From: Cyanosarcina radialis HA8281-LM2 | Lineage (GTDB): Bacteria > Cyanobacteriota > Cyanobacteriia > Cyanobacteriales > CCAP-1448 | Assembly: GCA_019359615.1 (NCBI GenBank) | Contig: JAHHHA010000044.1 | Location: forward strand, 1 to 49,138 | DNA: 49,138 bases | Direction of reading: 5' to 3' | Shown: piece after piece, positions 1 to 49,138 of the stretch | Position numbering within the stretch: the first letter of the stretch is position 1 | Layout: every line of letters begins with the position of its first letter | Notes under the pieces: generated by a model | The model's input: only the letters and a program-made list of their open reading frames with translations | The model's database searches: none | Told to the model about the DNA's origin: nothing | Program-made: the position numbers and the translations under genes

Positions 1-43
1 TGGTAGAATTGAGGGAGCATTTTCAAGAGGTAGGTCTTGTTGA

Positions 44-703
44 CAATTAGAGACCTATCTTTTTTTATCACGAAATGCTACACGCTCTACAGCTAAAGCT
101 TTTTCGGCTATTTCGTCACCCCTTCAGGCCCAACACACTCTCAATAACATTTTCGATGTCTTAGAAAGCTCTGCCGTCGGTCTACCTATAAATTGGCAAC
201 CTCTAGAAGGCATTGAAACAGCCGTAGATACTTTTATTGGCTATTTGCTTTTAGATGCTTGGATTGGCAATAGCGATCGCCATCATGAAAATTGGGCGTT
301 TATCGATCTCGAAGGGAATAGCTATTTGGCACCAACTTACGACCATGCTTCTAGTTTAGGACGGAACGAGTCTGACGAACAACGAGAAAAAAGACTCAAG
401 ACAAGAGATCGGAGTTTTTCTGTAGAAGCTTATGCTAATAAATGCAAATCCTGCTTGTATGCTAAAGTTGGAGATAAGCAACCACTAAAAACTTTTGACG
501 CATTTTGTGAAGCAGCAAACCTCTATCCTAAAGCAGCGAAAATATGGCTCCGTAGTTTGGCAACTATATCAGCTAATAATACATTAGATCTGTTCGAGCG
601 AATTCCTGGCGATCGCATCTCTTCTATGGCAATCCAATTCGCTCAGGAAATCTTAAAAGTTAATCAATCTAGATTGCTTGAATTTGGTAAAAACTTATTA
701 TGA
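44..703 (+). pseudogene. HipA-like kinase C-lobe, N-terminally truncated
   Basis: The open frame runs from an in-frame TGA at 41-43 to a stop that overlaps the next gene. It encodes only the C-terminal lobe of a HipA-like Ser/Thr kinase. The catalytic block is visible as GNSDRHHENW (Asp and Asn of the catalytic loop), followed by a YDHASSLG segment that fits the metal-binding Asp region. The ATP-binding N-lobe expected of HipA proteins (usually 300-440 aa) is missing, and no ATG with a ribosome site opens the frame: the first usable starts are TTG codons, for example at 245. A short reading in another frame (3-50, ending at TAG) may be the tail of a different gene. I read this as a broken or rearranged kinase gene; a frameshift upstream of the window start is also possible. 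Its ATGA overlap with the HIRAN gene indicates translational coupling. Confidence 0.6.
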
Positions 704-1482
704 AAAAGCTGTTTTTAGCCTGGCAAGATTCAAAAACTCGTCATTGGTTTCCCATTGGACAATTGACTTTCGATGGACAAAATTATAATTTTGTCTACAC
801 TCACGGTGTAAAAAAGGCACAAGCTGAGTCTAACTTTCAGCTATTACACTCTTTTCCAAATCTCGAGCGCGTTTATACATCTTCAGAACTTTTTCCTCTA
901 TTTTCTAATCGTTTAATGCGCCCTTCTCGTCCAGACTATCAAGACTACATTCAGGGGTTAAATATCCCACAAAATGAGGACGACCCGATTGCAATTCTAG
1001 CTCGTAGTGGAGGACGCAAAGCGACAGATACTCTAGAAGTTTTTTCTTGTCCAGAAAGTAATAGTAATGGGTTGTATCATGTTCATTTTTTCGTACATGG
1101 ATTGAGATATATGCCAGAATGCTCTATCCAACAGGTCGAACATTTACAACCAGAAGACCGTTTGTATGTGACACAGGATTTTCAGAACCCTTTCGATTCA
1201 AAAGCTTTATTATTACGTACCGAACAACGTCATAATTTAGGCTATTGTCCTCGATACTTAGCAGCGGATATTTGTGAGGTTCTAAAACAAAATCCTGAGT
1301 CAGTTTGCGTTAAAGTTGAAAGAGTTAATCCAGCACCAACACCAATTCAATTTCGATTGCTGTGTAATATGACTGCACGATGGAATAGCGATTTTAGTCC
1401 ATTTTCTAGTGAAGACTATCAGCCTATTGTCAGCGATCGTATGTTATTGCAAAATGTTCCCTCTATTGGTGTGTCTAAATAA
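700..1482 (+). CDS. HIRAN domain protein
   Basis: The 260-aa protein has an N-terminal region of unknown fold (about 1-125) that begins like the N-terminal part of HipA-associated proteins (LFLAWQDSKTRHWFPIGQL). A HIRAN domain follows at about 127-205: the stretch VHGLRYMP, then LYVTQDFQNPFDSKAL and LGYCPRYLA match the HIRAN pattern (a conserved NPxDxxA-like motif and a GxxPR-like turn). HIRAN domains bind DNA ends or damaged DNA in eukaryotic Rad5/HLTF; bacterial stand-alone versions are poorly characterised. The start codon overlaps the stop of the HipA-like gene (ATGA), so the two were one transcription unit. Assignment to the HIRAN family is fairly secure; the role (damage sensing, or toxin-antitoxin or defence partner of the kinase) is inference. 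Confidence 0.7.
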   Translation: MKKLFLAWQDSKTRHWFPIGQLTFDGQNYNFVYTHGVKKAQAESNFQLLHSFPNLERVYTSSELFPLFSNRLMRPSRPDYQDYIQGLNIPQNEDDPIAILARSGGRKATDTLEVFSCPESNSNGLYHVHFFVHGLRYMPECSIQQVEHLQPEDRLYVTQDFQNPFDSKALLLRTEQRHNLGYCPRYLAADICEVLKQNPESVCVKVERVNPAPTPIQFRLLCNMTARWNSDFSPFSSEDYQPIVSDRMLLQNVPSIGVSK

Positions 1483-1636
1483 ATTTTTTGAGTAACGCGA
1501 TCGCCTCTTCAGATTGTTGCTCGATAAGGGGAATATCTAAAATAATGTGTAAGTTTTAGCACAACCAGATTTCTTGACAGTATGATGGGGTTTAGATAGT
1601 TATTGCCAAAACGCTGTAAATAGCAGGAGTACGATC

Positions 1637-2083
1637 GTGACTTCGATTCGAGCAGAAATGCCCGTTCTCACCCGCCATGAAGGAGATTGGATCGGTACGT
1701 ACACGTTAGTCGATCTCCAAGGAAATATCCTCGATCGCCATCAATCTCATTTAACCTGCGAATTCCCCCCAGATGGGGCTTTTTCCTATTACCAAACTAA
1801 TCGCTACACTTGGCCGGATGGTAAGAAAGAAGAACACGAGTTTCCGGGAATTTATCGAGATAAGGTTTTGTGGTTTGACACGGAACGGATCGATGGCAAA
1901 GCCTGGGAAGTAGACGATGCCACAGTTATTTTGTACTTTTCCTATAAGGGAATGCCAGCAAGCTACTTATACGAAATGATTCAAATTAGCCCCTGCAATA
2001 ATTATCGCGCTCGTACCTGGCATTGGTTTAAAGATAACCAGATCGATCGCCGCACTTTAATTCAAGAAGAAAGGATGCGATAA
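1637..2083 (+). CDS. Conserved lipocalin-like DUF protein (DUF3598-like)
   Basis: This is a 148-aa soluble protein beginning with MTSIRAEMPVLTRHEGDWIGTY. It continues with alternating strands rich in aromatic residues (a GIYRDKVLWFDTERIDGKAWE region). The pattern suits a small beta-barrel of the lipocalin/FABP type seen in cyanobacterial DUF3598-like proteins. There is no signal peptide. The start is a GTG at 1637, preceded by AGGAG at 1624-1628. It is a single gene between the HIRAN gene and a cupin gene. The function is unknown; a ligand-binding role is only suggested by the likely fold. Confidence 0.55.
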   Translation: MTSIRAEMPVLTRHEGDWIGTYTLVDLQGNILDRHQSHLTCEFPPDGAFSYYQTNRYTWPDGKKEEHEFPGIYRDKVLWFDTERIDGKAWEVDDATVILYFSYKGMPASYLYEMIQISPCNNYRARTWHWFKDNQIDRRTLIQEERMR

Positions 2084-2187
2084 AGTAACTAACCGGAGTT
2101 CAGAGTTCGGAGTATGTCCTGCGGACAGTCTGCGCCAACGGAGTTTGGAGTTTGGGAAGGTTTTTTAAGTACCTAAGTCTTAAGTTT

Positions 2188-3081
2188 ATGAAAAATATAG
2201 ATAATTCTGTTATTCAAAAAGATACTGAAGACTTTTTAAACGTATCTGCTGTTAAAGAAGATTGGGGTGGAGATGGTAGAGGGCGGATGAATTTATCGGG
2301 AAGAAGTACAGCTATTTCCCCAGAATATATACCTCGTCAATACCAGTTCTTCGACACCAATACAGTACCAGAAGAAAAAGGGTGGCGAATCGGTGGAATG
2401 CCCGATGATATATTATTTGGAAGCCGTAGATTGCTAACATGGCACGACTGCGGTGCATCCACTTCAAGAGTCGTTTTACCACCTCAGTTTGAAGCGCCGT
2501 CTGGTTTCTTTACTGCCGATCTAGAGATTTTTATCCTTTCTGGTGCCATTCAAATTGGTGAATGGCAATTAAATAAGCATTGCTATTCTTTTATTCCCGC
2601 AGGAGTGAAACTTGGTGATTGGCAAGTTATAGGTAATGAAGCAGTTGAAATACTGTGGATGGAGAACGGTTTTATTAAGTATAAAAATGCCTCAAATAAT
2701 CATCCCAATGCTAGGTTAGATGAATTCATTCCAGCGTTAGATAGCAAATTGCAGCCTTGGAATCAAACAGATACAGTACAATTTGAAGTAGCAAAAAAGA
2801 AGTATTTACGGAGAGATGCTAACGGTGGTGGCGTATGGTTGCTGGCTATTTTACCACATTATGACAGTAAATATTCCATGATTCAATCATATAATGAAGA
2901 AGCTTATGGCTTAGTTGGATATTGTGACATAGGAAATTATCGTTTTGGCAAAGATTGCTTTGGCTATTGTCCCAGCTTTGTGACCGTTCCTTGGCATAGA
3001 ACGGACGACGGAAGTTTATTTTTTGTCCGGATCGATCGCGATTTGTCCAAGCTAGGTACAGTTTTGTCATATTCGCATTAA
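2188..3081 (+). CDS. Cupin-domain protein (DUF4437-like)
   Basis: I choose the ATG at 2188 (MKNIDNSVIQ) over an upstream TTG, because the upstream part comes from repeat-like intergenic sequence. The protein of about 297 aa has two related halves. The first (about 75-170) contains a cupin-like strand series (GFFTADLEIFILSGAIQIGEWQL, then SFIPAG), as in the beta-barrel of the RmlC-like cupins. The second half has a matching SFVTVPWHR segment. Metal-binding His residues are sparse, so an enzymatic role is uncertain. No operon partner is evident. The intergenic DNA before it (2084-2187) holds GAGTT/GGAGT-type short repeats. Confidence 0.5.
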   Translation: MKNIDNSVIQKDTEDFLNVSAVKEDWGGDGRGRMNLSGRSTAISPEYIPRQYQFFDTNTVPEEKGWRIGGMPDDILFGSRRLLTWHDCGASTSRVVLPPQFEAPSGFFTADLEIFILSGAIQIGEWQLNKHCYSFIPAGVKLGDWQVIGNEAVEILWMENGFIKYKNASNNHPNARLDEFIPALDSKLQPWNQTDTVQFEVAKKKYLRRDANGGGVWLLAILPHYDSKYSMIQSYNEEAYGLVGYCDIGNYRFGKDCFGYCPSFVTVPWHRTDDGSLFFVRIDRDLSKLGTVLSYSH

Positions 3082-3164
3082 TTTCTCAAAAATAATTATA
3101 GATTTAGTAGGTTGCGTAGAGCAGTAGCGAAACCCAACGCCACATTTTAAGAGAAAAATAAGAT

Positions 3165-4178
3165 TTGCAAGCACACCCCAAAACCTACAAAAAATTAATT
3201 GCCAAGCAATTTGGCGAAGATTTTCGTTCTGCCGTTGAAATTGTCGAAGTTCCTCTAGAACAACCGACTGCCGATCGCATTTTAATTAAAAATAAATTTG
3301 CTGGCATCAACAGCGGTTTTGATACCTTACTTTGTCGAGGTAAAGTTCCTTATGTGAACTTAACTCCTCCTTTCGATTTGGGGGTAGAAGCTGTTGGCGA
3401 AGTTATAGCTGTGGGAGCAGACGTTCGAGATGTTCGAGTTGGCGATGCGGTTGTCACTACCGCACGAGGTGGAGGTTATCGCGAATATCAAGTTATCGAT
3501 GCCAAACTCGCCATCAAAGTGCGCCAAGCCACACCAGAAGTCTTAACCTTAATGCCTACGGGGATATCGGCCTTAGTGGCATTAGAACGAGTCGGGGAGA
3601 TGAAAACTAATGAAGTGGTCTTGGTGACAGCAGCAGCGGGCGGAACGGGCCATATTGCCGTGCAATTAGCAAAGTTAGCAGGCAATCATGTAATTGGTAC
3701 TTGCGGTTCCGAAAAGAAAGCAGAGTTGCTGAAAAAATTAGGCTGCGATCGCATTATCAACTACCGCACCGAAAATCTCGATCGAGTTCTCAAAAGTGAA
3801 TATCCCCATGGCATTAACTTAGTGTTCGATTGCGTCGGCAAGCAAGTTTTTGATGCTGCTGTCGAAAACTTATCAATTCGAGGGCGTTTAGTGGTGGTTG
3901 GCTTTATTTCCGAATATGGCAAAAGTGCAGAAGAAATCGCCCAACCTCGCCTTTATCACCAACTATTTTGGAAAGCTGCTTCTGTACGCGGTTTTCTCAT
4001 GCCTCACTATCAAGAATACGCGGCTGAAGCACGCGATCGGCTATTAAACCTCTTCTATTCTAGTAAACTCCAAGTGGCGATCGATCCAACTCAATTTAAC
4101 GGGATAGAATCCATTCCTACTGCGGTTAAATATCTGCTCGACGGGCAAAATTGTGGCAAAGTAGTGGTCAGGTTTTAG
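3165..4178 (+). CDS. MDR-family NAD(P)H-dependent oxidoreductase (quinone reductase/PTGR3-like)
   Basis: This 337-aa medium-chain dehydrogenase/reductase has a GroES-like N-terminal domain (about 20-130) and a Rossmann domain (about 130-290). The nucleotide loop is AAAGGTGHIAVQLAKLAG. The sequence AGINSGFDTLLCRG and the absence of the catalytic and structural zinc cysteine clusters place it in the zinc-independent quinone reductase/prostaglandin reductase-3-like branch. These enzymes reduce quinones or alpha,beta-unsaturated ketones with NAD(P)H. The start is TTG; I see no ATG that would keep the full first strand. It is monocistronic, and an IS remnant follows directly at its stop codon, so the terminator may have been displaced. 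Confidence 0.8.
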   Translation: MQAHPKTYKKLIAKQFGEDFRSAVEIVEVPLEQPTADRILIKNKFAGINSGFDTLLCRGKVPYVNLTPPFDLGVEAVGEVIAVGADVRDVRVGDAVVTTARGGGYREYQVIDAKLAIKVRQATPEVLTLMPTGISALVALERVGEMKTNEVVLVTAAAGGTGHIAVQLAKLAGNHVIGTCGSEKKAELLKKLGCDRIINYRTENLDRVLKSEYPHGINLVFDCVGKQVFDAAVENLSIRGRLVVVGFISEYGKSAEEIAQPRLYHQLFWKAASVRGFLMPHYQEYAAEARDRLLNLFYSSKLQVAIDPTQFNGIESIPTAVKYLLDGQNCGKVVVRF

Positions 4179-4890
4179 TTATTAGACCTTAGCCCATGGA
4201 AGAGAGTGCTGATTTCTGGAGGGCGTTGGCGGGCCAATCCTGACCAGCCTCCTAAACGAGCAATCAGCCAAGTGGTACAAGCCAAGGTCAGAGGTGGATG
4301 AGGGTTGTGTTGTTTAACAGTACGACCGTTGAGTGTAGGAGCGATCTGACTCAAACACTCCTGCTGTGCCTCGGAAAAGACGAGGCTGGCATCTTGGGTA
4401 CGATCTTGCTGTCCTTGATGCCACTGAAGGACGCGCACGGCAGCCGAGAGAGCTAACAGACATAGACGTTGAATCGCTTTGCCCGATTCGAGTTGGGTGG
4501 CTTCCAAGTTTAACCCGCCTTGCTTGAGGGTGGCAAAGAGTTGTTCGATGCGCCAACGCCAACCCAAAGCAGCCAATCACTTGTAAGGCTGGTTTCAGGC
4601 ACACTATCGGATGGGTAGTCAGCAACCACCAATGGACAGGGGATAGTCTGTGCCGCTCAGATGTTGTGGTCGTTGAGGTAGACAAACAACGTTGGGCTGC
4701 TGCCCACCAGGCAACGATCTCGACCAGCACCAATCAGCAGATGGGTGCGACGCTGGGGAATCCTCAGCCATTCTTGATAAATATCAGCTTCTCCTTTGTA
4801 CCGTCGGGTTTGCTTGTCTAGACGCTCCGGTGGACGGCTCCAGAGTTGGACATCACTAATCCCCAATGGTTTCCCCTTGGCGGCATTCAA
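4178..4890 (-). pseudogene. IS4-family transposase remnant
   Basis: Leftward pieces of one transposase lie in two or three frames. The 5' piece (4890-4657) contains GISDVQLWSRPPERL, typical of the segment after the central DDE Asp. The 3' piece (4576-4175) begins WRWRIEQLFATLKQGGLNLE, which carries the catalytic Glu in a WRIEQ(L/F)FxxLK motif, and continues to a plausible C-terminus. The two are separated by frame changes around 4576-4657. The N-terminal part with the first Asp is not visible. The remnant abuts the stop of the oxidoreductase gene. Inverted terminal repeats were not identified, so true element ends are unknown; decayed IS DNA may extend to about 5000. Confidence 0.75.
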
Positions 4891-5091
4891 GACTAGGGTG
4901 AGGTGGGAGAAGGGGCTGGAGGATGAGGGCCAGCCTCGATCGAGGAAAAACCGAATGAGAACAAGCTGCGTGTAGCGAGCCTTGTGAAACTCATGTATAC
5001 AGGGTAGCGTATAGGGATGCTTGCTTCGTTATATACCGAGACAATCTGAGATTTGCTTTAATTGTTCTATAAATAGGATTTAGATAATTCC

Positions 5092-6105
5092 ATGAAAAAA
5101 AAGTTGTTCGTTAGCTCTGTATTATTGCTGGCTGTTGGTTGGGGCGTTAAACCTCTAACAACATCAGCGATCGCCCGCCCTCCCATAGTATTAGCGCAGT
5201 CTGAGGGCAACCGGCCAGCTAATAACTCTACACCTACTGCCCCAGCGGCTCCAAATCCACCAATTCAAACTCAAGTAGAACTGCTCGATCCTGGAGTCGA
5301 ACCCAGACAAGAATTGCGCTTTCAACCGAGAGTAAACGATCGCGAAACCGCCGTGATGATTCTTAACATGGAAATGGGAATGTCTTTGGGTGGCAGTCAG
5401 CTTGTCAAAGTGAAAGTTCCGACTAACGTGATTACCACTGATATGAGTACGACTAAGGTTGACGATAACGGCGATATTCACGCCCAATTTAGTTACTCAG
5501 ACGTTCAGGTACTAGCAGATGAGGGCGTACCTCCAGAATTAGTGGGAGTAATGCGATCGCAAATGAAAAAACTCGCTGGGGTTAAAGGCGATTTTGTCGT
5601 CGATCGTCAAGGCAAGCCTAAATCGGCTAATTTTGTGCTGCCAGCAGGAGTCGATCCGACAACCAAACAAATGCTCGACCAATTCTCTAGTTCTATAAAT
5701 CAATTATCTTTTCCCCTACCAGCCGAACCGATAGGAGCGGGGGCTAAGTGGCGGGGAACGACGACGTTAAGTATTAACGGCATTAATTTAACTCAAATTG
5801 CGACTTTTAAGTTAACCAGCATTCAAGATAACGTGGCTAACCTCGATGTAGCGATCGAACAAAAAGCAGACGAACAACAGCTTACTTTTCCAGGATTGGG
5901 AACTACAGCTAACGTCACTTTAAAATCTTTAAATTCTCAGGGGCAGGGAAAAATGAGAATTCGCTTAGATAAACTCTTACCAATTAGTGCTAATTTAGCG
6001 CTCAACTCTAATACCGAAACTAGCGCCAGCGTACCTGGAACCTCAGAGGCGATCGCTACTACTATCCAACTTTCGATGAATTTATCGATTCGTTCTAAAA
6101 ACTGA
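5092..6105 (+). CDS. Secreted DUF6263-like protein
   Basis: The 337-aa protein has a clear Sec signal peptide (MKKKLFVSSVLLLAVGWGV, cleavage near SAIA-RPP or VLAQ). A Pro/Asn/Thr-rich linker follows (about 38-60), then a long beta-rich domain with many Thr/Val/Gln residues. The arrangement matches DUF6263 periplasmic proteins of cyanobacteria. There are no catalytic motifs. It is followed after 22 bp by a ferredoxin gene on the same strand; co-transcription is possible but no functional link is evident. Confidence 0.6.
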   Translation: MKKKLFVSSVLLLAVGWGVKPLTTSAIARPPIVLAQSEGNRPANNSTPTAPAAPNPPIQTQVELLDPGVEPRQELRFQPRVNDRETAVMILNMEMGMSLGGSQLVKVKVPTNVITTDMSTTKVDDNGDIHAQFSYSDVQVLADEGVPPELVGVMRSQMKKLAGVKGDFVVDRQGKPKSANFVLPAGVDPTTKQMLDQFSSSINQLSFPLPAEPIGAGAKWRGTTTLSINGINLTQIATFKLTSIQDNVANLDVAIEQKADEQQLTFPGLGTTANVTLKSLNSQGQGKMRIRLDKLLPISANLALNSNTETSASVPGTSEAIATTIQLSMNLSIRSKN

Positions 6106-6127
6106 CGCGATCGAACCGAAGTGAGAA

Positions 6128-6454
6128 ATGGCAGTTTATCGAGTTAGATTGATGAATCCGGCGATCGACCTCGATCGCACTATTCTAGTACCAGATAATG
6201 AATACATCCTCGATTTGGCTGAAGAGGCAGGCATCCGTTTACCTTCTGCCTGTCAGCAAGGGGAATGTTCTGCCTGTGTTGCCAAATTAGTCAGCGGCCG
6301 AGTAGAGCAAAGCGAACAAAAGTTTCTGCAACCCTCAGAAATTGAGGCTGGTTACACAGTTACCTGCGTTGCTTATCCCCTGTCTGATTGCACGTTGCTG
6401 ACGCATCAAGAACAAGTTTTATATAAATCTTCTCTTTATTTCAAAGAAACCTAA
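6128..6454 (+). CDS. Plant-type 2Fe-2S ferredoxin
   Basis: This 108-aa protein has the beta-grasp ferredoxin pattern. The cluster ligands are seen as CQQGECSAC (Cys-x4-Cys-x2-Cys at about 43, 48, 51) and a fourth Cys in the YTVTCVAYP segment. The sequence DLAEEAGIRLPSACQQGECSAC is diagnostic of photosynthetic-type [2Fe-2S] ferredoxins. It differs from the main PetF in having an extra N-terminal strand and a less acidic surface, so it is probably one of the accessory ferredoxins. It transfers electrons in the cytoplasm; the specific partner is unknown. Confidence 0.9.
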   Translation: MAVYRVRLMNPAIDLDRTILVPDNEYILDLAEEAGIRLPSACQQGECSACVAKLVSGRVEQSEQKFLQPSEIEAGYTVTCVAYPLSDCTLLTHQEQVLYKSSLYFKET

Positions 6455-6474
6455 CCCCCGATCGCTTATAATTT

Positions 6475-6912
6475 TCAGGATTTTTTATAACTAGCAATTC
6501 GGATAGTTAGTTTTCCAGAGCGTGGATTGCGACTAAAAATAAAAGCGCCCTCTTCTCGTTCTCCCTTAGACAAAAAATCAACCTGTTGCTCTCCACTTTC
6601 TACGACTTTGCCATCAATTTCCAATTCGGCTAAAACTTGCACCGATTCGGCAGTTTCTGCACCGTCATTGGTAACTTCAAAAGGAATGTAGAATTGGTCG
6701 TTAACTTCGCGGATCGAGTTTTTATTGCTAATAACTGATAAAACTGGGTCTTGCTCTTGTCGGTTTCGTTCGACCCACGTATAGCCGATCGCACCAATAA
6801 CAGTTGCTAAAATTACTAAAGAAATCCCAAAGGTTATCCATTCAGCAGGCGATCGCGGCGGTCTTTCTTCAGTATCATTAGAAAAATTATCCTCTTTTTT
6901 ATCAATATTCAT
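6475..6912 (-). CDS. TIGR02588 family membrane-anchored protein
   Basis: The 145-aa protein has a charged, Pro-rich N-terminus, a single transmembrane helix (about 25-47: WITFGISLVILATVIGAIGYTWV) and an extracytoplasmic Ig-like beta domain with FEVTNDGAETAESVQVLAEL and the GKLTIRI end. This is the TIGR02588 pattern, a family that regularly neighbours TIGR02587 in cyanobacteria and some proteobacteria. The TIGR02587 gene lies immediately upstream here (about 90 bp, separated by a heptamer tandem repeat). Function is unknown; the pair probably forms a membrane complex. Confidence 0.75.
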   Translation of the reverse strand: MNIDKKEDNFSNDTEERPPRSPAEWITFGISLVILATVIGAIGYTWVERNRQEQDPVLSVISNKNSIREVNDQFYIPFEVTNDGAETAESVQVLAELEIDGKVVESGEQQVDFLSKGEREEGAFIFSRNPRSGKLTIRIASYKKS

Positions 6913-6960
6913 AGTTTAACCCGCCATCAATTCAAAGCCGACAGACACGATAAAAATATT

Positions 6961-7002
6961 TTCTGACTTCTGACTTCTGACTTCTGACTTCTGACTTCTG
7001 AC
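6961..7002. repeat. Heptameric tandem repeat (STRR), unit TTCTGAC
   Basis: About six tandem copies of a 7-bp unit TTCTGAC fill most of the gap between the TIGR02587 and TIGR02588 genes. Heptameric short tandemly repeated sequences are common in intergenic DNA of filamentous and Pleurocapsa-like cyanobacteria. No coding or regulatory role is visible. Confidence 0.85.
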
Positions 7003-7890
7003 TTATACTGCCAACCTCCCAGCCGCCCCACCAATACTAGCGGGTAATCCTAAGATTAAAGCGTGGTCTAACCACATCGTCCACGGATCGTTAAACCTTA
7101 ATTGCTGAAAAAATAAAAGCATCATTGCTGCCGCTACTAATGACACCAGATAGGCAAAAATAGTTTCACTCCAAGGTCGTTGAAAAATTCCTCGTTGTTG
7201 GCGACGCTTTTTTTGGTCGGAAAAGCCTGCTGCAAAGACAATCCCGTAAGAAATTAACAAAGAAGCGACTAGAGTTGCTAATAACCAAGGGGGTGAAACT
7301 GCTGCTGCCAACATCGACACTTCATCGGTTGGAGCAATATTAAAGGCAATAAATGTAGCCCCAATTAAAGTAGCTCCAATATCTGATAAAGTATCGTTCA
7401 ACTCGCCATTTTTTTGCCGCTGGTGGGGTTTACTTTCTGACGATTCGGAATTCGATGAAGAGGTACGAGTGCCTTGGAGAAACTTATTAGCTAGTGCTAC
7501 GCCTAGCGTGAAAGGTACGCTTTCAAATACGATTTTACCTACAGCTTCCTTGAGAGCAGTGTCAAAGGTTAACTCTCGCAGCACTAGCAATATTAAAGTC
7601 GAACAGACAATCCCGATCGCCATGGCTTCTACAGTATCCGTTACTGCCTCATAGGGTCTGCCATTTTGACCGCTTTTGCGAAAACCTTCGGTTTTGTTCA
7701 ACAGAAAAACGACGATAAAAGTCAGGACGAGCGCCACTGCCATAATTAAAGGCGTTACAGACGAGCCGATCCACCAAACTTCCATCGTGTAGAGCAAGGG
7801 AATGCCAAATAAAAAACCGCCACAAGCCCCCCGAATCAGGTCGTCAATTTCCTTTTTCCATGCGTTTTGACGCTGTTTTCTGCTGCCCAT
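7003..7890 (-). CDS. TIGR02587 family integral membrane protein
   Basis: The 295-aa protein starts with a basic cytoplasmic segment (MGSRKQRQNAWKKEIDDLIRGACGG) and has about seven hydrophobic segments, for example FGIPLLYTMEVWWIG, LIMAVALVLTFIVVFLL, MAIGIVCSTLILLVL, ATLVASLLISYGIVFAAG and IFAYLVSLVAAAMMLLFF. A Ser/Glu-rich hydrophilic loop lies near 145-160. The overall pattern and the TIGR02588 neighbour identify TIGR02587. Its biochemical role is unknown; the MEVWW...TPL region in the second helix is highly conserved in the family. It is probably co-transcribed with the TIGR02588 gene downstream. Confidence 0.75.
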   Translation of the reverse strand: MGSRKQRQNAWKKEIDDLIRGACGGFLFGIPLLYTMEVWWIGSSVTPLIMAVALVLTFIVVFLLNKTEGFRKSGQNGRPYEAVTDTVEAMAIGIVCSTLILLVLRELTFDTALKEAVGKIVFESVPFTLGVALANKFLQGTRTSSSNSESSESKPHQRQKNGELNDTLSDIGATLIGATFIAFNIAPTDEVSMLAAAVSPPWLLATLVASLLISYGIVFAAGFSDQKKRRQQRGIFQRPWSETIFAYLVSLVAAAMMLLFFQQLRFNDPWTMWLDHALILGLPASIGGAAGRLAV

Positions 7891-7892
7891 AA

Positions 7893-8132
7893 TTACTGTA
7901 GAGACGCGCCATGGCGCGTCTTTACTTCTTTCAAGCGAGTTTGCATCACTGGACCCGGCGAGGGCTGAGGTGGCGGTGGTGGAACGGGTGCAGGTGGTGG
8001 CGGTGCGGGTTCCGGTATAGGTGGCGGCGGCACGGGTTCGGGCGTTGGTGATGGCGGTACGGGTTCGGGCGGAGTGTAAATCGCCCCGAAATACTGCCGT
8101 TTAGCGATCGCGTGGAGTGCGAACATTTTCAT
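7893..8132 (-). CDS. Small Pro-rich ORF (uncertain)
   Basis: This 79-aa reading frame is dominated by PEPVPP/PxPEP repeats (about 20-60). It overlaps the end of the BON-domain gene by about 32 bp and ends inside a palindromic repeat. The regular Pro-Glu-Pro periodicity is typical of a cell-wall-spanning or disordered linker, so the frame may be genuinely coding, perhaps once fused to the BON protein by a lost frame. No domain or signal peptide is present. Low confidence that it is a separate gene. Confidence 0.3.
   Translation of the reverse strand: MKMFALHAIAKRQYFGAIYTPPEPVPPSPTPEPVPPPPIPEPAPPPPAPVPPPPPQPSPGPVMQTRLKEVKTRHGASLQ
7902..7921. repeat. 20-bp perfect palindrome (AGACGCGCCA + complement)
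   Basis: The half-site AGACGCGCCA is followed directly by its reverse complement, flanked by GTAG and TTTAC. It is a member of the GTAGAGACGYGCC-type palindromes scattered through cyanobacterial genomes. It lies between the TIGR02587 start and the 3' end of a small Pro-rich reading frame, and as RNA would form a strong hairpin. Confidence 0.85.
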
Positions 8133-8532
8133 CTCCTTCTACAATTACTTCGTGAGTATCGACTTCAGCAGTGCCATCCACTTGACTGGCAATTTCTACC
8201 AGGCGTTCTAGTATTCCTGGCTCTGGCACTCGTCCTTTAAATACGATCGCCTTACCGATTTGGACGATCTCTACAGTTTCTAGATCCTCGACGATCGGAT
8301 CGCCATCGAGCGCTGCTGCTACCCGCTTGGCCAAACCGCTAGGATCGTATTCGCCCTCTACTCCCATTGCTTCTGGGGGCGGTGGCGGCATATGCTGTCC
8401 GGCTTTTTCTCGCAACTCCCAGTCGTACTGTCCCGTCAGTCCCGGACTCATTTGTTCTTCATTGCTGGGCGGCTCGTTCCCCCGTTCGGGAAGCGCAGAT
8501 ATCCTTTCTAACCAACTCATACCAATTCTCAT
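8101..8532 (-). CDS. BON-like domain protein
   Basis: The 143-aa protein has a disordered N-terminal third (Pro/Glu-rich, PPPPPEAMG) and a C-terminal BON-like domain (about 68-135). In that domain LAKRVAAALDGDP, VEIVQIGKAIVFKGRVPEP and LVEIASQVDGTAEVDTHEVIV follow the BON alpha-beta pattern, including the conserved central Gly. BON domains bind phospholipid or act as envelope-stress modules. No signal peptide is seen. It sits in a leftward group with a glycine-zipper membrane protein and a lipoprotein, which suggests a stress or envelope role; that is inference. Confidence 0.6.
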   Translation of the reverse strand: MRIGMSWLERISALPERGNEPPSNEEQMSPGLTGQYDWELREKAGQHMPPPPPEAMGVEGEYDPSGLAKRVAAALDGDPIVEDLETVEIVQIGKAIVFKGRVPEPGILERLVEIASQVDGTAEVDTHEVIVEGDENVRTPRDR

Positions 8533-8561
8533 TAATCGCCTTTCGACATGACTGGTCTGGC

Positions 8562-8582
8562 AGACGTAGCAGTGCTACGTCT
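8562..8582. repeat. 21-bp palindromic repeat at gene 3' end
   Basis: AGACGTAGCA and its complement TGCTACGTCT flank a single G. This member of the GAGACGTAGC palindromic repeat family overlaps the last codons and stop of the leftward gene starting at 9072. It could serve as its transcription terminator or mRNA 3' end stabiliser. Confidence 0.8.
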
Positions 8583-9072
8583 CTACCTGATGGGAATGCA
8601 AAATTTCCTCGGCTGCCGTGGCCTCGGCTGGCGTGCCTGTAACCGTAACTGCATGAATGGGTAGAACCGACTGCTGGTTTCTCATCTGCGGTTTGCGGAT
8701 CGACATCCCCTGTAGCGCCCCGATTAGTCCTCCGGCAAGCGCCCCGACGATGATGCTACCTAACAGCACTAATATGGGAGAAAAACTGGGAATTGTACTG
8801 GGCCTGTCGGCCAGAGTAACTGCCCCCGCTGCCAGCAGCAAGCCAGCATTCAAACCGATTAATCCACCTATAGTCGCTCCGGCTTTGCCACTCTTTCCGG
8901 CTTTAGTCCAACTTAGAGGCGGTGCGATCGATAATTCTTCTGCCTCTAGAGAAACTTCCTCGATCGGAAAGCCAGATATTTGCAAATCGTCGTAGGCGCT
9001 CTTGGCTTCTGCTTCGGTTTGGAAAGCGCCAACTGTCCGCTCGACTTTGTTTGCTGATTCTAATTCGTCCAT
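8575..9072 (-). CDS. Stress-type protein with glycine-zipper membrane segment (general stress 17M-like)
   Basis: I start at the ATG at 9072 (MDELESANKVERTVGAF); the upstream extension is repeat-derived. The N-terminal 45 residues (VERTVGAFQTEAEAKSAYDDLQISGFPIEEVSL) match the ferredoxin-like domain of the YflT/GSP17M group. Two Gly/Ala-rich hydrophobic hairpins follow (GATIGGLIGLNAGLLLAAGAV; IIVGALAGGLIGALQG), and then an AVTVTGTPAEATAAEEIL repeat of the N-terminal-like domain. This layout is found in cyanobacterial proteins expressed under osmotic or desiccation stress. The C-terminus ends inside a palindromic repeat. Confidence 0.55.
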   Translation of the reverse strand: MDELESANKVERTVGAFQTEAEAKSAYDDLQISGFPIEEVSLEAEELSIAPPLSWTKAGKSGKAGATIGGLIGLNAGLLLAAGAVTLADRPSTIPSFSPILVLLGSIIVGALAGGLIGALQGMSIRKPQMRNQQSVLPIHAVTVTGTPAEATAAEEILHSHQVET

Positions 9073-9296
9073 AACTTTATGCCATTTCGGGCTGTCTGGA
9101 ATGGGACAGCCCAGAGGGCTATCCCACAAGAGGTGTAATTCACTCGATCAGAGATCTCCAATAATTCTTGTGGGCAGGTATCCTACCTGTAAGTTTTATG
9201 ACTAGAGATCTTTATTAGACATCCCAAAAATTCTTGTGGGGTAGGCATCGGAGCCTGCCCTCGATCGCAATTTCTAGAGATGTGCGTGGAAAATTA
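9073..9296. repeat. Repeat-rich intergenic region with GGGACAGCC...GGGCTATCCC palindromes
   Basis: The segment holds three diverged copies of a short imperfect palindrome: GGGACAGCCC-AGA-GGGCTATCCCA near 9103-9126 (stem about 10 bp), and two degenerate TTCTTGTGGG-G/C-AGGTATCC-type copies near 9168-9190 and 9230-9260. The same family recurs at 11076-11103 and 31693-31722. No gene is supported here; rightward reading frames over 9002-9205 and 9234-9869 are shadows. Confidence 0.6.
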
Positions 9297-9980
9297 CTAG
9301 GATTGATTTCCCCTGCTAGTTTGAGCTTCTACATTTCTTTGGGCAGCCCTGGCTGTTTGTTCTACGCGATCGCCAGCGCGGTCGGCGGTTCTTTCAGCCG
9401 CTTTTCCCAAGTTCTTGGTAGCGTTTTCAACGTTCTTTTGCAGGTTGCGAGAACCCCGTTCGGTGCCACGAACGAAGTCTTCAGTAGACTGTTGCAGATC
9501 TCGGCTCTTTTCTTCAGCAAAATCTTTGGCTCGATCGCCAATGGAGCGCTCGCGCAGAGTATCTTTCACCGTGTCTATTGGGTTGTTGTCGCTTCCGGTG
9601 ATATTTTGCGAGCGATCGATATTCGAGCGAACTTGGGCTTTAAGTCCGCTGGTATCCCGCCGGGGGTCGATATCGCTGTACTGATTTGCGCCCCCTTTTC
9701 TGTTTTGGATGTCGTCATAGAGATCGATATTGCTGGCCGGTCCGCCTGCGCGCTCGTAGTAAGAATCTTGTCCTTTCGCTCCGCCGCCGCCACCGGGCTG
9801 ACCGCTTTTATCCCTGACCGCTGCTGTGGGATTGGTTTGATATATATCCGATTTACCAGCTACAGATGATGGTGGATTGCTATTACAAGCCGTACTGACT
9901 ACAAGTAACACCCCTGCCATCAAAGCAACTAAAAATTGCTTTGGATGCAAGGATTTGAAGAAATTTCTAATTTGGTTCAT
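9297..9980 (-). CDS. Lipoprotein, low-complexity (DUF6658/LEA-like)
   Basis: The 227-aa protein begins with a lipoprotein signal peptide: basic n-region, hydrophobic FLVALMAGVLLVVSTAC with lipobox STAC and acylated Cys at about 32. The mature part is Gly/Ser/Asp-rich and disordered. Its C-terminal 90 residues are long amphipathic helices with 11-residue-like periodicity (AKDFAEEKSRDLQQSTEDFVRG, NLQKNVENATKNLGKAAERTADR), resembling LEA or DUF6658 proteins. Such helices often protect membranes or tether outer-membrane lipoproteins. The flanking genes also look stress related. Function is inferred from composition only. Confidence 0.6.
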   Translation of the reverse strand: MNQIRNFFKSLHPKQFLVALMAGVLLVVSTACNSNPPSSVAGKSDIYQTNPTAAVRDKSGQPGGGGGAKGQDSYYERAGGPASNIDLYDDIQNRKGGANQYSDIDPRRDTSGLKAQVRSNIDRSQNITGSDNNPIDTVKDTLRERSIGDRAKDFAEEKSRDLQQSTEDFVRGTERGSRNLQKNVENATKNLGKAAERTADRAGDRVEQTARAAQRNVEAQTSRGNQS

Positions 9981-10361
9981 GGGAATGCTCCCCCGATATA
10001 AATCGACTAAAACTATTAACGAGGCTCAGCCTAGCAGGTAAAAAAGATTCGTTTCCTCTAGCAAAAGGTCAAATTGCCCGCTCTCCTTTCTCTTTCTTAA
10101 GAAGTAATCTTTGATTTAATTCGATTCGATCGCTGTTATTTCTTCGCGAAAGTCGAGATGAGATAAGGGCGCTCTTACCGGATCTATGCCTTACAGCTAG
10201 GTCGATCGAGCAAATAGTAGTAGGGTTGCTAGTTTAAAATCCGAATGATTTTATTACCAAGGAGCGAGGAAACTTAACAATCTTTGAGCTTAGTATGTGC
10301 TTATTGGACTCAGAGCCAACTGCTAAGAGCCGGACACGTTCGTTAAACTCAAGGAGTGAAT
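9981..10361. other. Intergenic region upstream of nblA
   Basis: About 380 bp lie between the divergent lipoprotein and nblA genes. I see no ORF with coding character. The stretch must contain both promoters; it has AT-rich tracts (10090-10140, 10220-10260) but no operator I can name with confidence. A ribosome-binding site AAGGAG at 10351-10356 serves the nblA start. Confidence 0.5.
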
Positions 10362-10541
10362 ATGAATCCTGAAATTTTTGAATTAACTTTAGAACAGCAG
10401 TTTCAAATGAGACTGATCGAACAATCGACTGACGATTTAAATCGAGATCAGTTGGCAGATATGCTATTAGAAGTATCGCGATTGTTGATGGTAAAAGATA
10501 ATGTCATTCGCGACTTGTTAAAGCAAAATGTTTTCGTTTAG
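10362..10541 (+). CDS. nblA: NblA-type phycobilisome degradation protein
   Basis: This 59-aa all-alpha protein contains the NblA/Ycf18 signature ELTLEQQFQMRLIEQ in its first helix. A second helix follows: LADMLLEVSRLLMVKDNVIRDLLKQ. NblA proteins form helical dimers that bind phycobiliproteins and recruit Clp protease, so phycobilisomes are broken down in starvation. I choose ATG 10362 rather than GTG 10356, because AAGGAG ends directly before the GTG and lies 6 nt from the ATG. The sequence is diverged from classical NblA in the C-terminal helix (LLMVKDN instead of the YEQMVVRE-type segment), so it may be an NblA paralogue. A hairpin follows at 10580-10617. Confidence 0.7.
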   Translation: MNPEIFELTLEQQFQMRLIEQSTDDLNRDQLADMLLEVSRLLMVKDNVIRDLLKQNVFV

Positions 10542-10579
10542 CAGATGCAAATATGTTTAGAATAACAGCTTTGAGAAGA

Positions 10580-10617
10580 TATCTGGCAGGTTCTATGCTC
10601 GCCTTAAAAGCCAGATA
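10580..10617 (+). terminator. Hairpin downstream of nblA
   Basis: TATCTGGC (10580-10587) pairs perfectly with GCCAGATA (10610-10617) across a 22-nt loop, 39 bp after the nblA stop, followed by ATTTCC. The loop is long and the T-tract weak, so this could be an mRNA 3' stabiliser rather than an efficient terminator. Confidence 0.4.
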
Positions 10618-10708
10618 ATTTCCTTAAATACTATCTTCTCTTAGCTGAGTTCTAAGACAGTAAACATAGACTCGATCGACCAAATTATTTTTTTCAAGAG
10701 GTACTCTC

Positions 10709-10936
10709 ATGAACGCGATCGCAAGCCAAGGTGCAAAAGTAACCTGGAAGTGGTGGAATGGTATCAGTGAGGGGAAAATAAAAAAGATTTACACTACTCA
10801 AGTGACAATCAGCATCAGAGGGAATCAAGTTACCCGCTTTGGCTCTCCAGAAAATCCAGCGTACTTGATTGAAGAAGAAAACGGGGTAGAAGTTTTAAAG
10901 TTGAGTTCGGAGCTAGAACAGTTTTTATTTATTTAG
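10709..10936 (+). CDS. DUF2945 (HVA1/TUDOR-like) small protein
   Basis: This 75-aa protein has the DUF2945 pattern: GAKVTWKWWNGISEGKIKKIY, then ...VTRFGSPENPAYLIEEENG and a C-terminal VLKLSSEL. DUF2945 is a small SH3/Tudor-like barrel found in bacteria and in the fungal hypervirulence-associated protein, with unknown biochemical role. The ATG is preceded by AAGAGG at 10696-10701. No operon partner. Confidence 0.75.
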   Translation: MNAIASQGAKVTWKWWNGISEGKIKKIYTTQVTISIRGNQVTRFGSPENPAYLIEEENGVEVLKLSSELEQFLFI

Positions 10937-10982
10937 CAATTCTTAACTGATACCATTTTGCTTTTTTGTTGCAACGCATACT

Positions 10983-11010
10983 GTAGGGGCGCAATGCATT
11001 GCGCCCCTAC
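10983..11010. repeat. 28-bp perfect palindrome, copy 1
   Basis: GTAGGGGCGCAATG is followed immediately by its reverse complement. An identical copy stands at 13298-13325. Dispersed, perfect and intergenic, it is a REP- or MITE-like palindrome; it may act as a bidirectional terminator after the DUF2945 gene. Confidence 0.9.
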
Positions 11011-11075
11011 CTGTTGAACAGGGTGCAGACCGAATTCGTCGATAATTTATCAAAATTATCGACGAATTTGGCATG

Positions 11076-11103
11076 GGGACAGCCCAGAGGGCTATCCCAC
11101 AAG
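11076..11103. repeat. GGGACAGCCC...GGGCTATCCC palindromic repeat
   Basis: The 10-bp arms GGGACAGCCC and GGGCTATCCC (one mismatch) flank AGA. The copy is nearly identical to that at 9103-9130 and related to 31693-31722. It sits between the 3' ends of the DUF2945 gene and rlmD, a position suited to a shared terminator. Just before it, an imperfect inverted repeat (ATTCGTCGATAATTT at about 11034-11048 and AAATTATCGACGAAT at 11053-11067) forms another strong hairpin. Confidence 0.75.
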
Positions 11104-11145
11104 TCATTTAGAAAGGCTATACAATTTTGATTTTGCCGAGAGACA

Positions 11146-12534
11146 TCAGTTAGCAGACAGAAATGCTGCACATTCGACGTGGGCAGTTTGAGGAAAGAAA
11201 TCAGCGGGTTGTACGTAGTTTAGTTGGTAGTTATCCGAACCGCATAATATTTTTAAATCTCGTGCTAGAGTGGCTGGTTTGCAACTAATGTAGACGATTC
11301 GCTGAGGTTGAATTTGTAACAAGCTTTCTAAAACGGCGCGATCGCATCCTTGACGGGGCGGATCTAGCAACGCGATATCTGGCTTGACATCTAGCTGAGG
11401 CAGTAATTTTTCCACGGCTCCCACTTCAAATCTGACGTTATTTATTTGATTGAGTCGAGCATTGGCTCGTGCTAGCTCCACAGATGTTGCTTGCACCTCT
11501 AACCCGATTGCTTCTCGAACGCGCAGCGCCAGCGGCAGAGTAAAAGTGCCGATGCCGCAGTAAGCATCGAGTAAAATCTCATTTCCTTGCAGAAACAGGC
11601 GATCGATAATTACCTCTAACAGGGCCTCAGCTTGTTCGGTGTAGACCTGAAAAAATGTCTCCGGACGCAACTGAAATTGCAAATTGGCAAATTCTTCGTG
11701 CAGGTAAGTTTTCCCCGCTACGCAACGAGTTCGGTCCCCAAAAATCGCATTTGTACGCTTGGGGTTGTAATTTAGAGCCACCCCCACTAATTGAGGATAG
11801 CGATCGAGCCATTGCTGGGCTTGAATCGCAATTTCGGGTAAAGTCCCATCGGTAACTACCAACGTCAGCAACATCTCGCCAGTTCGCCGCCCGATCCGCA
11901 GGGATAAATGACGCACCTGCCCTTGATGACGTTTCTCGTCATATATCTGCCAGCCTAGCCGTTGAATATCCCGTTTCACTTCTGCTAGCAGGGGATTGAG
12001 ACGGGAATCTTGTACGGGGCACTGGTTGAGATTAATTAGCTGATGGGAGCCTTTTTGGTAGTAACCTGCCTGGACTTGACCTGTAGCGCTCCTGCCTAGA
12101 GGATAGGTGGCTTTGTTGCGATAGTGTAAGGGCTGTGCTGCTGCCAATACGGGAGCTACAGGGGGTTGACTGAATCCTCCAATCCGTTCTAAAGCTTGAA
12201 TTATCTGCTGGCGCTTAGCTGCAAGCTGGTATTCGTAACTAATATGCTGCCACTGACAGCCACCGCACTTATCCGCCACTATACAACTGGGGCGATCGCG
12301 ATAACTTGATGCTTCCAAAAGTCGCTCTAGCTTACCGTAAGCATAATCTGGTTTGACTCGAATTAACCGCACCAAAACGCGATCGCCCGCAACCGTATCT
12401 GGGACGAACACTACTCGATTTTCCCATCGGCCGACCCCCTCGCCAGCATCATTAAGATCTGCGATCGTAATTTCAACTAATTCACCCTGCCGCCACCGAG
12501 ATTGCTTAAGCGTTAATTGTTCGTCGTTCATCAT
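11146..12534 (-). CDS. rlmD: 23S rRNA (uracil-5-)-methyltransferase RlmD/RumA
   Basis: The 462-aa protein methylates a uracil of 23S rRNA at C5 using SAM (U1939 class in E. coli). An N-terminal TRAM RNA-binding domain (about 12-75) is followed by the iron-sulfur motif CGGCQWQH with a preceding Cys. A Rossmann-like methyltransferase domain carries the SAM motif LLDAYCGIGTFTLPLA (about 325) and the DPPRQGC loop. The catalytic nucleophile Cys lies in YISCKPATLARDL (about 425). Length is standard for the family. The start has MMNDEQ; either Met may be used. Not in an operon; apcD is divergent across an octamer repeat tract. Confidence 0.9.
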   Translation of the reverse strand: MMNDEQLTLKQSRWRQGELVEITIADLNDAGEGVGRWENRVVFVPDTVAGDRVLVRLIRVKPDYAYGKLERLLEASSYRDRPSCIVADKCGGCQWQHISYEYQLAAKRQQIIQALERIGGFSQPPVAPVLAAAQPLHYRNKATYPLGRSATGQVQAGYYQKGSHQLINLNQCPVQDSRLNPLLAEVKRDIQRLGWQIYDEKRHQGQVRHLSLRIGRRTGEMLLTLVVTDGTLPEIAIQAQQWLDRYPQLVGVALNYNPKRTNAIFGDRTRCVAGKTYLHEEFANLQFQLRPETFFQVYTEQAEALLEVIIDRLFLQGNEILLDAYCGIGTFTLPLALRVREAIGLEVQATSVELARANARLNQINNVRFEVGAVEKLLPQLDVKPDIALLDPPRQGCDRAVLESLLQIQPQRIVYISCKPATLARDLKILCGSDNYQLNYVQPADFFPQTAHVECAAFLSAN

Positions 12535-12576
12535 TGATTGCTAGCGATCGGTTGTAAGTAATTAATTTTCCCCCTG

Positions 12577-12672
12577 CCCCATCACCCCATCACCCCATCA
12601 CCCCATCACCCCATCACCCCATCACCCCATCACCCCATCACCTCATCTCCCCATCTCCCCATCTCCCCATCT
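12577..12672. repeat. Octamer tandem repeat CCCCATCA/T
   Basis: There are twelve tandem 8-bp units: eight perfect CCCCATCA (12577-12640), one CCTCATCT and three CCCCATCT, followed by a C-rich tail. The array lies in the 200-bp gap between the divergent rlmD and apcD genes, within the presumed apcD promoter region. It is strongly strand-asymmetric (pyrimidine-rich top strand) and a related GGGGAGAT array occurs at 28747-28782. Confidence 0.9.
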
Positions 12673-12739
12673 CCCCCCCTCTTCCTTTCTGTCCCAGAAA
12701 GTCGGTAAACTACAGATATTACCTGAGTTAATCAATAGT

Positions 12740-13225
12740 ATGAGTGTAGTTAGCCAACTTATTCTCAAAGCAGACGACGAACTGCGATATCCCAGCAGTG
12801 GCGAACTCAATAGCATCAAAGATTTTTTTGCAACTGGCGAACAAAGGATGCGGATCGCCGCTACTTTATCCGAAGGTGAGAAAAAAATTGTTGAAGTAGC
12901 TAGTAAAGAGCTTTGGCAAAAACGCCCTGACTTTATTGCCCCTGGAGGTAACGCCAATGGTGCTCGCCAACGCGCTCTATGCTTGCGCGATTACGGTTGG
13001 TACTTGCGGTTGATCACCTACGGTCTTTTAGCAGGCAATCAAGAGCCAATTGAAACCATTGGCGTAATCGGCGCGCGGGAAATGTACAACTCCTTGGGCG
13101 TTCCCGTGCCAGGCATGGCTGAATCGATTCGTTGTTTGAAAAAAGCCGCGCTGGATGTACTCTCTGATGAAGACGCAGCCGCTGCAACTCCCTACTTCGA
13201 TTATCTTATTCAAGCCCTGTCTTGA
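12740..13225 (+). CDS. apcD: Allophycocyanin B alpha subunit ApcD
   Basis: The 161-aa phycobiliprotein alpha subunit has the globin-like fold. The chromophore-binding Cys is in [18 protein letters not shown] (Cys about 81), which ligates phycocyanobilin. The start [22 protein letters not shown] and the motif [23 protein letters not shown] identify ApcD (allophycocyanin B) rather than ApcA. ApcD sits in the phycobilisome core cylinders and acts as a terminal emitter, passing energy mainly to photosystem I. Length is normal. The gene is monocistronic, as apcD usually is, with a good rho-independent terminator right after it. Confidence 0.93.
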
Positions 13226-13251
13226 TTTCGTCCTTAGCGATCTATCCTTCG

Positions 13252-13291
13252 ATTCCCCTACAGCTATGGTGCTGGGGGGAATTATTTTTTT
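13252..13291 (+). terminator. Rho-independent terminator of apcD
   Basis: The stem ATTCCCC / GGGGAAT encloses a second stem CAGC / GCTG with loop TATGGT, and is followed by TATTTTTTT. It begins 27 bp after the apcD stop codon. Confidence 0.85.
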
Positions 13292-13297
13292 GAGAGA

Positions 13298-13325
13298 GTA
13301 GGGGCGCAATGCATTGCGCCCCTAC
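13298..13325. repeat. 28-bp perfect palindrome, copy 2
   Basis: Identical to the palindrome at 10983-11010 (half-site GTAGGGGCGCAATG). It is placed directly behind the apcD terminator. Confidence 0.9.
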
Positions 13326-13421
13326 AAAGAATTCATGTGTAGCAGGTATTTAGCAAAATAGTATAAGGGGCTGGGGTTAAGTTTGTCTTGGACTTAATAG
13401 CAAAGCGTTACCAGAAAAATT

Positions 13422-13838
13422 GTGAAAAAAGTGCCATTGACTTCTTTGCTGCTATTAATATTTACCTATGTGACTTTTGGGTGGATATTGTATACCTGGT
13501 TATGGCAAACCTGGGCGATCGTCGTTGTTGTCATCCTAGTCATGGTTTTAGCTTTGGCATCTCCCGTCAGGAGCATTGACATTTTTCTAGTAAGTCCGCT
13601 GAATACAGATCGGGCAGCTTTTATCACCATCTTCATCGGCTCTTTTGCTTTTGTTTGTTTGCTAGCCTGGTGGCCGGTTACTGTTCATTTTTTGGTGCTA
13701 CTGGTAGCGTCTTTACTATTCAGGCTAGATCTACAAATAGCTGGCTTCAGTCAAAAACAAGCATTTTGGACCTTAGCCTTTTTCTCTCTCTCCAGTATGG
13801 GCATAGGCTTAGCGATGAATTATTTCTTGTTAGATTAG
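13422..13838 (+). CDS. Small integral membrane protein
   Basis: The 138-aa protein starts at GTG 13422 (MKKVPLTSLLLLIF). It has four hydrophobic helices: about 5-25, 30-45, 65-95 (AAFITIFIGSFAFVCLLAWWPVTVHFLVLLVASLLF) and 115-135. Only short polar loops remain. No family motif is recognised; similar small membrane proteins are common next to apcD-like genes in cyanobacteria, but no function is known. It may be transcribed alone. Confidence 0.6.
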   Translation: MKKVPLTSLLLLIFTYVTFGWILYTWLWQTWAIVVVVILVMVLALASPVRSIDIFLVSPLNTDRAAFITIFIGSFAFVCLLAWWPVTVHFLVLLVASLLFRLDLQIAGFSQKQAFWTLAFFSLSSMGIGLAMNYFLLD

Positions 13839-13922
13839 AAATTGACTTCAAAAGAATTAGCTGGCGATAGAGTAGTATTTTATTCGGAACTTCTAAACTC
13901 GTGTATTCTTCTGAATGACAAC

Positions 13923-14363
13923 TCACCATTTCTTATAGGGTAAGAACTTGCCAGACATAATCACTTTAACCCGATCGCCTTTAGGATCTTCTTCCTTCTC
14001 CACGTCTAAAGTAAAATCGATCGCGCTCATAATGCCATCGCCAAACTTTTCCTGAATTACCTCTTTGATAGGCATTCCATATACCTGCATAATTTCATAG
14101 AAACGATAGACTAGCGGATCGGTCGGCACCACAGGACCCAATCCTTTAACCGGAAATTTTGTCAGTTCTTCCACATAAGCTCTTCCCAATCCTAAAGCGT
14201 CAATTAATTTAGTTGCCTCTTCTTCAGAAGCACTAGCTTGACGATAGATTACCGCCGCAATCCAGATTTCATCTCGTTCCAGAAGTTTTTCTAGGTCGGC
14301 AAAGCTTAATCCCTTTTGTTTCTTAGCCGCTAAAAGAGTTTTAGTCATTTCTGAATTCTCCAT
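13923..14363 (-). CDS. cynS: Cyanate hydratase (cyanase)
   Basis: The 146-aa enzyme converts cyanate and bicarbonate to ammonia and carbon dioxide. The N-terminal helical DNA-binding-like domain (1-85: [40 protein letters not shown]) and the C-terminal catalytic domain are both complete. The catalytic triad Arg-Glu-Ser is visible as [11 protein letters not shown] (Arg, Glu) and [10 protein letters not shown] (Ser). The ATG at 14363 has AGGAGGAG a few bases upstream. Many cyanobacteria carry cynS behind cyanate transporter genes under NtcA control; no transporter is present here and I see no GTA-N8-TAC site immediately upstream. Confidence 0.93.
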
Positions 14364-14448
14364 CCACTCCTCCTGTTATTAGATCGAATTGTTAGATATA
14401 TTCGGTTCCCCTCTCCCAGTTATTCCCAGAGCAAATTGAAATAGCTTG

Positions 14449-15171
14449 CTAACCCTTTGACTGACCTAGCAGCCGCTCGTATTCTCGCCGGATAATGGTA
14501 TAACATTCGCAGGCAGTTTCTTCCAAACCCGCTCGGTCTAAAATTGTCATTTTGCCCTGCTTGTACCGGATTAGTTCTGCCCTTTGCAGGGCAGCCGCTG
14601 CCTCGCTGACGCTAGCGCGGCGTACTCCTAGCATTTGGGAGAGAAACTCGTGAGTCAGGGGAAATTCATCGCCCTCGACGCGATCGTGGGTCATCAAAAT
14701 CCAGCGGCAGAAACGCTCTTCGATCGAATGCACGCGATTGCAAACAGCCGTCTGGGCAATAGTATTGAACATACCTTGGGTATAGCGTTGCAACAATCGA
14801 TACAGTACGCTACCAGGAACGACTTTTTGTTTGAAGATTTCTGCCTGCATTCGCAAAGCCAGGCCGGGAATTTGCACGAAGGCTTCTCCGGGAACTCGAT
14901 CGACTTCTAAGAAGACAGAGAGTCCCACCATGCCCTCATTGCCCACGGTGGCGATCTCGATCGGTTTGCCCGTTTCTAACAACGCCAGCAGCGAAACGAC
15001 ACCCGTTTCCACGAAATAAACGTACTCAATCGGTTTATCGGATGTATAGAGGCGTTTCTTTAACTCTAGCGAGACGGGTTCGAGATTGGGTAACAGCCGT
15101 TCGTATTCTTCGTTAGGCAGTGCCGCTAGAAGCTGATTTTTAGTTGGCGGCGAGATTCGTGGCTCGGACAT
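14449..15171 (-). CDS. Crp/Fnr-family transcriptional regulator
   Basis: I choose ATG 15171 (MSEPRISPPTKNQLLAALP) over an upstream TTG. The protein of about 240 aa has a cNMP-binding-like beta barrel (about 10-130) in which the phosphate-binding cassette is degenerate (GLSVFLEVDRVPGEAFVQ, no RxS/T), so it probably does not bind cAMP. The C-terminal winged helix-turn-helix (about 165-225) has RFCRWILMTHDR, LTHEFLSQMLGVRRASVSEAAAAL and IRYKQGKMTILDR. This subfamily is common in cyanobacteria and proteobacteria with unknown ligands. It lies beside cynS in the same orientation, and the isrB element was inserted about 250 bp upstream of it. Confidence 0.8.
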   Translation of the reverse strand: MSEPRISPPTKNQLLAALPNEEYERLLPNLEPVSLELKKRLYTSDKPIEYVYFVETGVVSLLALLETGKPIEIATVGNEGMVGLSVFLEVDRVPGEAFVQIPGLALRMQAEIFKQKVVPGSVLYRLLQRYTQGMFNTIAQTAVCNRVHSIEERFCRWILMTHDRVEGDEFPLTHEFLSQMLGVRRASVSEAAAALQRAELIRYKQGKMTILDRAGLEETACECYTIIRREYERLLGQSKG

Positions 15172-15191
15172 CGTTGACAGGAGTTCAGAAT

Positions 15192-15282
15192 GTAGAGACG
15201 TTGTTGTTGGGATGGCTGAGCTTGTCAAAGTCGAGCTTGCTTGCCCGTAGCTCTGCGAAGGGCCGAACCATGCAACGTGTCT
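15192..15282. repeat. Interrupted GTAGAGACGTTG palindromic repeat
   Basis: GTAGAGACGTTG at 15192 and TGCAACGTGTCT at 15271-15282 look like the two halves of one palindromic repeat of the GTAGAGACG family. They are separated by about 65 bp containing GGCTGAGCTTGTCAAAGTCG, itself a known type of dispersed intergenic repeat. This suggests one small repeat inserted into another; support is visual only. Confidence 0.4.
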
Positions 15283-15418
15283 TGCTTCGATCTAAAATCG
15301 ACGCTCGCTTCCAAACATCCAACTTCAGAGCGATCGTTTTGTAAGCTAAAGGTGTACGCTAACGTACAAATTATTAAGATAATTAAGTTGTACGGCAAAG
15401 TACATTTCCGGTCATGAA

Positions 15419-15634
15419 CCCCTAGCCGCCTCCGGCTGAGCTAGGGGCTTGCATCGGTCGGGGTGTAAGGGTAACTCATGACTAATGCCCACGCTAGCTA
15501 CTAACTGATACAGACTTCCGAGTGTTTCGCTAGCTCGGATTACCTCTAAGCCTGCTGACATCAGGCGCTTGCGGAAAGGACATTTTGTTAGTAGTGGGCA
15601 AAGCGACTTTCAACTTAGCAATAAGGATTATCTC
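15419..15634 (+). ncRNA. omegaRNA (HEARO-type) scaffold upstream of isrB
   Basis: About 216 nt of noncoding, highly structured sequence precede the isrB ORF if the intron is removed. Visible pairings are CCCCTAGC/GCTAGGGG (15419-15426/15440-15447); a long closing stem CTACTAAC (15498-15505) with GTTAGTAG (15587-15594), extended by TGCCCA (15486-15491) with TGGGCA (15595-15600); an inner hairpin TCCGAG/CTCGGA (15517-15522/15534-15539); and GCCTG/CAGGC (15550-15554/15562-15566). IscB/IsrB nucleases use an RNA encoded directly 5' of their ORF, whose 5' end carries the guide. Size and place fit that model. In this locus the guide would come from the flank just left of 15419. Confidence 0.75.
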
Positions 15635-16237
15635 GCGCGACCTGAAATGGTCGTTTAGAAAGGGAAGCCGACTTCCCTAGTGGTTTCACACCCACTACCC
15701 TCACGGAAAAGACTCAATGGAGTCCGGTCACGGTCAAGTAGGTAACGAAACAACCGGAATGCAGACCCCGAAAGTAGCCAAAGCTGGAAGCCTTATCTGG
15801 TCAGGAGCAAGAGGGAACAACCTCATGGTGAATACAAATGAATCATCAATTAAACTGCGTTATCCTTAAAAGAGCCAAAAGGCTGAAAGGCTCTAGCCAA
15901 AAGGCAAAGCAGATAGTTTTAACGTTGAGATATCGTTAAAAAGTGTGAATATAAACCCTGCCGCAGGAAAGATGACACCTAAAAGGGAATAACGACTAAA
16001 CGACACAACAGGGTAAGCCCTACAGAGTCTTAAGGAAGGTCGAAGCCTTAAGTAAGCAAACCGTAAGGAATGCCGAACTCTTTGGAGGGTAAAGGATGGA
16101 GTAAAAAGCGAATGTCCGTCTGTAATAGATGGAATAGGGGTTCAAGATTTGCCCCCGACCGAAAGGAATAGCAGACTTACTCTGGGTCTTATGAGAAAGA
16201 GACTAGATAAAAGAAACTTAATCTAAGGACAAGTTAG

Positions 16238-17902
16238 ATGGTGTATGCAAATACAACAAACGGACTAAAGAAACCGCTAGAAGATTGGAGTCAGATTAAT
16301 TGGCGACAAATCAACAAAGCGGTTAAGAATCTACGTCAGAGAATCTTTCTCGCAAGAAAACTTGGTAACTGGCGGAAGTTAAGAAACCTCCAAAAGTTAA
16401 TGCAAAGAAGCTACGCCAACCTATTATTATCGGTTCGGAAAATCACCCAGACCAATAAAGGAAAGCAGACGGCAGGAATTGACAAAGAGATTGTCAATAC
16501 CCCAGAAGCACGAGTGAAACTGGTAAACAACTGGAGCGGCGGAAATCAAAACCCCGCAAAACGAGTAATGATTCCCAAAGCCAACGGTAAGAAACGACCG
16601 CTCGGCATCCCAACCGTGCGTGACAGAATCGAACAGACAATAATAGTCAACTCACTAGAACCAGAATGGGAAGCTGTGTTTGAACCCAATTCCTATGGGT
16701 TCCGACCTGGCAAGAGTTGTCAAGACGCAATCGGACAAAGCTATAACAAGCTAAACTCCGGTATAGCTGGCGGACACACATGGGTTCTAGAAGCTGACAT
16801 TAAAGGCTTCTTTGATAACATTGCTCATGAATCCATCCTTAAACAATTAGACAACTTCCCCAAGAAAGAGCTAATCAAAGGATGGCTTAAAGCTGGGTTC
16901 ATCTTTGAAGGGAAATACAACCATACAGAGACGGGAACACCACAGGGCGGGGTGTGTTCACCCCTACTCGCCAATATAGGATTGCACGGATTAGAAACTT
17001 ACATAAAATCCACCAATTCAAAACTTGGTGTGGTTAGGTATGCCGATGACTTTATCGTCACAGCTAGGGACAAAGGAAGTCTCGAAAAAGCCCAAATCCA
17101 GATTCAGCAATGGCTATCAAATAGAGGACTTGAACTCAACGCAGAAAAGACGTTAATCACGTCAATGGAAGATGGTTTTGACTTTCTTGGATTCAACCAC
17201 CGCCATTACAATGGTAAACTCTTAATCAAACCATCCAAAAAGAAAGTCCTGGACTTTTGCAAACGGATAGGGAAAGAAACAAGAGAACTAAATGGAAAAG
17301 AACAAGAAGAACTAATCAGAAAACTAAATCCAATTCTGCGAGGTTTTGCTAACTACTACAAGGGGGTGGTCAGTAAAGAAACCTTTGGCTACATCTCATA
17401 CAGACTGTGGCAATACCTTTGGCGTTGGGCAAAGCGTAGACACCCCAACAAAAACTCAAAATGGGTGCGGAAACGTTACTTTAAAACCATAAATGGCAAT
17501 AAATGGACATTCTGTGCCACAATCACAGACCGCCAAGGGAAAGATAGAGACTTAACTCTCTACCCAATAGCGTACACACCCATCGAACGCCATGTAAAGG
17601 TCAAAGGGAAAGCGTCACCGGATGACCCCTCACTCAAAGAATACTGGGAAAAACGGCACCACAAACACGGAAAGAGCTATTGGGAACGCAACTCGCGCAA
17701 CTATAAAATTGCTCAAAACCAAGGCTGGAAATGTCCCATCTGTGGCGACCCACTATTCAATAATGAGGAAATAGAAACCCATCATATAGTTCCTGTGGCT
17801 CAAGGCGGACGAAACGACATCGAAAACCTACAGCATTTGCACAAAGCGTGCCACAAACAGGAACATTCAAAATCCAAGTTTCTTGCTCGAAATAAGGCTT
17901 GA
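16238..17902 (+). CDS. ltrA: Group II intron-encoded reverse transcriptase/maturase with HNH endonuclease
   Basis: The 554-aa protein supports splicing and retrohoming of the intron. The RT domain (about 60-330) has RPLGIPTVRDRI, SYGFRPGKSCQDAI, LEADIKGFFDNI, TGTPQGGVCSPLLANI and the catalytic YADD at 268-271. Domain X (maturase/thumb, about 340-440) contains LNPILRGFANYYK. The C-terminal DNA-binding and HNH domains (499-543) show CPICGDPLF, ETHHIVPVAQGG and CHKQEH, with both zinc Cys pairs. All catalytic residues are present, so the protein looks active. The start ATG at 16238 gives MVYANTTN; the stop overlaps the first base of domain V. Confidence 0.95.
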   Translation: MVYANTTNGLKKPLEDWSQINWRQINKAVKNLRQRIFLARKLGNWRKLRNLQKLMQRSYANLLLSVRKITQTNKGKQTAGIDKEIVNTPEARVKLVNNWSGGNQNPAKRVMIPKANGKKRPLGIPTVRDRIEQTIIVNSLEPEWEAVFEPNSYGFRPGKSCQDAIGQSYNKLNSGIAGGHTWVLEADIKGFFDNIAHESILKQLDNFPKKELIKGWLKAGFIFEGKYNHTETGTPQGGVCSPLLANIGLHGLETYIKSTNSKLGVVRYADDFIVTARDKGSLEKAQIQIQQWLSNRGLELNAEKTLITSMEDGFDFLGFNHRHYNGKLLIKPSKKKVLDFCKRIGKETRELNGKEQEELIRKLNPILRGFANYYKGVVSKETFGYISYRLWQYLWRWAKRRHPNKNSKWVRKRYFKTINGNKWTFCATITDRQGKDRDLTLYPIAYTPIERHVKVKGKASPDDPSLKEYWEKRHHKHGKSYWERNSRNYKIAQNQGWKCPICGDPLFNNEEIETHHIVPVAQGGRNDIENLQHLHKACHKQEHSKSKFLARNKA

Positions 17903-17934
17903 GCCGGATGATAGGAAACCGTCAAGTCCGGTTC
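17901..17934 (+). ncRNA. Group II intron domain V
   Basis: The 34-nt hairpin starts GAGCCGGATGA, has the GAAA-type loop region and closes with TCCGGTTC. It is the catalytic core of the ribozyme. Domain VI (about 17936-17975) follows with stem GAGCG/CGCTC and a likely bulged branch-point A in the AACCTTACCC strand. Confidence 0.85.
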
Positions 17935-17980
17935 TTAGGGGAGGGGAGAGCGGTGACGCTCGAACCTTACCCGACTAAAA

Positions 17981-19120
17981 ATGCGAGTTTCAGTTCTCAA
18001 TCCAGATGGTACGCCAGTAATGCCAACTAAGCCCAGTCGCGCGAGACGATGGCTAAAGGATGGCAAAGCCGTAATCGTGCATAATGACCTCAAGGTTTTC
18101 TGCATTCAATTGGTTGCTGAACCATCGGGACGTAAAACTCAAGACATGGTTGTCGGTATCGATCCTGGCAAGCTCTTTACAGGTATCGGCGTACAAACCA
18201 GTAAAGCAACGCTGTTTACGGCTCATCTAATTTTGCCTTTTAAGTCAATAACCAAAAAGATGAGTAGTCGCCGTCAGTTGAGGCGAACTCGACGCGGCAG
18301 AAGAATCAATCGAAAAGTAGCTTTTAAATCTCGCGCACACCGCCAGAAGCGATTCTCGAACCGCAGACAGGGTAAATTACCCCCATCAATTCGAGCTAAC
18401 AAGCAATTGGAACTGCGGGTAGTCAAAGAATTACTCAAGCTCTTTCCGATTTCTCATATTCGCTACGAAGTTATCAAGGCGAGAACAGAAAACGGCAAAG
18501 GCAAAGGTTTTTCGCCTGCTATGGTCGGACAAAAAATCATGCTGCAATGGTTGGAAAATTTGCGACCGACCACAACTCAATACGGTTGGCAAACATCTAT
18601 TCTCAGGCAACAACTTGGATTAGCCAAGGATAAAACTGACAAGTCTAAGCAATCTCCTGAGACTCACGCCAATGATGGCATTGCTTTAGCCGCCAGCCAC
18701 TTTATGAGTTTCGAGCAATTCCATACCGCCAATACTAGAGGTCATCATTGGGTGGGACAAGTCGAGGTTACTTCGTCACCATTTCGAGTTATTTCTCGTC
18801 CCCATATTTATCGTCGGCAGTTGCATTTTGAGAATCCAGATACGGGTGGAATGCGGAAGCGTAAAGGTGGAACTGTAACCCCGTTTGGGTTCCGCTCTGG
18901 GGATTTAGTAAAAGCTTCTAAGTCTGGAACAGTTATCACGGGTTGGATTGGTGGATTTACTAATAGCGAGAAAAGTAAAAATGTTAGCGTCTATGACCAC
19001 AATTGGAAGCAAATCGGACAGTATGCTTTGTCAAAACTCGAATTACTCCAGCGCAGTACAGGAATCTGTGTTGCGAAGATGAATTATTGTCCGACTCCGT
19101 ACCTACGTCGGACGCGCTAG
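17981..19120 (+). CDS. isrB: IsrB-type RNA-guided nickase-like nuclease
   Basis: The 379-aa protein starts with a PLMP domain (VLNPDGTPVMPTKPSRARRWL, residues 5-25). A split RuvC follows: RuvC-I VVGIDPG with Asp61; an Arg-rich bridge helix (96-128, RRQLRRTRRGRR; the RRXRR region); RuvC-II IRYEVIKA with Glu163; RuvC-III ETHANDGIALA with His229 and Asp232. Between RuvC-II and III there are only about 60 residues (YGWQTSILRQQLGLAKDKTDKSKQS) and no HNH. This marks IsrB rather than IscB. The C-terminal 130 residues match the small target-interaction domain. IsrB nicks DNA guided by the omegaRNA encoded 5' of it. The ORF is intact but its upstream RNA is separated by the group II intron; the start ATG lies 6 nt after the intron end. 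Confidence 0.88.
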   Translation: MRVSVLNPDGTPVMPTKPSRARRWLKDGKAVIVHNDLKVFCIQLVAEPSGRKTQDMVVGIDPGKLFTGIGVQTSKATLFTAHLILPFKSITKKMSSRRQLRRTRRGRRINRKVAFKSRAHRQKRFSNRRQGKLPPSIRANKQLELRVVKELLKLFPISHIRYEVIKARTENGKGKGFSPAMVGQKIMLQWLENLRPTTTQYGWQTSILRQQLGLAKDKTDKSKQSPETHANDGIALAASHFMSFEQFHTANTRGHHWVGQVEVTSSPFRVISRPHIYRRQLHFENPDTGGMRKRKGGTVTPFGFRSGDLVKASKSGTVITGWIGGFTNSEKSKNVSVYDHNWKQIGQYALSKLELLQRSTGICVAKMNYCPTPYLRRTR

Positions 19121-19125
19121 ACCGT

Positions 19126-19152
19126 CACTAGCCGCTGGCGCTGAGCGTAGGG
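19126..19152 (+). other. Right-end subterminal hairpin of the isrB element
   Basis: CTA-GC-CGCT (19128-19136) pairs with AGCG-TAG (19144-19150). The sequence mirrors the left-end hairpin at 15419-15447 in primary sequence (CTAGCCGC and GCTGAGC are shared). Its place 6 bp after the isrB stop supports a right end of IS200/IS605 type. Confidence 0.5.
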
Positions 19153-19205
19153 ACTCCCGCTTATTCCGTTGACGAAACTTCATAAGGTGGCCCCCTGGCG
19201 CTCCA

Positions 19206-19850
19206 ATGTTACAAACGCAAGACCCCGGCAAGAATCAAGCTAAGACCCAGAAACAGAGTCCCGAAATTCTCGTTCACTTTCCCAACGTTGCCTATCACCT
19301 GGTTGCGATCGCCTCTTCTAGCGGTGGATTGAAAGCAGTTAGCACGGTTTTATCTGCCCTACCAGCAGAGTTTCCCGCCGCAATTGTTCTGGTTCAGCAC
19401 ATGAGTTCTCTATATCCTAGCTATCTGCCCGAACTTCTAAACCGTTGCACCGCTCTTGAGGTTAAAGCAGCCATAGCAGGCGAACCGATCCGTCCGGGAA
19501 TAGTTTATGTTGCCGTTCCAGATAAACACCTGCTGGTCGAGCCAGAAGGGACGCTGGCCTTTTCAGATGCAGCCAAAGCGAACTTTTCTCGTCCCGCTGC
19601 TGACGTGCTATTTAGATCGGTAGCCAAGAACTACAGATCGAGAGCGATCGCGGTGGTCTTGACGGGTGCAAACAGCGATGGGGCGCTAGGGAGTCTTGCC
19701 ATCAAGAAATATGGCGGTGTGGTAATCGCTCAAGATGAGGCCACCTCTGCGTGTTTCAAGATGCCGAAGGCTGCCATTGAGACGGGCAAGGTCGATCTCG
19801 TGTTGCCGATAGAGGCGATCGCCTCAACCCTATATAGTCTGGTCGCGTAA
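19206..19850 (+). CDS. CheB-type methylesterase domain protein
   Basis: The 214-aa protein is a stand-alone CheB catalytic domain (about 28-212). The active site is visible: Ser in AIASSSGGLKAV (about 38), His65 in VLVQHMS and Asp158 in VVLTGANSDGALG. There is no receiver domain, unlike the classical chemotaxis CheB, so activity is not phosphorylation controlled by its own chain. No cheR or receptor lies nearby. The first about 27 residues are hydrophilic and poorly conserved in pattern; because the isrB element ends just upstream, the original promoter or N-terminus may have been altered. Cyanobacterial CheB-like orphans often pair with hybrid CheR proteins encoded elsewhere. Confidence 0.82.
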   Translation: MLQTQDPGKNQAKTQKQSPEILVHFPNVAYHLVAIASSSGGLKAVSTVLSALPAEFPAAIVLVQHMSSLYPSYLPELLNRCTALEVKAAIAGEPIRPGIVYVAVPDKHLLVEPEGTLAFSDAAKANFSRPAADVLFRSVAKNYRSRAIAVVLTGANSDGALGSLAIKKYGGVVIAQDEATSACFKMPKAAIETGKVDLVLPIEAIASTLYSLVA

Positions 19851-19886
19851 GAGAAAGCGGCTTGACTATAGTTACCCAAGTTTGAA

Positions 19887-22571
19887 TTAAGACAATTTCC
19901 AGCTAGCTTCGGCTAACTCTGACCCCATCGTTGGTTTATGACCGTTCTCTAGGGATTGACGGCGGGCTTCGATCGAATTAATAGCGCGACTGATGCTTTC
20001 GGGTAAGATCGCTACCAAACTGCCATCGGGCGCTTCATCTAGGGCCGTGAGAATCGCTTGATTTTCGTCCAAGATAGATTCGTGGCGGCGATCTGGCATG
20101 GCTTGCCGAATGCCCTGACAGATTAACTCTGCTACCTCGCCTCTGGTTCTGCCCCGCGTGTCGTCATCTTCTTTGACGATAATGCGATCGAAGATGCTGG
20201 CAGATAGCTTGCCCAAAGCGATAAAGTCTTCGTTCCGGCGATCGCCCGGAGCGCCAATGACCCCAATTTTGATCCCGGTTTTCCAGTTGCGGACGAAGCC
20301 ACCTACAGCTTCATAACTGTGGGGGTTGTGGGCGTAATCTACTAAGACGTGATAGCTGCCCAAATTGAATAAATTCATCCGCCCTGGAGTTTGACTGGTT
20401 GAAGGTTCAAACGATCTCAACGCCGAGCGAATCGGCTCGATTTCTACCCCTTGGGCGTAGGCTGCCAAACTAGCAGCCAGGGCGTTAGCGATCGCGAATG
20501 GCGCTCGTCCTCCCATGGTTAAGGGAACGTTGACTGCCTGTTCCAGGCGAATCGTCCAATCTCCTTTGACGATCGACAAGTAGCCGTTTTCGTAAACTGC
20601 TGCTAAGCCACCAGCGCGAGTATGTTGCTGGACTAACTCGCTTTCTGGATTCATCGAGAAGTATGCCACCTGGCATTTCAGGCGCTCGGCCATGGCTACT
20701 ACCAAGGGATCGTCGGCATTGAGAACGGCGTAGCCTGTATTCATTACCGTTTCTGCCAGTACGCTCTTGAGGTGGGCTAATTGTTCGATCGTATCGATAT
20801 CGCCAATTCCCAAGTGATCGGCAGCGACATTTAACACTACGCCGACATCGCAGCGATCGAATGCCAGACCCGATCGCAAGATCCCGCCGCGTGCGGTTTC
20901 CAGAACTGCGACCTCAACCGTCGGATCTTTCAAGATGGTTTGAGCGCTTTGGGGTCCAGTGGTATCGCCTGCTTCCACCAAGTAATCGCTAATGTAAATG
21001 CCATCGGTGGTGGTGTATCCCACTGTCGCTCCAGTTTGTTTGTAAATGTGAGCGATCAGTCGGGTAGTGGTGGTTTTGCCGTTCGTGCCAGTAATAGCGA
21101 CGATCGGGATCTGACTGGGAGTTCCAGGCGGAAATAGCATATCCAGCACTGGCGCGGCCACGTTGCGGGGCAAACCTTGGCTGGGAGCTACGTGCATTCT
21201 AAAACCGGGGGCGGCATTGACCTCGACCACTGCCCCGCCAATTTGTCTTAAAGGTTTAGAAATATCTGGGGTGACGACATCAATGCCAGCGATATCGAGT
21301 CCGACGATCTTGGCAGCGCGGGCAAACAGCCAGAGGTTTTCGGGATGAACCTCATCGGTGCGATCGACGGCAATTCCCCCAGTGCTGAGATTGGCAGTGG
21401 CTTTGAGATAGCAAATTTCCCCCGCTGGCAACACGGTTTCGAGAGTATATCCTTGTTGTTCCAAGAGTTGCCAACTAGTGCGATCGACTTCGATTTTGGT
21501 GAGAACGTTATCGTGTCCTTCGCCGCGATTGGGGTCGCTATTAATTTTTTCCACCAATTGAGCGACAGTTAATTTGCCATCTCCGACGACGTTAGCGGGA
21601 ACCCGTTCGGCGACGGCGATGACTTTGCCGTTAATTACTAACACTCGATGATCTCGCCCTTGGTAATACCGTTCGACAATCACCGATCGAGTTTTCGAGG
21701 CGGCACTGGCGGCATCGTAGGCGGCTTCGGCTGCTTCCCTGGTCTTGATGTTGAGGGTAATGCCACGTCCGTGGTTGCCATCTAGGGGTTTGATCGCAAT
21801 CGGGTAGCCTCCGACATCAGCGATCGCGTCTTCTAGTTCGTCGAGGTATCTTATTACCGTACCCTGTGGGACTGGAATTCCGGCATCTTTGAGAATTTGC
21901 TTGGTTCCTTCTTTATCGCAAGCTAGCTCGACTGCCAAAATGCCGGAATAATCGGTCAAGGTAGCTTGGACTCGCTTCTGCTTGATACCGTAACCTAGCT
22001 GGATTGTTGCCCTAACGTTCAATGGCATCCAGGGAATTCCCCTGGCTTCAGCTTCTTTAACTATGGTTTCCGTACTGGGGCCTAATGCCGCATCTGCCCA
22101 GTAATTTCGCAAATCTTTGAGGTCTTGCTCTAATTCTGTCGGCGGGTAAGTGCCACTATCGACAATACTTTGACACAAGCGGACGGCCGCTCTAGCGGCA
22201 TATCTGCCAGCTTGCTCGTCTAGGTATTCGATGACTACTTGATAAATACTCTCGCTTGAGGTTTGACGGGTGCGACCGAATCCTACCAGCATTCCGGCTA
22301 AAGTTTGCAGTTCGAGGGCGACGTGTTCGATAATGTGCCCCATCATCGTGCCTTCTCGCACCCGACTCAAAAATCCCCCCCGACAACCTGGCGAACAGAA
22401 GTGTTCTTCCAGGCTGGGCAGCACTTGCACCAATCCTTCGTAGAATCCAGGCAGTTCGTGCGATTTCTTGTCGGCCAGTTCTTCTAAATCGAGACGCATC
22501 ACTACCAGTTTTTGCCGCCGAATACTCCAATAGTTAGGTCCGCGTAACGTCTGGATTTTGAGGATTTTCAT
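19887..22571 (-). CDS. cphA: Cyanophycin synthetase CphA
   Basis: The 894-aa enzyme polymerises Asp and Arg into cyanophycin (multi-L-arginyl-poly-L-aspartate), the nitrogen store of cyanobacteria. It has an N-terminal domain (about 1-160: MKILKIQTLRGPNYWSIRRQ), an ATP-grasp domain (about 220-470; PIAIKPLDGNHGRG and IEVNAAPGF-type ends) and a Mur-ligase-like domain (from about 480) with P-loop VAITGTNGKTTTT and NVAADHLGIGD. It has the standard length for CphA1. The usual upstream partner cphB (cyanophycinase) is not found next to it. A 20-bp inverted repeat is located 170 bp upstream of its start. Confidence 0.97.
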   Translation of the reverse strand: MKILKIQTLRGPNYWSIRRQKLVVMRLDLEELADKKSHELPGFYEGLVQVLPSLEEHFCSPGCRGGFLSRVREGTMMGHIIEHVALELQTLAGMLVGFGRTRQTSSESIYQVVIEYLDEQAGRYAARAAVRLCQSIVDSGTYPPTELEQDLKDLRNYWADAALGPSTETIVKEAEARGIPWMPLNVRATIQLGYGIKQKRVQATLTDYSGILAVELACDKEGTKQILKDAGIPVPQGTVIRYLDELEDAIADVGGYPIAIKPLDGNHGRGITLNIKTREAAEAAYDAASAASKTRSVIVERYYQGRDHRVLVINGKVIAVAERVPANVVGDGKLTVAQLVEKINSDPNRGEGHDNVLTKIEVDRTSWQLLEQQGYTLETVLPAGEICYLKATANLSTGGIAVDRTDEVHPENLWLFARAAKIVGLDIAGIDVVTPDISKPLRQIGGAVVEVNAAPGFRMHVAPSQGLPRNVAAPVLDMLFPPGTPSQIPIVAITGTNGKTTTTRLIAHIYKQTGATVGYTTTDGIYISDYLVEAGDTTGPQSAQTILKDPTVEVAVLETARGGILRSGLAFDRCDVGVVLNVAADHLGIGDIDTIEQLAHLKSVLAETVMNTGYAVLNADDPLVVAMAERLKCQVAYFSMNPESELVQQHTRAGGLAAVYENGYLSIVKGDWTIRLEQAVNVPLTMGGRAPFAIANALAASLAAYAQGVEIEPIRSALRSFEPSTSQTPGRMNLFNLGSYHVLVDYAHNPHSYEAVGGFVRNWKTGIKIGVIGAPGDRRNEDFIALGKLSASIFDRIIVKEDDDTRGRTRGEVAELICQGIRQAMPDRRHESILDENQAILTALDEAPDGSLVAILPESISRAINSIEARRQSLENGHKPTMGSELAEASWKLS

Positions 22572-22740
22572 AACAATTTTTTAAATGAGCCACCTAGCCA
22601 AGCAATCTTCTATCTTCTATCTTGCCAAATCCTGGAGTCTGTTCGTGGCAAACATTTCAAAGGACGCGATCGCTTCTCAGAAGCCTTTTATACCAAATTC
22701 GGCACTCACCCTCACCTCTCTTTTGCGAATCTGAAATTTT

Positions 22741-22783
22741 TAGAAAGCTACTTCTCAAGACTATCTTGAGAAGTAGCTTTCTA
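22741..22783. repeat. 20-bp perfect inverted repeat with 3-nt spacer
   Basis: The arms at 22741-22760 and 22764-22783 are exact reverse complements (arm begins TAGAAAGCTACTTCTC) and are separated by CTA. As DNA it could form a cruciform; as RNA it would be an unusually stable hairpin. It lies between the leftward cphA start and the 3' end of a small leftward ORF, so it could terminate that transcript and isolate the cphA promoter. Confidence 0.85.
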
Positions 22784-22790
22784 GTTTGAG

Positions 22791-22982
22791 TTACGAGTTG
22801 TCCTTACCCTTCTTCCTCGATCGTTGCCGATCGGCTACTTTCTCCACAATCGTGTAAGTTGCGGGTGCTGCCTTGAGTAAGTCTAGAGTAGAGATTCGTG
22901 GGTCCTGGAGCTTGACAGCCCACAAGAGTAACAATGTCAATAATCCTGGAATAAGAGTCTTTTCAGAAAGCAAGTGCTGCAT
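22791..22982 (-). CDS. Small hypothetical membrane-type ORF
   Basis: This 63-aa frame begins MQHLLSEKTLIPGLLTLLLLWAVKLQ, with a possible short membrane helix, and ends with a very basic tail (DRQRSRKKGKDNS). It reads left, divergent from the winged-helix gene, and starts at the edge of the iteron-like region; the perfect inverted repeat follows its stop. No family is recognised and no clear ribosome site is seen. It may be real because it fills the space between promoter-like repeats and a terminator-like hairpin. Confidence 0.35.
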   Translation of the reverse strand: MQHLLSEKTLIPGLLTLLLLWAVKLQDPRISTLDLLKAAPATYTIVEKVADRQRSRKKGKDNS

Positions 22983-23133
22983 TTACTGCATATGGATATG
23001 CAGTAAGTACATATGGTTCAGCATCTCGTGCATATACTCCCGTACTTTGTGCATATGCCTATGTATACCGTGCATTATTTACCTGCATTCCGTGCATATG
23101 CCCATGTACGTCATGCATCTTTTATCTGCATCT
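22983..23133. repeat. Iteron-like GTGCATATG repeat array with palindrome
   Basis: An 11-bp inverted repeat TTACTGCATAT-GG-ATATGCAGTAA (22983-23006) is followed by a partial CGTGCATATAC unit (about 23027). Two 43-bp direct repeats then follow (23048-23090 and 23091-23133; 32 of 43 bases identical), each containing GTGCATATGCC, ATGTA, TGCAT and CTGCAT. NsiI/NdeI-like TGCAT and CATATG cores recur about ten times. The array is directly upstream of a winged-helix gene. It resembles iterons of plasmid origins or an operator array for that protein. Confidence 0.75.
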
Positions 23134-23188
23134 TGTGCCATACTTGGTAGAATGCGGTGTTCTCTTTTGGATAAGCCTTGTAAAGCTG

Positions 23189-23632
23189 ATGTCTCAAAAT
23201 AATCAAAACAAGGTCAAGCCATCTAATAAAGAAGCAAGCTCGAAGTCAATTAAAGAGCGGCAAAAGATTACAGTCTTTAAGGAAGTTGATGAACTTGGAC
23301 TCGATCCCTATGAGTTTAGAGTTTACGGGCATATTGCCCGCAGAGGAGACTGTTTTGCCTCACTGGAAAAAATAGCAGCAATCTGTTGCATGAGCGTTAG
23401 GAGAGTTCAATACTCCTTGAAAGTGCTTGAAGAAGCTGGATTGATTCATAAAGAAAAACGTAAAGGTAGAGCAAATAAATTTGCTTTAACATATCCTAGT
23501 AAGTGGCTTAACAAAATTAGTAAAGAACAATTAGAGAGAATTAGACAAAAAGTAAAAAGCCACAGAAAAGAAGATGATGACGCGGCATCAACAAAAGCTG
23601 GGAATAAAATAAAAGAAGAACTTGATGGTTGA
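23189..23632 (+). CDS. Winged helix-turn-helix protein (HTH_36, replication-initiator-like)
   Basis: I start at ATG 23189 (MSQNNQNKVKPSNKEASSK); the upstream extension is within the repeat-bearing leader. The protein of about 147 aa has a basic disordered N-terminus. A winged HTH of the HTH_36 type follows at about 35-105: DPYEFRVYGHIARRG, SLEKIAAICCMSVRRVQYSLKVLEEAGLI, then a beta-wing KRKGRANKFAL. A charged C-terminus completes it. HTH_36 domains occur in phage replisome organisers and plasmid Rep proteins. Together with the iteron-like array upstream, this could be a remnant replication module or an autorepressor; no partition or helicase genes follow. Confidence 0.6.
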   Translation: MSQNNQNKVKPSNKEASSKSIKERQKITVFKEVDELGLDPYEFRVYGHIARRGDCFASLEKIAAICCMSVRRVQYSLKVLEEAGLIHKEKRKGRANKFALTYPSKWLNKISKEQLERIRQKVKSHRKEDDDAASTKAGNKIKEELDG

Positions 23633-23738
23633 GTGCGATCGAGCTACTTTTAATTTTGCAATTATTTTTATTAGATAGCTCTCCGAAGTTTTGTTATCTT
23701 TAAAATAAGATTATGTATCTGAGAAAGTTAACCTTTCG

Positions 23739-23990
23739 ATGAAGAAGAAAAAACTGCTTGAAAAAGTCTTGTTAGGGTCAAAGAATATTCAATTTGATGA
23801 GATGGTTTCATTGATAGAAGCTTTTGGCTTCACATTAGCTCGCGTTAGTGGTAGTCACCATATCTTCAAACACCCAGATGTCGTCGATCTCGTAAACATC
23901 CAAAACCGCAAAGGGAAAGCTCAACCTTATCAGATACGTCAGTTTTTGGCTTTGGTTGAAGAAAACAATCTTAAATTAGAGGAAGAGTAA
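23739..23990 (+). CDS. hicA: HicA-type mRNA interferase toxin
   Basis: The 83-aa protein contains the HicA dsRNA-binding-like fold: EMVSLIEAFGFTLARVSGSHHIFKHPD, with the catalytic His in the GSHHIF motif, and the NIQNRKGKAQPYQIRQFLALVEE end. HicA cleaves mRNA when free of its antitoxin. It overlaps the hicB start by one base (TAATG), so the two genes are translationally coupled. Toxin-first order is usual for hicAB. It lies in a block of accessory genes. Confidence 0.92.
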   Translation: MKKKKLLEKVLLGSKNIQFDEMVSLIEAFGFTLARVSGSHHIFKHPDVVDLVNIQNRKGKAQPYQIRQFLALVEENNLKLEEE

Positions 23991-24217
23991 TGAAAGATTA
24001 TCACATTAATATTTTTTATAGTGAAGAAGATGGGCTGTATATTGCTGATATTCCCGATCTTAAGTATTGCTCTGCTGCTGGTGATACACCAGAAGAAGCA
24101 CTGCAAGAAGTGCTGGTAGCGAAACAAGCATGGTTAGAAACAACAAAACTTGAAGGAAGACTAGCTCCAATTCCTAAGTATAAGCCTGCGATCTATCAAA
24201 CTGTTGCCCGATCGTAG
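23990..24217 (+). CDS. hicB: HicB-type antitoxin
   Basis: The 75-aa protein has the partial RNase H-like HicB fold: YHINIFYSEEDGLYIADIPDLKYCSAAGDTPEEALQEVLVAKQAWLE. It neutralises HicA. The C-terminal DNA-binding domain (HTH or RHH) seen in longer HicB proteins is absent; only IPKYKPAIYQTVARS follows. Autoregulation would therefore need another factor or does not occur. Confidence 0.9.
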   Translation: MKDYHINIFYSEEDGLYIADIPDLKYCSAAGDTPEEALQEVLVAKQAWLETTKLEGRLAPIPKYKPAIYQTVARS

Positions 24218-24357
24218 TGCCTAACAAGGTCTGGCAATGGAACGAAGCGTTACGCTGGCAGTTCTGCTTTAGCGCGATCCGATCGCTTCCTGGAAGTTTT
24301 TCGCCCCAGTTTTGCATACCGATCTGCTAAATTTGTTATTAAGTTTTACAATCCGGT

Positions 24358-24690
24358 ATGGAAGAAAAAGGATTAAGTATAAGAACAGCAGGTAATACAG
24401 AAATACCAGCATTATTAGCATTAAATGCTAAAGGATATAAATTGAAATTGGAGTATACAAAAATTGAGGATGAAAATGATTTATGGTATCCATATCTTCC
24501 TACCTGGCAAGCAGAGAAAGATAACTATAATTTTAGTGCAACAACTCCTGTTGAGCTATTAGGGTTGGTTTCTATGTGGGAAACGCGAGGAGACGACTGG
24601 AAAGCAGGAAATAAAGAACCAGATCTATATGACGAATTGGTTTCATCTGCCAAGATATTTGATTTTGATGGCAATGAGGTAGATGAATGA
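24358..24690 (+). CDS. Hypothetical protein, acidic
   Basis: This 110-aa acidic protein (MEEKGLSIRTAGNTEIPALLALNAKGYKL) has many Asp/Glu and Trp residues (WYPYLPTW, VSMWETRGDDWKAG). No family is recognised. The size, acidity and company of hicAB resemble small immunity-type proteins, but nothing in the sequence proves this. The intergenic DNA before it (24218-24357) contains no other gene. Confidence 0.5.
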   Translation: MEEKGLSIRTAGNTEIPALLALNAKGYKLKLEYTKIEDENDLWYPYLPTWQAEKDNYNFSATTPVELLGLVSMWETRGDDWKAGNKEPDLYDELVSSAKIFDFDGNEVDE

Positions 24691-24842
24691 ATTATTAAGT
24701 GCGATTGCCATCTTGTAGGGTGCGTTGTAGCCGCAAACGCACCGCGCTCTTTGTTTCGCATTGGTTGTACGATAAATAAATCTAAGACTCGTCAGGCAAA
24801 TTCTTAGGTAAGACTGATGCCAGTGGAAGAGGTCTATCGCCA

Positions 24843-25649
24843 ATGAGTAATGGAACAGTAATTCGCAAAAATATTGAAAGTCTTGATGAGGAAGAACTTA
24901 CTCAGCTACGGTTGGGTTATGCCAGGATGCAAGCGATTTCAGATAATCGTGGCTTTAACTACATTGCTGGGTTCCATGGCGTTCCAGACTTTTATTGTCA
25001 CAATAACGAAGCATTGTTTTTGCCTTGGCATCGTGCCTATGTATATCACTTCGAGCAATATTTGCAAGATCGGGTTGAGGGACTAGCGGTACCTTGGTGG
25101 GATTGGACTGCCAATAATAATCTACCTCAAGCTTTTAGTTCTGCCACTACGCCAACAGGCGATCCCAATCCTCTATTTAAATCTAGAATTAGAGCGCCGC
25201 TGGCTACTCCACCGATCGATCGAGATACCCTGCGATTTCCTGGAAGAACCTCTCAACCGCTAAACTTGCCCGCTCCTAGAGATGTAGCAGCATTATTAGA
25301 TATTACAGATTACGCTCAGTTTTCCGACAGGTTCAATTTTGGGATTCACGGACGGGTTCATATATGGACTGGCGGATCGGGAATCGATCCAACTACTGGC
25401 GCTAGGGTATCGGGAGATATGGCGCAAGTTGACTTTGCTGCTTACGATCCGATCTTTTTTTCCCACCATTGTATGTGCGATCGCATCTGGTACTTATGGC
25501 AGTTGCAACACGGAATTACCAACATCCCCACCGAGCTTTTGAACCGGCCTCTACCTCCCTTTAATCTGACGGTAGCTGACGTGCTGGATATCAGTCAACT
25601 TGGCTATGATTATGCTATCGATCGCATTACCATTACAGTAGAGGGTTAG
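24843..25649 (+). CDS. Tyrosinase/polyphenol oxidase (type-3 copper protein)
   Basis: The 268-aa protein has both copper sites of the tyrosinase domain. CuA is marked by AGFHGVPDFYCHN and ALFLPWHRAYVYHFEQYL; CuB by FGIHGRVHIW (His-x3-His) and DPIFFSHHCMCDRIWYLWQ. VPWWDWT and the DF(A)AYDPIFF segment are conserved family features. Such enzymes oxidise mono- or diphenols to quinones. No signal peptide is present, so it is cytoplasmic or exported with a partner. The C-terminal shielding domain found in many plant and fungal polyphenol oxidases is missing; a domain of that kind seems to be encoded by the next gene, only 2 bp downstream. Tyrosinases are uncommon in cyanobacteria, and transfer is likely. 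Confidence 0.85.
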   Translation: MSNGTVIRKNIESLDEEELTQLRLGYARMQAISDNRGFNYIAGFHGVPDFYCHNNEALFLPWHRAYVYHFEQYLQDRVEGLAVPWWDWTANNNLPQAFSSATTPTGDPNPLFKSRIRAPLATPPIDRDTLRFPGRTSQPLNLPAPRDVAALLDITDYAQFSDRFNFGIHGRVHIWTGGSGIDPTTGARVSGDMAQVDFAAYDPIFFSHHCMCDRIWYLWQLQHGITNIPTELLNRPLPPFNLTVADVLDISQLGYDYAIDRITITVEG

Positions 25650-25651
25650 GT

Positions 25652-26185
25652 ATGGCTGCTAAATTTATCTCCCCATTAATTACTCTGAAAGATAGCTATC
25701 GAACTACTCCTTTCTATCGAGCAGATATTATTTTTGAAGGTGTCGATCGCTCTGGGATTTCTTATGAAGGTCGCGTGTTCTTAAACAATCCCAATGCCGA
25801 TGAAAACACACCAACTACTTTAGAAAATGGCTATGCTGACTCTTTTTACGTTTTCGGACATGGAGGATGCTTTGGAGATCCGGGTCATTGCGATTTAAGA
25901 GTCGGATCTCGACCGTACGATCGGCGATCGCAGCACCCTCTGACACCGCTTAACATCAGGGTAACGGCAACCGATGCGATCGAGCAAATACTCCAAAATG
26001 GTAACGATCTCACCGTAACTGTAGTGCCCGTCGTTCATGCTCCTGACGATCGATTAGAAATGGATCGCTGTCTCAAATTCAAAAAGTTTAATCTTGAGAT
26101 TTACGATCTGCCAGATGGGATCGGAAGATCGAGTCGATCGAGCGAGCCAGAAATCCTGGGGCAGCAAACATTCTCGAACGTTTAA
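25652..26185 (+). CDS. Tyrosinase partner protein (C-terminal beta-sandwich domain-like)
   Basis: The 177-aa protein starts 2 bp after the tyrosinase stop and is surely co-transcribed. It is beta-rich: FYRADIIFEGVDRSGISYEGRVFLNNPNADENTP, SFYVFGHGGCFGDPGHCDL, LNIRVTATDAIEQIL, DLTVTVVPV. The pattern of a strand with VFLN/NPNA followed by an F(G)HGGC turn and a NIRVTATDAI helix resembles the C-terminal domain of polyphenol oxidases and hemocyanin-like proteins. A Gly-Cys-x6-His-Cys cluster could bind copper or form a disulfide. Role inferred: cap, chaperone or copper carrier of the tyrosinase. Confidence 0.55.
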   Translation: MAAKFISPLITLKDSYRTTPFYRADIIFEGVDRSGISYEGRVFLNNPNADENTPTTLENGYADSFYVFGHGGCFGDPGHCDLRVGSRPYDRRSQHPLTPLNIRVTATDAIEQILQNGNDLTVTVVPVVHAPDDRLEMDRCLKFKKFNLEIYDLPDGIGRSSRSSEPEILGQQTFSNV

Positions 26186-26272
26186 ACAGGTTTAAACACG
26201 AACAACCAAGCAGTGGGAAGATATTAGTCTGGAGGCAATTAACTCCGAACTCCTGTCCTCCGAACTAAAAAT

Positions 26273-27424
26273 ATGTGGCATCGAATAGCTGACTGGTTAG
26301 AGACTCGCTGGGTAACTCCAGCTTATGCAGGTTGGTTATTAGGAGGAGTTGCGATCTGTTTTTTTGCTGCCGCCACTAACACCATGGCAGGCTGGCTGTA
26401 CGTCATCAGCGGGATTATTTTTGCCCTGCTAGGATTGGCTGCAGTTCTCCCGGCTCGATCGCTCAGATCTATTGCCATCGAACGACTGCCGATTCAGCCC
26501 GTCAGCGTCGGCGATAGGTTGACCGTGGAACTAGAAATTGCTAACCCTACCAAACAGCCTAAAACCCTACTGCAAGTGCAAGACGTGCTGGCTTACGTTT
26601 TGGGAGCGCCCGTCCAGACCGCAGTAGAAACCATTCCCCCGCAAGGGGTGCATCGTTGGGTTTACTATTACCCTACCCAACAGCGGGGAGTCTATCGCTG
26701 GCAGACCGTGCAGTTGAGAACGGCTGCCCCTCTAGGACTATTTTGGTGTCGCCGAGTGCGACCAGTACCAGCATTAGCGATCGTCTATCCTACAGTTTTA
26801 CCCCTGACTGCTTGCCCGTTAATCGATCGCCTGGGACAGGACGAGAATGCCCCTTTCTACAGTATGGCTCGCCAAGCCCACGCCGCTACCGAGGGCATTA
26901 CCAGAGCCTTGCGCCCCTACCGCGTGGGAGATCCGACGCGCTTGATTCATTGGCGCACTAGCGCCCGCTACGGCGAATTTAAGGTGCGAGAGTTAGAGGT
27001 TTTCACCGGAGGTCAAGAAGTAATTATCGGCCTCGATAGCGCTGCTAGCTGGCAGCATGAAGATTTTGAACGGGCGGTAATTGCGGCTGCTTCTCTTTAC
27101 TTTTATGCCGCCCGCTGCCAACTCAACGTCAAACTCTGGACGGCTGGAACGGGTCTGTTATGGGGCGATCGCGTGGTGTTAGAAGCCTTAGCGGCCGTCA
27201 GCGCCAACGAAGATCCACCAACCGAATCTCTCCCCAGCTTGCCGTTAATCTGGCTGACGCAAAATCCAGTAACTCTCAATACCCTAACTCCTGGTAGCCG
27301 TTGGTTGCTCTGGCCGCCTGGAGATTCATCTGAAAGTCGATCGCCCATCAACCAAAATTTACCAGGAATCGAGATCGATCCCCAACAGCCTTTAGAGGAA
27401 CAACTGATGCGATCGCTCCGTTAA
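26273..27424 (+). CDS. DUF58 domain membrane protein
   Basis: The 383-aa protein has two adjacent N-terminal membrane helices (about 15-60: AGWLLGGVAICFFAAAT and GWLYVISGIIFALLGLAAVLPA), a beta-rich extracytoplasmic-like section, and the DUF58 segment EGITRALRPYRVGDPTRLIHWRTSARYGEFKVRELE (about 210-245), in which DPTRLIHW is diagnostic. A vWA-like part follows (VIIGLDSAAS). DUF58 proteins usually accompany MoxR ATPases and transglutaminase-like proteins in membrane-protein assembly modules; no MoxR gene is adjacent here. Confidence 0.85.
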   Translation: MWHRIADWLETRWVTPAYAGWLLGGVAICFFAAATNTMAGWLYVISGIIFALLGLAAVLPARSLRSIAIERLPIQPVSVGDRLTVELEIANPTKQPKTLLQVQDVLAYVLGAPVQTAVETIPPQGVHRWVYYYPTQQRGVYRWQTVQLRTAAPLGLFWCRRVRPVPALAIVYPTVLPLTACPLIDRLGQDENAPFYSMARQAHAATEGITRALRPYRVGDPTRLIHWRTSARYGEFKVRELEVFTGGQEVIIGLDSAASWQHEDFERAVIAAASLYFYAARCQLNVKLWTAGTGLLWGDRVVLEALAAVSANEDPPTESLPSLPLIWLTQNPVTLNTLTPGSRWLLWPPGDSSESRSPINQNLPGIEIDPQQPLEEQLMRSLR

Positions 27425-27483
27425 CCTTTAATTGGATGCACTGCTTCAATGTGGCGATCGCTTAAATTATTTGAACTGTCAGG

Positions 27484-27942
27484 ATGGAGTTAAGAAAGTA
27501 TAAACCAGAAGACTGGGATGCAATAGCAGCGATTCACGATCGCGCCAGGTTAGACGAACTCAGATTGTCCGTTGGAGTTGAGGCGTTTCTTTCCCTGGCT
27601 GAGACGGCTGAAAATGAGGGATTGTTTGACGGAGAGGTGTGGGTAGCCTGCGATGGTGCAACCGTCTTGGGATTTGTCGCTTTTGCTGACGATGAAGTGA
27701 CTTGGCTGTATGTATCTCCGGAGCGCTATCGAAGTGGGATTGGTCGAACCTTATTGCGACAAGCAATCGATCGCTGCGGTTCGGTCGTACATACCTCCGT
27801 CCTGAGCGGTAACGACGTAGCTCTACATCTCTATCTGAGCGAGGGATTTGCGATCGTCGAAACCAAAACTGGAAAACTTAATGGCAACGAACAATTTTCT
27901 GCCACCGGGCACATTCTTCGACTCGACAAAAAGGAATTGTAA
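27484..27942 (+). CDS. GNAT family N-acetyltransferase
   Basis: The 152-aa protein has the GNAT fold: start MELRKYKPEDWDAIAAIHDRAR, the central strand VWVACDGATVLGFVAF, and the acetyl-CoA pyrophosphate loop VSPERYRSGIGRTLLRQAI (R-x2-G-x-G type). SVLSGNDVALHLYLSEGFAIVE supplies the C-terminal conserved Asn and Tyr region. The acceptor substrate cannot be told. It is a single gene between DUF58 and ubiX. Confidence 0.85.
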   Translation: MELRKYKPEDWDAIAAIHDRARLDELRLSVGVEAFLSLAETAENEGLFDGEVWVACDGATVLGFVAFADDEVTWLYVSPERYRSGIGRTLLRQAIDRCGSVVHTSVLSGNDVALHLYLSEGFAIVETKTGKLNGNEQFSATGHILRLDKKEL

Positions 27943-28040
27943 GATCTTGAGGCTGTAGACTCGAAGTAGCTACCGATTTTGACATTTATGCTCGCACTGT
28001 CTTTTAGTTGCTTTTCGATCGCTGCCAATATTAAATCCAG

Positions 28041-28099
28041 CCCTCACCCCGCCTCCGGCCCCCCTCTCCCAAGCTTGGGAGAGGGGCTGGGGGTGAGGG
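28041..28099. repeat. Nested palindromic repeat around CCCAAGCTTGGG
   Basis: CCCTCACCCC (28041-28050) and GGGGGTGAGGG (28089-28099) enclose a 26-bp perfect palindrome CCCCTCTCCCAAG + complement (28061-28086). A shorter copy of the same family occurs at 41087-41124 after katG. It lies upstream of ubiX and could form a strong hairpin in RNA. Confidence 0.85.
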
Positions 28100-28138
28100 A
28101 AAATCAAGTCATGCCGAACGGATTTAGTCTGAGGTGGC

Positions 28139-28747
28139 ATGACTAGACCTTTAATTGTTGGCGTTACTGGTGCTTCGGGTTTAATCTATGCAGTTCGAGC
28201 CTTAAAATTTCTGTTAGAGAGCGATCGCGCCATTGAGTTAGTTGCTTCTAAATCGACCTACATGGTTTGGCAGGCAGAGAACGACATTAATATGCCAGCC
28301 GAACCCGACAAACAGGAATTATTTTGGCGAGAGCAAGCTGGAGTTCCAACTTTAGGCAAACTTCGCTGTCATCGCTGGAGCGATGTCGGGGCGAACATTG
28401 CCAGCGGCTCTTTCCGCACCGAAGGGATGATAATTATTCCTTGTAGCATGAGTACGGTAGCCAAACTAGCTGCTGGGTTGAGTTCGGATCTCCTGGAACG
28501 CGCTGCCGACGTTCAACTCAAAGAAGGGCGTAAACTGGTAATTGTCCCCCGCGAAACCCCTTTTAGTCTGATTCACCTCCGCAACTTAACGTCTCTTGCC
28601 GAAGCCGGGGCTGGCATCGTCCCAGCAATTCCCGCTTGGTATCACCACCCTCAAACTATTGAAGATTTAGTCGATTTTGTCATCGCCCGCGCTTTAGATC
28701 GTTTAGATATCGACTGCATTCCCATCCAAAGATGGCAAGGGGGATAG
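28139..28747 (+). CDS. ubiX: Flavin prenyltransferase UbiX
   Basis: The 202-aa protein makes prenylated FMN, the cofactor of UbiD-type decarboxylases used in quinone synthesis. Family motifs are GVTGASGLIYAVRAL (FMN loop), SGSFRTEGMIIIPCSMSTVAKLAAG (Ser in IIPCSMST) and LVIVPRETPFSLIHLRNL (prenyl phosphate Arg and Glu). The length is normal. It acts in the cytoplasm; ubiD is not in the window. An octamer repeat array follows its stop. Confidence 0.95.
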   Translation: MTRPLIVGVTGASGLIYAVRALKFLLESDRAIELVASKSTYMVWQAENDINMPAEPDKQELFWREQAGVPTLGKLRCHRWSDVGANIASGSFRTEGMIIIPCSMSTVAKLAAGLSSDLLERAADVQLKEGRKLVIVPRETPFSLIHLRNLTSLAEAGAGIVPAIPAWYHHPQTIEDLVDFVIARALDRLDIDCIPIQRWQGG

Positions 28748-28782
28748 GGAGATGGGGAGATGGGGAGATGGGGAGATGGGGA
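28747..28782. repeat. Octamer tandem repeat GGGGAGAT
   Basis: There are about four and a half copies of an 8-bp purine-rich unit GGGGAGAT between ubiX and the HMGL-type aldolase gene. It is the same kind of low-complexity array as at 12577-12672 (complement CCCCATCT with a shifted unit). Further downstream (28860-28890 and 29755-29785) are TGAACTTC-type heptamer-like repeats. Confidence 0.8.
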
Positions 28783-28907
28783 GCAGCCCTTCGACAACGC
28801 TCAGGGCAAGAGGAGCAGAGGAGCAGAGGGGAATTTTTAACTCAACACTCAACACTTCTCACATATTCAACTCCTGAACTTCTGAACTTCTGTATTCTGG
28901 TTAAACC

Positions 28908-29741
28908 ATGGGTCGAAATGAAAACATAATTATTTTTGATACAACTCTTCGAGATGGCGAATTGATGCCAGGTGTAAAATTTAACATTGAGGAAAAAATT
29001 GAAATTGCTCGACTTTTAGAAGCAATTGGGATCGATGTTATTGAAGTCAGCTATCCAGGAAATTCTGCTAAAGATTTTGATGAAATAGTAGCCGTATCTC
29101 AAACGATCGAGCGATCGACTATCTGCGGTTTAGCCAGTTCCAATCCCAATGAGATTTTGCAGGTTGCCGAAGGAATAAAATCGGCCCCAAGGGGGAGGAT
29201 TCATACTTACACTCCGGTTAGACTCAAAGATCGATCCAGGCAGGAGCGAGAGCGAGTAAGTTCAGAAATCGCCGAGAGCGTGTTGGTGGCCAGAAACTAT
29301 TGCCCCGATGTAGAATGGAGTGCCTTTGATGCGACTAGAAGCGAGCCGGATTTTTTGTGTCGGGCAGTAGAGGTAGCGATCGCTAGCGGTGCGACTACAA
29401 TAAATATTCCTGATAGTATGGGATTAGCCACCCCTACGGAATTTTCCGGGCTAATTCAAATGTTATTCAATCGAGTCCCTAATATCGATCGCGCTGTTGT
29501 CTCCGTCCACTGTCATGACGATCTGAGCATGGCGGTAGATAATTCGATCGCTGCTTTAACCTCTGGAGTTAGGCAAATTGAATGTGCGATTAACGGTTTA
29601 GGAGCAAGAAAAGGCAATGCCGATTTAGAAAAAATTGTCACTCAAATCGGCGCTAACAAAACTTATCGAACTGCAATCGAACCTGCTTTAATTAGTAAGG
29701 TTTCAAAACTAGTAGATCGAATTGCAAAAACTAAACTGTAA
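28908..29741 (+). CDS. HMGL-like aldolase/2-isopropylmalate synthase-type catalytic domain
   Basis: This 277-aa protein is a TIM barrel of the LeuA/homocitrate synthase family. The acyl-CoA condensing motif FDTTLRDGELMPGV (metal Asp and base Arg) opens the chain. ISSGATTINIPDSMGLATP-like and VSVHCHDDLSMAVDNSIAAL (metal His pair) are conserved, as is the C-terminal GLGARKGNADLEKI. Full LeuA is about 530 aa with a linker and regulatory LeuA dimer domain; this protein stops after the barrel, so it lacks leucine feedback. The usual GER(A/T)GN motif reads GARKGN. It may use another 2-oxo acid; homologues occur in cyanobacterial secondary metabolism. Confidence 0.75.
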   Translation: MGRNENIIIFDTTLRDGELMPGVKFNIEEKIEIARLLEAIGIDVIEVSYPGNSAKDFDEIVAVSQTIERSTICGLASSNPNEILQVAEGIKSAPRGRIHTYTPVRLKDRSRQERERVSSEIAESVLVARNYCPDVEWSAFDATRSEPDFLCRAVEVAIASGATTINIPDSMGLATPTEFSGLIQMLFNRVPNIDRAVVSVHCHDDLSMAVDNSIAALTSGVRQIECAINGLGARKGNADLEKIVTQIGANKTYRTAIEPALISKVSKLVDRIAKTKL

Positions 29742-29792
29742 ACCATATCGTTCTATCTTCTGAACTTCTGAACTCTTGTATTCTTATTAATA

Positions 29793-30503
29793 ATGCCTGG
29801 ACTAATTTCACTGTTATTGTTGGTTTTAGCGATCGTAGCTCTATTAGCTGTCTTCAATTGGTCGATCGCTTTGCCAATTGTATTTGCAGGCATGAAAACT
29901 CAGGCATTGCCAGTAGGATTGTGGATAGGATTGAGTATCTCGGCTGGATTTTGCACCAGTCTGCTTTTACAATTTCTCAACTACCTGCAAAGCCGCTCTT
30001 TAACAACACGAGTCAGCCAGGGGCGAGAAGAACCGATACGATATCGTCAACAAACAAGCGCTCGCCGACAAAAACAAAATTATACGCCCCCAGCGGATGA
30101 AAATAGCAATAATGATGATGAATCTGATTGGGAAACTGCTAGCGATAACGAGGAAGACTGGGATTTTGAAGAGGAAGATGAAACCCCTAGCGATCGCGCA
30201 GCGTCTCCGGAAGAGAATCGCACGGCATCGTCAAAAGAAAGTTTCACCGATTATGAAGTCAGACAAACGCCGACGAGTAGTAACAATAGCGGTTCCTCTT
30301 ACTCATATAGTTACCGTCAGCCAGAAGATTCAAGCGTGGGAAAAACTGAATCAGTTTATGATGTCAACTATAGGGTAATTAATTCACCTTACGGACAAAG
30401 CGATCGCCAAGAACCAGTAGAAGAAAATGACGACGAAGATTGGGGATTTGAAGACGATGAGCTTGAAGATTTTGAAGGCGATCGAGGGCGCGATCGCCGT
30501 TAA
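29793..30503 (+). CDS. LapA-like membrane protein with acidic disordered tail
   Basis: The 236-aa protein has two N-terminal transmembrane helices (about 1-60: LISLLLLVLAIVALLAVFNW and LWIGLSISAGFCTSLLLQF) that match the LapA/DUF1049-like membrane hairpin. A long disordered cytoplasmic tail rich in Asp, Glu and Ser follows. The tail contains two related acidic-aromatic motifs, EEDWDFEEEDE (about 125) and DEDWGFEDDELEDF (about 215). Such repeated short motifs could dock a partner protein. Proteins of this type are widespread in cyanobacteria and have no known function. The gene lies 24 bp upstream of Uma2. Confidence 0.6.
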   Translation: MPGLISLLLLVLAIVALLAVFNWSIALPIVFAGMKTQALPVGLWIGLSISAGFCTSLLLQFLNYLQSRSLTTRVSQGREEPIRYRQQTSARRQKQNYTPPADENSNNDDESDWETASDNEEDWDFEEEDETPSDRAASPEENRTASSKESFTDYEVRQTPTSSNNSGSSYSYSYRQPEDSSVGKTESVYDVNYRVINSPYGQSDRQEPVEENDDEDWGFEDDELEDFEGDRGRDRR

Positions 30504-30533
30504 TTTTTCTAGTTAATTGAGGAGATATAACCG

Positions 30534-31130
30534 ATGCAAACGTCTGAAAGACAGCGATATTACTCTCCAGAAGAGTATCTAGAATTAGAGGAAGCTGCTG
30601 ACTATAAAAGTGAGTATATTGATGGTAAGATGGTTTCCATGACAGGTGGAACAACAAATCACAATCAGATAGCATTGAACTTCGGTACGGAATTAAATTT
30701 TGCTTTCAAACAGCAAGACTATCGAATATTTATGCTTGATGTGCGTCTGTGGATACCAAAAAAACGCATCTTCACTTATCCCGATGTGATGATAGTAGTA
30801 GGCGAGCCAGAATATTACAACAATCGCAGCGATACAATTACCAATCCTCAAGTAATCATCGAAGTTTTGTCAAAATCGACTAAAGGTTACGACCGAGAGG
30901 AAAAATTTGAAGCTTACCGCACGATTACCACGTTCCAAGAATATATTCTTATCGACCAAACTAGAATTCATATCGAGCAATTTTCTAAAACTGCAAATAA
31001 GCAATGGTCGTTGCGAGAATATGATGAAGAAGATGAAGCGATCGCTTTATCTTCAGTTTCCGTTCAAATGTCTATATTGGATGTTTATAACAAAGTGAAA
31101 TTTGAACCTTTAGATAGTAATGATAATTAG
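30534..31130 (+). CDS. Uma2 family (DUF820) putative endonuclease
   Basis: The 198-aa protein has the PD-(D/E)xK-like core of Uma2/DUF820: YSPEEYLELEEAADYKSEYIDGKMVSMTGG, FTYPDVMIVVGEPEYY (metal Asp) and NPQVIIEVLSKSTKGYDREEKFEAYRTI (Glu-Val-Leu-Ser with catalytic Glu and Lys). This family is hugely expanded in cyanobacteria and its biological role is unknown. AGGAG at 30520-30524 precedes the ATG. It is followed 9 bp later by aroK. Confidence 0.9.
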   Translation: MQTSERQRYYSPEEYLELEEAADYKSEYIDGKMVSMTGGTTNHNQIALNFGTELNFAFKQQDYRIFMLDVRLWIPKKRIFTYPDVMIVVGEPEYYNNRSDTITNPQVIIEVLSKSTKGYDREEKFEAYRTITTFQEYILIDQTRIHIEQFSKTANKQWSLREYDEEDEAIALSSVSVQMSILDVYNKVKFEPLDSNDN

Positions 31131-31139
31131 ATCGAGCAA

Positions 31140-31676
31140 ATGTTAAAAGGAATAAATCTATATTTAGTTGGGATGATGGGTTCTGGAAAGACAACTGTAG
31201 GGCAGTTGTTATCCCAACACCTCAGTTATCAATTTTTTGATACAGATGTTTTAATCGAACAGGTCGCAAAGCAAAGTATTAAAGATATTTTTGCCAATTC
31301 TGGTGAAGACTATTTTCGCCAATTAGAAAGCCAAGTATTAGCTGAAATTTCTGCCTATACTCACCTCACAATTGCTACTGGAGGCGGTATTATCGAACGG
31401 CGAGAGAACTGGAGTTATTTGCATCACGGTTTGATCGTGTGGTTAGATGTCCCTTTAGAAATCCTATTATCTCGATTAGCAACCGATACTACTCGTCCTT
31501 TGAAGTCAGAACTAGAAAGTCGATTAGAAAAACGCCAGCCGCTATACGCTCAAGCCGACTTGCGAATTACTACAGCCGAGGGTGACACCCCAGAAGCGAT
31601 CGCCGCGCGAGTCATCGAATCTATTCCCCAAGTGTTAAAATCCCCTGCGGTTCCGCCCTCTGAAGGATCTAATTAA
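31140..31676 (+). CDS. aroK: Shikimate kinase
   Basis: The 178-aa enzyme phosphorylates shikimate at O3 in aromatic amino acid synthesis. Walker A is GMMGSGKTTVG; the shikimate site is DTDVLIE and the FR..E segment of EDYFRQLESQVL; the conserved ATGGGII and the lid Arg (DTTRPL) are present. It has normal length and cytoplasmic location. It is preceded at 9 bp by a Uma2 gene, so the two may share a transcript. No other aro genes lie nearby. Confidence 0.95.
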   Translation: MLKGINLYLVGMMGSGKTTVGQLLSQHLSYQFFDTDVLIEQVAKQSIKDIFANSGEDYFRQLESQVLAEISAYTHLTIATGGGIIERRENWSYLHHGLIVWLDVPLEILLSRLATDTTRPLKSELESRLEKRQPLYAQADLRITTAEGDTPEAIAARVIESIPQVLKSPAVPPSEGSN

Positions 31677-32002
31677 TTAGCTAGAGTCATTTCGTGGGAC
31701 AGCCGGGACGGCTATCCCACAAGTGATGAATGGATTGCTATAGCTAACTTCAAGAAAGCTGAATACTGGCAACCTCTCCAGCATCGATCGATTGAGTGAA
31801 GTACATTCTTGTAGGATAGGCTTCCAGCCTGTCCCAGTGGGCGGGCGTTTTAAACATAAGCTCTCTCTTAGGAAAGGGATCGTCTCTCCTCCTTTAGTAG
31901 AAGATGAATAAGAATCTAGAAACTAACTTGTAATAAACACTCATTCTGGTGCAGAACTGAGGCGCTAAAGATTGCAGGAAATAGCGTCTTAGGGGAGGAT
32001 TC
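31677..32002. repeat. Intergenic region with two palindromic repeats
   Basis: GGGACAGCCGGGACGGCTATCCCAC (31697-31721) is a member of the GGGACAGCC palindrome family. A second diverged member, TTGTAGGATAGGCTTCCAGCCTGTCCCA, lies near 31810-31837 in the opposite orientation. No gene is seen. AGGGGAGGA (31991-31999) is the ribosome-binding site of the MBL gene. Confidence 0.6.
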
Positions 32003-32857
32003 ATGCACGTTCATCATCTCAATTGTGGTTGTATGTGCCCGGTGGGCGGAAGATTATTCGATGGCTTTAGTCGCACTCTGACGGCTCATTTAGTCTGTCA
32101 CTGCTTGCTCGTCGAAACCGATCGCGGATTGGTTCTCGTCGATACGGGCTTTGGGCTGCGGGACGTGCGATCGCCTTACTCTCGACTCAGCCCATTTTTT
32201 ATTTATTTCAATAACATTCAGTTCGACCGGAAATACACCGCGATTGCCCAGATCGAGGAACTCGGATTTTCTGCCCGCGACGTGCGCCATATCGTGCTGA
32301 CTCACCTCGATTTCGACCACGCAGGAGGGTTAGAAGATTTCCCCGAAGCCACCATTCACGTTATGCAAAACGAAGTTGAAGCCGCCCGCGATCGACACGG
32401 CTTCATTGCCAGCGGTCGATACCGTCCCCAGCAGTGGGATGAGGTCCAGAATTGGCAGCACTACACCGCCGGAGGCGAACCCTGGTTTGGATTTGAGGCA
32501 GTTCGCGACTTAAAAGGGCTACCCCCAGAAATTCTTCTAATCCCCCTGGCCGGGCATACGCGGGGTCATGCTGGGATAGCGATCGCCACCTCAGAGGGCT
32601 GGCTGCTCCACGCCGGAGATGCCTACTTTTATCGGCACGAGATGGATGCAGCCCAACCCACTTGTACCCCAGGTTTGCGAGCTTACCAATGGATGATGGA
32701 AGTCGATCGCCAAGCGCGGTTATTCAATCAAGCTCGACTCCGACAACTAGCGATCGATCGCCGCGAGGATGTACGTCTGTTTTGCAGTCACGATGCGGTT
32801 GAGTTCAAAGCATTCGATCGGGAAAACAGCCAGCGGCAGGCTTCTCAATTGAGTTGA
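32003..32857 (+). CDS. MBL-fold metallohydrolase (lactonase-like)
   Basis: The 284-aa metallo-beta-lactamase-fold enzyme has the dinuclear metal motif THLDFDHAGG (HxDxDH as in lactonases), a further His in LAGHTRGHAG and Asp in LLHAGDAYF, and a final His in LFCSHDAVEF. This HxxxD-variant arrangement resembles N-acyl homoserine lactonases (AiiA/AttM type). The N-terminus HHLNCGCMCPVGGRLFDG is characteristic of a subfamily. Substrate is not known. The start has an excellent ribosome site. Confidence 0.88.
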   Translation: MHVHHLNCGCMCPVGGRLFDGFSRTLTAHLVCHCLLVETDRGLVLVDTGFGLRDVRSPYSRLSPFFIYFNNIQFDRKYTAIAQIEELGFSARDVRHIVLTHLDFDHAGGLEDFPEATIHVMQNEVEAARDRHGFIASGRYRPQQWDEVQNWQHYTAGGEPWFGFEAVRDLKGLPPEILLIPLAGHTRGHAGIAIATSEGWLLHAGDAYFYRHEMDAAQPTCTPGLRAYQWMMEVDRQARLFNQARLRQLAIDRREDVRLFCSHDAVEFKAFDRENSQRQASQLS

Positions 32858-33070
32858 TTTCCAATTCCAGTAGCGGTATTGAAAGTAGCAGCGATCGAAT
32901 GAGTGGCCATCAGCTTTTTAGCGACTAATAAACTCCCCATTAGAAATAGCTTCAACTATACCCAACGTATGGCGTATCTAGCTCGCTAGTTCTCGAACAT
33001 GGGTAGAAAAGGCTTTGCCCTTACTGCGATCGAACAATTTTCCAGCCTTGTAAGTTTTTAGGAGTTTAAT

Positions 33071-33538
33071 ATGAAACCAGGACAACAATTTGCCTTAATT
33101 ATTGGGATAGTTTTCGTGCTGTTGGGCGTGGCAGGATTCATTCCGGGCTTAGTCCAACCCCCTACAGCCGATCCCGATGCCGTGAATCTTGGCGTTACCA
33201 ATGGATATGGCTATCTATTGGGGTTATTTCCGGTCAACTTAATACACAATCTCGTTCATTTAATCGTAGGGCTGTTGGGAATAATTGGCTCGCTCTCGTT
33301 GGGCAGCGCTCGTCTCTATAGCGGAGCTTTTGCTATTTCCTACTGGCTGATTGCGCTCATGGGCTTATTTCCCCCCACTCAATCGACTTTAGGCTTAATG
33401 CCTATCTTTGGCAACAATGTTTGGTTTAATGCCATGGCAGCGGCGATCGCTACTTACTTTGGCTTCATTGCTAAACCCGACTTAGCAGAGCTTCGGGAAC
33501 AAGATCTACGGAACCAAGCTGCTTCTACCAAGTCTTAG
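33071..33538 (+). CDS. DUF4383 membrane protein
   Basis: The 155-aa integral membrane protein has four helices: FALIIGIVFVLLGVAGFIPG, LIHNLVHLIVGLLGIIGSL, SGAFAISYWLIALMGLFP and NAMAAAIATYFGFIA. The HNLVHLxxG motif in helix 2 is the hallmark of DUF4383. Function is unknown. TAGGAG lies before the ATG. The 210 bp before it contain nothing recognisable apart from the promoter. Confidence 0.85.
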   Translation: MKPGQQFALIIGIVFVLLGVAGFIPGLVQPPTADPDAVNLGVTNGYGYLLGLFPVNLIHNLVHLIVGLLGIIGSLSLGSARLYSGAFAISYWLIALMGLFPPTQSTLGLMPIFGNNVWFNAMAAAIATYFGFIAKPDLAELREQDLRNQAASTKS

Positions 33539-33706
33539 ATGAGATTAAATCGGCCAGCCTGAGCCAGACATTCGATCGAGCGGCAATCCCGTCAAGATCG
33601 ATCTCTGGCTCAAACTTTTTTACTGCGATTAGGTATATAGATTCTGTCATCTTGAGGATAAAGCTAAAATAAGTCAGAATAGCTTTTGCCGCGACTTATA
33701 AAACCC

Positions 33707-35194
33707 ATGACTATTGCTGCACCAGTTAAGACTCAGTACGAAGCCGTTATTGGTTTGGAAACCCACTGTCAACTGAGTACCGCCACCAAGATTTTCTGTA
33801 ATTGCTCGACCGCATTCGGTGCCGAGCCGAACCAGAATGTCTGCCCGGTGTGCATGGGAATGCCAGGAGTGCTACCCGTACTGAATCAGAAGGTGTTGGA
33901 ATACGCTGTCAAAGCTGGGTTAGCCCTCAATGCCGAAATTGCTAAATTCAGCAAATTCGATCGCAAACAATATTTCTATCCCGACTTACCCAAAAATTAT
34001 CAAATTTCTCAATACGACTTACCGATAGCCGAACATGGCTGGTTGGAGATCGAACTCGTCGATGAGGCTGGCAATCCCACACGCAAGCGGATCGGCATCA
34101 CGCGGTTGCACATGGAAGAAGATGCTGGGAAACTGGTACACGCCGGGAGCGATCGCCTATCAGGTTCTACTTACTCTTTGGTAGACTTCAATCGCACTGG
34201 CGTTCCTTTGGTAGAAATCGTCTCGGAACCAGATATTCGTTCCGGGCAAGAAGCCGCCGAATACGCCCAAGAACTGCGCCGCATTTTGCGCTATCTCAAC
34301 GTCAGCGACGGCAATATGCAAGAAGGTTCCCTGCGTTGCGACGTGAATATCTCGGTGCGCCCCGTGGGGCAAGAAAAGTTTGGCACCAAGGTAGAAATTA
34401 AAAACATGAACTCCTTCAGTGCCATTCAAAAAGCGATCGAACACGAAATCGATCGGCAAATTGAAGCCTTAGAAACGGGCGAACCCATAGTCCAAGAAAC
34501 CAGGTTATGGGAAGAGGGGAGCCAACGCACGATTAGTATGCGCTCTAAAGAGGGTTCCAGCGACTATCGTTACTTCCCCGAACCAGATTTAGCCCCGCTG
34601 GAAGTATCACCAGCCCAGCTAAAAGAGTGGAAGTCTCAACTGCCAGAACTGCCAGCCGAGAAACGCCACCGCTACGAAAACGAGTTGGGGCTATCGGCGT
34701 ATGATGCTAGAGTGCTAACGGACGAGCGATCGCTAGCAGAATATTTTGAAACGGTAGTGGCAGCTAAAGCTAGTCCCAAGCAAGCAGCTAACTGGGTGAT
34801 GGGCGATATCTCTGCTTACCTCAATGCTGAAAAACTCCAGGTCGGTCAAATTGCCTTGAAAGCAAATGGGTTAGCGGAATTAATTGGCTTAATTGAAGAT
34901 GGCACGATTAGCGGCAAAATCGCCAAAGAAATTCTGCCAGAGTTATTAACTCAAGGCGGATCGGCGAAGGAACTGATCGAAAGTAAAGGCTTGGTACAAA
35001 TCTCGGATACGGCTGAGTTGGAAAAAATTATCGATGAGGTAATTGCTGCTAGCCCCAAAGAGTTAGAACAATATCGCAGCGGTAAAACCAAGCTGCTGGG
35101 CTTTTTTGTCGGGCAGGTGATGAAGAAAACTAACGGTAGAGCCGACCCGAAACTAACCAACCAAATCTTAGCTCCCAAGCTCAACAATGGTTAA
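33707..35194 (+). CDS. gatB: Asp-tRNA(Asn)/Glu-tRNA(Gln) amidotransferase subunit B
   Basis: The protein of about 495 aa is the GatB subunit of the transamidosome that converts Glu-tRNA(Gln) to Gln-tRNA(Gln). I select ATG 33707 ([23 protein letters not shown]). Motifs include [18 protein letters not shown] with [11 protein letters not shown] (zinc Cys), [31 protein letters not shown] and [10 protein letters not shown]. The C-terminal helical YqeY-like tail ([29 protein letters not shown]) is complete. The integron array ends 54 bp after its stop codon, so gatB seems to be the chromosomal anchor gene at the distal end. Confidence 0.97.
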
Positions 35195-35247
35195 CTTTTC
35201 TGGCCGAGCGAATAATATGAGAAAGGAAACAAGACTCTTATTAATCT

Positions 35248-35334
35248 CCCTAACGGTTCGCTTGAGCGGCAACGAAAAGACTTCAACGGTAGACGAAAAA
35301 ACCTTGCACGTCCGCTCCAAGCGAATTGTTAGAC
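35248..35334 (-). other. attC recombination site of integron cassette
   Basis: Read leftward, the site starts with GTCTAAC (R'', 35334-35328), then AATTCGCTTGGAGCGG. It ends with CCGCTCAAGCGAACC and GTTAGGG (R', 35254-35248). The arms pair as CGCTTG-AGCGG with one unpaired extra base in the same place as in classical attC sites; about 48 nt make the variable terminal loop. It is 87 bp long and lies 20 bp after the stop of the pentapeptide ORF, exactly where a cassette attC should be. Confidence 0.85.
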
Positions 35335-35354
35335 AGCTTGGCAAAGACGATGAA

Positions 35355-36119
35355 TTACGATTCCATTTGGGACATAACCAAATCTACAGCCTCTTTCGCT
35401 GGAGCTAACTCTAGACCTGTCTTCTCTCTAAAGAACTTTATTGCACCCAATCGATCACCAAAACGTAGATACTCTTGTTTCATGATTTCGATATCCTCTT
35501 TGCTGATCTGGCTCAACAAATTTGCATTCGTAGCTACCGCACCCAACTCATCACTCTTCAATGAAACACTTTTCGTAACAACATTCTCAAAATTTGCACC
35601 ACTAACCTTATTCAAAGCCCACTGTTTCATCTTGCTCAAATCTACACCAGCCAAATTAGCATCTCGTAGGTCTGAGCTAGAAATCCACGCATCATACAAA
35701 TTTACTTGAGCTAAATTTGCTTCTTGGAAGCTTGCCCCTTTAATATATGCCTGTCTCAAATCAACACCTGTCATGTTTGCCCGATTGAAAACGGCATCTT
35801 CTACAGTGATTTGGCTCAAGTTGGCAAAACTCAGATCTGAATTAGACAGATCCGTTCCCTCCCAGAGCGTAGCTGCGCTGAAATTAGCACTCCGTAGATC
35901 AGCATTTATAAAACTGGTGTGCTGGCAAGTAACTTCACTCAAGTCAGCTTCTATCAAGTTAACTTCAGTAAAATCAAGCATAGCAAGATTGCATCCTCTT
36001 AAACTAATACCACTCAGATTCGTTCCTCTTGGAACTTCCAGGTGCTTGATTGTGCCAACAGATGAAAAACCTCTTTCTCCAGCAGCGTAGCGATCGAGTA
36101 GTTCTTGAATATCTATCAT
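35355..36119 (-). CDS. Pentapeptide-repeat protein with L7/L12-like C-terminus (integron cassette gene)
   Basis: I start at ATG 36119 (MIDIQELLDRYAAGERGFSSV). The protein of about 254 aa has a short N-terminal helix, then about 25 pentapeptide repeats with A(D/N)LSx periodicity (about 35-170: NLSGISLRGCNLAML, ADLRSANFSAA, ANMTGVDLRQA), which build a right-handed beta helix. The last 40 residues (EYLRFGDRLGAIKFFREKTGLELAPAKEAVD) match the C-terminal domain of ribosomal protein L7/L12, a fusion found in some cyanobacterial proteins. It is the ORF of an integron cassette lying between two attC-like sites and divergent to intI. The role is unknown; pentapeptide proteins such as Qnr and MfpA mimic DNA. 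Confidence 0.8.
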   Translation of the reverse strand: MIDIQELLDRYAAGERGFSSVGTIKHLEVPRGTNLSGISLRGCNLAMLDFTEVNLIEADLSEVTCQHTSFINADLRSANFSAATLWEGTDLSNSDLSFANLSQITVEDAVFNRANMTGVDLRQAYIKGASFQEANLAQVNLYDAWISSSDLRDANLAGVDLSKMKQWALNKVSGANFENVVTKSVSLKSDELGAVATNANLLSQISKEDIEIMKQEYLRFGDRLGAIKFFREKTGLELAPAKEAVDLVMSQMES

Positions 36120-36199
36120 GACAAAACAGATTGTAGTGCCCAAGCATCATCAATTCAATACTTCCCTGCCAGGAGCTTTTTAACTCGTAAAATAAAGCT

Positions 36200-36290
36200 G
36201 TCTAACGTTGAAGTTGAGCCGCGAACGACGCTTAGGTCGCGTCGTCGGGCTAACGTCGTTCGTCGGCTCCAACGCAGTAGTTGTTGTGCC
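36200..36290 (-). other. Second attC-like site, next to attI
   Basis: Read leftward, the sequence GCGTTGGAGCCGACGAACGACG pairs with CGTCGTTCGCGGCTCAAC. The stem is 18 bp (right arm 36254-36273, left arm 36213-36230) with two extrahelical bases (positions 263 and 270 of the arm). It ends in a perfect R' GTTAGAC (36206-36200). The R'' box is weak (GCACAAC near 36289-36283). The GGAGC/GCTC asymmetry is shared with the clear attC at 35248. R' here and R'' there form the inverted 12-mers AAGCTGTCTAAC and GTTAGACAGCTT that bracket the cassette. Confidence 0.65.
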
Positions 36291-36310
36291 TGGCGCTTCT
36301 ACAGTGTTCC

Positions 36311-36568
36311 CAGGCGCTAACAGTTAACTCCAGGCAGAGCAACTATTGATTAGACTGAATTTTTCTGTCTAATATCCCTAAATGGCGGATTAGGCAGACA
36401 AGCCTAGTCGGGCTAATCCACTCAACTAACGTAAGCGATAATACGCTCAATCCTGAGTCTACCATCAACACTGCTCCGAAATTCCGTATTTCCTCAGATG
36501 ATTAGGCTGAAAGATTCCGTCTAATATCCTCAATTAGGAGATTAGCCCGATAACCGACCCGACACACC
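36311..36568 (-). promoter_or_regulatory. Candidate attI and intI promoter region with direct repeats
   Basis: This 258-bp noncoding region between intI and the first attC holds a possible simple recombination site TTAACTGTTAGCGCC (leftward, 36330-36313). It also holds two 49-bp direct repeats (36347-36395 and 36499-36547, 37 of 49 identical), each carrying GATTAG...GTCTAATATCC...GATTAG. GATTAG/CTAATC cores occur about nine times in both directions. attI regions bear IntI-binding direct repeats, so this is the expected place; exact crossover base not established. Confidence 0.5.
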
Positions 36569-37531
36569 ATGGAGCAGCCACCCAAATTACTTGATGTCGT
36601 CCGCCAAATCATTCGCCTCAAACACTACTCCTATCGCACTGAAGAAACTTATATTGACTGGATTAAACGTTATATATTGTTTCACAATAAACGCCACCCT
36701 AGAGAGATGGGTAGCAGAGAAATTGAGGCATTCCTCAGCTATCTAGCCATAGAAGGAAAAGTTGCAGCCTCAACTCAAAATCAAGCTCTGAGTGCTTTGC
36801 TGTTTCTTTACCGAGAAGTCTTAAAACAAGAATTAGATTTACCTGTAGATGCAATTCGCGCTAAAAGATCGCGTTACTTACCAACCGTTTTAACCAAAGA
36901 AGAAGTTTTAGCAGTGATTGAAAATCTCTCAGGAGTATACCAACTTGTAATCAAACTGTTGTATGGTAGCGGGCTGCGTTTAACAGAAGGTTTACAACTG
37001 CGAGTCAAGGATGTCGATTTTTCTCAGCAACAACTGGGCGTGCGAGATAGTAAAGGAATGGAAAGTCGAGTCACGATGTTGCCTGTAAATGTGGGCAAAC
37101 AGCTTCAAGAACATTTGCAAGGAGTCAAACGACTGCACCAACAAGATTTGGAGAAAGGATATGGCTCGGTCTATCTGCCGTTTGCCCTAGAACGAAAGTA
37201 CCCCAATGCTGGCCGCCAGTGGGTATGGCAGTATGTATTTCCATCCGATCGATTATCGTCCGATCCAAGAAGCGGTAAAGTCCGCCGACATCATCTTCAC
37301 GAGAGTGGGTTACAGAAGGCGCTAAAACAGGCAGTACGTTTGGCAAAGATTGAGAAGCGAGTTAGTTGCCATACGTTTCGCCACAGTTTTGCTACTCATT
37401 TGTTGCAAAATGGCTACGATATCCGCACAGTTCAGGAGTTGTTGGGACACAAAGACGTGAAGACAACGATGGTTTATACTCACGTTCTCAATCGCGGTGG
37501 TAGAGGAGTGAGAAGTCCTCTTGATGCCTAA
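36569..37531 (+). CDS. intI: Integron integrase IntI
   Basis: The 320-aa tyrosine recombinase carries the full catalytic set: Arg137 (GSGLRLTE), His268 and Arg271 ([13 protein letters not shown]), His294 (LLGHKDV) and nucleophile Tyr303 (TTMVYTHV). The integron-specific extra segment between the catalytic boxes is present at about 190-225 ([25 protein letters not shown], then QYVFPS). This insertion distinguishes IntI from XerC/D. The N-terminal domain [42 protein letters not shown] and the terminal [12 protein letters not shown] are classical. The ORF is intact. Integron integrases are rare in cyanobacteria. Confidence 0.95.
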
Positions 37532-37618
37532 TCAAAACGTGAATGGCAATTTATTCCTAGTTGCTTTGGGAAAACTCGATCGATTTTGTCAACGATCGGT
37601 TTTAATCAAGCGATCGCC
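37484..37618. repeat. intI-tail repeat, copy A (source copy)
   Basis: This segment covers the last 48 bp of intI (GTTCTCAATCGCGGTGGTAG...) and about 87 bp after it (ACGTGAATGGCAATTTATTC, CAACGATCGGTTTT, CAAGCGATCGCC). Related copies are B (43081-43222), C (46208-46322) and D (47115-47139), all in the same orientation. Confidence 0.8.
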
Positions 37619-37651
37619 ATCCAGTGTCAGATCGAAAAGGATCGACTGCCA

Positions 37652-38584
37652 TCACGGGAGTTGAATCGCCCAGTTTAAATTCAGACTTTGCTCCTGAAGA
37701 GGCTTGCTCAGTTTGATACCCGATAAGTCTGCTCCTCGCAGGATGGTTGAGTTGAAGTGAACATCCGTTAAGGTAGCATGATGTAAGATTGCCCCACTTA
37801 AGTTTGCCTGACTCAGTGTGGCCCAATGTAAGTCAGCTTCGGTTAGGTTTGCTGTTATTAGTTCTGCCCATTCCAGGTTTGCACCCCGCAAGTTTGCCAG
37901 CATCAACTTTGCCCCCATCAGGTTTGCTTTATACAAGTTGGCTCCTGTGAGGTTAGCTCCACTCAAATTGGCACTCTTCAGGTTGCCCTCACTCAGATTG
38001 GCACCACTGAGATGCGCACGGCTGAGATCGGCTTGCACTAGATTTATCGCCCTCAAGTCTGCCTGCTCCAAGTTAGCTCCGCTCAAGTCAGCCCCGATTA
38101 GCTTGGCATGGCTGAGATGCGATCGACTGAGGTTGGTTTCTATTAATTTGGCCCCACTGAAATCTGTCTTATGCAATTGAGCCGCAATCAGGATCGCTTG
38201 ACTGAGGTTTGCTTCATTGAGATGAGCTTCATCTAAGTTAGCTCTGCTTAGATTCGCTTGCTGCAATTGTGCTTGCCTCAGAGCAGTTCTCCATAGCTTA
38301 GCCCCACTCAAATCTGCATGATTTAAGATTGCCCCATCCAAGATTGCCCCAATTATATGTACGCCATTGAGGCAAGTACCACTGAGATTGGTTTGCACTA
38401 AAATTGCCCCATTGAGATCTGCTCCCATTAAGTTGGCGGCGCTGAAGTCTGCTTGACTCAACATGGCTTTTTTCAAGCACACTCCACTCAGGTTAGCCGA
38501 TCGCAAGTTGGCTCCTGGCAAATCTACGCCGTGAAAATCTCTCTCTCCATCTGCATATCGCAACAGCAGTTCGTGGGCTTCCAT
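37652..38584 (-). CDS. Pentapeptide-repeat protein
   Basis: I start at ATG 38584 (MEAHELLLRYADGERDFHGVD). The protein of about 310 aa is almost wholly A(N/D)LSx pentapeptide repeats, about 50 in number, with the typical central Leu and Ala at i-2, predicting a long right-handed quadrilateral beta helix. The first 20 residues strongly resemble those of the cassette-borne pentapeptide protein (ELLxRYAxGERxF). It lies just beyond intI, convergent with it. Function unknown. Codon periodicity makes the DNA itself a 15-bp degenerate repeat, which explains the shadow frames on the other strand. Confidence 0.85.
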   Translation of the reverse strand: MEAHELLLRYADGERDFHGVDLPGANLRSANLSGVCLKKAMLSQADFSAANLMGADLNGAILVQTNLSGTCLNGVHIIGAILDGAILNHADLSGAKLWRTALRQAQLQQANLSRANLDEAHLNEANLSQAILIAAQLHKTDFSGAKLIETNLSRSHLSHAKLIGADLSGANLEQADLRAINLVQADLSRAHLSGANLSEGNLKSANLSGANLTGANLYKANLMGAKLMLANLRGANLEWAELITANLTEADLHWATLSQANLSGAILHHATLTDVHFNSTILRGADLSGIKLSKPLQEQSLNLNWAIQLP

Positions 38585-38788
38585 AATTATCTCTTGATTT
38601 TCTAGGGATGGGCCTGCGCTCGTCGGCCAGGTTGGCGATCGCACTACGGGAAACTAGAGATCTTAATTATTACAATAGCTTAAGCCCGTTCTCTAAAACA
38701 AACTCATACCGACTATGATTAAATTACAACTAGTTCATAACAAGTTAAATCGTTTTCTCGGTAGCTCTAATTTGCCACCGTAAATTAG

Positions 38789-41056
<2,268 letters not shown>

Positions 41057-41086
41057 TGCTTCGTCAAGGTAGAAGTGATGGCTAGC

Positions 41087-41124
41087 CCTCACCCCCAACC
41101 CCTCTCCCAAGCTTGGGAGAGGGG
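41087..41124. repeat. Palindromic repeat around CCCAAGCTTGGG after katG
   Basis: CCCCTCTCCCAAG and its complement form a 26-bp perfect palindrome (41099-41124) preceded by CCCTCACCCC. It is the same family as 28041-28099. It begins about 30 bp after katG and is well placed to act as its terminator. Confidence 0.85.
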
Positions 41125-41164
41125 AGAAACAACCTGTCAATTTCAAGTTGACAGACTACTAATC

Positions 41165-41323
41165 TCAGGGCAAAGACCTTTGGGGGTTTCTCAGCGTAAC
41201 TTCCACGGTCATCGCTCGTAGGTCGAGGCTATGCTACCCTGCGGAAATCCCGAACGCGGGTAGAAGCCAGTGACGAAAATAAGGGCGGCGTTTCGACTTC
41301 TCTGGAAACGTCGCCCTAGCTTT
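41165..41323 (+). ncRNA. Possible structured RNA ending in a terminator-like hairpin
   Basis: In a 430-bp gene-free region after katG there is a GC-rich, structured stretch. GGCT/AGCC (41227-41230/41265-41268) encloses CTACCC-T-GC/GCGGGTAG (41234-41242/41256-41263). A strong hairpin GGGCGGCGTTTC/GAAACGTCGCCC follows (41283-41294/41305-41316) and then TAGCTTT. The rest of the region has no ORF. The layout suggests a small RNA, but I recognise no known family. Confidence 0.35.
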
Positions 41324-41376
41324 AGGAACTGGGAAGAGGCGACTGATTTCGTCAATCATTGATATTAGTCAAGCGT

Positions 41377-41410
41377 GCGAACTGCGAATTGCGAATTGCG
41401 AATTGACAAT
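41377..41410. repeat. Heptameric tandem repeat GCGAATT
   Basis: There are five tandem 7-bp units (GCGAACT, three GCGAATT, GACAATT) upstream of the CAP-domain gene. It is another STRR-type array. Confidence 0.8.
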
Positions 41411-41491
41411 TGTTCTGGCTTGCGGAATAGAGCGCGATCGCTTTGTATCATCTGGCATTAGCTCTATCGCGAACTCGATCTCACACCTCAA

Positions 41492-41992
41492 ATGCTAAAA
41501 CGCCTGTTTGCCGATCGCCGAGCGATCGCCGCCATCCTCACTGGTAGTCTGGTTGCCTGCGATTCCCCGATCGTCGATCGACTACCTATTAACACCCCCA
41601 AGCCGATAAGTGCCAATGCCTTAGAAAGAGCGGTTCACGAACAAGTAAATCAGTATCGTCAGTCTCGCAACTTACCGCCTCTGACTCTAGATCCGCGCAT
41701 GAGCCAAGTTGCCAGAGAACACGCTCAAGCTATGGCAGAGGGCAAAGCGCCCTTCAGCCATCAAGGATTTAAAGAAAGAATCGTGGCGATTTCTATTCCC
41801 TATCGCACCGCCGCCGAAAATCTGGCTTTTAACCAAGGTTACAGTCAACCAGATCGATCGGCCGTAGAAGGTTGGATTAAAAGTCCCGGCCATCGTCAGA
41901 ATATGGAAGGCAATTTCAATCTCACTGGAATTGGCGTGACTCAAAATGCCAATGGTGAATATTACTTCACCCAATTATTCATTCGCAGCTAA
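41492..41992 (+). CDS. CAP-domain (SCP/PR1-like) lipoprotein
   Basis: The 166-aa protein has a signal peptide with lipobox LVAC (Cys about 23) followed by a short linker and a CAP domain (about 42-165). Conserved features are VHEQVNQYRQSRNLPPLTLDPRMSQVAREHAQAMAEG, FSHQGF (His), AAENLAFN (Glu) and GWIKSPGHRQNMEGNFNLTGIGV (CAP HN motif with His). It is probably anchored in the envelope. Bacterial CAP proteins are thought to bind lipids or cell-wall material; the activity is unknown. Confidence 0.88.
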   Translation: MLKRLFADRRAIAAILTGSLVACDSPIVDRLPINTPKPISANALERAVHEQVNQYRQSRNLPPLTLDPRMSQVAREHAQAMAEGKAPFSHQGFKERIVAISIPYRTAAENLAFNQGYSQPDRSAVEGWIKSPGHRQNMEGNFNLTGIGVTQNANGEYYFTQLFIRS

Positions 41993-42022
41993 CTTCGGTA
42001 AGAGTGGTAGTGGCGATCGCTT

Positions 42023-42934
42023 TCACAAACGTCTTTCGTATTGTTGGTATGTTTCGGAAAGCACTTGATTGATGACGTATCGGGCTTTTCTTGCTTCCAA
42101 GGGGTTCGTCTTGATGTGTTCGACAAGTGTAATCAACGCCTTCCAGAGTGCCCAGCCTCGACCTCTCGCCCAAGTTGCTCGATCGACTGAAAGAGCGGCA
42201 CGGAACATTTCTCGACTCTCCCCACTCAAGAGCGTCCACGCAATCGTTAAGTCACAAGCGGGATCGCCCACGCCCGAACACCCAAAGTCAATGACAGCAC
42301 TTAATTGTCCCTTGTTGACCAGCAGGTTTGCTGCACTGACATCTCCATGAAACCAGACAGGTGAACCGTACCATGTCGCTTTGAGGGCTGCTTCCCACAC
42401 TGCATTGACCGCATCAGTATCAATCTTGCCATCTAAAATTGCAACTGACTGCCGGGTATCCGCATCATAAACTGTTAGCGACCCACCACGATAAAAGTTG
42501 TGCGATCCAGGTGGCGGTCCACCTGTTGGATCGATCTGTTGCAAAGCAGCAAGGAAGTGAGCCAGCGCGATCGCAAATTGACAGAGATTGTCAATCCGCT
42601 CAATGGCAGCGTTCTCGCCTTCAAGCCAACGGTAGACAGACCAATGCCAGGGATATCCACGAGCAGGGACACCCATTGCCAGAGGGACAGGAATTGGAAG
42701 TGGTAGGAGTGGTGCAAGTTTCGGCAACCACCGATGCTCCTTTTCCACTTGCGCGGAGTATCCTTCGGCGCTTGGGAGTCTGACAGACATCTCCTTGCCA
42801 AGATGAAAAGTCCTGTTGTCAACTCCGCCGAATGCAACTGGTTCAATAGGAAGGTCTACCCATTGAGGAAACTGCGCTGCAATCAACTTTTCTACGAGTG
42901 ATACGCTGATGTCCACGTTTTGTGTAGGAGCCAT
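42023..42934 (-). CDS. APH family phosphotransferase
   Basis: Start chosen at MAPTQNVDISV; an ATG 15 bp upstream is also possible. The protein of about 303 aa has the kinase-like fold of the aminoglycoside phosphotransferase family. The catalytic loop WFHGDVSAANLLV (Asp, Asn) and the metal site AVIDFGCSGVGDPACDL are intact. PIEPVAFGGVDNRTFHLG forms the nucleotide loop. The sequence resembles the aminoglycoside/hydroxyurea kinase branch, but natural substrate is not predictable; a resistance role is unproved. G+C is fairly even with neighbours. Confidence 0.82.
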   Translation of the reverse strand: MAPTQNVDISVSLVEKLIAAQFPQWVDLPIEPVAFGGVDNRTFHLGKEMSVRLPSAEGYSAQVEKEHRWLPKLAPLLPLPIPVPLAMGVPARGYPWHWSVYRWLEGENAAIERIDNLCQFAIALAHFLAALQQIDPTGGPPPGSHNFYRGGSLTVYDADTRQSVAILDGKIDTDAVNAVWEAALKATWYGSPVWFHGDVSAANLLVNKGQLSAVIDFGCSGVGDPACDLTIAWTLLSGESREMFRAALSVDRATWARGRGWALWKALITLVEHIKTNPLEARKARYVINQVLSETYQQYERRL

Positions 42935-43080
42935 CTTATCAAAATGCACAAAAACTGCTCGCTTTCGGTAAGTTGGTAGGCAAAAGCAATGGGGTTCTGC
43001 GAACTACCTCTCATACTACACAATATTACAAAACACGGTCAGTTTGGCTCTGAATGCTCACAAATAACTCTTGGGCTGCT

Positions 43081-43222
43081 GTTCTCAATCGCGGTGGTAG
43101 AGGAGTGAGAAGTCCTCTTGATGCCTAATAAAAACGTGAATGTGAATTTATCTTTAGTTTGTCGCTTTGGGAGGACGCGATCGCTTTCGTCAACGATGAA
43201 TTTGAGTCAAGCGATCGCAAAT
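43081..43222. repeat. intI-tail repeat, copy B
   Basis: It is identical to the last 48 bp of intI through the sequence for [13 protein letters not shown] and stop, then continues with AAAACGTGAATG..., TCGCTTTCGTCAACGAT and CAAGCGATCGCAAAT, with small differences from copy A. There is no integrase upstream of it, so it is a detached copy. It forms the 3' end of the xisH-like remnant. Confidence 0.85.
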
Positions 43223-43545
43223 GATGATTTTCTAGCAAAACTTTACCAATTGAAAGTGGGTCTTCAAATAGCTCGCGAAAGGTTGCATCTCGAATCGCCA
43301 AAAAAAGTTCTCGATCGGTATCGACGCGAACGAGCAAATCTTGATAAAGAATGAATTGCCCTAGAGCATTTTTTAAATCTTCAACATCTGACAGCCCAAC
43401 AAAGCTTTTAATTTCAACCGCAATTCGTCGATCGTCCTTCTGAGCAGCCATGAGTTTTTCAGCACCCAGATCGATAAACAAATCTTTAGCACCCCAGCGA
43501 AGAAAGTATGGAACGGCTCTCCTAAAAAATAGTGATATCGGTGCT
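43160..43545 (-). pseudogene. XisH-like protein remnant
   Basis: The leftward frame contains PYFLRWGAKDLFIDLGAEKL, then MAAQKDDRRIAVEIKSFVG and DVEDLKNALGQFILYQDLL, characteristic of XisH (fdxN-element excision controlling factor; PD-(D/E)xK-like VEIKS motif). The first 20-30 residues are missing. The C-terminal end (after GKVLLEN) is replaced by sequence of repeat copy B, so the gene is truncated at both ends. The usual xisI neighbour is absent. It represents a broken accessory module. Confidence 0.75.
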
Positions 43546-43647
43546 GTCTGCGAAGTCTATGGCGCATATAGCCCACCATTCATGCTCGCAAGGCAGCACC
43601 GAAGGAGTTAGTGTGGAAAATTCATGAAACTGCTACTTGGCAGCGAA

Positions 43648-44415
43648 TTAAGCTGCTTGCTGGCGATTGTTAAAGCCATGTCCACCAGCAGCAACCCCTC
43701 CATCAACCGGAAGGATGACTCCCGTGACCCAGCTTGCATTTGCCAAATAGAAAACGGCATCAGCAATATCTTTGGGCGTGCCAACCCGACCCAGAGGATG
43801 CTGCCGATCTAAATCATTCAAGGTTTCTGGAGTCAGTTCACCATGTAGGGGTGTTGGTACAATTCCAGGCGCGATCGTATCGATCCGAATTTTATCGTTG
43901 GCTAACTCAAACGATAAGTTTTTTGCCATTGCTGTAATTGCGGCTTTCGCCATAATCGGTGCTGAAGCAGGAATTGACCGATCGGCATGGAAGGTGAGAA
44001 TTGTGCCAATATTGACAATGGCTCCACCATCTCCTTGCACTCGCATTTGCTTGACTGCTGCCTGGGTGAGCGCAAAGGTACCGCGTACATAATTGAGGTA
44101 CTGGTCTAACTCACCAATACTATATTCAGTGAAGGGTTTGGCAGCAAAGATCCCAGCATTGTTAACGAGCACATCCACTCGACCGAAGCGGGAGAGCGTT
44201 CGATCGACGAGTTTTGGAGCAAATGTCGGATCGGTAATATCACCTGCGACCAGAGAGAGGCGATCGGGTTGATTGAGTTTGTGAGCCGCCGTCTCAAGTT
44301 TTGAGAATGTTCTCCCGTTCAGGACCACGTTCGCCTGATTCTGCAAAAACACTTCAGCAATGGCATAACCTAAACCCGTTGCACCGCCAGTGATAATTAC
44401 AGTTTGAGTTGCCAT
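43648..44415 (-). CDS. SDR family oxidoreductase
   Basis: The 255-aa short-chain dehydrogenase/reductase has the cofactor motif TGGATGLGYAIA, NNAG (VNNAGIFA), the catalytic Ser and a YxxxK-like position changed to PIMAKAAI (Ser-Ala-Pro-Ile-Met-Ala-Lys), so the catalytic Tyr appears replaced while Lys remains. PGIVPTPL and GVILPVDGGVAAGGHG follow. The missing Tyr suggests altered or lost reductase activity. It heads the 3' part of a leftward operon with a tautomerase and an NTF2-like gene, controlled by a divergent LysR gene. Confidence 0.8.
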   Translation of the reverse strand: MATQTVIITGGATGLGYAIAEVFLQNQANVVLNGRTFSKLETAAHKLNQPDRLSLVAGDITDPTFAPKLVDRTLSRFGRVDVLVNNAGIFAAKPFTEYSIGELDQYLNYVRGTFALTQAAVKQMRVQGDGGAIVNIGTILTFHADRSIPASAPIMAKAAITAMAKNLSFELANDKIRIDTIAPGIVPTPLHGELTPETLNDLDRQHPLGRVGTPKDIADAVFYLANASWVTGVILPVDGGVAAGGHGFNNRQQAA

Positions 44416-44463
44416 ATTATCTACCTCTAATTTGATTCAAAGATTTGGCTGGAGCGAAATGTT

Positions 44464-44679
44464 TCAGTGCGACTGTTGCTGAATGCTTTGCCGAAAATCT
44501 TTCACGGGCACTCCAGCAATTCCCCAATCTTCAGTCGCAACTTCATCAATGACGACAAATGTAGTTGCGGGTGTCTTATTGAGAACGCGCACCAAAAGTT
44601 TTGTGACACCTTTGATGAGTTCAGCTTTTTGCTGCGACGTTGCCCCTTCACGGGTAATTCTGATGTTGACGTAGGGCAT
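44464..44679 (-). CDS. 4-oxalocrotonate tautomerase-family protein
   Basis: The 71-aa protein begins MPYVNIRITREGATSQQKAELIKGVTKLL. Pro2 (Pro1 after Met removal) is the catalytic base of the tautomerase superfamily, and the Arg residues near 8 and 31-40 fit. It is a small beta-alpha-beta unit that oligomerises. It is located between the SDR and the NTF2-like genes in one leftward operon, so it may act on a keto-enol intermediate of the same pathway. Confidence 0.88.
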   Translation of the reverse strand: MPYVNIRITREGATSQQKAELIKGVTKLLVRVLNKTPATTFVVIDEVATEDWGIAGVPVKDFRQSIQQQSH

Positions 44680-44690
44680 AACTTAACCTC

Positions 44691-45113
44691 CTATTCATTG
44701 TCTACGTGGTTTGTGTAGTGAAAGACTTTGGTAATGATTTTCCATTCCCCCTCAAGTTTGATGAGTGTGAGTAGATCGATAAAATCTTTAGCCAGCATGG
44801 AACAACGCATCCGCGCGATCGCGGTTACGGCACCTGCGAATTCGATCGCATCGATCGCGAAGTCATAGGGTTCACCAGCAGATTCTGGGGAAATGCGTTG
44901 CTTAACAATTGGGAAATAGGCATCTAGATCGAGATGCAAGAGTTCCCCGCTAGATGCAGTAAAGTATTGAGCGCTGCGATGAAATACAGTTGCCAAAAGG
45001 GCTAGATCGCAACGGTACAAAGCGTCGTAATATCGCTCAACTACTTCAACAATCGCTGAATATTCAATACCGTCAACCTGCTGATCCACTGCATAGACTT
45101 GTGCTTGATTCAT
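44691..45113 (-). CDS. NTF2/SnoaL-like protein
   Basis: I choose the ATG at 45113 (MNQAQVYAVDQQ), 5-6 bp after AGGAGG; an adjacent ATG overlaps the ribosome site. The protein of about 140 aa has the SnoaL/NTF2 cone fold: VVERYYDALYRCDLALLATVFHRSAQYFTASSGEL, then AGAVTAIARMRCSMLAKDFIDLLTLIKLEGEWKIITKVFHY. Such proteins are enzymes (isomerases, dehydratases) or ligand binders. It is the first gene of the operon tautomerase-SDR and is divergent to the LysR regulator. Confidence 0.8.
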   Translation of the reverse strand: MNQAQVYAVDQQVDGIEYSAIVEVVERYYDALYRCDLALLATVFHRSAQYFTASSGELLHLDLDAYFPIVKQRISPESAGEPYDFAIDAIEFAGAVTAIARMRCSMLAKDFIDLLTLIKLEGEWKIITKVFHYTNHVDNE

Positions 45114-45210
45114 CATTCCTCCTGGTATTGGGCGATCGAAGCCCGAACCGTATATCTCGACCATAACTCTTCACTCAGAAAAGATAAATACCGATTTAAT
45201 TGAATGACTT

Positions 45211-45225
45211 TTCACTTATAGTGAA
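45211..45225. promoter_or_regulatory. Candidate LysR operator
   Basis: TTCACT-TAT-AGTGAA is a perfect 6-bp inverted repeat with the T-N11-A architecture of LysR-type boxes. It stands midway in the 155-bp divergent region between the NTF2-like operon and the LysR gene. Confidence 0.5.
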
Positions 45226-45267
45226 TAATGCAGGTGTCTAGATCGATTGCTTTGTAAGTCATGGTTT

Positions 45268-46170
45268 ATGGATAAATTAACTGCACTGAAAGTCTTTAGA
45301 CAAGTCGTTGAGTTGGAGAGTTTTAGTCGTGCCGCAGATGTTCTGAACCTATCCAATGCAGCCGTCAGCAAAAATGTCCAGGAACTGGAGAAAGAACTGA
45401 AAACTCAGCTAGTCCATCGAACAACCAGACGTTTGAGCTTAACTGAAATCGGACGGCTCTATTTTCAGCAGATTTGCTCTCTTCTGGATGAACTAAAAAG
45501 TATTGAAGAAACCATTACCGATCTCTCGGTCAAACCTCGTGGGCTGCTTCGCGTGACAGCACCTATGTCGTTAGGCTTAACTCACCTAGCAACAGCCGTT
45601 TATCAATTTCAAGCCATTTATCCAGACATTCGGATCGACCTCGTTCTTAACGATCGCTATGTGGATCTGATTGAGGAGGGTTTTGATGTAGGGATTCGAG
45701 GGGGTGGACTAGTCAACGATATCAGTCTGGTCGCTCATAGAATCTGCGATCTTCCACGAGTTGTTTGTGCGTCACCTGCCTATCTAAAGCAGTATGGTGA
45801 ACCCGAATCACCAGATGATTTGAAGCAACACCGTTGTGCGATCTACACTCTGGCACGATCGCCCTATGAGTGGAGTTTTTGGCGAGGTGATGAAACCGTA
45901 ACCGTAAAGGTTGATGGATCTTTAAAGGCGAACAATAGCCTGGCTGCGAGTCAAGCTGCTGTCGCTGGACTCGGTTTGATTTTTCTGCCCATGTTCGCAG
46001 TGTTAGAGGCATTAGAACAAGGGAAGCTGAAAATTGTTCTCAAAGAATGGTCTGCGGAACCCTTGACCCTTTATGCAGTTTATCCAAAACATCGCCAACA
46101 CTCTGGAAAACTTCAAGTATTTGTAGACTTCATATCGGATGCTCTTGCATTAATTGCTGACCGATTTTAA
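45268..46170 (+). CDS. LysR-family transcriptional regulator
   Basis: I start at ATG 45268 (MDKLTALKVFRQVVELESF). The protein of about 300 aa has the N-terminal winged HTH (about 1-60: SFSRAADVLNLSNAAVSKNVQELEKELKTQLVHRTTRRLSLTEIG) and the two-lobed effector domain (about 90-295). It belongs to the CrgA/AaeR-like branch with DISLVAHRICDLPRVVCASPAYL. Being divergent from the NTF2-tautomerase-SDR operon, it probably controls it through the palindrome at 45211-45225. Confidence 0.92.
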   Translation: MDKLTALKVFRQVVELESFSRAADVLNLSNAAVSKNVQELEKELKTQLVHRTTRRLSLTEIGRLYFQQICSLLDELKSIEETITDLSVKPRGLLRVTAPMSLGLTHLATAVYQFQAIYPDIRIDLVLNDRYVDLIEEGFDVGIRGGGLVNDISLVAHRICDLPRVVCASPAYLKQYGEPESPDDLKQHRCAIYTLARSPYEWSFWRGDETVTVKVDGSLKANNSLAASQAAVAGLGLIFLPMFAVLEALEQGKLKIVLKEWSAEPLTLYAVYPKHRQHSGKLQVFVDFISDALALIADRF

Positions 46171-46207
46171 CCTTGAGCAAGTCAGCAGAAATGCCAAACT
46201 TTATGCA

Positions 46208-46322
46208 AGTCCACTTGATGACTAATAAAAACGTGAATGGCAATTTATTCCTAGTTTGTCGCTCTGGGATGATGCGATCGCTTTCGTCAACGATCGGTTT
46301 CGCTTAAGCGATCGCAAATCCT
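46208..46322. repeat. intI-tail repeat, copy C
   Basis: It begins AGTCCACTTGATGACTAATAAAAACGTGAATGG-like (a diverged remnant of the last intI codons) and continues with CAATTTATTCCTAGTTTGTCG, TCGCTTTCGTCAACGATCGG and AAGCGATCGCAAATCC. It is closer to copies A and B than chance and has the same orientation. Confidence 0.75.
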
Positions 46323-46376
46323 GTTGGCGATCGCAGCACTATTCTCAAAGACAACAAGCGGATCGAAGAGTGTTGA

Positions 46377-47093
46377 TTAAATGTTTTCAAGATGCCAACG
46401 TCCAAAGGAATTATAAAGCGGGTCGGTATCTTCGTACCCTTCGTAAGAGCAGCGTACAATTCTAAAGCTTGGTGCTTCTGGAGCAGTGCTAAATGTATGT
46501 CCATCAGCCAATAGAGGTTTCTCAACTAGTTGATAATAATTAAATTCATGCAGAATTTCACTTGCGACTTGAGGCTCAATACTACGACTCAACGAAGCGT
46601 CGGGCAATCCAAAATTTTGCATCCCACAAGAATAATAGTAATTTTGTCCGCCGATTAAAGTTACAAATGCGTTATAAACGGCAGATGGACTGCTATCTGC
46701 GGCAAATGCGAACCAATCTTCAGCAGTATGCGCTAGTCCCGCAGACTCAACTTTGACTGCTATACCAACTGCATCAAGCAAGCTCGCCCCCACTTTTAAC
46801 ATCCAGGTTGCAGTTTCAATACTGGGGGAATCTGCAACTGCATACAACGTATGCCTATGAGACGAGAGCCGATGTAAAACTGCTTGAGGAATATAGCCTT
46901 TGCCAGCGATCTCAAATGCTCGCGTCAGATGAGGGTCATACCCATAAATTTCGAGTTCGCAGCTTTTGCTTGTCTCAATTTCCAACAGCAACATCCCAGC
47001 AAACAAGAACTTATAACCGCGAGCGATCGAAGTGGTAATTGCACTCCGATCTTCCCAGTCGCCTGGAATGCCAATGATAATGCTGCTATTCAT
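46377..47093 (-). CDS. DUF4261 domain protein
   Basis: The 238-aa protein matches DUF4261 in its central part: HTLYAVADSPSIETATWMLKVGASLLDAVGIAVKVESAGLAHTAEDWFAF, then YNAFVTLIGGQNYYYSCGMQNFGLPDA. DUF4261 proteins are found in bacteria of soil and polymorphic-toxin settings, possibly as immunity-type proteins; the activity is not known. The gene is bracketed by repeat copies C (46208-46322) and D (47115-47139). Confidence 0.7.
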   Translation of the reverse strand: MNSSIIIGIPGDWEDRSAITTSIARGYKFLFAGMLLLEIETSKSCELEIYGYDPHLTRAFEIAGKGYIPQAVLHRLSSHRHTLYAVADSPSIETATWMLKVGASLLDAVGIAVKVESAGLAHTAEDWFAFAADSSPSAVYNAFVTLIGGQNYYYSCGMQNFGLPDASLSRSIEPQVASEILHEFNYYQLVEKPLLADGHTFSTAPEAPSFRIVRCSYEGYEDTDPLYNSFGRWHLENI

Positions 47094-47114
47094 ACTGCTT
47101 TGTCAATTTGATAT

Positions 47115-47139
47115 GTTTCGCTTAAGCGATCGCAAATCC
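47115..47139. repeat. intI-tail repeat, copy D (partial)
   Basis: Twenty-five bases, GTTTCGCTTAAGCGATCGC then AAATCC, are identical to the end of copy C. Copies C and D therefore flank the DUF4261 gene as direct repeats. Confidence 0.7.
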
Positions 47140-47389
47140 ACTATAAAGCCGTGAGTAGATGCGCTCCGTGCGATCGCACCGATTCTTTTAAAAAAAGCAG
47201 CAATTTAGTCAAAAAATTAGCAAGAACTCTCGATCTTACAGGATTGGCGGCAAAATCGTTGCCTGATTTATAATTATGGGCTTGCCACTTTACCACAAAT
47301 ATCTGAGATAATAGGGCATTAACTTTAATTTTGGCAATACTAAATTCACCTCTCAACTGTAAAGCTAGTCCCTCACCGCACTTATACTT

Positions 47390-48832
47390 GTGAAATTGCG
47401 ATTATCCTCCCCAGACTGGCAGAGAGCCTTTACTTTGCCATCATCAATATTTAGACGCGCGATCGGTTTCTCCCAGAGATCGTCTAAGCGCCTTCTGCCC
47501 TGGCTATTTTTGGTTTCATTTGCCACGGTATTGTTATCCAGTAGTTTGACTGCTGCGATCGCCCAACTACCGCCGCCGACTATTATCGATATGCCGTCGG
47601 CCGAGCCTATAGAGATTCCAGTCCAGCCACCTCCAGGAGCCAACCCGCCTCAAGTTGCTCCACCCAGTCCAGCCTCAGACCAACTCAACTCCATACCGCC
47701 ATTAACCCCAGAAATCCCGCCCTTGCAGCCATTGCAGCCGCAGCGATCGATGACTGAAATTCGCGGGGTTTGGCTGACCACCAACGATACAGGCATTTTG
47801 AGCGATCGCCCCAAGTTGCAGGGAGCGTTGCAGGAATTGCGGCGGTTGAACTTCAATACCGTTTATCCGGTGGTGTGGAATTCTGGCTACGTCATGTATC
47901 CCAGCGCCGTCGCCCAACGAGAAGGCATCCCACCGTTTCATCTCAAGAACCAGCGGGGACACGACCCTCTCGCCGATCTAATCGCCCAAGCCCATCGCCA
48001 AGGTTTGTTGGTAATTCCCTGGTTTGAGTTTGGATTCATGGTTCCCCCTTTATCGGAACTGACCTTAAGACACCCTAATTGGTTCACTCAACGGCAAGAC
48101 GGTTCTCAGGAATCGACTAACGTGGCCGGTCAGGTAGTTTGGCTCAACCCTTTCCATCCAGAAGTGCAGCAGTTCATCACTTCTCTAGCAGTGGAATTGG
48201 TAGCTAGATACGATGTCGATGGGATTCAGTTTGACGATCACACCAGTTTGCCCAACGACTTTGGCTACGATCCCTACACGGTGGCTTTGTACAAACAAGA
48301 AACTAACAAAGATCCTCACCGAGATCCGCAAAATCCTGACTGGGTGCGCTGGCGGGCAGATAAACTGACTCAATTTATGGCTCGACTCAACCAGGCCGTC
48401 AAAGCCCAAAAGCCGAGAGCAATTTTTTCGGTTTCTCCAACTTCTTACGACTTTGCTTATAAAGCTCAACTCCAAGATTGGTTGACTTGGGTGCGGCTAA
48501 ATATCGTGGACGAGCTAGTCGTGCAAGTTTATCAACTCGATCTTCGCACTTTTGTCGAAAAGATCGGCCGCGCTGAAATGCAAGAAACGCAGCAAAGAAT
48601 TCCCACCGGAGTTGGCGTGCTGACGGGATTGAGACAGCGACGAGTTCCGATCCAACTGATTCAAGCGAAGGTGAAAGCTGCCCGCGATCGCGGTTTGGGC
48701 GTATCCTTTTTCTACTACGAAAGCCTCTGGGATTTAGCTCCAGAACCGATCGATCGAAGGCAAGCAGCTTTTCAAGCTTTCTTTCCTGCTCCCGCTTCTC
48801 GCCGCTCTAGTGTAGTCTCAAGTGGGAAGTGA
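47390..48832 (+). CDS. GHL10 family glycoside hydrolase-like protein
   Basis: The 480-aa secreted protein starts at GTG (MKLRLSSPDWQRAFTL). It has a long n-region and a hydrophobic signal (LLPWLFLVSFATVLLSSSLTAAIAQ), a Pro-rich linker (about 60-120) and a GHL10/DUF187 TIM-barrel domain: EIRGVWLTTNDTGIL, LNFNTVYPVVWNSGYVMYPS, GLLVIPWFEFGFM, VDGIQFDDHTSLP (catalytic-type Asp pair) and ELVVQVYQLDL. It acts outside the cytoplasm on an unknown polysaccharide or peptidoglycan. The last codons run into the end of a TnpB element, so the native C-terminus may be lost. Confidence 0.88.
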   Translation: MKLRLSSPDWQRAFTLPSSIFRRAIGFSQRSSKRLLPWLFLVSFATVLLSSSLTAAIAQLPPPTIIDMPSAEPIEIPVQPPPGANPPQVAPPSPASDQLNSIPPLTPEIPPLQPLQPQRSMTEIRGVWLTTNDTGILSDRPKLQGALQELRRLNFNTVYPVVWNSGYVMYPSAVAQREGIPPFHLKNQRGHDPLADLIAQAHRQGLLVIPWFEFGFMVPPLSELTLRHPNWFTQRQDGSQESTNVAGQVVWLNPFHPEVQQFITSLAVELVARYDVDGIQFDDHTSLPNDFGYDPYTVALYKQETNKDPHRDPQNPDWVRWRADKLTQFMARLNQAVKAQKPRAIFSVSPTSYDFAYKAQLQDWLTWVRLNIVDELVVQVYQLDLRTFVEKIGRAEMQETQQRIPTGVGVLTGLRQRRVPIQLIQAKVKAARDRGLGVSFFYYESLWDLAPEPIDRRQAAFQAFFPAPASRRSSVVSSGK

Positions 48833-49084
48833 CATCCTCCCGACGCTCATCCGAAGCGGATAGAGCGCGGGCTTCCCAAGATTGCTCTTGAGGTTTCCTG
48901 CTTCATCGGGGTTAAGATGGCAACCTTCCTCCACAGGCAGTATCACCGTCTGTCCAACGGCTACAAGACCTCGTTGCTCCACCACTTGGGCAGCAGCAAC
49001 ATCTCGGTCAGTTACAGAGAAAGGAGCAGAGCTTTCCTCATTCATGGGTGGGATGTAGCGGAAAGCACTTTTAAGTGCAGTCAA
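48818..49084 (-). pseudogene. TnpB (IS200/IS605) C-terminal remnant
   Basis: The leftward frame contains VTDRDVAAAQVVEQRGLVAVGQT, the RuvC-III segment of TnpB (Asp in DRDxAAA) in the style of cyanobacterial IS605-type elements. The Cys4 zinc finger normally just upstream is scrambled (frame breaks before 49084), and stop codons precede it. The right-end sequence with hairpin CGCTCATCCG/CGGATAGAGCG (48844-48853/48856-48866) and GCGGGCTTCCC is typical of these elements. The bulk of the element is missing or lies beyond the window. Confidence 0.65.
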
Positions 49085-49138
49085 GCTTTCTAATCAGTTC
49101 TCGTAGTACATCATTCAAGCTGCGCTCTTTTTTCTGAC

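What the first reader, a model, noticed from the sequence alone, without database searches (positions are those of the whole stretch)
15419..19200. Group II intron inserted precisely between an omegaRNA and its isrB nuclease ORF
The intron (15635-17975) separates the structured RNA (15419-15634) from the IsrB ORF (17981). Seen directly: exact IBS1/EBS1 (TATCTC/GAGATA in an 8-bp hairpin loop) and IBS2/EBS2 (TAAGGAT/ATCCTTA) pairings, domain V at 17901-17934, intact RT-maturase-HNH protein, intact RuvC residues in IsrB. Known: IscB/IsrB elements encode the guide RNA just 5' of the ORF. Inference: one mobile RNA-guided system now depends on another mobile ribozyme to rejoin its RNA and mRNA. I am not aware of a described intron at this junction.
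Basis: partly seen in the sequence, partly recalled or inferred. Interest (0 to 1): 0.92.

Follow-up and report, generated by a model that had tools for sequence, protein, structure and literature searches.

The report
Group II intron inside IsrB guide RNA
A self-splicing mobile intron sits inside the last hairpin of the guide RNA of an IsrB RNA-guided nuclease in a cyanobacterium, and an unrelated intron has used the same hairpin as a landing site in another cyanobacterium, so one mobile element probably has to be spliced out before the other can work.

Summary
A complete group II intron (15635-17975) with an intact RT/maturase separates an IsrB omegaRNA from isrB. A profile of 18 relatives' omegaRNAs, window excluded, matches 15411-15634 in full (118 bits). 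The closest relative found has the uninterrupted site.

One correction: the intron is not between RNA and gene but inside the omegaRNA's terminal hairpin (GGA-TTATC-TC^). By position this is SL7 of the published IsrB structure, which binds IsrB and carries the Shine-Dalgarno sequence. The 13 exon bases read by the intron cover this hairpin. Splicing should rebuild it and join ribosome-binding site to start codon (inference; no RNA data).

It is not unique. In Dolichospermum sp. DET69 an unrelated intron (maturase 33% identical) interrupts the same hairpin 4 nt upstream. At three IsrB loci there the introns differ at 0 or 3 of 2183 bases, while the isrB genes are 78-91% identical: strong evidence of homing into this hairpin. 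One locus holds a tandem pair. Of 197 IsrB leaders surveyed (window excluded), only two, both DET69, showed introns.

Nearest precedent: group II introns at a conserved site of an IS200-family element in Thermosynechococcus. New variant of a known kind.

The parts
15391..15410 (+). presumed guide segment, 5' of the omegaRNA scaffold
   Evidence: position only: the published IsrB omegaRNA has a 20-nt 5' guide (PMC9581776); not tested here
15411..15634 (+). omegaRNA (HEARO-type) scaffold, exon-1 part
   Evidence: profile of 18 relatives, window excluded: 118.4 bits, full length; structure of 48 pairs on 19 sequences, 95.9% of cells paired, 234 double-change cells against 66 in shuffles
15625..15634 (+). 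GGATTATCTC: 5' arm, loop and most of the 3' arm of the terminal hairpin (SL7 by position, with Shine-Dalgarno sequence); the intron enters after it
   Evidence: leader motif GGN-TTAT[C/A]-NC or close form in 109 of 123 loci (duplicates included); the two N pair as A-T 55, G-C 32, T-A 22
15622..15628 (+). IBS2 (TAAGGAT)
   Evidence: pairs 7/7 with EBS2
15629..15634 (+). IBS1 (TATCTC)
   Evidence: pairs 6/6 with EBS1
15635..17975 (+). group II intron, 2341 nt
   Evidence: boundaries by homologous introns, RF00029, EBS/IBS covariation
15862..15868 (+). EBS2 (ATCCTTA)
15927..15932 (+). EBS1 (GAGATA) in the loop of an 8-bp hairpin
   Evidence: the hairpin read by eye
16238..17902 (+). intron-encoded reverse transcriptase/maturase with HNH domain, 554 aa
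   Evidence: PF00078, PF13655, PF08388, PF01844; TIGR04416 343 bits, cutoff 300
17901..17934 (+). domain V
17938..17972 (+). domain VI with candidate branch-point A at 17969
   Evidence: fold of 17890-17975, z -4.4; the branch point is inferred from its place 7 nt from the 3' end
17976..17980 (+). exon-2 leader TAAAA
   Evidence: read directly
17981..19120 (+). isrB, 379 aa, RuvC residues intact, no HNH match

Best explanation
This is an IsrB (OMEGA) element whose omegaRNA-isrB transcript was invaded by a mobile group II intron, by retrohoming into the terminal hairpin of the omegaRNA. Shown: the intron has the expected parts; its EBS1/EBS2 match the 13 bases TAAGGATTATCTC that cover that hairpin; relatives have the same site uninterrupted; and a second, unrelated intron sits at the same hairpin in several diverged IsrB copies of another cyanobacterium. 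Inferred: that it homed here; that in the precursor the hairpin cannot form while its bases are held by EBS1/EBS2; and that the Shine-Dalgarno sequence in exon 1, 2.3 kb from the isrB start codon before splicing, serves isrB only after it. Splicing would rebuild the hairpin and bring AAGGA 12 nt upstream of the ATG. Excision would thus be needed both for a complete omegaRNA and for efficient IsrB translation. The intron gains a conserved, non-essential, multicopy landing site.
For: Intron anatomy and EBS/IBS covariation. omegaRNA by window-free profile and covariation, including a double change unique to the window row in a pseudoknot pair (columns 129/209). Empty site in the closest relative found, L005, 78% identical IsrB: AATAGGATTATCTC-CTAAATG. 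Of 197 distinct IsrB leaders, 25 hold the exact 13-nt target and 96 at least 11 of 13. DET69: introns at three IsrB loci differ at 0 or 3 of 2183 bases while exon 2 plus isrB is 91.1, 78.8 and 78.2% identical; six empty sites (four in G127, one in G288, one in DET69 itself) are contiguous exactly at the splice junction. SL7 binds the PLMP domain and holds the Shine-Dalgarno sequence; truncating SL7/8, but not SL8 alone, reduces nicking (PMC9581776 section 6). No Shine-Dalgarno-like run is seen just upstream of the ATG in the unspliced RNA (sequence, read by eye).
Against: No RNA data: splicing, omegaRNA ends and IsrB translation are unobserved. Naming the cyanobacterial hairpin SL7 rests on its position after the nexus pseudoknot and next to the ORF, not on a structure. 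The window intron gave one match in its own genome, so its own recent mobility is not shown. Exon 2 starts with T, so the spliced hairpin closes with G-U rather than G-C. IsrB might still be translated weakly from unspliced RNA. Chimeric assembly is unlikely but was not checked with reads. Rfam HEARO is below its cutoff here.
Confidence: 0.82

Rival explanations
1. Neutral passenger: the intron landed here by chance, splicing is irrelevant to IsrB, and the element is decaying.
For: Introns are rare in IsrB leaders: 2 of 197 surveyed, both in one genome. Close relatives of the window intron lie at unrelated sites. The second IsrB of the same genome is internally deleted.
Against: IsrB, the intron protein and both RNAs look intact here; EBS fits 13 of 13; an unrelated intron reached the same hairpin; DET69 shows repeated insertion there.
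Confidence: 0.3
2. In DET69 the intron spread as a passenger of IsrB transposition or by gene conversion, not by retrohoming.
For: IsrB elements are themselves mobile; the omegaRNA just upstream of the intron is well conserved between two of the copies.
Against: Introns at L329 and L380 are identical over 2183 bases while their isrB regions are 78% identical, so the copies did not spread together; conversion tracts would have to end exactly at the splice sites.
Confidence: 0.1
3. The upstream RNA is not a working omegaRNA, so this is an ordinary intron in a 5' leader.
For: Rfam HEARO is far below its cutoff (25.9 against 83 bits); the single-sequence fold is weak, z = -1.9.
Against: Window-free profile 118 bits over the full length; 48-pair covarying structure with the window row included; four other loci with an omegaRNA by profile also miss the Rfam cutoff.
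Confidence: 0.04

Closest known systems
Thermosynechococcus elongatus F4 group II introns in insertion element ISEL1 (PMC2882425, section 10)
   Same: Three group II introns at a conserved site of an IS200-family element in a cyanobacterium. In G352, by inference this organism, an intron (L186) that shares its 5' exon with two others (L184, L187) interrupts about codon 2 of a tnpB gene, if GTG is its start.
   Different: The host gene there is tnpB, whose guide RNA lies at the other end of the gene (recalled); no omegaRNA end next to the start codon is interrupted. G352 has no IsrB match.
IStrons (group I intron plus IS element; PMC4227781, abstract seen in listings)
   Same: A self-splicing intron combined with an insertion element.
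   Different: Group I intron that makes the insertion splice out of host RNA; here a separately mobile group II intron has invaded the element.
IsrB/omegaRNA systems, e.g. Desulfovirgula thermocuniculi and Crocosphaera watsonii IsrB (PMC9581776; sections 6 and 8 read, passages elsewhere)
   Same: omegaRNA upstream of isrB, same protein type, terminal hairpin with Shine-Dalgarno sequence.
   Different: The paper's main text names group II introns only as an analogy.
Group II intron in Dolichospermum sp. DET69 IsrB loci (found here; L283, L329, L380, L392)
   Same: Same omegaRNA hairpin, same order omegaRNA-intron-isrB.
   Different: Unrelated intron (maturase 33% identical), inserted after GGATTA, 4 nt upstream; several copies, one tandem pair.

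Membership tests
Mobile group II intron | Domain V/VI and defined ends | tested here: met
   RF00029 53.3 bits; many homologues share both ends. The 5' end GCGCG departs from the usual GTGYG (recalled) but is shared by its near relatives
Mobile group II intron | EBS/IBS pairing that covaries with the insertion site | tested here: met
   136/150 and 140/175, 0 of 2000 shuffles
Mobile group II intron | Intact RT/maturase | tested here: met
   554 aa; RVT_1, GIIM, HNH; TIGR04416 above cutoff
Mobile group II intron | Splicing and retrohoming activity | not testable with these tools
   needs RNA or mobility assays; homing is inferred only for the DET69 intron
IsrB (OMEGA) | RRXRR/RuvC protein of about 350 aa without HNH | tested here: met
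   PF14239 3.7e-49, no HNH match; NCBIfam IscB matches only its first half, below cutoff; RuvC residues conserved
IsrB (OMEGA) | omegaRNA directly 5' of the ORF | tested here: met
   met once the intron is left out: window-free profile ends at the last exon-1 base
IsrB (OMEGA) | RNA-guided nicking | not testable with these tools
   no assay
Rfam RF02033 HEARO | Score above the gathering cutoff | tested here: not met
   25.9 against 83 bits; four loci with an omegaRNA by profile (L283, L255, L269, L017) give no match either
IStron | Group I intron fused to an insertion element | tested here: not met
   the intron is group II, and among L035-L073 no locus but the window's own copy (L064) holds an IsrB match

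The most novel reading that the evidence does not exclude
The terminal hairpin of the IsrB omegaRNA is a recurrent homing niche for group II introns, and the pairing makes a switch: EBS1/EBS2 need the same bases that fold into the hairpin bound by IsrB, so IsrB bound to its omegaRNA would block splicing and hence its own further synthesis, while free transcript is spliced. The intron would then act as a feedback gate on an RNA-guided nuclease.
Probability: 0.22. Interest if true: 0.88.

Novelty: new variant of a known kind. Interest (0 to 1): 0.68.

Why it matters
Two mobile RNA machines meet in one hairpin that already serves as guide-RNA scaffold, protein-binding site and ribosome-binding site. 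The DET69 genome supplies occupied, tandem and empty sites at diverged copies of one element, a natural experiment on how group II introns choose safe, multicopy landing sites. It also makes testable whether intron splicing and guide-RNA function compete.

Tried and rejected
Rejected: HEARO absent because Rfam missed it (four other loci with an omegaRNA by profile miss too). Rejected: an intron family devoted to IsrB; near relatives of both introns sit at many unrelated sites. Rejected: ISEL1 of Thermosynechococcus as an IsrB element; G352, with 28 RF00029 matches, has no IsrB match and one of its introns touches tnpB. That G352 is T. elongatus is inferred from its size and intron count.

Led nowhere: single-protein scan of genome contigs (19 stretches, no relative); exact junction pattern in 386 genomes of the phylum (only the window); looser pattern in 388 genomes of the order: 5 matches, 2 real (both G153), 3 without omegaRNA or IsrB; the reversed-pattern control gave 9 matches in the listed rows, so this scan is near its chance level, and it did not cover the motif variants GGGTTATACC and GGTTTATCAC. 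L162/L163 looked like intron-split ORFs but show a repeated IsrB N-terminus. Not done: AlphaFold, covariance model, search of the guide's target, a tree of the maturases, IsrB surveys aimed outside cyanobacteria.

Caveats on counts: the 123 loci include duplicates; 109 have the motif or the close form GGATTGTCTC, 8 have variants (GAGAATTATCTT 6, GAGATTATCTC 2) and 6 matched none (L017, L104, L107, L116, L126, L140). One search took 248 loci; dropped: 3 without an N-terminal match (L107, L311, L321), 46 duplicates by leader sequence, 2 with leaders under 150 nt (L112, L323), leaving 197. Of these 174 have the omegaRNA profile within 60 nt of the ORF; 19 have it at 65-284 nt, too short for a complete RT-bearing intron (of these only L255, L269, L017 were scanned with Rfam); 2 lack a profile hit but show a GGAATTATCTTCC-type motif next to the ORF (L287, L309); 2 carry introns (L273, L289). 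The loci come; one search cut its list and scored few candidates a genome (6 in most), a few listed hits were not fetched (for example those of G144 and G081), and L380 and L392 were found only later. One search scored 40 of 136 candidates in G153, so its IsrB loci are 'at least six'.
Full report
What is in the window. An IsrB gene (17981-19120, 379 aa, PF14239, no HNH match) is preceded by a group II intron (15635-17975), which is preceded by an omegaRNA scaffold (15411-15634). The intron carries a 554-aa RT/maturase with an HNH domain, matches RF00029 at its 3' end, and many homologous introns at other sites share its two ends. The 5' end GCGCG departs from the usual GTGYG (recalled) but is shared by near relatives.

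The exon contacts are real. In 25 introns (window plus 24 homologues) EBS1 and EBS2 change with the flanking exon: 136 of 150 and 140 of 175 positions pair (EBS2 in the better of two registers), against 63 and 88 in shuffles, 0 of 2000 reaching the observed value. In the window all 13 bases TAAGGATTATCTC pair. Two homologues pair poorly at EBS1 (L045 3 of 6, L057 2 of 6).

The omegaRNA is real. Rfam HEARO is below cutoff, but four other loci with an omegaRNA by profile give no match at cutoff either. A profile built from 18 relatives without the window matches the window over its full length, 118 bits, ending exactly at the last base before the intron. On 19 sequences a 48-pair structure is 95.9% paired with 234 double-change cells (66 in shuffles; 17 to 31 when partners are slid); the window row alone has G-C in a pseudoknot pair that is C-G in the other 18. 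The RNAalifold part of that structure was derived from the same alignment, which favours it; I added the pseudoknot and terminal hairpin by eye.

The site is inside the omegaRNA. Just before isrB, 109 of 123 loci (duplicates included) have GGN-TTAT[C/A]-NC or the close GGATTGTCTC, in which the two N pair as A-T (55), G-C (32) or T-A (22). The motif follows the nexus pseudoknot and lies next to the ORF, the place of hairpin SL7 in the published IsrB structure. Section 6 of that paper (read in full) says that the PLMP domain contacts SL7/SL8, that truncating SL7/8 but not SL8 reduces nicking, and that SL7 holds the Shine-Dalgarno sequence. The window intron enters after GGATTATCTC, so it splits this hairpin and parts the Shine-Dalgarno sequence from the start codon. 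The closest relative found, L005, has AATAGGATTATCTCCTAAATG without interruption.

A second case. In a survey of 197 distinct IsrB leaders only L273 and L289 had introns. Both belong to G153, identified through its plasmid as Dolichospermum sp. DET69 (CP070234.1). There the omegaRNA ends AAGGATTA, then comes a 2183-nt intron, then TCTCTTAATG of isrB. RF00029 ends one base earlier, but 42 of 43 rows of homologous introns give a 3' end, all with C at the last position and 39 fitting CGACTC[TA]A[CA]C (the rows include the DET69 copies and a duplicate pair from G288). Six empty sites, four in G127, one in G288 and one in G153 itself, are contiguous exactly at that junction. The maturase is 33% identical to the window's. 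A scan of all alignment windows in the first 720 nt of 44 introns with distinct 5' exons found EBS1 (TAGTCC; 5.39 of 6 pairs on average against 2.53 for mismatched partners) and EBS2; EBS1 pairs with GGATTA.

Evidence of homing. One search shows at least six IsrB loci in G153 (40 of 136 candidates scored): four have an intron at the hairpin, one (L401) has the junction intact and an intron inside the ORF, one is empty. At three of the four the introns differ at 0 or 3 of 2183 bases (L329 and L380 are identical), while exon 2 plus isrB is 91.1, 78.8 and 78.2% identical between the loci. The plasmid copy holds two identical introns in tandem. The fourth (L392) has a 93% intron and lacks the first 94 nt of exon 2, as recombination between two intron sites would leave it (inference). 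Another recent copy (L388) lies at an unrelated site ending AGAAGGACTC. So the intron moved among diverged IsrB copies independently of them; retrohoming is the simplest account. Two unrelated introns 4 nt apart in one hairpin suggest a favoured site, though with two lineages this is suggestive only.

Mechanism, inferred. EBS pairing and the hairpin are mutually exclusive. Unspliced RNA lacks a complete terminal hairpin, and by eye no Shine-Dalgarno-like run precedes the ATG. Splicing would restore both. Whether IsrB binding blocks splicing is the boldest untested step.

Literature. Searches for group II intron with IscB/omega RNA, HEARO, TnpB, IS200 with cyanobacteria, Dolichospermum, start-codon terms, for IsrB or RRXRR with intron, and for IStron with TnpB list no title or abstract on such a junction in the open library held; one search showed 15 of 83 papers, and most papers of subscription journals, and preprints, are absent. 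PMC2882425 (passages and section 10 read) reports three introns at a conserved site in ISEL1, an IS200-family element. In G352 I find an intron in about codon 2 of tnpB. PMC7923331 was seen in passages and concerns introns near integrons with an IS200/605 element alongside. PMC4227781 was seen in listings only.

Noticed in passing
L002 1501-2289 (G000:C10:63341-64129): The window's genome holds a second IsrB with an omegaRNA by profile (106.8 bits) but an in-frame deletion of about 90 residues that removes the HxxD RuvC residues: possibly a nuclease-dead IsrB.
   Followed up: partly
leaders of 123 IsrB loci: The GGN-TTAT[C/A]-NC leader hairpin occurs in three pair types, and two further loci (L287, L309) show a longer GGAA/TTCC version.
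   Followed up: partly
L329 1492-5857: Two identical 2183-nt group II introns lie in tandem between omegaRNA and isrB on plasmid pDol_DET69_01.
   Followed up: partly
L392 3917-3920; L401 1508: One IsrB locus lacks the first 94 nt of exon 2 next to its intron; another has the intron inside isrB after about 92 nt of the ORF: a possible pair of recombining intron sites.
   Followed up: partly
L041; G280:C2:214259-218739: A relative of the window intron is inserted in a DET69-type intron (its parts 1-509 and 510-2179 flank the window-type maturase), a twintron.
   Followed up: partly
L081, L255, L269, L102 leaders: Short repeat-like or other insertions of tens to about 265 nt between the omegaRNA core and the terminal hairpin.
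   Followed up: no
G153:C1 about 1030466, 1085800, 2469988: Partial omegaRNA matches (query positions 57-183 or 57-190) with no isrB match listed beside them: possible stand-alone omegaRNAs.
   Followed up: no
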